Part shown: positions 1-30,249 of the stretch, piece after piece
How positions within the stretch are numbered: the stretch's first letter is position 1
How the letters are laid out: each line of letters opens with the position of its first letter
IMG/VR virus record: IMGVR_UViG_3300030104_002331
Coordinates: 1 to 30,249 of that record
DNA: 30,249 nt
Origin: a virus
Reading direction: 5' to 3' (one strand)
Position numbers and translations under genes: made by a program
The notes under the pieces: model-generated
What the model was told of the DNA's origin: nothing
The model's input: only the letters and a program-made list of their open reading frames with translations
The model's database searches: none

Positions 1-540
1 AATGATCCTGATGGAAATTTAATTCTGTGTGATGCACAATACCCTTCATACGATGCAATGAATTATGTCCCTGAAGAATTGGTTTATACGGAAGATTCAA
101 AACCGCAACGATATGAAGAGCCAGAAACACCAGCACAAGAACCACCTCCCCCCAAGAAAATCGAGGATTGCCCGCCTGCTGGGGCTTCAGAAATCGGAAC
201 TAAGATTGAAGATGGGAAGAAAGAAATAATTGGGTATCAATTGATTGGAAATCGTTGCATTACACAGTATAAAAAGCTAACAATGCAGCAAAGGATTGTT
301 GATGCTATTCCCTCTCCACCACAAGTTGTTAGCGCTGTTAGTATTACTCTTATTGCTACAAGTTCGGCTCTCGCTGCTCCTTTTCTGTTAAAGATTGTAA
401 AACCATTGGTTAAACAAATTATTGGAAAAATCAAAAAGAAATTAGGTAAAAATAAGAAAATATTGTCTATTAATGAAAGGAGAATAAATCAAAGAGAAGT
501 AACTGCTGCTATTCGGGCTTTGAAGAAGATGAAGAAGTAA
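1..540 (+). CDS. Membrane-anchored hypothetical protein (5'-truncated)
   Basis: The reading frame is open from base 1, so the gene begins upstream; the first internal ATG is at 58. The visible part has a Pro/Glu-rich stretch (PETPAQEPPPP), two cysteines about 30 residues apart, one hydrophobic segment (VVSAVSITLIATSSALAAPFL) and a strongly basic C-terminal tail ending in AAIRALKKMKK. This suggests a single-span membrane protein with a basic cytoplasmic tail. No family is recognised. It runs rightward and its last 32 bases overlap the 3' end of the leftward secreted-protein cluster, so the two units converge. If the phage map is circular it would follow the tail-tip genes, which fits a surface or late role, but that is inference. 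Confidence 0.6.
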   Translation, partial: NDPDGNLILCDAQYPSYDAMNYVPEELVYTEDSKPQRYEEPETPAQEPPPPKKIEDCPPAGASEIGTKIEDGKKEIIGYQLIGNRCITQYKKLTMQQRIVDAIPSPPQVVSAVSITLIATSSALAAPFLLKIVKPLVKQIIGKIKKKLGKNKKILSINERRINQREVTAAIRALKKMKK

Positions 541-1132
541 TGGGAGGGATTTTATGTCTGTGAGGTAAAACTTGCCCCATCTTTGGAAGAACACGGACAT
601 CTTCACATAATGAGTAGAAGACTGAATCTTTTGAAAATTCCACTCCAGATTTCTTAAGCGCACCACATTCTTTTAAACGAGCTACGTGCCACGATAATTG
701 TTTATCTTTTAGATTCTGATCTTGGATCGCAAGCCACTTATCTGCCATAGCCTTACAACGCTTCTGTAATGAATTATCTAATGGAAGACTAAATGTAATT
801 GAAAAACCCCAATTTAAACTTGCAGAGTCTTTCTGACCTGTACGAACATCTTGGTAATAAGTAATATTTCCATCATCGTCATACACTGGCGAAGAGTACC
901 AATATTCTTTTGGAAGTTGCTGCTGGAAACTATCTGTTAGGAATGGAGATGCCGTGAGCATTGGCCCCTGACAAACTATTCCATTACCGTATTGATTTTG
1001 TATCATATTTCCCTGAAGGGATTGGATAGCCATATTGGTTACCGATCCAGAACTATTTGCCACTGGGGCTGCGGTCTGGGAGGTATTTGCTAATACTTTT
1101 AACGGGTTAAGTGCAAATATTATTGAGAGAAT
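509..1132 (-). CDS. Predicted secreted protein with no canonical start codon
   Basis: This is the last gene of a leftward cluster of secreted proteins. The frame is open further upstream (ATG at 1291), but that extension lies inside the preceding gene and looks like out-of-frame translation. The protein-like part begins with a hydrophobic signal-like stretch, LSIIFALNPLKVLA followed by NTSQ. No ATG, GTG or TTG lies near it. Candidate starts are ATT at 1132 or ATA at 1123, the latter overlapping the upstream stop as ATAA, the equivalent of the usual ATGA junction. The mature part has NQYGNGIVCQGP, SSPVYDDDGNITYYQDVRTGQ and several cysteines, then a Ser-rich tail. It is about 207 residues from 1132. 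No function is recognised; location outside the cytoplasm is inferred from the leader. Confidence 0.6.
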   Translation of the reverse strand: MLSIIFALNPLKVLANTSQTAAPVANSSGSVTNMAIQSLQGNMIQNQYGNGIVCQGPMLTASPFLTDSFQQQLPKEYWYSSPVYDDDGNITYYQDVRTGQKDSASLNWGFSITFSLPLDNSLQKRCKAMADKWLAIQDQNLKDKQLSWHVARLKECGALKKSGVEFSKDSVFYSLCEDVRVLPKMGQVLPHRHKIPPITSSSSSKPE

Positions 1133-1554
1133 GTAGAGGTAGTTTCTGTAACGCTTTCTACCTGAGTTGTGCGAGTTATGTTGGTTATATTTGATAAACC
1201 TGGCCCTTGATAAACCTGATTCATTTGAAACGCTGCCCCTGCATTTTTGATAGTTACATTGGGCATTGTGGTTAGATCGGCTCCAGTCCATGAATAAGTT
1301 GTCCCATTTACAGTTTGGTTAATAGTTGTAGGGTCAGGTAACATTGTCGATCCATCTATTTCTAAATTCGTGCCTGTTATAGATAGTGAATGACCAGTAT
1401 TATAATCTGTCGAAATTATCGACTCCGTAATATTTTGAGTGGTACGTGTCACTGCGGTCATACTTCCGCTAGAAAAGTTAGGTACTACAGGTACTGCTAT
1501 GACTGGCTTTTGCCAGCTATTTAATAATAACAATAGCAGTAAGTAACGCTTCAC
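1120..1554 (-). CDS. Secreted Thr/Ser/Asn-rich protein
   Basis: 144 residues from a GTG start at 1554 that directly abuts the stop of the upstream gene. It opens with a classical Sec signal peptide (MKRYLLLLLLLNSWQKPVIA). The mature chain is rich in Thr, Ser, Asn and Gly with repeated beta-type segments (GHSLSITGTNLEI, NGTTYSWTGADL, TTINQTV), which suggests an extracellular beta-rich structural protein. It resembles the next gene upstream in composition and in a Gly-x-x-x-Ser-(I/V)-T-G-x-N segment, so the two may be paralogues. No enzymatic motif is visible. Its stop region overlaps the presumed start of the following gene, pointing to one transcript. Confidence 0.65.
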   Translation of the reverse strand: MKRYLLLLLLLNSWQKPVIAVPVVPNFSSGSMTAVTRTTQNITESIISTDYNTGHSLSITGTNLEIDGSTMLPDPTTINQTVNGTTYSWTGADLTTMPNVTIKNAGAAFQMNQVYQGPGLSNITNITRTTQVESVTETTSTFSQ

Positions 1555-2067
1555 TTAGTCAACAACTGATTCAACTATGGTTTGTGCCGTGCAACTTGAA
1601 CCTGCTCCCATCGTGCCAGCACAAGTATGAACACCTGAACTAAGAGAAGTAATAGTGCCCCCAGAAACACCTCCCGATCCTGTGACTGTTACACCAAGAG
1701 AAGGCAAAGCTGGAACAACACCTCCAGTGACCGTAGTTGCACTTTGAACTGCATCACCAACAGTTAGACTTTCTGTCATTGAATAAGCTGATCCTGCTGT
1801 TGTTACGGCAAAGTCAGTATCTACAATTGCTGGAACTCCTGCTGTAAGACTGTCAGCCGTCAAGCCTCCGATGGCCCCAGAGGTTGTAGTACCTGAAACC
1901 GTAGTGCTAGGAGTAATATTATTACCTGTAACGCTGTAAGTTGTCCCGATTCTTGAAGCTGAAGAGTAGGCAGCATCTAACGTTACTTTTGCCGAGGTGG
2001 TTATTGAGTGCCGCATATCTGCTTGCACTGGACTTGCTAATAAAAGCAAGATTAAAAACTTTTTCAT
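1555..2067 (-). CDS. Secreted Ser/Thr/Gly-rich protein
   Basis: 170 residues beginning with a clear Sec signal peptide (MKKFLILLLLASPVQA) and an AGGAAC Shine-Dalgarno-like sequence just before the ATG. The mature chain is low-complexity Ser/Thr/Gly/Val (TYSVTGNNITPSTTVSGTTT, SYSMTESL-like segment, TVTGGVVPALPSLGVTVTG) and ends in a short segment with two cysteines (HTCAGTMGAGSSC) that may form a disulfide. The ATG overlaps the stop of the upstream membrane-protein gene (ATGA). Such chains occur as surface or appendage proteins, but I recognise no specific family. Probable paralogue of the following gene. Confidence 0.65.
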   Translation of the reverse strand: MKKFLILLLLASPVQADMRHSITTSAKVTLDAAYSSASRIGTTYSVTGNNITPSTTVSGTTTSGAIGGLTADSLTAGVPAIVDTDFAVTTAGSAYSMTESLTVGDAVQSATTVTGGVVPALPSLGVTVTGSGGVSGGTITSLSSGVHTCAGTMGAGSSCTAQTIVESVVD

Positions 2068-2510
2068 GTTCCTAATGTTCCGTCATTTTTTACGTCTTTC
2101 CCACTAATGGGATCAACTCTAATAACGTCTGGTTTTTTGGTAATTAATTCTATAGGTTGTTTGATGACGATAGTTTGATAACCGCTACCTTTTCCTATAT
2201 TTCCGTTTGATTCCTCCTCTTTCTTTTTCTTTTTCGCTCCAGTCGCCGCACCCACAGACACACCCCATCCTGCAAGGATATTCCCCAATAATCCAGCCGC
2301 AAAAGTTGAGTCCACTCTTGGCTGGTCTGGGATGTCAAGGCCAAACATGCGATTGGGCAATTTTATGTATCCAAGAGACAAGACGATCAAGCACCAAAAA
2401 AGAATGGCCCCCTGTGCAGTTGTAGACACCAAGAACATGATCTTTTCTTGATAATCGGGTTTGTCGTCTTCCTCCATAACTTTTGCGTTTGGGGTTGATT
2501 TTTCAGGCAT
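2064..2510 (-). CDS. Two-TM membrane protein heading the secreted cluster
   Basis: I take the ATG at 2510 (MPEKSTPNAKV) instead of an upstream ATG at 2564, whose extension is Cys/Phe-rich and would run into the divergent gene at 2556. The 148-residue product has an acidic N-terminus, a hydrophobic segment (IMFLVSTTAQGAILFWCLIVLSL), a second Gly/Ala-rich hydrophobic stretch (FAAGLLGNILAGWGVSVGAA), then a KKKKKEEE run and a soluble C-terminal tail. Two spans plus a charged tail resemble small holins or membrane platforms. It is translationally coupled (ATGA) to the secreted-protein gene, suggesting joint function at the envelope. The function is unknown. Confidence 0.6.
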   Translation of the reverse strand: MPEKSTPNAKVMEEDDKPDYQEKIMFLVSTTAQGAILFWCLIVLSLGYIKLPNRMFGLDIPDQPRVDSTFAAGLLGNILAGWGVSVGAATGAKKKKKEEESNGNIGKGSGYQTIVIKQPIELITKKPDVIRVDPISGKDVKNDGTLGT

Positions 2511-2555
2511 GAAAAAATAACAGCAATATTCTAAGATTACTCCAAAAGGTAAAAA

Positions 2556-2744
2556 ATGCCTCAAGAACTACTTGCAGCACTTGTTGGGGCTGCTGTTTCT
2601 GGCCTATTGATGGTTTTAAGCAACCGTTCGAATCGTTCGCAAGGTAATTTTAGAGAAATATTTCACCGCTTATCTGCCATAGAAAAAGACGTTGCTAGAT
2701 TAGAAGGAACAAAAAGAAATCCAAACGCATGGAGGAACAGATAG
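2556..2744 (+). CDS. Small membrane protein with coiled-coil tail
   Basis: 62 residues. Residues about 4-21 are hydrophobic (LLAALVGAAVSGLLMVL), followed by a basic NRSNRSQ segment and a predicted amphipathic helix (FREIFHRLSAIEKDVARLEG). The arrangement is like small phage haemolysin/holin-associated proteins (XhlA-type), though in those the helix usually precedes the TM, so the resemblance is loose. AAAAGG sits six bases before the ATG. It is divergent from the secreted cluster, 45 bp away, and overlaps the next tiny gene. Confidence 0.55.
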   Translation: MPQELLAALVGAAVSGLLMVLSNRSNRSQGNFREIFHRLSAIEKDVARLEGTKRNPNAWRNR

Positions 2745-2830
2745 AAAGAGCAAAAGAAAGAATAAAAGAGTTAGAAATATTAGTAAAACACTGGGAAAAG
2801 CAAAACCCCCTAGCGTCCTCTAAGAGCTAA
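2729..2830 (+). CDS. 33-aa helical peptide
   Basis: The ATG lies inside the end of the preceding gene and the frame encodes a charged helix (MEEQIERAKERIKELEILVK, then HWEKQNPLASSKS). The heptad-like pattern and overlap with the upstream gene suggest a translationally coupled coiled-coil partner of the small membrane protein. Its 3' end enters the hairpin at 2806-2834. No database family is recognised. Confidence 0.45.
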   Translation: MEEQIERAKERIKELEILVKHWEKQNPLASSKS

Positions 2831-2834
2831 GGGG
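2806..2834 (+). terminator. Hairpin at the end of the 2556-2830 unit
   Basis: CCCCCTAGC at 2806-2814 pairs with GCTAAGGGG at 2826-2834 with a single mismatch. The rightward 3' flank is only TCTTGTG, a poor U tract. Read leftward, the flank is GGTTTTGC, so it may work better or only in that direction. The stop codon of the 33-aa gene lies within the right arm. Confidence 0.4.
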
Positions 2835-2891
2835 TCTTGTGAACATCTAATCCCTTTATCAGATGTTTAATAAGTAGCTTGCATTAGTAAA

Positions 2892-3005
2892 CTACAAAGA
2901 TAATTTAGCGGCTTTTTTACTCTTATTCAACTCCTGCAACCTTGTTTGTTGCCTTCTAATTTCGAGGCAGTGTAAACAAAAACATACAATGGTTTTTGGT
3001 TCCAT
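2892..3005 (-). CDS. Possible 37-aa Cys-containing peptide
   Basis: An ATG-initiated leftward frame encodes a short protein beginning MEPKTIVCFCLHC, followed by a charged helix (EIRRQQTRLQELNKSKK). The C-x-C-x2-C cluster and plausible codon use favour a real gene; its isolation and weak ribosome-binding context argue against it. AGGA lies just before the ATG. Confidence 0.3.
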   Translation of the reverse strand: MEPKTIVCFCLHCLEIRRQQTRLQELNKSKKAAKLSL

Positions 3006-3041
3006 AATCCTGCTAACTTAGTGAGTGGCATAAATAACAAA

Positions 3042-3071
3042 ACCTCCCAGAAAATGCACTTCAGGGGAGGT
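3042..3071 (-). terminator. Possible leftward terminator
   Basis: ACCTCCC (3042-3048) and GGGAGGT (3065-3071) form a 7-bp stem. Read leftward it is followed by TTTGTTATTT, a broken U tract. No strong leftward gene lies immediately upstream of it, so its role is unclear. Confidence 0.35.
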
Positions 3072-3144
3072 CTTGAAAGGTGTATGGGGATCACCAAGCC
3101 AAATGTAGCGTCTATATATAAGATTGAAAAGAGTAAGTCTAATT

Positions 3145-3330
3145 ATGAGAAAACTATTCAAACCGTTGCTTCCACTCCTTTATGCTTTTTTGCGTAGTGA
3201 AGCAGGTAAAAAACTGTTACTTGATCTGTTGAAATCAGCAGCGAAACAAACTACAAATACACTGGATGACGAAGCTGTAAACTTTTTACAAGCAAGGTTA
3301 TTTCCTAAATCTAATACAAGTTTGCAATGA
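3145..3330 (+). CDS. Small amphipathic/membrane-associated protein
   Basis: 61 residues from the ATG at 3145; a TTG at 3124 would add seven residues. The N-terminus is basic and hydrophobic (MRKLFKPLLPLLYAFL), followed by two helix-like segments (GKKLLLDLLKSAAKQT and DDEAVNFLQARLF). It could be a membrane-seeking helix or small antiholin-like protein. It begins a chain of three tightly overlapping rightward genes: its TGA overlaps the next ATG. Confidence 0.5.
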   Translation: MRKLFKPLLPLLYAFLRSEAGKKLLLDLLKSAAKQTTNTLDDEAVNFLQARLFPKSNTSLQ

Positions 3331-3491
3331 CAAATTACGATCCAAAGTGGTTAGAAGAGGACAAGCAAAGAATGATGGATATGGAGCGTTTGTACGTTCT
3401 TGATGGTCGTCATCTACCTGACAATCCTATGCATGGCTTATACACTGGATTAGCAGCTAAAAGGAAAGAATTAGATGGAGAACTTGGATGA
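3327..3491 (+). CDS. 54-aa hypothetical protein
   Basis: The ATG overlaps the previous stop (ATGA), and the 3' end overlaps the next gene by 17 bases. The product starts MTNYDPKWLEEDKQRMM and contains a DGRHLPDNPMHGLYTG segment with Gly/Pro turns, followed by a charged end. The overlaps on both sides are the main evidence that it is real. No family is recognised. Confidence 0.5.
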   Translation: MTNYDPKWLEEDKQRMMDMERLYVLDGRHLPDNPMHGLYTGLAAKRKELDGELG

Positions 3492-3765
3492 ACAATTTAT
3501 TCTTTTGGACTCTTTAATGAAACCACCAACAGTTGAGGAAGAATTAGAACTAGAAAAAAAAATTAGATGGTTTACTGAAGGTGCGTCCAGAGAACAATTA
3601 GTAAGACATTGCGAAGCAGTGGAAAGAAACCATTTCCATCAATCACAATTCATTGCTAATTGCTTAACTGAAATAGCAAGATGCAAGGCTAAAATTGCTT
3701 GTTTAGAGAATCCTGTAAGACAGCCTACGTTTAAAAATTGGCTAAGAAAAATTCTTGATTTATGA
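3475..3765 (+). CDS. Helical protein with a faint NblA-like SREQ segment
   Basis: 96 residues, almost all helical and charged. The central part (EEELELEKKIRWFTEGASREQLVRH, given here in overlapping pieces: EEELELEKKIRWF then TEGASREQLVRHC) recalls the layout of cyanobacterial NblA-like small proteins, in which a helix precedes an (M/A)SREQ(A/L) turn and a second helix. The match is short and could be chance. Cysteines at regular spacing (HCEAVER..., NCLTEIARCKAKIACLEN) might bind metal or form disulfides. It converges with the zinc-ribbon gene, overlapping it by 6 bases. Confidence 0.5.
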   Translation: MENLDEQFILLDSLMKPPTVEEELELEKKIRWFTEGASREQLVRHCEAVERNHFHQSQFIANCLTEIARCKAKIACLENPVRQPTFKNWLRKILDL

Positions 3766-3975
3766 AGGCTTAAATTCTGCCTTAGATCCTGTTTTAATCC
3801 ACTTAACCTCCTCGTCTTTTACAGCAACTTCTGGATACTGAACAGAGTACCAACGGTGTTCACAATTAATACAACATCTTCTCCGAATAGTTACTCCATC
3901 TTTTGTGCGTTTAGTTAATACAACTCTAGTGCTAGGTTGATTGCACTTAGGGCAAGGGCAAAATGTCTGATTCAT
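3760..3975 (-). CDS. NrdR-like zinc-ribbon protein
   Basis: 71 residues. CPKC near the N-terminus and CINC about 25 residues later form a zinc ribbon. The intervening STRVVLTKRTKDGVTIRRRC closely follows the pattern of the NrdR N-terminal zinc ribbon (ST-V-x-R-x-x-x-DG-x-IRRR-R-x-C). The ATP-cone of NrdR is absent, so this is a stand-alone ribbon, perhaps a small DNA-binding regulator. It is the last gene of a leftward run of tiny overlapping genes; its start lies 29 bases inside the upstream gene. Confidence 0.65.
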   Translation of the reverse strand: MNQTFCPCPKCNQPSTRVVLTKRTKDGVTIRRRCCINCEHRWYSVQYPEVAVKDEEVKWIKTGSKAEFKPS

Positions 3976-4114
3976 TGTTTTTAAATTTTCCCGTTGGGTT
4001 TGGATACCCGTGTAAATAATGTTGTATGAGTGTTAAAGAAGATTTTTCGTGTTCTTCTAGTGGTTCTGGGGTTTTATGGAACTCAATTTGGTTTTCAGCG
4101 TCTTTTCTTTTCAT
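3947..4114 (-). CDS. 55-aa hypothetical protein
   Basis: The ATG at 4114 follows the strong AAGGAGG Shine-Dalgarno sequence and overlaps the upstream stop (ATGA). The protein is charged and His/Pro-rich (MKRKDAENQIEFHKTPEP, HYLHGYPNPTGKF). The 3' end overlaps the zinc-ribbon gene. No known family. The ribosome-binding site and coupling make it credible despite its size. Confidence 0.55.
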   Translation of the reverse strand: MKRKDAENQIEFHKTPEPLEEHEKSSLTLIQHYLHGYPNPTGKFKNNESDILPLP

Positions 4115-4284
4115 GGTGCTTCCTCCTTTTTAATTTCTTTTTGACAGAGTTCAATACACTTATCGTGAAGGGTTCGGTCATACCAAGAATATTTTGAATA
4201 TTCTTTAATTTCCTTCTTTATTCTTTTAATCCAAGCTTGATTGTCACGCCTACTACTTGTGTAAGCTTTTCTGGAGTTGTTCAT
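4111..4284 (-). CDS. 57-aa basic hypothetical protein
   Basis: Starts one base after the upstream stop and overlaps the downstream ATG. The product is Lys/Arg/Tyr-rich (MNNSRKAYTSSRRDNQAWI, then KRIKKEIKEYSKYSWYDRT) and ends in KEIKKEEAP. Probably helical. No motif is recognised. Its position inside a run of tightly packed leftward genes supports it. Confidence 0.5.
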   Translation of the reverse strand: MNNSRKAYTSSRRDNQAWIKRIKKEIKEYSKYSWYDRTLHDKCIELCQKEIKKEEAP

Positions 4285-4285
4285 T

Positions 4286-4495
4286 TTAAGGTGCTGGAAC
4301 GAGGATGTGTTGTGCGTGTTCTGACCTTCTCTTATCAGGCCAGGTAACTTCGTAGTAATAACAAACTCGACCTCTTCTATTGAACTTTTCTTTAACTTCT
4401 GTGATCGTTCCAGTTGTAGTTCCTAAAGATAAGCAAATGCTTTTAACATTTTTTTTAATTACTTGATCTTCAAGTTTAAATTTTGGGGTTGGCAT
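4286..4495 (-). CDS. Small SH3/KOW-like barrel protein
   Basis: 69 residues: MPTPKFKLEDQVIKK opens like small phage SH3/KOW-type barrels (K-F-x-x-G/E-D-x-V), followed by a TTTGTITEVKEKFNRRGR turn and YYYEVTWPDKRRSEH strands, and a HILVPAP end. Such proteins are common small nucleic-acid or host-protein binders in phages, but the assignment rests on pattern only. It overlaps the upstream gene by 20 bases. Confidence 0.5.
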   Translation of the reverse strand: MPTPKFKLEDQVIKKNVKSICLSLGTTTGTITEVKEKFNRRGRVCYYYEVTWPDKRRSEHAQHILVPAP

Positions 4496-4664
4496 TGTTT
4501 TTTAAATAAATTTCAACAAGTTTTTTTTTGCTGTAGTGCGTTGTAGTTCCAGCTAATGCTCGTAATTTTTTAGATGACAAGGTTAAAAGAAATCTTTTAA
4601 ATCCTTCTCCTTCTTTTGGACTTTTATAAACAAAAAAAGAGCCAAGCCAGTCTAAAAAATTCAT
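4476..4664 (-). CDS. Small SAP/LEM-like helical protein
   Basis: 62 residues. The C-terminal half (SSKKLRALAGTTTHYSKKKL followed by VEIYLKNN) has the helix-turn-helix spacing of SAP/HeH-like DNA-binding units, in which L-R-x-L-A-G-x4-(Y/M)-S-K-x-x-L is typical. The ATG at 4664 is 18 bases from the end of the folded RNA element at 4682-4859 and overlaps (ATGA) the stop of a doubtful ORF. It is therefore either the first gene of a leader-controlled unit or coupled to that ORF. Confidence 0.5.
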   Translation of the reverse strand: MNFLDWLGSFFVYKSPKEGEGFKRFLLTLSSKKLRALAGTTTHYSKKKLVEIYLKNNANPKI

Positions 4665-4912
4665 AAGACAATTGCCATTATTGAGCTATAGTACTTGTAC
4701 TGATGAGTTGCACCGTTTCGCTTAGTCGAAAAGTCGCCTCTCAATACACGGGCTTGCAGCGTGGCAACTGCAAAGAAGCTGTGGTCAGATGGATAAACCA
4801 TGCCAAAGCCGCAAGAAGGTGGCCCGTAAGTCCTACGGGGTAACTTCAGTAATAGCTCATTTAATGACGGCGGTAAAAAAGAAAGAACCCCTCTTTTGAG
4901 GGGCTTTTTCAT
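4661..4912 (-). CDS. Doubtful ORF antisense to the structured RNA
   Basis: The leftward frame from ATG 4912 gives 83 residues (starting MKKPLKRGVLSFLPP, with TYGPPSCGFGMVYPSDHSFF and ATLQARVLRGDFSTKRNGAT). For it: protein-like sequence, open length and an ATGA junction with the next gene; an internal ATG (GMVYPSDH) would give 46 residues. Against it: the first part is translated straight through a strong intrinsic terminator, and the same DNA folds into a branched RNA. It is GC-richer than its neighbours. Only one of ORF or RNA may be real. Confidence 0.3.
   Translation of the reverse strand: MKKPLKRGVLSFLPPSLNELLLKLPRRTYGPPSCGFGMVYPSDHSFFAVATLQARVLRGDFSTKRNGATHQYKYYSSIMAIVL
4682..4909 (+). 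ncRNA. Candidate branched structured RNA
   Basis: A closing stem is formed by TGAGCTAT (4682-4689) with ATAGCTCA (4852-4859), and TACTG (4698-4702) with CAGTA (4847-4851), giving 13 bp interrupted by an 8-base bulge. Inside are hairpins TTTCG/CGAAA (4716-4731), TTGCAG/CTGCAA (4754-4773), ATGG/CCAT (4789-4801) and CCCGTA/TACGGG (4823-4839). An intrinsic terminator follows 27 bases later on the plus strand, which favours rightward transcription. Read leftward, the element would instead sit as a leader 18 bases before the gene at 4664. No known riboswitch, tmRNA, 6S or RNase P signature was recognised. Confidence 0.5.
4886..4909. terminator. Strong bidirectional intrinsic terminator
   Basis: CCCCTC (4888-4893), loop TTTT, GAGGGG (4898-4903). 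Rightward the stem is followed by CTTTTTC; leftward by TTCTTTCTTTTTT. It ends the leftward recombination operon just after the stop at 4915 and could equally end a rightward RNA from 4682. Confidence 0.85.
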
Positions 4913-4914
4913 GT

Positions 4915-5220
4915 CTAGGCTCTTGGTGCAATCGTGCCTCTGCCATCTTCCCATTCTTCTTCAGAATCAGGATTAACTGACCACTGGCTGCCAAACATTG
5001 TAAACCCTGGAACTTCTTCATAATCAGTTCTGGAGCTATATATTCTAATTGTGGAACCGCCTGGCATTTCACAAGCATCAGCTTGATCTACTAACCATTT
5101 GGCTGCTTTTCTTGCTTCCTCTGGCTTAAAATCTGTAATCAAATAACGATCACAATCGTTGCCGCTTTTTCTTTTCTTATTTGGAATAAGACGAAATTTT
5201 GCTGTAAATGCTGAGTCCAT
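4915..5220 (-). CDS. Hypothetical protein, last gene of recombination operon
   Basis: 101 residues with an N-terminal basic/beta region (FRLIPNKKRKSGNDCDRYLI), a helix (KPEEARKAAKWLVDQADACE), beta-type STIRIYSSRTDY and an acidic end (PDSEEEWEDGRG). No family is recognised; the acidic tail and position next to ERF and a RecE-like nuclease are compatible with a replication/recombination accessory protein. The leader motif AAACAACCCC lies 13 bases before the ATG. It is 4 bp from the upstream gene and is followed by the terminator at 4886. Confidence 0.6.
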   Translation of the reverse strand: MDSAFTAKFRLIPNKKRKSGNDCDRYLITDFKPEEARKAAKWLVDQADACEMPGGSTIRIYSSRTDYEEVPGFTMFGSQWSVNPDSEEEWEDGRGTIAPRA

Positions 5221-5224
5221 GAAA

Positions 5225-5446
5225 TTAATTAATGGGGTTGTTTAAAGTGTTTCGCCATTCATCAATATCGCTTTGGTGATAGCAAATAAGTCGATGATGG
5301 CTAGTGTTTTTACGAACGACCCGCCATTTCGGGCCTTTCGGGCCATTTTTGCGGCTTTTAGATCGCCACAGCCTAAGAGTTTGGGGTTTTATTCCAAGCT
5401 CAAAGGCAAGCTCGTCTGTTGTGTAAAGGTTTGGGTCTTCATTCAT
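5225..5446 (-). CDS. MerR/excisionase-type HTH DNA-binding protein
   Basis: The chosen start gives MNEDPNLYTTDELAFELGIK, and an ATG at 5455 would add three residues. The segment LYTTDELAFELGIKPQTLRL followed by WRSKSR and WRVVRKNTSHHRLICYHQSD is a winged-helix MerR/AlpA/Xis-like fold: a helix-turn-helix, a wing with the ICYHQSDIDEW ending that is typical of HTH_17 proteins. It may act as an excisionase, operon regulator or nucleoprotein architect. It overlaps the end of the ERF gene, so it belongs to the recombination operon. Confidence 0.7.
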   Translation of the reverse strand: MNEDPNLYTTDELAFELGIKPQTLRLWRSKSRKNGPKGPKWRVVRKNTSHHRLICYHQSDIDEWRNTLNNPIN

Positions 5447-6029
5447 CTTTTTCAAGGATTAAAGAAAGTAAATAATCTCGGTCTTTTTCTGTGATTTCTT
5501 TTTCTTTATAGCGTTTTGAGATATTAGTTTTAAGAACTTTTAATCTATCTGGATCAGATGTTTTTTTTATATATGCCTCACATTCTCTAACAAAATTTTT
5601 AATCGGTTTACTCTGGGGTTTGTTTCTCTTTTGCTCTTTCTCTAACTCTTTAGGGTCTTCTGTGTTTGTATCTTGATCCGGTTCAATTCCTAACAGCATT
5701 TTAATGGCATACCTACGGCCATAGGTCAAACTTCCACCCCATGTAAACATTGGTTTATTACCCATATTCTCAGGGAGAAAGGGGACAAGTTCACTTGTGA
5801 TTTCTTGACCTGTTTCAACATGAATCAAACGGGTTAAAATAATTGAAACACCGTCACAAGTTGTAGTAGGTGGTTGAATTAATATCAATCCGTTTTGATG
5901 CAATACAGGTTGAACCACTGAAATCATTTCTTCCAATGGGGTGTATTGATAGTTAAACCCTTCTTTGCTCCTCGTTAAACTGGGGCATTGTTGCTGAAAT
6001 TTTTGCAACGCTTGGTAAAGCTCTTTCAT
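5439..6029 (-). CDS. erf: ERF-family single-strand annealing protein
   Basis: ERF-superfamily recombinase, which anneals complementary single strands during phage recombination and genome circularisation. Diagnostic segments are YQYTPLEEMISVVQPVLHQN, GLILIQPP, ILTRLIHVETGQEITSE and, most clearly, WGGSLTYGRRYAIKMLLGIE followed by DQDTN; the G-S-x-x-T-Y-x-R-R-Y-x-x-x-x-L-L-G-I-x-x-D-x-D signature is the ERF hallmark. The C-terminal third is Lys/Glu-rich and probably mediates interactions. I choose the ATG at 6029, which overlaps the nuclease stop (ATGA) and lies 6 bases after an ACAACCCC leader motif; an ATG at 6053 is the alternative. Functions with the adjacent PD-(D/E)XK nuclease. Confidence 0.88.
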   Translation of the reverse strand: MKELYQALQKFQQQCPSLTRSKEGFNYQYTPLEEMISVVQPVLHQNGLILIQPPTTTCDGVSIILTRLIHVETGQEITSELVPFLPENMGNKPMFTWGGSLTYGRRYAIKMLLGIEPDQDTNTEDPKELEKEQKRNKPQSKPIKNFVRECEAYIKKTSDPDRLKVLKTNISKRYKEKEITEKDRDYLLSLILEKDE

Positions 6030-6826
6030 TGTTTTGGGGTTGTAAATGCCCATCGGGGCAAGGTTAATGATTGTGCGCCAGATTCACACCAACTAGGATA
6101 TGAATCCAAAAGGCGGCACTCTGCAATTTTGTCTAAGGCATCCCTAGACAACTTTTGACCTTCTTTTAAACTCAATTCGTCAAGCTCCCATAAGCCAACA
6201 TCAAATGGATACTCTGATTGCACAACAAGAAAAATAAATCTCTTTGCTTCAGAAACACCGTTTAAATAATGTGCTGCTTGCAGATGATATTTGAAATTAG
6301 CAACAGCCTTTGCAAAGTCGTTTGGATTTGCTCCTGATCTACTTGTTTTAAGATCAACAATCGTTTCTTTATTAATCCAATCTGGTCTACATTTACAAGT
6401 TAAACCGCTTTGCTCGTCATCCCACCAATAAGACTTTTCAGCAATACCAAAACTCAATAACTCTTTTGCTGCTGGCTCTGCAAAAACAGCATCACGCATA
6501 TTTAACGCTAAATCCCAATCTGTTTGGGTGCAAGGTTCTAACCCTTTTTCTTTTGCTTCCTTTGCTTCTTCTTTTCCTTTCTTAGTAGTCCTAGAAGAAA
6601 CAACAACAAAACGTTTTTCTAATTCGTCTGGTTCTAATACAGCACAATGGGTAAGGGTTCCTAATGCCATTGCAGCCGTTGGTTTTCTTTCAGGTCTGTT
6701 TGGATTTAGAAAACTATTCCAGTAAGCTCTAGGGCCATGAGCTGCCATTACTTTCTGCATTGATGCTGAGATTGCAGAATCTTTGTGGTAATGAGCGTTA
6801 GAGATTTGAACGGTTCCTTTTGTCAT
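6026..6826 (-). CDS. RecE-like PD-(D/E)XK exonuclease
   Basis: 266 residues of the exodeoxyribonuclease VIII / PDDEXK-like family often paired with annealing proteins. Visible motifs are GTLTHCAVLEPDELEKRF (helical entry motif), CKCRPDWI...ETIVDLKTSRSG, where the Asp of RPDW and the D-L-K of VDLKTS form the catalytic PD-(D/E)XK centre, and YHLQAAHYLNGV (motif IV Q-x3-Y). It would resect duplex ends 5'-3' so that ERF can anneal the 3' tails. It overlaps genes on both sides by 4 bases, so the operon is translationally coupled. Confidence 0.85.
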   Translation of the reverse strand: MTKGTVQISNAHYHKDSAISASMQKVMAAHGPRAYWNSFLNPNRPERKPTAAMALGTLTHCAVLEPDELEKRFVVVSSRTTKKGKEEAKEAKEKGLEPCTQTDWDLALNMRDAVFAEPAAKELLSFGIAEKSYWWDDEQSGLTCKCRPDWINKETIVDLKTSRSGANPNDFAKAVANFKYHLQAAHYLNGVSEAKRFIFLVVQSEYPFDVGLWELDELSLKEGQKLSRDALDKIAECRLLDSYPSWCESGAQSLTLPRWAFTTPKQ

Positions 6827-7014
6827 GCTGCCTCCTTATAAAAGGAAGATCCTGGGCCATAGTTCTGCACAAACTTGGGCCATGTTCTCATAATTAATGC
6901 TTTGTCGTCAGGTGTCGCAACTAAAGCTGCTTTTGCTAGTTGCTTAAGGAAAGGACTGCTTTCAGCAGTTTCTAAAACAGTATTGAAGGTATTAAACACT
7001 TCCTCAGAAGTCAT
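6823..7014 (-). CDS. First gene of the recombination operon, small helical protein
   Basis: 63 residues, helical (MTSEEVFNTFNTVLETAESS, LKQLAKAALVATPDDKALIM) with an aromatic C-terminus. No family is recognised. It starts the leftward recombination operon: its TGA overlaps the nuclease ATG. Upstream are an AATTTTTTACT stretch, a TTTACTAAT -10-like box and an inverted repeat (7040-7062) that may control the operon. Confidence 0.55.
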   Translation of the reverse strand: MTSEEVFNTFNTVLETAESSPFLKQLAKAALVATPDDKALIMRTWPKFVQNYGPGSSFYKEAA

Positions 7015-7039
7015 AGTAAAAAATTAGTAAACTACAGAT

Positions 7040-7062
7040 GTTACTAACAGTGAGCTAGTAAC
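7040..7062. promoter_or_regulatory. Inverted repeat, candidate operator of the recombination operon
   Basis: GTTACTA (7040-7046) and TAGTAAC (7056-7062) form a perfect 7-bp inverted repeat with a 9-bp spacer, 26 bp upstream of the first gene of the recombination operon (start 7014). Centre-to-centre spacing of the arms is 16 bp, compatible with a dimeric HTH repressor. No factor is identified. Confidence 0.45.
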
Positions 7063-7072
7063 GGGATGTTTT

Positions 7073-7099
7073 GGCGGCTTGCAGGGGTTGTTGGCCGCC
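7073..7099 (-). terminator. GC-rich hairpin after the 44-aa gene
   Basis: GGCGGC (7073-7078) and GCCGCC (7094-7099) make a strong stem directly abutting the TAA of the leftward 44-aa gene. The 3' flank is AAAACATC, not a U tract, so it is at best an imperfect terminator; it could act as a 3' stabilising hairpin or attenuator. Confidence 0.35.
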
Positions 7100-7234
7100 T
7101 TACTCCTTCAATGCAGCGCAAGCGGCTGGAATATTATTAACCTCGCAATCTTGGCGGGTCATATCTTCTAATGCAGAAGTGGTAACTGCGAAGAATAAAA
7201 GGCTGGCAGTAATGCCGAAAATAAAAAGCTTCAT
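7100..7234 (-). CDS. 44-aa predicted secreted peptide
   Basis: Starts at an ATG immediately after the leader AAACAACCCC and reads MKLFIFGITASLLFFAVTTS followed by ALEDMTRQDCEVNNIPAACA and ALKE. The first 20 residues form a textbook Sec signal peptide (Lys, hydrophobic core, TTSA cleavage). The mature peptide of about 24 residues has two cysteines (QDC, AAC) that could form a disulfide. It is one of four tiny leftward units with nearly identical promoters. No homologue is recognised; a secreted or periplasmic effector such as a superinfection factor is speculation. Confidence 0.65.
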   Translation of the reverse strand: MKLFIFGITASLLFFAVTTSALEDMTRQDCEVNNIPAACAALKE

Positions 7235-7256
7235 GGGGTTGTTTGCTTATACATTA

Positions 7257-7286
7257 ATTATATAACCAGCATCAACAGTTGTCAAC
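7257..7286 (-). promoter_or_regulatory. Promoter P1 with tandem operator
   Basis: Leftward -35 TTGACA (7280-7285), 17-bp spacer, -10 TATAAT (7257-7262). The 15-mer GTTGACAACTGTTGA (7272-7286) covers the -35 box and carries two GTTGA half-sites 10 bp apart. Drives the 44-aa secreted peptide gene. Confidence 0.8.
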
Positions 7287-7294
7287 GCCTAGAC

Positions 7295-7319
7295 AAAAAA
7301 AAAGAGCCTTGCGGCCCTT
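7295..7319 (-). terminator. Intrinsic terminator of the 66-aa gene
   Basis: Leftward AAGGGCC-GCAA-GGCTCTT stem with GNRA-type loop, followed by a run of nine T (7295-7303). Lies at the stop codon of the gene at 7318. Confidence 0.85.
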
Positions 7320-7518
7320 ATCTAGCTTTAGAAAAAACGTTGTAACCGTTATTCTTTAACCAACCAATCGCCTTTCCAGAATCACTTGGCTTAAAGGTTA
7401 TTTCAGTAGTGGCAAAACCACCCAACTCTTCAAGACCTTTATAACCTTTAGGGCTACATGCTGAAAGAACATGCTTGGTTGAATTAAAACCGCCTGTCCA
7501 AAGAATTAAATCTGTCAT
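7318..7518 (-). CDS. 66-aa hypothetical protein of the P-regulon
   Basis: Residues: MTDLILWTGGFNSTKHVLSA, CSPKGYKGLEELGGFATTEI, TFKPSDSGKAIGWLKNNGYN, VFSKAR. A compact alpha/beta-like small protein with a GGF-S-T loop and a C-terminal helix (SGKAIGWLKNNGYNVF). No family is recognised. It has its own promoter (7545-7574), a GGAG ribosome-binding site 7 bases before the ATG, and its own terminator, so it is a monocistronic unit, as expected for a strongly expressed early gene. Confidence 0.6.
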   Translation of the reverse strand: MTDLILWTGGFNSTKHVLSACSPKGYKGLEELGGFATTEITFKPSDSGKAIGWLKNNGYNVFSKAR

Positions 7519-7544
7519 TAGCGTCTCCGCTTAACTACTCTTTT

Positions 7545-7574
7545 ATTATACACATACTATCAACAACTGTCAAC
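7545..7574 (-). promoter_or_regulatory. Promoter P2 with tandem operator
   Basis: Leftward -35 TTGACA (7568-7573), 17-bp spacer, -10 TATAAT (7545-7550); operator GTTGACAGTTGTTGA at 7560-7574. Perfect sigma-70-type hexamers. Confidence 0.85.
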
Positions 7575-7582
7575 AAGGCAAT

Positions 7583-7607
7583 AAAAAACCCCTTGTTAGG
7601 AAAGGGG
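7583..7607 (-). terminator. Intrinsic terminator of the 67-aa gene
   Basis: Leftward CCCCTT-TCCTAAC-AAGGGG (7589-7607) followed by TTTTTT (7583-7588). The stop codon of the gene at 7596 lies inside the loop. Confidence 0.85.
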
Positions 7608-7799
7608 AATTGAGCCGTAATCTTTAAGAACAAATTTCCTGAGCTTGGTGTTGTTCATTGCTTTTAGCTCGGTTAGTCGCTCTTGAGGTGTGCAACCTTC
7701 ATAAGCTTTTGGATCGTCATCAACGCAATCTTGATACCAAAACATGTAGTTTTCAATAATTTCTGAGCGTTGATTTTTGGTTAGATAGGCAGAGGCCAT
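7596..7799 (-). CDS. 67-aa acidic helical protein of the P-regulon
   Basis: Starts MASAYLTKNQRSEIIENYMF and continues WYQDCVDDDPKAYEGCTPQE, then RLTELKAMNNTKLRKFVLKD. It looks mostly helical with a central acidic loop containing two cysteines. No family is recognised. The leader AAACAACCCC lies 9 bases before the ATG, downstream of promoter P3. Its stop codon is in the terminator loop, so the transcript is minimal. Confidence 0.6.
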   Translation of the reverse strand: MASAYLTKNQRSEIIENYMFWYQDCVDDDPKAYEGCTPQERLTELKAMNNTKLRKFVLKDYGSIPLS

Positions 7800-7825
7800 T
7801 TCTTATTGGGGTTGTTTACTCTTTT

Positions 7826-7856
7826 ATTATACACATATTCGTCAACACCTGTCAAC
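7826..7856 (-). promoter_or_regulatory. Promoter P3 with tandem operator
   Basis: Leftward -35 TTGACA (7850-7855), 18-bp spacer, -10 TATAAT (7826-7831); operator GTTGACAGGTGTTGA at 7842-7856. From ATGTGTATAATAAAAGAGTA onward it is identical to P2 over 20 bases. Confidence 0.85.
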
Positions 7857-7867
7857 AGATAAACAAT

Positions 7868-7889
7868 AAAAAAACCCCGACTAGCGGGG
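7868..7889 (-). terminator. Intrinsic terminator of the 52-aa gene
   Basis: Leftward CCCCG-CTAGT-CGGGG (7875-7889) followed by TTTTTTT (7868-7874). Confidence 0.9.
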
Positions 7890-7897
7890 CGGTTGAG

Positions 7898-8056
7898 TTA
7901 GAAGAGAATGGCGGCTGTTGCCAGCCCTGCACAGATAGCAAATAGAACGGTAACTTCCTGTTCTAAATTTTTAACCCTGCGGCTCAAGCCTTCATTTGTC
8001 GTAACAAGATCCTTATATAAAGGTCTTTTGCTTTTCTTGACGGTAGTTGATGTCAT
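7898..8056 (-). CDS. 52-aa tail-anchored membrane protein of the P-regulon
   Basis: From the ATG at 8056 (MTSTTVKKSKRPLYKDLVTT) rather than the longer frame from 8113, because the promoter P4 and the leader CAACAACCCC lie just upstream of 8056. The middle (NEGLSRRVKNLEQEV) is a coiled-coil-like helix and the C-terminus (TVLFAICAGLATAAILF) is a single membrane span ending the protein. This tail-anchored layout resembles small phage antiholins or membrane effectors. No family is recognised. Confidence 0.6.
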   Translation of the reverse strand: MTSTTVKKSKRPLYKDLVTTNEGLSRRVKNLEQEVTVLFAICAGLATAAILF

Positions 8057-8081
8057 ATCAAAAGGGGTTGTTGACTTATTC

Positions 8082-8111
8082 AATATACATACATCATCAA
8101 CAAGTGTCAAC
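8082..8111 (-). promoter_or_regulatory. Promoter P4 with tandem operator
   Basis: Leftward -35 TTGACA (8105-8110), 17-bp spacer, -10 TATATT (8082-8087); operator GTTGACACTTGTTGA at 8097-8111. The -35 region overlaps the last codons of the VRR-NUC gene. Confidence 0.8.
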
Positions 8112-8349
8112 AAGGGGCTTTATCTACTTCGACCTGAAAACCTTTTTCCCTTAACTCTTCAATTCGATATTCTTGGATTTTGCTCAACCTTCCATTCTTT
8201 GCCTTGACCTCTATAAACTTGCATTCATCAGGTTTGCATAAAATCAAATCAGGTAAGCCAGTTTTGTTGCTCATAATAATCTTGATCACTGTCCACCCTT
8301 TCTTTTCGTATTCCTTGATCAATTTCGCTTGATAAACCTGTTCTCTCAT
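8107..8349 (-). CDS. VRR-NUC / PD-(D/E)XK nuclease
   Basis: 80 residues of the small stand-alone VRR-NUC type. Motifs: an N-terminal helix (QVYQAKLIKEYEKKGWTVIK), then TGLPDLILCKPDECKFIEVK followed by AKNGRLSKIQEYRIEELREK. The P-D of GLPDLI and E-V-K of FIEVKAK are the catalytic PD-(D/E)XK residues, and S-x-x-Q-x-x is the family's trailing helix. Such enzymes act as structure-specific or Holliday-junction nucleases. The gene starts within the 3' end of the helicase gene (101-base overlap), so the two are probably co-expressed; phage helicase plus VRR-NUC pairs are common. Confidence 0.85.
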   Translation of the reverse strand: MREQVYQAKLIKEYEKKGWTVIKIIMSNKTGLPDLILCKPDECKFIEVKAKNGRLSKIQEYRIEELREKGFQVEVDKAPC

Positions 8350-9595
8350 AGCGGTAATGCTTAACGGTGAAATTTTCTTTATTTTGGACTGTTTTGAATA
8401 CTTTAGGTTCTAGTGTTTTTTCTGCAAATACATAGTGGATCTTGGGAGGATTCTTACGACCTAAAAAGCTTAACCGTTCCCTACTCTGTAAATAAGACAA
8501 AGCGGAATAATCAATCCCAACAAATACCAAATCATCAGCCGCCGATAAGTTAACCCCCTCCCTAGAACTTCTTACCTGACCAATAAAAACCTTACTCTCA
8601 TCCTCGTTAAAAATCTCTGGGTTATCCGTTGCACTATCTCCAAACACCTTTTTCAACATCACACCTTCAGCCTTAAAGCAATACAAAATGGCTAACCGAT
8701 TCTTAAATGTCTTTTTTATATATTCAATTTTCGTATAGTCAAAAATTACAGTTCCATGGTTCTCTGTGATCACATGGCCATTTGATAACTGCCTTAGTTT
8801 GCTCATCACCTTGCTTCCACTATCAGCTAAAACGCTTCTACACCTTGGGTTGCCAATAACTCCATCTTTTATAATTCTCAAGATCATCCGATAAGTTTTT
8901 TTCTTCATCTTCACCAGATGCGTTTGTTCAACAATTTCAACCTGAAATCCTGCATCTCTCTGGGTCATCTCAACTACATAAGGTTTAATTGCTTTTAATA
9001 CTTTGTCTTCTATCACCTCCGAATAATCATTAACCTCTATCCCAGTTCCTACTTTTTTCTTTTTGACGTTTACATAATTATCTGCCCATCTATAAAAATT
9101 CTGGTACTGACTCCATAAATGTTGGGTACAAGAATATTGATGATACAACTGACTAAAACTTTCAGGTGATGGTGTTCCACTCATCAAAATTACATTCTTG
9201 CAAACTAAATTCAATATTTGCTGTTGCCTCTGGCTTGCTTTTGGAAATGCACCAATACTATGGGCCTCGTCAACAACGACACAATCCCATGTTTGTCCTA
9301 CAAACTTTTTAACCTGTTCAAAATTGGTCACAGTAACAACCTCTTTCAATCCCATTGCTCTCACATCTTTTTCAATACTTGGTATTGCTTTTTTCTTAGT
9401 AACAAATAACACATTTTCTTTTCCTAAATCTCCTATTACTTTTAAAACTGTGATTGTTTTACCTGTCCGGCACTCGCCGCATAAATAACCAAATCCAAAT
9501 TCTGCTACTAATCGTGTTAGTTTGGCAGCCGCTTCAATTTGATACTCTCTAAATTCGATCATTGACAGAGGTTTTATTGGTGGTATCTTACCCAT
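8249..9595 (-). CDS. SF2 (SNF2/DEAH-like) helicase
   Basis: About 448 residues from the ATG at 9595 (MGKIPPIKPLS); an ATG at 9562 (MIEFREYQ) is the alternative, and the GTG extension to 9652 is unlikely. Ordered motifs: Q-like FREYQIEAA; Walker A GECRTGKT; motif Ia LFVTKKKA; Walker B VVVDEAHS (DEAH box); motif III MSGTPSP; and C-terminal motifs FIGQVRSSREGVNLSAADDL and YLQSRERLSFLGR, matching the SNF2-like helicase core. It probably unwinds or remodels forks during replication. It is leftward and overlaps the VRR-NUC gene. Its 5' end is only 22 bp from the divergent RHH gene. Confidence 0.85.
   Translation of the reverse strand: MGKIPPIKPLSMIEFREYQIEAAAKLTRLVAEFGFGYLCGECRTGKTITVLKVIGDLGKENVLFVTKKKAIPSIEKDVRAMGLKEVVTVTNFEQVKKFVGQTWDCVVVDEAHSIGAFPKASQRQQQILNLVCKNVILMSGTPSPESFSQLYHQYSCTQHLWSQYQNFYRWADNYVNVKKKKVGTGIEVNDYSEVIEDKVLKAIKPYVVEMTQRDAGFQVEIVEQTHLVKMKKKTYRMILRIIKDGVIGNPRCRSVLADSGSKVMSKLRQLSNGHVITENHGTVIFDYTKIEYIKKTFKNRLAILYCFKAEGVMLKKVFGDSATDNPEIFNEDESKVFIGQVRSSREGVNLSAADDLVFVGIDYSALSYLQSRERLSFLGRKNPPKIHYVFAEKTLEPKVFKTVQNKENFTVKHYRYERTGLSSEIDQGIRKERVDSDQDYYEQQNWLT
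9562..9589 (+). promoter_or_regulatory. Rightward promoter for RHH-primase unit
   Basis: -35 TTGACA (9562-9567), 16-bp spacer, -10 TATCTT (9584-9589), 28 bp before the GTG at 9618. It lies inside the 5' end of the divergent helicase gene if that starts at 9595. Confidence 0.5.
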
Positions 9596-9617
9596 ATCTA
9601 ATACAAAAACAACCCCA

Positions 9618-9797
9618 GTGGATTTAGACACAGAATTAAAGACAATCAACACTCAGCTAACAACATCCCAAATAATATGGCTTGATGAAAATAAACCTCC
9701 TGAACTTTCAAGGGCTGGTTTTATTAGAACGATTATTCGTCATGCAATGACAAAACAAAAGCTTGACGCTTACGAGTCACAGATAAACAGATCATAA
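9618..9797 (+). CDS. Ribbon-helix-helix DNA-binding protein (GTG start)
   Basis: 59 residues from a GTG preceded by AAAACAACCCCA. The sequence VDLDTELKTINTQLTTSQII, then WLDENKPPELSRAGFIRTII and RHAMTKQKLDAYESQ, has the MetJ/Arc/CopG layout: a short beta strand (KTINTQLT), helix A (TSQIIWLDENK), the turn PPELSRAGF and helix B (IRTIIRHAM). It is a plausible phage repressor or activator. It sits between the divergent helicase and the primase, whose ATG follows 2 bases after its stop. Candidate ligand for the tandem operators at 7.2-8.1 kb (inference). Confidence 0.7.
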   Translation: MDLDTELKTINTQLTTSQIIWLDENKPPELSRAGFIRTIIRHAMTKQKLDAYESQINRS

Positions 9798-9799
9798 AA

Positions 9800-11845
9800 A
9801 TGGATTTAATTGAAGAGCTTTCACGCTTGCCTGCTGGCTGGCGTTATGTCGCTGTTAATGCCAACAAACAGCCCTATCAAAAAAATTGGCAACACAACCC
9901 CTTAAAAAGATCTGAACTATTTACAGAAATAAAATCAGGTAAAGCAAAAGCAATTGGGGTTGTAGCTGGTGAAAAGTCGGGCGTTATGTTCCTTGACCAT
10001 GATGGTCAATCAGCTTCAGATGTTTTAACGTCTTGGGGTCTTAGTGTTTCCTCCCTCCCTCCCTCTTGGATGGTCACAAGCGGAAGAGTTGGCCGCTTTC
10101 AATTGATTTACAAAGTTCCAGAAAAATATTGGTCGAAAATAAAAACTAAAAAATACAAGTCAGGCGTTGTTGCAGATGATGGTTCTATTGAACAAGTTGA
10201 ACTACGTTGGAACGCTTGCCAGTCCGTTGTAGCAGGAGCGCACCCAACAACAAGCGGCTATTCATGGATGAACAACAGATCTCCTGATGATCTCCCACTT
10301 GCAACGGCACCAATAGAACTGCTGAAAAAAATGATGGATACAAAAAAGCCATCAATAAAACCTGAAATCATTAACTCAGATATAGATAAAGCTCGTTCAT
10401 TACTTCAGTCAATTAATCCATCTCGTCTTGATGATTACGACACTTGGATACAAATCGGTATGTGTCTTCATAGTTGTTCAGATTCCTTACTCAACGATTG
10501 GATTCATATTTCAGCAGCAGCCTCAAATTTTAATCAAGGTGAATGTGAAAAAAAATGGCAGTCCTTTGGTAAGCGTTCAGGGGTTTCACTTGGCACCCTA
10601 GTTAAGTATGCTAAAGAAGACGGCTGGACTCCTCCACCAAAAACTTTTCCTACTTCCTTAGTTCCGCAAAAGAAAGAAGATAACGACACTTCAGTTATTC
10701 CAAAAAAATTAGAACAACTAACCCCTACAGAATTAGTTGAACTCTTAAGGCAACAACAAGACAAAATTCAATTCAACATCTTTACTCAAAATGTTGAGAT
10801 GAATAACCAGACAATGAAAAACATTGAGTTGTTTTATCTCACACTCGCAGAGCTAGGTTTCAAAGTTTCAAAAGAATTAGCCGTTGATTGCGTTCAAAAA
10901 GTGGCTTATGAAAACCAATTTGACCCAGTTAGAAATTACCTTGAAGCTGTCTCACAAAATGTTGAACCAACTTTCATTGACAGACTTGCAACAACTTACT
11001 TACGACCATCAGATCAAACACTGCAAGAAACCACGATTTACGACCAAATGATGAAGGCCACCTTAATCGGTGCAGTTAGGCGAGTAATGGAACCAGGTTG
11101 TAAACATGATTATGCAACCGTATTAAAAGGAAAACAGGGCGGCGGTAAATCAACTTTTTGGCAAATCCTGGGCGGTCAGTTTTTTAATGATTCCCTCGGT
11201 GATCTTTCCTCTAAAGATGATGTTCTCTGTTTACACAGAAGCTTTATTTGCGAATGGGGAGAAATTGACAGGATTACAACTAAAAAAGAAGCTGGCTCAA
11301 TTAAATCTTTTTTATCACGATCAACTGATCATTTCAGAGTTCCTTATGGTCGGGCAATTGAAGAGCATCCAAGACGAGGCATCATTGTCGGCTCAACAAA
11401 TCGTGATGGGTTTTTAATTGATGAAACAGGCAATCGCCGCTTTTTGGTAATTCCCTGTGAAACTGATCTCCATAATCAAGTTGATTTCCATTCTTTAGAA
11501 ATTGAAAGAGACTCAATTTGGTCAGCCGCTTTTAAAGCTTATAAAAATAAAGAGCCGCATTACTTAACATCTGATCAAGAGCAACAAGTCGCAGAAGATA
11601 ATCTTTCTTACCTCATCGAGTCACCTTGGACACAACCAATAATCTCTTATCTGCAAACTCCAAACAATAAATTTAAAGATATTACGATTGAACTTTTACT
11701 TACTGAAGCAATCGAAAAACCAAAAGCTCAACAAAAAAAATCTGACACAATGCAAATCTCATCCATTCTCAAAACGCTCGGATATGAGAGAAAACGCAAA
11801 AGAATTGATGGGAATCCAAAATGGGTGTGGGAACACCTCACCTGA
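9800..11845 (+). CDS. PrimPol-PriCT-VapE-type primase/helicase
   Basis: 681 residues. An N-terminal bifunctional primase-polymerase (PrimPol/AEP) has the metal-binding MFLDHDG (D66, D68), an SGRVGRFQLIYK motif and VVAGAHPTTSGYSW. A PriCT_2-like linker follows (about 190-275; SLLQSINPSRLDDYDTWIQI, KKWQSFGKRSGVSLGTL). The C-terminal VirE/VapE-type ATPase starts near 400: Walker A GKQGGGKST (444-452), ICEWGEID as Walker B-like, and GSTNRDGFLIDETGNRRFLV. It synthesises primers and presumably unwinds DNA as a phage/plasmid-type replication initiator. It is followed by an origin-like region. Confidence 0.88.
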   Translation: MDLIEELSRLPAGWRYVAVNANKQPYQKNWQHNPLKRSELFTEIKSGKAKAIGVVAGEKSGVMFLDHDGQSASDVLTSWGLSVSSLPPSWMVTSGRVGRFQLIYKVPEKYWSKIKTKKYKSGVVADDGSIEQVELRWNACQSVVAGAHPTTSGYSWMNNRSPDDLPLATAPIELLKKMMDTKKPSIKPEIINSDIDKARSLLQSINPSRLDDYDTWIQIGMCLHSCSDSLLNDWIHISAAASNFNQGECEKKWQSFGKRSGVSLGTLVKYAKEDGWTPPPKTFPTSLVPQKKEDNDTSVIPKKLEQLTPTELVELLRQQQDKIQFNIFTQNVEMNNQTMKNIELFYLTLAELGFKVSKELAVDCVQKVAYENQFDPVRNYLEAVSQNVEPTFIDRLATTYLRPSDQTLQETTIYDQMMKATLIGAVRRVMEPGCKHDYATVLKGKQGGGKSTFWQILGGQFFNDSLGDLSSKDDVLCLHRSFICEWGEIDRITTKKEAGSIKSFLSRSTDHFRVPYGRAIEEHPRRGIIVGSTNRDGFLIDETGNRRFLVIPCETDLHNQVDFHSLEIERDSIWSAAFKAYKNKEPHYLTSDQEQQVAEDNLSYLIESPWTQPIISYLQTPNNKFKDITIELLLTEAIEKPKAQQKKSDTMQISSILKTLGYERKRKRIDGNPKWVWEHLT

Positions 11846-12051
<206 letters not shown>

Positions 12052-12270
12052 ATGTCTGTCTCAACCAAGAATGAACCCGTTGTGGATCGTCTTATTCTTC
12101 TTCTTAATCAATCTGAATATGTTGCAGATGCAATCCTTGATAATGCCTTAGAAGAAAAAAAAAGGCTTGACTCAAAATTAGTTGCTGCCCTAACTCAGAA
12201 CTTGGTGCGAATTGCTGATATATTAAATGCCGCAGAGGAAGCTGATTTAAAACCTTTATCCAATGAATAA
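12052..12270 (+). CDS. Small helical protein before terminase
   Basis: 72 residues: MSVSTKNEPVVDRLILLLNQ, SEYVADAILDNALEEKKRLD and SKLVAALTQNLVRIADILNA. Mostly amphipathic helices with acidic C-terminus. No family is recognised. It is the first gene of the rightward late block and is 14 bp from the terminase small subunit; an accessory packaging role is possible by position only. Confidence 0.55.
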   Translation: MSVSTKNEPVVDRLILLLNQSEYVADAILDNALEEKKRLDSKLVAALTQNLVRIADILNAAEEADLKPLSNE

Positions 12271-12284
12271 GCTATATTTTGCTT

Positions 12285-12608
12285 ATGGCTAAAAAAGCAA
12301 CTGATAGAGAAGTAGATTGCAGAGTTAATTCTGTCTATAACTTATTGATTAATGGCAGTAGTAAAACTCAAGTCGTTCAATACTGTGCGGATAACTATGG
12401 CGTTAAATTACGCATGGCAGAAAATTATATTGCTAGAGCTAGAACACTTCAACAATTAGACGCAGAACTTGAAAGACCTCAATGGCTTTTATCTGCTTTA
12501 TCTCGTTTGCAAAATTATGAAAACTTAGCGGCAAAGCGTGGTAATCATCAGGCCGCTTTGAAATCGGTTGAATTGCAAGCCCGACTTTTAAGGTTTGAAT
12601 TAAGTTGA
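12285..12608 (+). CDS. terS: Terminase small subunit
   Basis: 107 residues from the ATG at 12285 (MAKKATDREVD); the in-frame TTG at 12279 is less likely. The N-terminal region (CRVNSVYNLLINGSSKTQVV followed by QYCADNYGVKLRMAENYIAR) is a helix-turn-helix of the terminase small-subunit kind that recognises phage DNA. The rest is helical (LQNYENLAAKRGNHQAALKS) and would drive oligomerisation. It overlaps the large-subunit start. Confidence 0.75.
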   Translation: MAKKATDREVDCRVNSVYNLLINGSSKTQVVQYCADNYGVKLRMAENYIARARTLQQLDAELERPQWLLSALSRLQNYENLAAKRGNHQAALKSVELQARLLRFELS

Positions 12609-13966
12609 GCAGTCTTCTCGCAGGTATTTGTGAAAATGAGCCATTGATGGCTTTTGCTGAAAGAGATGTTTTTTATGCTCCACCAACAGCCGAGGAAGTA
12701 ACTAATACGATTTATGAAACTTTGCTACCTCATCAAGCTTCTTTTTGCTCTGATCTGGAACACCGCAAATTGGCTTTAGTTTGTGGATTTGGAGCAGGAA
12801 AAACTGTTGCACTAATCGCTAAAAGTGTGATTCTTGCAGCAAAGAACATTGGCTTTGTATCTGCTTTGTTTGAACCAACAAACACAATGTTGAGGGATGT
12901 GTTGCATAGGTCAATGCTTGAGATGTTGGAAGAGTGGAAAATCCCTTTTAGCTATAGAGCTTCACCAATGCCAGAGCTAACAATTCAATTCAAAGAAGGC
13001 AGCCATACAATTTTGTTCAGAACCATTTTGAATTATCAAAGATTGAGGGGGCAAAACTTATGCTCAATTGGCTTTGATGAAGCTGACACCGTTGGCAGTT
13101 ACGAGGCAGAGCAAGCAATGAATATGGCACTTGCACGTTTACGGTCTGGAAACATTCAGCAGTTCTTTGTCACTACAACTCCAGAGGGTTTTGGTTTTGC
13201 TCATAAAACATTTAAGAAAGAAGCAAAAGAAGACACAAGATTAATCCAAGCAAAGTCAACTGATAATCCATATTTGCCGCCTGACTTTATCGAAAATCTA
13301 TATTTGAATTATGATAAAAATTTAATAGAAGCCTATCTAAATGGAAATTTCGTCAACTTAAATACTGGGTCTGTATATTCAAGATTTAACAGGGCTAAAC
13401 ATGTTATTGATGAATTACCTTTTGTTATTCAGGGAGAGCCGTTAAAAATCGGAATTGATTTTAATGTATCAAATATGAACGCTGTTATCGGTGTAACAGA
13501 GGGAGACAAGCTTTATGTGTTTGATGAAATATGTAAAGAACAGGACACAGATTCTTTGGCAAAAGAAATTAAACGCCGCTATCCTGCAAACAAGATTTAT
13601 GTTTATCCAGATGCTAGTGGGGCAGCACGAAATACAACTAATGCGTCAAGGACAGACATATCAATCCTCGAAAGTTATGGGTTCACTTCAATGGCTCTTA
13701 AGAGTAACCCACCGATCAAAGACAGAGTTCAAACCTTACAAGCACTCTTGGAAAACTCAAAAGGACGGGTGCGAATGGCGGTTCATGCCCGTTGCAAATC
13801 ATTGATTGAAAGTTTGGAATTACAAAGTTATGACGAGAAAACTGGTTTACCAGATAAGCAAAATAATTTTGATCACTTAAATGATTGTTTAGGTTATCTT
13901 GTGTATCGTGAGTTCAATATGATTTACAGTAAGGCAGGTGCAAGAACAGGCTTTAGAATTTACTAA
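12605..13966 (+). CDS. terL: Terminase large subunit
   Basis: 453 residues. The TTG at 12605 overlaps the upstream TGA; the first ATG is residue 15. ATPase: Walker A CGFGAGKT (60-67), Walker B IGFDEAD (Asp/Glu near 158-159), coupling motif TTTPEG. Nuclease: KIGIDFN with D285, YPDASG near 334-339, and NNFDHLNDCLGYL, the three acidic clusters of the RNase H-like TerL nuclease. It packages and cuts DNA at the portal. The family type (headful or cos) cannot be told from the sequence alone. Confidence 0.95.
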   Translation: MSSLLAGICENEPLMAFAERDVFYAPPTAEEVTNTIYETLLPHQASFCSDLEHRKLALVCGFGAGKTVALIAKSVILAAKNIGFVSALFEPTNTMLRDVLHRSMLEMLEEWKIPFSYRASPMPELTIQFKEGSHTILFRTILNYQRLRGQNLCSIGFDEADTVGSYEAEQAMNMALARLRSGNIQQFFVTTTPEGFGFAHKTFKKEAKEDTRLIQAKSTDNPYLPPDFIENLYLNYDKNLIEAYLNGNFVNLNTGSVYSRFNRAKHVIDELPFVIQGEPLKIGIDFNVSNMNAVIGVTEGDKLYVFDEICKEQDTDSLAKEIKRRYPANKIYVYPDASGAARNTTNASRTDISILESYGFTSMALKSNPPIKDRVQTLQALLENSKGRVRMAVHARCKSLIESLELQSYDEKTGLPDKQNNFDHLNDCLGYLVYREFNMIYSKAGARTGFRIY

Positions 13967-13991
13967 AAGCTTGATATTATGAGGAAAAAAA

Positions 13992-15386
13992 GTGTACGGC
14001 ACTCTTGACGGAATTTACAACCCCATTACAACCGTTGCAGCTACTACGGTTTCAAGTCCTAACGCTGCCTATCAGCGCATGGCAAACTTCTGGGGATTGA
14101 TTACCGATCTTAGAGAAGGCACTTATAAGATCAGGAGTGAACATAGAAAATATTTACCGCAACAACCTAGAGAACAAGACGATTCTTATGATGTTCGATT
14201 GAGCAGATCAACCGTTGTTCCATTTGTGCAGCGAATTGAAAAAATGTTATCGGGCATGTTGGTTAGAAAGCCCATTCGATTAGATGATGTTTCTGATTTA
14301 GTTCGTGAGCAATTATTTGATGTTGACTTAGATGGCAATGACTTAAATGTTTGGTTATATCAAACAGCAAGGCAAGCAATAAGTTTTGGACATGTTGGTG
14401 TTTTAGTTGATGCACCAAAGGAAGGTGAAAAGGCAAGACCTTATTGGGTGACTTATCAACCTTCAGATATTCTTGGATGGAGAACGCACGTTGTAGAAGG
14501 TGTCAGAAAATTATCTCAACTTAGATTGCTTGAAAGAGTTGTTGAACCAGATGGGAAGTATGGAGAAAAGACAGTTGAACAAATCAGAGTTTTAGAGCCT
14601 GGTAGTTTTGAAATTCACAGAAAAAAAGATAAGGGTGATTTTTATATCTATGACTCTGGAACCATGAGCTTGGATGAAATTCCATTCTCTATTGCTTATG
14701 CAAATAGGGTTGGGCCTTATGAATCTAGAAGTCCGTTGTATGACATAGCAGAATTAAATTTAAAGCATTATCAAATTCAATCTGATCTTGATAATATTCT
14801 TTCTGTGTCTGCTGTTCCTTTATTAGCTTTTTATGGTTTTCCTGCTAGTGCAGATGAGATTTCAGCAGGACCAGGTGAGGCGTTAAGTTTACCGCAAGAA
14901 TCAAGGGCAGAATATATAAGTCCTTCTGGAGATAGTTTTGACAGTCAATTTAGAAGGTTGAACGATATTGAAAAGCAAATCAATACGCTTTCATTAGCAG
15001 CAGTAATGGGTTCCAAGCTGGTAGGGGAGACAGCAGAAGCAAAACGAATTGATAGAAGCCAAAGTGACGCAACGCTTATGGTGTTAGCTCAACAGATGCA
15101 AGATTTAGTTGATAACTGTCTGAGGTTTCATTCCATGTATTTGAATGAGCCTAATGCTGGCAGTAGTTTTGTTAATCGTGATTTCGTTAGTGCAAGATTA
15201 GAGCCGCAAGAAATACAGAGCTTGTTGCAACTTTATACGGCTGGAACTATCTCACAGAAAACATTGCTTGATCAACTTTCATCTGGTGAAGTCTTAGCAG
15301 ATGACTTTGATGTTGAGGAAGAGTTGGAAAGTACTCAGTCGGGGGGATTAATTGAGATAGATGCAGCTCCAACTGAAGCGGCTTAA
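13992..15386 (+). CDS. Portal protein (DUF4055-like)
   Basis: 464 residues from a GTG preceded by GAGGAAAAAAA. The arrangement terminase-portal-MuF and the sequence (RMANFWGLITDLREGTYKIR, YLPQQPREQDDSYDVRLSRS, VVPFVQRIEKMLSGMLVRKP, AISFGHVGVLVDAP) match the DUF4055 portal family. The C-terminus has the usual long helix (LSLAAVMGSKLVGETAEAKR followed by QQMQDLVDNCLRFH). It forms the dodecameric DNA channel at the capsid vertex. The next gene begins 3 bp after its stop. Confidence 0.85.
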   Translation: MYGTLDGIYNPITTVAATTVSSPNAAYQRMANFWGLITDLREGTYKIRSEHRKYLPQQPREQDDSYDVRLSRSTVVPFVQRIEKMLSGMLVRKPIRLDDVSDLVREQLFDVDLDGNDLNVWLYQTARQAISFGHVGVLVDAPKEGEKARPYWVTYQPSDILGWRTHVVEGVRKLSQLRLLERVVEPDGKYGEKTVEQIRVLEPGSFEIHRKKDKGDFYIYDSGTMSLDEIPFSIAYANRVGPYESRSPLYDIAELNLKHYQIQSDLDNILSVSAVPLLAFYGFPASADEISAGPGEALSLPQESRAEYISPSGDSFDSQFRRLNDIEKQINTLSLAAVMGSKLVGETAEAKRIDRSQSDATLMVLAQQMQDLVDNCLRFHSMYLNEPNAGSSFVNRDFVSARLEPQEIQSLLQLYTAGTISQKTLLDQLSSGEVLADDFDVEEELESTQSGGLIEIDAAPTEAA

Positions 15387-15389
15387 TGA

Positions 15390-17651
15390 ATGTCAACTCC
15401 AGAAGCGTTTTATAGAGAGGTTATTGATTTAAACCGTTATAGCAATTCTGTTGCTGGTAAATATGCAAGAGCTTATAACGACATTATTGCAAGAGCAGCA
15501 GAAAGACTTGTTGATATTGAGTTTAGGCAGCAGGGAGTAATTAACGCTGTTGCACCTGAGACAAGAAAAAGGCTAAGGGCAATTATTAAACAATCGAAAG
15601 ATAGTTTAAACACATGGTCAGGTGAATCTGCTAGAGCATTTAAAAAAGAACTTCAAGGGTTAGCAGTATTACAAACTGAATTTATAGAAGATGAATTAAA
15701 GAAAGTTGTAGCATCTGGGAATATTCCAATTAATAGCGTTGCAGTTAGCACTGGTTTTGGTGATGCTGTTGTTAGTACAGATCCAACAAGGTTGAACTTG
15801 TTTGGAAGACCAGAGGAAGAATTTAAAAAGTTTAAGGCTGGAGATTTTGCACTGACCACAAGGCGGGGTGAATTGTTGACGCTGCCTAATGGTGAAACTG
15901 TAGAGAAAGCTTTTAGAGGGATAGCAGCAAGATCAAGTGAAAGATTAGGTGGAGCAATTAGGCAAGGTGTTTTATCAGGTGAAACGAATGTGCAGATTGC
16001 AAGGCGATTAATGGGACGTTTGAATTTTAATGAATATGCAAAGGAGGGGACAAGAGCTTTTGCTTTAGCAGGAAACCAACCATTAAAGCTTGCAAACAAT
16101 CAAATCAAAACGATTGTTAGAACATCAATCAATCAAGTTAGCAATGCAGCAAGTCAAAGTGTTTATGCTGCGAATAAGGATGTTGCTCCAGAATATGAAT
16201 ATGTAGCAACGCTTGACAGTAGAACAAGTTCAATCTGTCAAAGATTAGACGGTCAGAAGTTTGGATATGACAAGGGGCCAACACCGCCACAGCATTTTAA
16301 TTGCAGGTCTACCACTGTTCCTGTTGTTGATTATGAGGGGTTAGGTTTAACGCCTCCACCTGAGACAAAGATCACAACAAGACCAAGCGAAACTGGCCGA
16401 GTGCCTCAGAAAGTTTCTTATGGTGACTGGTTGTATGAGCAAAGAGCAAGGGGAGCAAATGACAAGTTATTGAAATATGAGCCAGGTGAATTGCAAATTA
16501 AAACTTTAGGATTTGAGAAGGCAAAATATTTTAATCGGTTAGCAGCAAAGAGTAATGGTAAGGATGCTTTAAGGCAGGTTATTAGAAGCGATGGAACAGA
16601 AATGACGTTGGAGCAATTGAAGAAAAAGTATGGAAAGCCAAGTGATATAAAAACAGCTAAGAAGGCAACACCAAAAGTAAAGACATTAACAAACACTCAA
16701 CCTACAACAGAAACATGGCAGCCCACTTCTGATTTTAAAGAAGGAATCAAAAGAGGTGAGTCTATGACTAAAGGTAGATTTGAAAAAACAAAAGAATTAT
16801 CAACAAAATATAAAAAAGCTTTTAATGACTATGAAGAAGCTTCTGAAAAATATTTTACTTATAGTTTTGCTAAAGCTAGCAAAGGTTTGTCTTACAGCGA
16901 AGCTGTAGATGTTTTTAGTAAAAACAGGACTAAATTGAGAGAATCTTGGATAAAAAGTAAATCAGCAATTAGAAAGTTAGAAGCAGAAGGAGCCAAAGAA
17001 ATGGCAATTCTAAGAAAAGAAACTTTAAAAAGTACAGTTACAGATCAACAAATTAAGGAAAGATTAGATAGTATTCCATTTACTAATCAAAAGAAGGCAG
17101 ATAGATTAAAAGTTAGATCTGAAGTTGAAGAGTTTTCAAAAATGTTTAATGGTGGTGGCGTTACAGTTAAATCTGACGGTGCTTTAGATGGTCAGATAAC
17201 AAAGGTAAAACTTGGAACAAGTAGAGCTAACAATAATTATAAAGGTGAAATTTTAGTACCTTTTGTTGATCCTGAAAACAGTTATATGGAATTACTTTCG
17301 AAGCAAACGGTATTCCATGAAATTGGTCATTCCTTAGAAACTTCAAGAAAAGCTAATTTAAATATGGCTGTTAACTGGAGGACTTCAAGAGTTACAAGCA
17401 ATATTACAACCAAGGTGAAAGTTAAAAAAGCTTGGACTCTTAGAGAGAGTGTTTTGCCAGATGAATTTATAGCTCCCTATGTTGGTAGACCGTACCGAAA
17501 AGGATATTCACAAGGTTATGCAGATACAGCAACAGAAGTAATAAGTATGGGGGTTGAACATTTCGCCTCACCTGAGTTAATGTTTAGGTTGTATAGTGTT
17601 GATCCTGATCATTTCCATATGATTTTATCTTTAACAAGGAATGTTTATTGA
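15390..17651 (+). CDS. MuF head protein with C-terminal HExxH metalloprotease-like domain
   Basis: 753 residues, far longer than a plain MuF protein. Residues up to about 320 form the SPP1 gp7/MuF module: NQIKTIVRTSINQVSNAASQ, YEYVATLDSRTSSICQRLDG and PPQHFNCRSTTVPVVDYEGL. A Lys-rich linker (about 330-570) leads to a separate C-terminal domain with FHEIGHSLE, zinc motif HExxH at 643-647, and DTATEVISMGVEHF, with a likely third ligand Glu at 716. This looks like a gluzincin protease fused to a MuF protein, like MuF-linked toxin domains. It is also plausible as a head-maturation protease. Confidence 0.85.
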   Translation: MSTPEAFYREVIDLNRYSNSVAGKYARAYNDIIARAAERLVDIEFRQQGVINAVAPETRKRLRAIIKQSKDSLNTWSGESARAFKKELQGLAVLQTEFIEDELKKVVASGNIPINSVAVSTGFGDAVVSTDPTRLNLFGRPEEEFKKFKAGDFALTTRRGELLTLPNGETVEKAFRGIAARSSERLGGAIRQGVLSGETNVQIARRLMGRLNFNEYAKEGTRAFALAGNQPLKLANNQIKTIVRTSINQVSNAASQSVYAANKDVAPEYEYVATLDSRTSSICQRLDGQKFGYDKGPTPPQHFNCRSTTVPVVDYEGLGLTPPPETKITTRPSETGRVPQKVSYGDWLYEQRARGANDKLLKYEPGELQIKTLGFEKAKYFNRLAAKSNGKDALRQVIRSDGTEMTLEQLKKKYGKPSDIKTAKKATPKVKTLTNTQPTTETWQPTSDFKEGIKRGESMTKGRFEKTKELSTKYKKAFNDYEEASEKYFTYSFAKASKGLSYSEAVDVFSKNRTKLRESWIKSKSAIRKLEAEGAKEMAILRKETLKSTVTDQQIKERLDSIPFTNQKKADRLKVRSEVEEFSKMFNGGGVTVKSDGALDGQITKVKLGTSRANNNYKGEILVPFVDPENSYMELLSKQTVFHEIGHSLETSRKANLNMAVNWRTSRVTSNITTKVKVKKAWTLRESVLPDEFIAPYVGRPYRKGYSQGYADTATEVISMGVEHFASPELMFRLYSVDPDHFHMILSLTRNVY

Positions 17652-17956
17652 TGGGATTAAGAATTGAATTAAAACTGGGAAATGAGATTGCCTTTGCTTC
17701 AATGGCAAAATCACCTGATTTTGTTTCATGGTCAGGTAATGAGGATCTTGTTGATGACGCTTTATTTTCTTTGAATTTTAGTTACGGTGCAGCAGGTCAT
17801 AATTTTGTTAGTGGAATAGAAACAACAGCATTGGATGTTGCAACAGCTTTAGTCCATAGATATGGACAAGACAATATTAAGGTTTTAGAAGGAGTTGATA
17901 TTTTAGAAAAAGAAGAAAAGGAACTTGCTAAAATTGAAGAAACAGGCAAGACATAA
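17651..17956 (+). CDS. Small protein coupled to the MuF-protease gene
   Basis: 101 residues from the ATG at 17651, which overlaps the MuF stop (TGATG). It starts MGLRIELKLGNEIAFASMAK and contains DLVDDALFSLNFSYGAAGHN, then FVSGIETTALDVATALVHRY and an acidic/Lys C-terminus (LEKEEKELAKIEETGKT). No family is recognised. The tight coupling, size and acidic tail would suit an immunity or chaperone partner of the upstream protease-like domain, but it could equally be a capsid accessory protein. Confidence 0.6.
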   Translation: MGLRIELKLGNEIAFASMAKSPDFVSWSGNEDLVDDALFSLNFSYGAAGHNFVSGIETTALDVATALVHRYGQDNIKVLEGVDILEKEEKELAKIEETGKT

Positions 17957-17960
17957 AGCT

Positions 17961-18020
17961 ATGTATGGCAAAAAGACACCAAAAAAGGCTATAAAGAAGA
18001 AGAAAACTTATAAAAAGTAA
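17961..18020 (+). CDS. 19-aa Lys-rich peptide
   Basis: A complete frame with the sequence MYGKKTPKKAIKKKKTYKK, just 4 bp after the previous stop. Ten of 19 residues are lysine. Very short Lys-rich MYGKK/MPKK-type peptides are familiar from marine phage head regions. It may bind DNA or be a minor internal head peptide. Confidence 0.4.
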   Translation: MYGKKTPKKAIKKKKTYKK

Positions 18021-18022
18021 TC

Positions 18023-18118
18023 ATGGCAAAATCTTTGCTTGAAAGATTGTCTGAAGCAAAAGGCAAACCAGCTAAAAAAACAAATGAAAAGAAAGTTCAA
18101 AAAAGTACCAAAGGATAA
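18023..18118 (+). CDS. 31-aa basic peptide
   Basis: Frame from the ATG at 18023: MAKSLLERLSEAKGKPAKKT then NEKKVQKSTKG. It has an N-terminal helix and a Lys-rich tail. It sits 2 bp after the preceding tiny gene and overlaps the next one. Either it is real and coupled, or only the next gene is; both are possible. Confidence 0.35.
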   Translation: MAKSLLERLSEAKGKPAKKTNEKKVQKSTKG

Positions 18119-18326
18119 AGAAACAGGCGTTGCAAAGAAGTATTTAAGCGGCGCAAAAAATAAAAGTGCAAAAGCGGCTGAGATTAAAAAAACTGCTGCT
18201 GCTTATAAACGTGGGGAATTTATTGATATAAAAGCTGTATCCAAATCACGCACAAAACAAGATGGCACCAAAAGCAAAACCACTAAGCGAAAAAACAAAA
18301 AAGACACTAAAAGAAAAGGCAGATAA
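18084..18326 (+). CDS. Basic phage protein, KKYLSGAKNKSAKAAEI family
   Basis: 80 residues from the ATG at 18084 (MKRKFKKVPKDKETGVAKKY). The segment GVAKKYLSGAKNKSAKAAEI followed by KKTAAAYKRGEFIDIKAVSK is a recurrent pattern in small phage proteins next to head genes (GVPKKYxSGA...EI+xTxxxY+xG). The tail is Lys/Arg/Thr-rich. Probably a nucleic-acid-binding or assembly accessory protein; the function is not established. Overlaps the next gene by 65 bases. Confidence 0.6.
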   Translation: MKRKFKKVPKDKETGVAKKYLSGAKNKSAKAAEIKKTAAAYKRGEFIDIKAVSKSRTKQDGTKSKTTKRKNKKDTKRKGR

Positions 18327-18519
18327 AAGCCGCTTTACTTATGGTCAATTGGCTTCTGTTTATCGCAGGGGGCAAGGTGCTTATCTTTCTAGTGGATCTC
18401 GAAATGTACCAATGGCAGCATGGGCAATGGGTCGAGTAAATAGTTTCGTTAGTGGTAAAGGTGGCGCAAGAAAAGCAGATTCAGATATATTGGCAAAAGC
18501 TAGAAAAAAGAAAAAGTGA
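18262..18519 (+). CDS. DUF5824-like basic protein
   Basis: 85 residues: Lys-rich N-terminus (MAPKAKPLSEKTKKTLKEKA), then FTYGQLASVYRRGQGAYLSS and PMAAWAMGRVNSFVSGKGGA followed by RKADSDILAKA. The YRRG...W-x-x-x-R-V-x-x-F...D-x-D pattern matches the DUF5824-type proteins found in many phages. The function is unknown. The following GTG start overlaps its stop (GTGA). Confidence 0.65.
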   Translation: MAPKAKPLSEKTKKTLKEKADKSRFTYGQLASVYRRGQGAYLSSGSRNVPMAAWAMGRVNSFVSGKGGARKADSDILAKARKKKK

Positions 18520-18671
18520 AACTAACAACCCGTCAAAAAAACACATTAAAGAGACATCAAGAGACTCATGGACATACAAAAGCGCACATGGATTTTATGA
18601 AGCGTAAAATGAGGGAGGGAATGAGTTTTACAGAGGCGCACCGTTTAGCAATGAGCAAGAAAGGAAAATGA
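18516..18671 (+). CDS. 51-aa basic helical protein
   Basis: From a GTG overlapping the upstream stop: MKLTTRQKNTLKRHQETHGH, TKAHMDFMKRKMREGMSFTE, AHRLAMSKKGK. This matches a well-populated phage small-protein pattern (T-x-R-Q-K-x-x-L-K-R-H...M-x-x-M...G-x-S-F-x-x-A-H-x-x-A-M-x-x-x-G-K) found beside DUF5824-like genes. Basic and His-rich, probably DNA-binding or scaffolding. The next ATG overlaps its stop. Confidence 0.6.
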   Translation: MKLTTRQKNTLKRHQETHGHTKAHMDFMKRKMREGMSFTEAHRLAMSKKGK

Positions 18672-18946
18672 GTATTAAAAGAGGCGGTCATACTTTTGAG
18701 CGTGTTGATAAACCGATTAGAACACCGAGCCACAAAAGCGGAAAAAGTCACGCCGTTGTTATTAAGCAAGGTGATGGATATAAGTTGATTCGTTTTGGTA
18801 TGCAGGGAGCGAAAACAAAACCACCAAGAAAAGGAGAATCAGAAGCAGATAAAGCAAAGAGAAAAAGTTTTAAAGCAAGACACGCCAAAAACATTGCAAA
18901 GGGCAAAAGCAGCGCAGCTTATTGGGCTGATAAGACTAAATGGTAA
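18668..18946 (+). CDS. Conserved basic phage protein
   Basis: 92 residues starting MSIKRGGHTFERVDKPIRTP, with AVVIKQGDGYKLIRFGMQGA, then KRKSFKARHAKNIAKGKSSA and AYWADKTKW. The K-L-I-R-F-G...R-K-x-F-x-A-R-H...Y-W ending is a conserved phage family in which the C-terminal Trp/His residues are near invariant. No biochemical function is established. Highly basic. Confidence 0.65.
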   Translation: MSIKRGGHTFERVDKPIRTPSHKSGKSHAVVIKQGDGYKLIRFGMQGAKTKPPRKGESEADKAKRKSFKARHAKNIAKGKSSAAYWADKTKW

Positions 18947-18983
18947 AAAATAAGTATTATTATTAAAACCCCATTTAAAATTT

Positions 18984-19661
18984 ATGGCTGAAGAATTACA
19001 GCGTCCAAATTCACCTAGCCCTGAAGCAGAAGCGTTAAAGGCTGAGATAGAAGCTTTAAAGGCTAATAATGCAAAGCTTTTAGATGAAAATATAAAAGGA
19101 AGACAGAGAGCAAAAATGATTCCTGATGGTGTCGATGTAAACGAACTAATTGCTTTTAAGCAAAAGAAAGAGCAGGAAGAGTTAGAAGCAAAAGGCCAAT
19201 ATGAGGAGGCAAGAGAAAAACTTGCAAGTCAATACAGGCAAGCGGAGGAAGAAAAGAACAAAGAGATTGAAGCTTTAAGAAGTGAAAAAAGAAAATTAGA
19301 AATCGAAGCCCCTGCTGTTACTGCTTTAGCTGATGTTGTCCATGATCCTCAATATGTATTGAGCCGTTTAAATAAAGATCAACTTTCAAGAGAAGCAGAT
19401 GGAACAGTTGTTGTTGTTGATGGATATACAAGAACACCTGTAAAAGATTGGGCTATTCAACAAATGCCAACATGGGTGCAAAAACATTCCAGACCCCAAG
19501 GCGGTGGAGCTTCTACGGTAAAAGCATCAACAACAGAATTTGTCTCAGCAGGTGAAAAAAATCCATTTGCACCTGATAGTTTTAATTTAACTGAGCAAAG
19601 TCGTCTATATCGAACCGATAGAAATAAATATGAAATGTTGAAAAACGCTGTAAAAGGTTAA
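18984..19661 (+). CDS. Capsid scaffold protein
   Basis: 225 residues. The first 130 form a long Glu/Lys/Ala coiled coil (EALKAEIEALKANNAKLLDE, EEAREKLASQYRQAEEEKNK), typical of scaffolds. A folded middle (LADVVHDPQYVLSRLNKDQL) and a short C-terminus (PFAPDSFNLTEQSRLYRTDR followed by NKYEMLKNAVKG), the region that usually contacts the coat, follow. It sits directly before the major capsid gene, the usual place. No protease motif was found. Confidence 0.75.
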   Translation: MAEELQRPNSPSPEAEALKAEIEALKANNAKLLDENIKGRQRAKMIPDGVDVNELIAFKQKKEQEELEAKGQYEEAREKLASQYRQAEEEKNKEIEALRSEKRKLEIEAPAVTALADVVHDPQYVLSRLNKDQLSREADGTVVVVDGYTRTPVKDWAIQQMPTWVQKHSRPQGGGASTVKASTTEFVSAGEKNPFAPDSFNLTEQSRLYRTDRNKYEMLKNAVKG

Positions 19662-19688
19662 TATATAAATATCTCGGTTGTCTGAGTC

Positions 19689-19708
19689 AGGGGTTGTCCC
19701 CGTTTTTT
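19689..19708 (+). terminator. Short hairpin with T run before major capsid gene
   Basis: GGGG (19690-19693), loop TTGT, CCCC (19698-19701), then GTTTTTT. The stem is only 4 bp, so termination would be partial. It separates the scaffold from the capsid gene and could set their ratio. Confidence 0.5.
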
Positions 19709-19736
19709 ATAAATAAATCAATTTTTAGTATTCTCC

Positions 19737-20774
19737 ATGAGTACACAAAGAAGCGATTTAATTATTCCAGAGGTTTTTACCCCCTATTTGATAGAGGCTA
19801 CAACCCAAACAGATTCATTCTTGCAGAGTGGAATTGTTACACCTTTGGCAGAATTAAATCTTTCCTCAGAAAGAGGAGGGGATTTTGTAAAAATCCCATT
19901 TTATGCAGCTAATTTAAGCGGTGATTTTGAAGTCCTTACTGATAGTACTTCTTTAACACCTGGGAAAATTACTGCTGATAATCAGATTGGTGTTGTACTT
20001 CATAGAGGTAGAGCATTCAGTTCAAGAGATTTGGCAGCATTAGCAGTTGGTGGCGGTCCTGATCCTATGGCTGCTATTGGTAATAAGTTGGCAGCTTATG
20101 TCAACAATCAAAAGCAGAAAGATTTGTATTCTTGCCTTCAGGGAGCTTTTGGTTCTCTTAATGCTAACGATTCAAATAGTGCTTTATTTACTCATTGCAT
20201 AGATTCTGAGTCAGGTGACACACCAACAACTTTAAGCCCTCGCCACGTTGCAAAGGCTCAAAGTATTCTTGGCGATCAAGGTCAAAAATTGACTTCTGTT
20301 GCTATGCACTCCAAGACTTATTACGACTTGGTAGAGCGTAAGGCTATTGACAGAATTTACGACAACACTGGGGCACCTGATACCGCCGCCGCGTCTGGTT
20401 CTACTGCAAACGCATTTGCTGGTAGCGCACAGGTTGGTTCTTTCATGGGTCTTAATGTAATCGTTTCTGATGACATTCCAACAACAGGAAGCGGTGCAAG
20501 CACTGAATATTCTTGTTTCTTCTTTGCAAATGGTTCTGTTGTAACAGGTGAGCAAGCTCCACAGCGTGTTCAAACTGATAGAGACATCCTTGCATTAGAG
20601 GAAGCAATGGCTGTTGATCTTCACTACATTTATCATCCTGTAGGTTTGAAGTACGCAGTATCAACTGTTAACCCAACAAGATCAGTTCTTGAAACTGTAG
20701 GCTCTTGGTCGAAAGTCTACGAAACAAAGAACATTGGTATTGTTCGTGCAACTGTTGTTTCTAACAACGACTAG
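19737..20774 (+). CDS. Major capsid protein
   Basis: 345 residues, in the right position after scaffold. N-terminal segment QRSDLIIPEVFTPYLIEATT and GGDFVKIPFYAANLSGDFEV, then HRGRAFSSRDLAALAVGGGP and IGNKLAAYVNNQKQKDLYSC (long spine-like helix), and a C-terminus VVSNND. Matches the HK97-fold coat family with this N-terminal pattern (IPEVF-P-L-x-x-x-T). The protein would form the icosahedral shell. Codon use is richer in C-ending codons than neighbours, as expected for the most expressed gene. Confidence 0.85.
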   Translation: MSTQRSDLIIPEVFTPYLIEATTQTDSFLQSGIVTPLAELNLSSERGGDFVKIPFYAANLSGDFEVLTDSTSLTPGKITADNQIGVVLHRGRAFSSRDLAALAVGGGPDPMAAIGNKLAAYVNNQKQKDLYSCLQGAFGSLNANDSNSALFTHCIDSESGDTPTTLSPRHVAKAQSILGDQGQKLTSVAMHSKTYYDLVERKAIDRIYDNTGAPDTAAASGSTANAFAGSAQVGSFMGLNVIVSDDIPTTGSGASTEYSCFFFANGSVVTGEQAPQRVQTDRDILALEEAMAVDLHYIYHPVGLKYAVSTVNPTRSVLETVGSWSKVYETKNIGIVRATVVSNND

Positions 20775-20786
20775 GGGTAATTAATC

Positions 20787-21152
20787 ATGCCATCACTTTT
20801 TGACGTAACTGCTGGTAAAGCTATCGGTTATGTAGACGGCGGAACCGTCACTCAAGCGACCAACAAAAGTACAGCCGTAACGCTAAATACTTTGTCTGGT
20901 CAGATCACAATGAACAATGCAGCGTTAGCAGCAGCAGCCGAGGTAAGTTTCACACTTACTAACAGCAAGATTGCTTCTACTGATGTTGTTATTGTGAATC
21001 ACTCTTCTGCTGGTACAGCAGGATCATATTTAGCTCAAGCAAATACACTTGCAGACGGAAGTTGCAAAATTTCTGTTTCTAACGTATCTGCTGGCTCTTT
21101 ATCTGAAGCAATTGTTTTATCTTTTGCTCTTATTAAAGGTGCTTCGAGCTGA
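20787..21152 (+). CDS. Head decoration/fibre-like protein
   Basis: 121 residues, small Ser/Thr/Ala-rich beta protein: VDGGTVTQATNKSTAVTLNT, LSGQITMNNAALAAAAEVSF, VVIVNHSSAGTAGSYLAQAN and SVSNVSAGSLSEAIVLSFAL. This pattern is a common minor or decoration protein placed after the coat gene in many phages. It probably sits on the capsid surface. Its stop overlaps the ATG of the next gene. Confidence 0.7.
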   Translation: MPSLFDVTAGKAIGYVDGGTVTQATNKSTAVTLNTLSGQITMNNAALAAAAEVSFTLTNSKIASTDVVIVNHSSAGTAGSYLAQANTLADGSCKISVSNVSAGSLSEAIVLSFALIKGASS

Positions 21153-21292
21153 TGTCAATTTACGCTTTTAGGCGTATGAGGGAGCAAAATGAGGCTGCTG
21201 AAAAAGCGGCCTCAGCTCTTTTAGAAAAGCCAAAACCCAAACGCAAGCCAAGAGCTAAAAAACAAGAGGTAGAAAATGGCAATCAGTCTTGA
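21152..21292 (+). CDS. 46-aa basic peptide
   Basis: From the ATG overlapping the previous stop (TGATG): MSIYAFRRMREQNEAAEKAA, SALLEKPKPKRKPRAKKQEV, ENGNQS. A short helix and a Lys/Arg/Pro tail. It overlaps the next gene by 17 bases, which supports translation. The function is unknown; similar tails occur in small phage head proteins. Confidence 0.5.
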   Translation: MSIYAFRRMREQNEAAEKAASALLEKPKPKRKPRAKKQEVENGNQS

Positions 21293-21842
21293 TGCAACTG
21301 TAGGTGGTGCAGCCGCTAATACTTACGTTACCTTGGCACAGGCAAATGCCATTGTTGAGGGATTGATTGTTGATGATGATGTGCAAGCATGGGAGGCTGG
21401 CTCAACAAGTGATGACTATAGGAATCGGGCTTTATATACAGCAGCACAAAGAATTGATAGAGAAAGATTTTTAGGTGCAAGGGTAGCTGATACGCAAGCA
21501 CTTCAATGGCCGAGGTCAGGAGTAAGAAAACCTGATACTTATACAAACCTTTATGGTTTAAGTTTCCCTAATCGTTTAGTTGCTGATTATTACACTGATA
21601 CAGAAATCCCAGATAGAGTAAAAAAAGCGCAGGTTGTTTTAGCTGTTTTTTTAAATAATAATCGTGATGCTTTAGGACTATCAGGACTAGAAAATTTCAA
21701 TGCAGTTTCTATTGGGTCTATTAATGTAACGCCTCGTTTCTTTGGGGCTGTTGGTGCTGATCAAGTGCCTCCATTGTTTCAAGAATACCTGAATGGGATT
21801 AGAATCAGCACACCAGCAAACATTTCAATCAAGAGGGCTTAA
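21276..21842 (+). CDS. Head-tail connector (DnaT-like/adaptor family)
   Basis: 188 residues. N-terminus MAISLDATVGGAAANTYVTL, then AANTYVTLAQANAIVEGL and RNRALYTAAQRIDRERFLGA and ALQWPRSGV, the pattern of phage proteins often labelled putative DnaT-like but found between capsid and tail genes. It probably is the head-tail adaptor under the portal. C-terminus (AVGADQVPPLFQEYLNGIRI) fits the family's end. Confidence 0.75.
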   Translation: MAISLDATVGGAAANTYVTLAQANAIVEGLIVDDDVQAWEAGSTSDDYRNRALYTAAQRIDRERFLGARVADTQALQWPRSGVRKPDTYTNLYGLSFPNRLVADYYTDTEIPDRVKKAQVVLAVFLNNNRDALGLSGLENFNAVSIGSINVTPRFFGAVGADQVPPLFQEYLNGIRISTPANISIKRA

Positions 21843-21844
21843 TC

Positions 21845-22075
21845 ATGGGATACGGTTACGACTACCCAGCAGCAAAAATCATCAATGATACAGCCGCCCA
21901 TACAGGACGATTTGGCAAAGTAGTTGCCTTAAATGATGCTGTTATTAATACGCTTGTTGCTGAAAATATTACAGGTGACTTAACAGGGATCAGCGTAAGT
22001 GCAACAGGTGAGGTTTGCGGCGTTATTACCAGCGTAAAATTAGATAGTGGAACTGTTATTGCATATAGTTTGTAA
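21845..22075 (+). CDS. Small phage structural protein
   Basis: 76 residues: KIINDTAAHTGRFGKVVALN, DAVINTLVAENITGDLTGIS, VTSVKLDSGTVIAYSL-like end. A Gly/Thr/Val beta pattern common in marine phage structural modules, possibly a head or neck spike. The stop overlaps the next ATG by one base. Confidence 0.6.
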   Translation: MGYGYDYPAAKIINDTAAHTGRFGKVVALNDAVINTLVAENITGDLTGISVSATGEVCGVITSVKLDSGTVIAYSL

Positions 22076-22431
22076 TGGGTCTTGCCTCTTCTCTAAAAAA
22101 AGCAGCATCTAAGAGTTTAAAAGCTCTTGGTGGTTCTGTAACGATTAGAAAAGTAACGGCTGGAAGTTATAACACAACAACGGGAGCGATCAGCGAAAGC
22201 ACAGCAGATACAGTTGTAAATGGTGTTCTTTCTGATGTTGGTAATTCTGAGGTTAATGATTTAATCCAAGCAAAAGATAAGGTTTGTGTTATTTCAGCAG
22301 GTGATTTGGATTATGTGCCAACACCTAAAGATCGTGTTGTAATTAGTTCAGTCGTTTACCAGATTGTGCAGATCAACACGGAAGAGCAGAATAATATTCC
22401 AATTGCTTTTACTTTGTTTTTGAGGTCGTAA
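22075..22431 (+). CDS. Head-closure (stopper) protein
   Basis: 118 residues. Residues GGSVTIRKVTAGSYNTTTGA and VVNGVLSDVGNSEVNDLIQA are typical of phage stopper/head-closure Hc1 (Gp10-like) proteins, and the end IVQINTEEQNNIPIAFTLFL fits the beta barrel. Position after the adaptor and before a gp10-type neck protein supports this. Confidence 0.7.
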   Translation: MGLASSLKKAASKSLKALGGSVTIRKVTAGSYNTTTGAISESTADTVVNGVLSDVGNSEVNDLIQAKDKVCVISAGDLDYVPTPKDRVVISSVVYQIVQINTEEQNNIPIAFTLFLRS

Positions 22432-22784
22432 TGGTTAGGGAAATAAGGCTAGATCAAATTGATGATGTAATGGCCGAGGCCGTGCAGAAGTTAGTTAGAG
22501 CAACAACGTTGGAATGGTCGGCAAGGGTAAAAAAAGCCACTCCAGTTGATACTGGGCGGCTAAGAATGGCATGGCAAACAGATGTTTCAAAGCCATACAC
22601 AGGAACGATTTTAAACAATATGGAATATGCAGAGCCAGTTGCTTATGGTCAAAATTTGCCGCCTTCATGGGGTGGACAATATCGAACAAGACAGGCAACA
22701 GTAAAAGGTTATCCAGAAATCATTGGAAAAGAATTAGAAAACTGGGCTAGGGGAGAATATGAAAAAATCAAGAGGGGCATCTAA
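22431..22784 (+). CDS. Neck protein (HK97 gp10-like)
   Basis: 117 residues. ARVKKATPVDTGRLRMAWQT is the diagnostic P-V-D-T-G-x-L-x-x-x-W motif of HK97 gp10-like neck/tail-completion proteins; TILNNMEYAEPVAYGQNLPP and YEKIKRGI follow. It fits between stopper and tail-terminator genes and overlaps both neighbours by one base. Confidence 0.85.
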   Translation: MVREIRLDQIDDVMAEAVQKLVRATTLEWSARVKKATPVDTGRLRMAWQTDVSKPYTGTILNNMEYAEPVAYGQNLPPSWGGQYRTRQATVKGYPEIIGKELENWARGEYEKIKRGI

Positions 22785-23200
22785 TGGCAGCCGTTGACCT
22801 AAACACAATCAGATCAACCATTGAGGGGCGGTTAGCAACAGAGCTTGCAAGTAGTCCTGTAATTCCTGTTGTATTTAATAACATGGCTTATGACTCAACA
22901 GGTGTTGAATCATTTGTTCAATGCCAAGTTAGTTTTGGTGCAAATGTTTATTTAACTCAATCAAGCGATTCTCATAATTCTGTAGTTGGTTTGATTCTTC
23001 TAAATACTTACACCCCAGAGGCAACAGGGGCAGGAGCCAACTTAACTATTGCAAAAAGGATAAGAGATTTATACAACCGCCAAACAGTTTCTAGCGTAAT
23101 TTTTGATGCACCTGTTGGGCCTGAGTCATTAACGGGTGGGCCTGATGGTTTTTACCAAACACAGATTAGAATAACTTTTGAGGTCTTTGAAAATCTTTAA
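22784..23200 (+). CDS. Tail terminator (DUF4128-like)
   Basis: 138 residues. IRSTIEGRLATELASSPVIP, VVFNNMAYDSTGVESFVQCQ, and GAGANLTIAKRIRDLYNRQT, with FYQTQIRITFEVFENL at the end, match DUF4128 phage tail-terminator proteins, which close the tail tube at the neck. Overlaps the next small gene. Confidence 0.75.
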   Translation: MAAVDLNTIRSTIEGRLATELASSPVIPVVFNNMAYDSTGVESFVQCQVSFGANVYLTQSSDSHNSVVGLILLNTYTPEATGAGANLTIAKRIRDLYNRQTVSSVIFDAPVGPESLTGGPDGFYQTQIRITFEVFENL

Positions 23201-23202
23201 TG

Positions 23203-23346
23203 ATGGAAATCACAGAAGAAATGCTTGATGCAATCGAAGCTGTAAAGGGTCGAAGAGATCCAGCTTATTGGGATCCTCGTTGTAGGAGATACATGGAAAA
23301 AAACAAAACAGCCGCTAAAAATGTAAAAGATACTAAAAAAGGTTAA
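23203..23346 (+). CDS. 47-aa small protein between tail terminator and tail tube
   Basis: The tandem ATGs at 23200 and 23203 are both possible; the first overlaps the upstream stop. MEITEEMLDAIEAVKGRRDP then AYWDPRCRRYMEKNKTAAKN is helical, with an RRDPAYWDPRCR core that recurs in small phage proteins at this position. The function is unknown. Confidence 0.5.
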   Translation: MEITEEMLDAIEAVKGRRDPAYWDPRCRRYMEKNKTAAKNVKDTKKG

Positions 23347-23375
23347 TATAGCTGTAACAACTTTTTTTTATTCTC

Positions 23376-23798
23376 ATGGCCGCGATTAAAGGTGATGTTG
23401 GTAAAATCATGTTTGAAAATGCTGGCGGTACCGAGGCCGATGTTGCAGCAACGAGATCATGGTCTTTATCCGTTACTAAAGATACTCACGAAACAACAAA
23501 GCAAGGCGATACATCTAAAACATTTATCGGCGGCTTAATTTCTGGCGAGGGTTCAGCAGAGCTTTTGTATGATCCAGCAGAAAGTGGTGCAGGTTACACA
23601 ACTTTCATTGATGATGTTTTAACAACAGGTGATGCAGGTGACGCTCTGTTTGAGTTGTTTCCAGAGTCTTCAACTTCAGCAAAAAAAATTGGTTTTGCTG
23701 GCATTATTACAGGTGCAGAGTATGGAGCAACATTAGGTGAAACTCAGATCATCAATATTTCGTTTATTACTAACGGTGCAATTACCTCAGCTATTTAA
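23376..23798 (+). CDS. Major tail tube protein
   Basis: 140 residues: MAAIKGDVGKIMFENAGGTE, RSWSLSVTKDTHETTKQGDT, FIGGLISGEGSAELLYDP. The N-terminal strand, TTKQGD loop and G-x-x-S-G-x-G-S-A-E-L signature match the phage tail-tube family. It would polymerise into the siphovirus tube. Located between tail terminator and tail chaperones, as expected. Confidence 0.85.
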   Translation: MAAIKGDVGKIMFENAGGTEADVAATRSWSLSVTKDTHETTKQGDTSKTFIGGLISGEGSAELLYDPAESGAGYTTFIDDVLTTGDAGDALFELFPESSTSAKKIGFAGIITGAEYGATLGETQIINISFITNGAITSAI

Positions 23799-23825
23799 TA
23801 GCATTAAATAAACAACCCCTAAATT

Positions 23826-24179
23826 ATGTCAACAAAAAGAACAGTCAATTTAATCACTGAAGCATTTAGTGATGAAATGTCTAGCCGCCGTAAATATGAG
23901 CTAAAGAATAGAAACGGTGAAACAATTGTTGATTTGTATTTTCCTCCATTAACAAGGCACGACAGGCAACGGGCGCAAGCATCAGCAGGAACAGACGAAG
24001 CTTTAACAGTATCGACTCAATTGCTTTGTCAGATGGCAGAGCTAGAAGATGGAACAAAAGCTTTTGCTAAGGCTGACGCTCCAAATTTACAGAGAGAACT
24101 GCCTGAAAATGTATTGAATGAAATTGAGTTATTTTTGTTTGATGTTCAGGTTGATTTAGATACAGCAAAAAAAAGTTAA
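23826..24179 (+). CDS. Tail assembly chaperone (G-type)
   Basis: 117 residues, from an ATG 6 bases after an AACAACCCC leader motif. SSRRKYELKNRNGETIVDLY and FPPLTRHDRQRAQASAGTDE are typical of G-type tail chaperones. It lies between tail tube and tape measure. Its 3' end carries a homopolymer (AAAAAAAA, 24167-24174) two codons before the stop, the probable site of a -1 frameshift that gives the GT form. Confidence 0.75.
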   Translation: MSTKRTVNLITEAFSDEMSSRRKYELKNRNGETIVDLYFPPLTRHDRQRAQASAGTDEALTVSTQLLCQMAELEDGTKAFAKADAPNLQRELPENVLNEIELFLFDVQVDLDTAKKS

Positions 24180-24352
24180 AGGGGAATAATTGGCTTTACT
24201 TTGAATTTTTCCTAGCAACAGAATTAGGCCAAACGGTTAGTTCTCTTAGGTCATCAATGACTGAGGAGGAAATTATTTATTTTGCTGCTTATTACGAGAT
24301 AAAAGCGGAAGAAGAAAAAAGGGCAGCAGATCGAAACAAAAGGAGGATATGA
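23826..24352 (+). CDS. GT-type tail chaperone made by -1 frameshift
   Basis: A -1 slip on A-AAA-AAA (24167-24173) continues translation past the G stop through K-L-K-G-N-N-W-L-Y-F-E-F-F and ATELGQTVSSLRSSMTEEEI, ending at the TGA at 24350-24352, with 59 residues added and about 175 in total. The extension has no start of its own at its 5' end, and the EEEIIYFAAYYEIKAEEEKR helix matches T-type extensions. The GT product binds the tape measure and recruits tail tube. The base-level evidence for slippage is strong; experimental use is inferred from the lambda G/GT paradigm. Confidence 0.8.
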
Positions 24353-24384
24353 GGTTAAACTATATAAAAAGGTTGTGTAAGTAG
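24349..24384 (+). CDS. 11-codon leader ORF before tape measure
   Basis: A strong AGGAGG (24341-24346) precedes an ATG that encodes MRLNYIKRLCK and stops at TAG (24382-24384). The final G of the stop is the first base of the tape-measure GTG (TAGTG). The arrangement is that of a translationally coupled leader. Confidence 0.45.
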   Translation: MRLNYIKRLCK

Positions 24385-26498
24385 TGGCTCAGTCAAATGT
24401 AAAACTTACGGTTGACGGCTCACAGGCAACGAGAGCATTAGGGCAGGTTCAAAATAAAACACAAGCATTAACAGGAGCTGTTAATACTTTAAGAAATGCT
24501 TTTTTAGGTATAGGAGCAACAGCAGTTGTTAATCAGGTTGTAAAACAAGCAACAAGTTTTGAGAAATTAAATGTAAGGCTTAAACTTTTAACTAAATCTC
24601 AAGGCACTTATGCTGAGTCTTTAGAGTTAGTTGAACAGGCACAGAAAAAATTCGGATTAAGTTCAGCAGAAGCTTTAGAAGGCGTTACAAATTTACAAGC
24701 AAGATTAGGCCCATTAGGGACATCAATGGATGACGTGACAGCAATATTTAATGGATTTAATACGGCTGCAATTTTGTCTGGAGCGTCAGCACAAGAACAG
24801 GCTGGAGCAATGCGGCAATTAACACAAGCACTAGGATCTGGAGTTTTACGAGGTGAAGAATTTAATAGCATCTCTGAACAAATGTCAGCAGTTCAGAAAC
24901 CCATTGCAGACCAGCTTGGAATCAATGTAGGGCAATTAAGAAAATATGCAGCAGAAGGAAAAATCACAGCGAAAGTTGTCATAAAAGCATTTAAAGAAAT
25001 AGAGAAAGAAGGTGGAAAGATGCTAGAGGAACTTATTAAGCAAGACCCTACAATGGTCTTTAAATTATTAGATAATCAAATTAAAGAATTATCAATATCA
25101 GTTGGAAAATTATTTACACCTACGGTTTTAAAAGTAACAAAACATTTAACAACTCTAACTCAGGAATTAACAAAACTTGCATCAGGTGAGGGATCAGCCC
25201 TTGGTCAAACCATTTTAATTTTTACAGGTGTTGCTTTAGCTGCTAAGGCAGTTATGACAGCCTCAGCAATATTAACAACACAAATAATTGCTTTAAAAAC
25301 TAGCTTTGTGACTATGCAAATAGCCGCCGCAGCAGCAAGTGGACAACTGGGAGCAACGACAACAATGGCTTTTGCTGCGGCTGGTGGTTTTGCAAAGGCT
25401 ACTGCTGCCGCTAACGCTTTTAAAATTGCTTTGGCAAAAACTGGTATAGGTTTAGCGGTTATTGGTCTTGGATTTTTTGTTGCCAAATTGTTAGAAGCTA
25501 ATACCGCACAAAAAGAATTTAATGATCTCGTAGATGAGGGAACTTCAGCAATGATAAATCAATCTATTGCCACTAGAGTTAAGAAAATTGATGAATTAAA
25601 GAAAGAATTAGAAGAAATAAAACCAACATTGAGCATTCTTGAGAACTCTGCATTTTTTAATCCAGGTGGTTTAAAGATAAGAGGGGTTGGTAAAATATCA
25701 AATGAGATTAGAAAAATTAATGAAGAAATAGCAGAACTTGAAAAAGGTTTAAAAAATGCAGAGACAAGAGAATTAGCACAAGAATATGTAAAGATAAAAG
25801 CAGCATTACAAAAAACAAATGAAGAATTAAAAACCCAGTTAGAAAGGGGGCAATTAACAACTGAGGAAGCTAAAAAACAATTTGATTTTGATAAGAAAAA
25901 GGCTGAATTTATTGAACAATTTGGGCCTGCGGAGGCTGATCGCTTAATGCAACTAGAAGCGCAAAATAAAGCGTTAGAGGATCAAGTTAATAAAATTAAA
26001 GAGAATAAAACAGCAGCAGAAGAATTAAAAGAAGCTTTTAAAAAAGTTGGTGATTCTATTGCAACAAATATTAGAGATAACTTAGTAGAAGCAGTAAAAG
26101 GTACACAGACCTTGGGAGAAATGGCAAAAAATATTATTGATGACCTTGCTGATTCATTAATTAGATTAGGTATTACTCAAGGTTTGAAAAGTTTTGGAGG
26201 TGATTTTTTCTCAGGATTAAGCTTTGCAAATGGTGGTAGTCCACCTGTAGGAAAAGCCTCACTTGTAGGAGAACGGGGACCAGAATTATTTGTGCCAAGT
26301 ACTGCTGGTACGATTGTACCTAATAGTCAAATAGGTTCTAGCTCAACAAACATTGTTGTTAACGTAGATGCTACTAATACAGATGTGACAGGAGATGGAG
26401 GGCAATCAGAAGAATTAGGACGTATGCTGGCAGCAGCAGTTCAATCTGAACTTGTAAACCAACAACGACCTGGAGGACTCTTAGCAGGTACACGCTAA
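24384..26498 (+). CDS. Tail tape measure protein
   Basis: 704 residues. The GTG at 24384 begins MAQSNVKLTVDGSQATRALG. The N-terminal domain (FEKLNVRLKLLTKSQGTYAE, FGLSSAEALEGVTNLQARLG, SALGQTILIFTGVALAAKAV) is the TMP_N family. Two hydrophobic segments lie at about 270-300 and 325-365, then long coiled coils (KKIDELKKELEEIKPTLSIL, KALEDQVNKIKENKTAAEEL), ending with FANGGSPPVGKASLVGERGP and ELFVPSTAGTIVPNSQIGSS, the classic tape-measure tail. About 0.15 nm per residue predicts a tail near 100 nm. Confidence 0.92.
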   Translation: MAQSNVKLTVDGSQATRALGQVQNKTQALTGAVNTLRNAFLGIGATAVVNQVVKQATSFEKLNVRLKLLTKSQGTYAESLELVEQAQKKFGLSSAEALEGVTNLQARLGPLGTSMDDVTAIFNGFNTAAILSGASAQEQAGAMRQLTQALGSGVLRGEEFNSISEQMSAVQKPIADQLGINVGQLRKYAAEGKITAKVVIKAFKEIEKEGGKMLEELIKQDPTMVFKLLDNQIKELSISVGKLFTPTVLKVTKHLTTLTQELTKLASGEGSALGQTILIFTGVALAAKAVMTASAILTTQIIALKTSFVTMQIAAAAASGQLGATTTMAFAAAGGFAKATAAANAFKIALAKTGIGLAVIGLGFFVAKLLEANTAQKEFNDLVDEGTSAMINQSIATRVKKIDELKKELEEIKPTLSILENSAFFNPGGLKIRGVGKISNEIRKINEEIAELEKGLKNAETRELAQEYVKIKAALQKTNEELKTQLERGQLTTEEAKKQFDFDKKKAEFIEQFGPAEADRLMQLEAQNKALEDQVNKIKENKTAAEELKEAFKKVGDSIATNIRDNLVEAVKGTQTLGEMAKNIIDDLADSLIRLGITQGLKSFGGDFFSGLSFANGGSPPVGKASLVGERGPELFVPSTAGTIVPNSQIGSSSTNIVVNVDATNTDVTGDGGQSEELGRMLAAAVQSELVNQQRPGGLLAGTR

Positions 26499-26845
26499 TG
26501 GCAACTTTTCCATCTATTGACCCCACTTATGGGACACAAAAAAAATCAAAGCCGATAAAAAGGACAGTTCGTTTTGCTGATGGATATGAACATCGAATTT
26601 TATTTGGGTTAGACGCACATACAAATCCAAAAGTTTATTCATTAAAGTTTGAAGTACCAGAATCAGATGCAGATACTATTGAAACATTTTTAGATGCTAG
26701 AGCTTTAGATAATGCAAGTTTTGATTTTACTCCACCTGGGGAATCTTCAGCTTCTAAATTTGTTTGTGATAGTTGGAATAAGTCGATTCCATATTTAAAT
26801 AGAGCAACAATTACGGCGACATTTAGAGAAGTATTTGAGCCATGA
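26498..26845 (+). CDS. Minor tail protein M-like
   Basis: 115 residues: SIDPTYGTQKKSKPIKRTVR, FADGYEHRILFGLDAHTNPK, FDFTPPGESSASKFVCDSWN. Matches lambda gpM, whose core pattern is V-x-F-G-D-G-Y-x-x-R and F-x-W-T-P-P-x. It lies between tape measure and gpL and joins the tail tip. It overlaps both neighbours (TAATGG; 4-base overlap with the next). Confidence 0.85.
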   Translation: MATFPSIDPTYGTQKKSKPIKRTVRFADGYEHRILFGLDAHTNPKVYSLKFEVPESDADTIETFLDARALDNASFDFTPPGESSASKFVCDSWNKSIPYLNRATITATFREVFEP

Positions 26846-27483
26846 GTTTAGATCCAATTATCAGTGATTTACAGAAGACAAATCCTTCTGCAATTATTGA
26901 ATTATTTGAACTTGAATTGGATTCAACTTTACATGGAGCCACGACTATTTATAGGTTTCATGCAGGAAGTAATTTAGATCTAAATGGAAAAGTTGTTTGG
27001 CAAGGAAATGAATACTTACGTTATCCAGTACAAGCTAGTGGTTTTGCTTTTCAGAAAGGGCAACTTCCTAGACCACAAATAACAATTAGTAATGCTTTAT
27101 CTTTAATTAGTGCTGTAATGTTAGAAGTTAATTTAATAACTGCTGGTAATGATTTAACAGGTGCAAAGGTAACAAGGATAAGAACATTAGCTAAGTTCTT
27201 AGATGCGGATAACTTTGCTTCTTTTGGTCTTTTTTTACAAGAAAATTCAACAGATTCTATTTTATTAGAAGATGGAGGCGATCTTTCACAAGAATCTGTT
27301 AATCCCAATACACCAGCAAATAATGAATTTCCTAGAGAAATTTATTTTATTGATAGAAAAACAGCAGAAAATAGAAATATAGTTACTTTTGAATTAGCAA
27401 GTGTTAGTGATTTAGCTGGTATTCGATTACCTAAAAGACAATGTACTAGAGATCTTTTCCCCTCTATTGGGACATTTATTTAA
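26842..27483 (+). CDS. Minor tail protein L-like, C-terminal cysteines absent
   Basis: 213 residues. ISDLQKTNPSAIIELFELEL, FHAGSNLDLNGKVVWQGNEY, YPVQASGFAFQKGQLPRPQI and a DRKTAENRNIVTFELASVSD core match lambda gpL. The end (IRLPKRQCTRDLFPSIGTFI) has one Cys only, so the Cys-rich Fe-S C-terminal portion known from lambda gpL is missing here. Confidence 0.85.
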   Translation: MSLDPIISDLQKTNPSAIIELFELELDSTLHGATTIYRFHAGSNLDLNGKVVWQGNEYLRYPVQASGFAFQKGQLPRPQITISNALSLISAVMLEVNLITAGNDLTGAKVTRIRTLAKFLDADNFASFGLFLQENSTDSILLEDGGDLSQESVNPNTPANNEFPREIYFIDRKTAENRNIVTFELASVSDLAGIRLPKRQCTRDLFPSIGTFI

Positions 27484-28190
27484 TGAGTTGGAGAGTTAAA
27501 GCATTAGAACATGCAAAAGCAGAAGATCCCAAAGAATCTGTTGGCTTGTTGTTAAATATTAAAGGCAAAAAAGTTTATTATCCTTGTCATAATTTATCTA
27601 CCTATTCTCAACAATGTTTTATTTTAGACCCAGAAGATTATGTAAAAGCAGATGGATTAGGGCAAATAATTAGTGTTATACATTCTCACCCTGTAACACC
27701 AGCTATAGCAAGTGAAGCAGATAAAGTAAGTTGTGAGGCAAGTAAATTACCTTGGCATATTGTTAATCCAAAAACAGAACAATGGGGATATTACGAACCA
27801 ACAGGATATAAACCAGCGTTAAAAGGTAGGTCGTGGTGTTGGGGTGTAACCGATTGTTGGAGTTTGGTTCGTGATTGGTATCGAGAAGAAAAAGGAATTG
27901 AACTAATTGATTGGGAAAGACCTGTTACTCCTGAAGAATTTTTAGAAAAGCCAATGTTTGAAGATTGTGCAAAAGCGACAGGTTTTCGTTTATTAAAGCC
28001 AGAGGAGAAATTAGAAAATGGTGATTTGTTATTTATGTCGATTATGGGTAAGGGATTAAATCATGTTGCAATTTTTTTAAATGGGGAAGTTTTACATCAT
28101 TTAGCAGATCGCTTAAGTTGTCAGGAACCTTATTCCGAATGGTTGCTAAAATGTACGGGAGGCAGGTATCGGTATGTTGAAAACAATTAA
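27483..28190 (+). CDS. Tail assembly protein K-like (MPN/JAMM + NlpC/P60)
   Basis: 235 residues with two enzyme domains. The N-terminal MPN has the JAMM zinc set: E18 (DPKESVGLLL), H67-S-H69-P and S77-x-x-D80. The C-terminal NlpC/P60 has catalytic C125 (GVTDCWSLVRDWY), H194 (GLNHVAIFLNG) and a following His pair (VLHHLADR). In lambda gpK the two act as a peptidase pair in tail-tip assembly. The gene overlaps gpL by one base and the next gene by 17. Confidence 0.9.
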   Translation: MSWRVKALEHAKAEDPKESVGLLLNIKGKKVYYPCHNLSTYSQQCFILDPEDYVKADGLGQIISVIHSHPVTPAIASEADKVSCEASKLPWHIVNPKTEQWGYYEPTGYKPALKGRSWCWGVTDCWSLVRDWYREEKGIELIDWERPVTPEEFLEKPMFEDCAKATGFRLLKPEEKLENGDLLFMSIMGKGLNHVAIFLNGEVLHHLADRLSCQEPYSEWLLKCTGGRYRYVENN

Positions 28191-28791
28191 ATTGTATGGT
28201 GATCTAAAAGAGATCACAGGACATAGCGAATTAGACGCTCATGTAAATAGTGTTGGAGATTCTATTCGTTTTTTATTGATGAATTGGCCTCAATTAGAGG
28301 CACACATGAATACACAACACTATGAAGTTTTAACAGATGGTAATGGTATAGGAGAAGATGAAATTCATTATCCAGTTGCAGAAGAGATCAAGATTGTTCC
28401 AGTTATTGCTGGAGCTGGAGGAGGAACGGGTAAAATTCTTGCTGGTGCTGCTTTGATTGGTTTGGCTTTTGCTACAGGTGGAGCTTCTTTAGCTTTTAAC
28501 TCATTAGCTTTAGCTAATCCTGCTGTTGTCGGAATTTCAACAACAGCTTTAGGCAGCATTGCTTTAAATGTCGGGATTGGTTTGGCTTTGGCTGGAGTAT
28601 CAGAGCTTTTATTTCCTGTTCCTAAACCAGAAAAGTTTGAAAACGATCAAGATCCACGCATTTCTTTTGACTTTGGTGGAACGCCTAATACTTCCAGAGC
28701 AGGCACAACACATCCAATTTGCTATGGAGAAATATTTACAGGATCAACAGTGATTAGTATGAACTTAACGACTGATCAAGTTACAGCATGA
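28174..28791 (+). CDS. Tail assembly protein I-like
   Basis: 205 residues. An N-terminal ubiquitin-like/beta-grasp region (MLKTIKLYGDLKEITGHSEL, FLLMNWPQLEAHMNTQHYEV) is followed by a Gly/Ala-rich hydrophobic stretch (AGAGGGTGKILAGAALIGLA, ATGGASLAFNSLALANPAVV) and FPVPKPEKFENDQDPRISFD. This is the lambda gpI arrangement, a tail-tip assembly factor preceding J. The stop overlaps the J start (ATGA). Confidence 0.85.
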   Translation: MLKTIKLYGDLKEITGHSELDAHVNSVGDSIRFLLMNWPQLEAHMNTQHYEVLTDGNGIGEDEIHYPVAEEIKIVPVIAGAGGGTGKILAGAALIGLAFATGGASLAFNSLALANPAVVGISTTALGSIALNVGIGLALAGVSELLFPVPKPEKFENDQDPRISFDFGGTPNTSRAGTTHPICYGEIFTGSTVISMNLTTDQVTA

Positions 28792-30249
28792 CAAAAATAA
28801 TTGTAGGGGCAGGAGGCGGTGGACCTAAACCACCTCCAAGACCAACAAGAGCACCCGACACCCTAAACAGTAGACAATTTGTAACTCTGCAAGATTTAAT
28901 TTCAGAGGGAGAAATAGAAGGTTTTGCTACTGCTTCAAAAGAAAGTAGAACACAGGGAACGACTGCTTATAACAATGCTGCCTTAAAAGATGTTTTCTTA
29001 GATAATACCCCTGTTATAAATGCCAATGCTGACTCAACAAATCCTCAAGCAACAGATATTAATTTTCAAGATGTAACTTTTACTCCTCGTTTTGGGACTG
29101 CGAACCAAACACATATTTCTGGAATTGAACAGTCTTCTAGTCCTATTTCTGGTTTCCCTAGAGCTTGCACTGTTGCAAATGGTGGAGTAACTCAACAGAT
29201 AACAACAACAAGTGTAGATGCTGTTCGTGTAACAATTAACTTTCCACAATTACAAGAGGCAACAGATAATGGTGACTTATTAGGTGCAAGCGTTCAGTTA
29301 AAAATACAAGTTCAATATAATTCAGGCGGTTTTTCTGATGTCATTTCAGATACAATTACAGGACGTACCAGTGATTCATATTCAAAAGATTACAGAGTAA
29401 CAATTAATGGTGCTTTTCCTGTTGATATAAAAGTTATTCGTGTAACGGCTGATAGCACAAATGCATCTTTGCAAGACTCATTTAATGTTTTGTCAATGCA
29501 AGAATTAATAGATGACAAGCAAACATATGCTAATAGTGCTTACGTTGCTTTAACACTTGATAGTAAAATAGTAAGTAATATTCCAAATAGAAAATATAGA
29601 ATAAGAGGCGTAAAAATTAGAATACCAGGTGCAGGAGCTAGTGGATCTGGAACGCCCACTGTTGATAGTAATACAGGTAGAATTATTTACCCAACTGGAT
29701 ATATATTTAATGGAACAATGGCTGCGGCGCAGTGGTGTTCATGCCCTGCGATGGTATTGCTTGATCTTCTTACAACGACTAGATATGGTTTAGGAGATCA
29801 TATAACTGATAGCAACTTAGATTTATTTTCTTTTGTTAATGCTTCTAAATTTGCTAATGAGTTAGTTGATGATGGATTTGGAGGACAAGAACCAAGATTT
29901 AGTTGCAATGTAAATATAGTCTCAGCAAATGAAGCTTTTAACGTTATCCAAGAGTTATGTGGTGTGATGCGGTGTATGCCTATATGGAGTGCAGGAACAA
30001 TAACAATTGCACAAGATAAACCTACTGATGCAAGTTTTTTATTTAGTCTTGCAAATGTAACTGAGGAAGGATTTTCGTATTCTGGATCATCGTTAAAGAC
30101 AAGACATTCTGTTGTAGCTGTTAGTTATTACAATATGGATTCCAGAGAAATAGATTATGAAGTTGTAGAAGATAGTGCAGCAAAGACCAAACTGGGCGTT
30201 GTTAAAAAAGATGTAAAAGCTTTTGCCTGTACCAGCCGTGGGCAAGCTC
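28788..30249 (+). CDS. Tail-tip host-specificity protein J-like (3'-truncated by window end)
   Basis: The ATG overlaps the gpI stop and the frame stays open to the window end, so about 487 residues of a larger protein are seen. It opens MTKIIVGAGGGGPKPPPRPT, then RQFVTLQDLISEGEIEGFAT, KDVFLDNTPVINA, a VNIVSANEAFNVIQELCGVM segment and DVKAFACTSRGQA. These are typical of lambda J/tip-attachment proteins (phage-tail_3 domain): a baseplate hub followed downstream by receptor-binding parts. The C-terminal receptor-binding region would lie beyond the window. Confidence 0.88.
   Translation, partial: MTKIIVGAGGGGPKPPPRPTRAPDTLNSRQFVTLQDLISEGEIEGFATASKESRTQGTTAYNNAALKDVFLDNTPVINANADSTNPQATDINFQDVTFTPRFGTANQTHISGIEQSSSPISGFPRACTVANGGVTQQITTTSVDAVRVTINFPQLQEATDNGDLLGASVQLKIQVQYNSGGFSDVISDTITGRTSDSYSKDYRVTINGAFPVDIKVIRVTADSTNASLQDSFNVLSMQELIDDKQTYANSAYVALTLDSKIVSNIPNRKYRIRGVKIRIPGAGASGSGTPTVDSNTGRIIYPTGYIFNGTMAAAQWCSCPAMVLLDLLTTTRYGLGDHITDSNLDLFSFVNASKFANELVDDGFGGQEPRFSCNVNIVSANEAFNVIQELCGVMRCMPIWSAGTITIAQDKPTDASFLFSLANVTEEGFSYSGSSLKTRHSVVAVSYYNMDSREIDYEVVEDSAAKTKLGVVKKDVKAFACTSRGQA

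Follow-up and report, generated by a model that had tools for sequence, protein, structure and literature searches.

A marine cyanobacterial virus carries an RNA unit that is very probably shared with the leaders of satellite-like operons in the Prochlorococcus family. We propose, tentatively and with somewhat less than even confidence, that helper phages maintain an exchangeable array of RNAs, taken from satellite replication-operon leaders, as a modular, kind-specific anti-satellite weapon, in an arms race in which the same RNA would serve in trans from the phage and in cis in the satellite. The original prediction for this DNA had described one new phage structured RNA held by a closing stem of 13 bp; the main point beyond that view is that, by sequence comparison, a satellite-like operon has this RNA as its leader.

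The window (the whole stretch of DNA analysed, 30,249 bases) is a virus record of a tailed phage whose terminase is 51-53% identical to those of the Synechococcus phages S-H1 and KBS-S-2A and the Prochlorococcus phages MED4-184 and MED4-117, and which also encodes an ERF recombinase, a PDDEXK-like protein and a primase-VapE protein. The features of the unit, its neighbours and selected modules in related phages are collected in Table 1. Elsewhere in the window, a perfect 21-nt direct repeat (TACTCTTTTATTATACACATA; 7536-7556 and 7817-7837, 281 bases apart) flanks a small leftward frame, and an AT-rich inverted repeat with 25-nt arms and no gap (11926-11975) lies directly behind the primase-VapE gene.

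Table 1. Coordinates of the RNA unit, neighbouring genes and modules (window positions unless a contig is named).
Feature	Position	Strand	Details
Neighbour gene, 62 aa	4476..4664	-	start adjoins the promoter, on the opposite strand; kept in L011-L015, which are without the RNA
97-aa frame across the block, judged non-gene	4661..4954	-	frame lost in L001
Promoter-like pair AAGACA-16-TATAGT	4665..4692	+	-10 at 4687-4692; expected start ~4699
RNA module M3	4700..4804	+	CUGAUGAG...GUCAGAUG...CAUGCC
M3 stems	within 4700..4804	+	outer CUGA/UCAG; hairpins UUUCG-CUUAGU-CGAAA and UUGCAG-CGUGGCAA-CUGCAA
RNA module M2	4808..4874	+	
M2 P1	4809-4812 / 4870-4873	+	CCGC / GCGG
M2 P2	4815-4818 / 4844-4847	+	GAAG / CUUC; inner CCCGUA 4823-4828 / UACGGG 4834-4839
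M2 joiner	4848-4855	+	AGUAAUAG
M2 P3	4857-4860 / 4864-4867	+	UCAU / AUGA
Terminator hairpin, bidirectional	4886..4905	.	kept in related phages
Neighbour gene, 101 aa, phrog_37725	4915..5220	-	
ERF-family recombinase gene	5439..6053	-	anchor for fetching related phages
Module D	L025 11386-11275	-	folds well, z -3.4
Module B	L021 9408-9345	-	
B-like module outside the usual site	L014 4366-4420	+	terminator-like sequence after it
M1 module outside the usual site	L031 7372-7303	-	terminator-like sequence after it

The stretch from 4665 to 4905, which runs rightward between two leftward genes (4476-4664 and 4915-5220), is well supported as a putative free non-coding RNA of two modules, M3 and M2. 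Its promoter-like pair scores 9 of 12, and such sites were no commoner in the whole scan than in shuffles; the match is weak alone and takes its support from the promoter-like pairs that sit at the equivalent place in related phages (TTGATT-16-TATAAT or TTGGCT-17-TATAAT). As had been predicted, the block of about 175 nt between promoter and terminator is richer in GC than its surroundings (0.50 vs 0.33 and 0.40 in the flanks) and is followed by a bidirectional terminator. Two close relatives (L001 and L002) have an RNA 100% identical to that of the window except for a variable tip, with flanks at 92-97%. Searches with the Rfam covariance models (release 15) placed no RNA of the window, phage or satellite loci at gathering score, the single match at that score being a cobalamin riboswitch elsewhere in L004; a search of the window at E ≤ 10 gave no convincing family, and ARAGORN found no tRNA or tmRNA, in keeping with the earlier remark that no recognised RNA class fits. 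The M3-M2 block is also absent from the isolated phages of the INPHARED collection.

Of the two roles first offered for the block, that of a free rightward RNA is borne out by the promoter and terminator anatomy, the conservation beyond the flanks, the covariation within modules and the lack of an Rfam match. The other, a leader of the leftward small-gene cluster, is not supported by the position of the 62-aa gene, whose start lies beside the promoter on the opposite strand. We also rejected a protein-coding leftward frame over the block: the L001 block is longer by 74 nt and every leftward frame in it contains stops, so the frame is not kept. Folding of the + strand with the closing-stem arms was mildly more stable than shuffles (z -1.9), and no longer so with the part upstream of the expected start removed (4698-4866, z -0.95); the - strand folded better than the + strand (z -4.0), which does not count as evidence that it is transcribed.

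Contigs of related phages were fetched by the ERF protein and by the terminator. At the same site, these phages have the conserved promoter and terminator around one module, strings of two or three modules, or nothing, and the module kinds found there number at least eight (M1-M4, A, B, C and D). The arrangements include strings (M3+M2 in the window and L002; M3+M4+M2 in L001; M2+M1 in L010), single modules (M1 in L023, M3 in L022, M4 in L020) and further kinds (A in L017, L036 and L037; B in L021; C in L035, L040 and L041; D in L025). The site is empty in L011, L013 and L015, and L026 has the promoter-side sequence fused to the terminator. Modules are nested as well as lined up: in L001 (2061-2145), M4 replaces the short tip of M3. 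Read together, these arrangements support modularity of the unit and swapping of modules between phages. At the RNA site of L012 (reverse strand, from 2412) lies another, longer sequence, which may make this a general spot for insertions.

Within modules, stems are kept by changes on both sides, and hairpins of M1 and M2 covary between phage and satellite copies. M3 is identical in L001 and L002; standing alone in L022 it has 4 changes in 95 nt, two of which turn a U-A into a C-G pair in the first hairpin stem, the sole stem that varies. Over 47 nt, the window M2 is identical in L010; across the three M2 sequences compared, two base pairs of P3 differ on both sides. The P3 of M1 was compared in four sequences, which are two pairs of close relatives: 28 of 28 cells are paired, three pairs are changed on both sides and the loop is nearly constant, a score reached by 4 of 500 shuffles. 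In 7 of these 28 pair cells the + strand has G-U or U-G, which would mismatch on the other strand, and this points to the + strand as the RNA sense. A stem of B is likewise changed on both sides (GCCA/UGGC to GCUA/UAGC), and the helices of M4 hardly vary and so give little information. M1, M2 and M4 each allow a drawing in which a closing stem encloses hairpins, the last of them placed right before the closing strand; despite these like drawings, the M1 and M4 models do not find each other, so the likeness does not establish common descent of the kinds.

This architecture replaces the one first predicted. The two helices that were to close the block, TGAGCTAT (4682-4689) with ATAGCTCA (4852-4859) and TACTG (4698-4702) with CAGTA (4847-4851), can indeed be drawn; as a frame that makes the block a single RNA they do not hold. 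In the 13-bp stem, the left arm overlaps the -10 hexamer TATAGT (4687-4692) and would therefore lie upstream of any start from that promoter; the right arm cuts into the covarying P3 hairpin. The stem is moreover impossible in L022, which has M3 alone, and in L010, which has M2 and M1 and no M3. We therefore rejected a single RNA closed by this stem, on promoter overlap and lack of conservation, and keep from the original prediction the new phage structured RNA, now read as two separable modules.

A 29-mer of M2 matched one contig among 84,980 genomes, that of Prochlorococcus AG-409-A10 (G001), whose leader is identical to the window M2 at 45 of 45 nt. Phage and satellite copies of M1 are identical at 68 of 70 nt, and those of M4 at about 90%. 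In five Prochlorococcus-family genomes one of these modules forms the 5' leader of a replication operon (M2 in G001; M4 in G216, G020 and G034, before operons homologous to that of G001; M1 in G191), which supports, at the level of sequence, identity between the phage modules and these leaders. In all five elements the RNA precedes a small gene and an excisionase-like gene on the same strand, and a primase-like gene comes next wherever the stretch reaches (G001, G216, G020 and G191); the name 'primase-like' comes from gene order and sequence, as Pfam and PHROGs gave no match. In G001 the co-oriented operon after the RNA encodes a 60-aa protein, an excisionase-like protein (phrog_539, weak), a primase-like protein and an AAA_25 helicase.

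Judging by gene content, the elements are presumably satellites. Matches to VapE or to AAA_25 helicase occur in them, an integrase-like gene lies upstream in G253, in G020 and in a further G216 element (named by reading of the sequence, the one tested having no Pfam match), and a tRNA adjoins another. Similarity between phage and satellite stops at the RNA (window-G001, 56/61; L031-G191, 76/83; L020-G034, 68/76; L020-G216, 72/80; L001-G020, 54/68), and two satellites, G034 and G216, align well beyond it, throughout. The first protein of the operon was not found in the phages.

That first protein is small and basic (60-77 aa), and its type tracks that of the RNA: the three M4 elements encode proteins of 68-71% identity, the M1 element another (35%) and the M2 element a third (25%). 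The first protein of G253 has its nearest counterpart in the M2 element (51% over 49 aa), and the G253 leader contains 14 bases of the window M2 (CAGTAATAGCTCAT). Simple linkage could account for this co-variation of protein and RNA. Past the RNA, leaders of the M2 and M4 types have in common the motif GGCTAAATAT(N)CACCCC, which the phage copies do not have; among 400 family genomes it turned up in 4, each time at one of these leaders. Pfam had no match for the first protein, and PHROGs and PADLOC had no significant one; its fold was modelled as helical at low confidence (mean pLDDT 70), with no confident structural match. No satellite copy of module B, C, D or M3 was found, A being too short to search; weak, short matches to M1, M3 and D in L007, L008, L047, L048 and L049 look like chance in host sequence and were set aside. 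Satellite primases were not detected in IMG/VR by the patterns used, nor was a copy of an element.

We infer from these comparisons both the direction of capture and its use. The phage would have captured leader RNAs of satellites, at least M1, M2 and M4 being captured copies, and would make them in trans from its own promoter, with no satellite gene behind them; each module would then interfere with satellites that have a leader of its own kind, and strings of modules would widen the range of satellites countered. The deployment of several modules against several kinds of satellite would be in line with the strings and with the turnover seen at this site. That interference with satellites is the purpose of the unit we regard as slightly less likely than not. 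Two routes may be considered. A module may titrate a factor whose binding the leader requires, such as the small basic protein whose gene follows immediately, or it may act as the satellite's own immunity RNA. Complementary matches of a leader RNA to its own leader reached at most 7-8 nt and those to foreign ones up to 10, and duplex energies of leader and operon were no better than those of shuffles and showed no clear excess over foreign operons, in a comparison that could miss short or structured targets. As the leader RNAs thus show no clear excess of complementarity to their own operon, no target for an antisense immunity mechanism is apparent. To our knowledge, cyanobacteria are generally held to lack Rho; together with the missing antisense target, this would favour titration, for which the small basic protein is the first candidate.

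The nearest precedent for the second route is the CI RNA of P4, a trans-acting immunity factor that comes from the untranslated leader of the satellite replication operon and pairs with flanking targets (PMC4825925). Like P4 CI and P1 C4, the RNAs described here are structured and stand in the leader of a replication operon, in five leaders (M1, M2 and M4) of elements taken as satellites by their gene content; P4 CI differs in that it pairs with seqA and seqC around it, whereas here no such complementarity stood out and there is no Rfam match. We know of no CI copies carried by a helper phage as an array. Tycheposons and other marine satellites are Prochlorococcus elements with a tyrosine recombinase and replication genes (PMC10872708, PMC10803314); the open papers on them mention no leader RNA common with phages, and the elements treated here, called satellite-like from their gene content, are candidate tycheposons at most. 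Comparative genomics of bacteria and metagenomes has yielded structured RNAs from marine sequence, some of them in phages (PMC2864571), from which the present modules differ in that no Rfam family matches them.

Among other readings, the most credible, though unlikely, is that phage and satellite RNAs alike block or distract a host defence or regulator, one factor per kind, so that the satellite would be a fellow user and not the target. A hypervariable accessory cassette is what would be expected of anti-defence genes, and several module kinds have no satellite counterpart. There is also precedent for small phage RNAs against defence in the RNA-based anti-CRISPRs (Racrs), solitary phage-encoded copies of an RNA from the system that is blocked (PMC10651486). 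The RNA copied in Racrs is, however, a CRISPR repeat, whereas here it is the leader of a satellite-like operon and the modules are strung together; and in the satellites the RNA is no gene of its own and forms the fixed leader of a replication operon, and its kind follows that of the next gene, which fits control of the satellite better.

Somewhat less likely again, the satellite operon may consist of an RNA antitoxin followed by a small toxin in the style of type III systems, and the phage would carry the RNA to survive the toxin. The order of promoter, RNA and small gene matches, RNA type goes with gene type, and a phage is known to acquire ToxI-like repeats: with pseudo-ToxI, phage TE has its own copies of the RNA at the head of a small operon found elsewhere, and so neutralises that system (PMC5086642). 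As in ToxIN-like systems, the RNA lies directly upstream of a small gene on the same strand in the five elements, an order read from sequence. ToxI, however, is a tandem-repeat pseudoknot with a terminator before the toxin gene, whereas the five leaders, when read, each held a single structured unit and no hairpin with a T-run between the RNA and the start codon, so that no terminator is evident, and the RNA is not repeated in tandem within a satellite. The small gene also heads a replication operon, and at 60-77 aa, with the searches of Pfam, PHROGs and PADLOC described above, it resembles no toxin of the ToxN, TenpN or CptN kind.

It is improbable that the transfer ran in the opposite direction, with ancient phage regulators acquired by satellites as leaders that sense or respond to helper infection. 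The present results are compatible with either direction of transfer, and a phage protein that bound both copies would give the satellite its trigger; but close phages have different RNA kinds or none, which is not what one would expect of a phage regulator, and satellites of the same kind share leader and gene together. Least probable of all is a DNA site (origin, packaging or attachment site) copied by satellites from the helper for replication, packaging or integration: satellites do copy helper packaging sites, as P4 does from P2, and the first satellite match lay at the edge of an element, but close phages lack the site or carry unrelated content, a promoter and a terminator bracket it, and stems kept by changes on both sides, G-U pairs included, speak for RNA behaviour. 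An integrase attachment site, suggested by that first match, was dropped once other satellites and phages had shown the same position to be an operon leader.

The preferred reading, capture of satellite leaders for use against satellites, suggests that the virus turns stolen RNA switches on its own parasites. If it is true, helper phages of the ocean's most abundant photosynthetic organisms hold an RNA-based, modular anti-satellite weapon, and the leader RNA is a likely life-cycle switch of satellite-like elements. It makes the simple prediction that module kind should match satellite kind, which is testable from sequence and in culture. The modules also add several structured RNA families which Rfam does not contain.

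Two further observations concern the satellite-bearing genomes. In G216 (contigs C1, C10 and C22) there are four matches to the satellite primase-like protein, with differing leaders, and the C1 leader (L052, reverse strand, about 890-1000) also has inverted repeats. Near the satellite-like operon of AG-409-A10, a 55-nt terminator-like repeat, 98% identical between its copies (L009, 12183-12237 and 15740-15794), flanks host genes.
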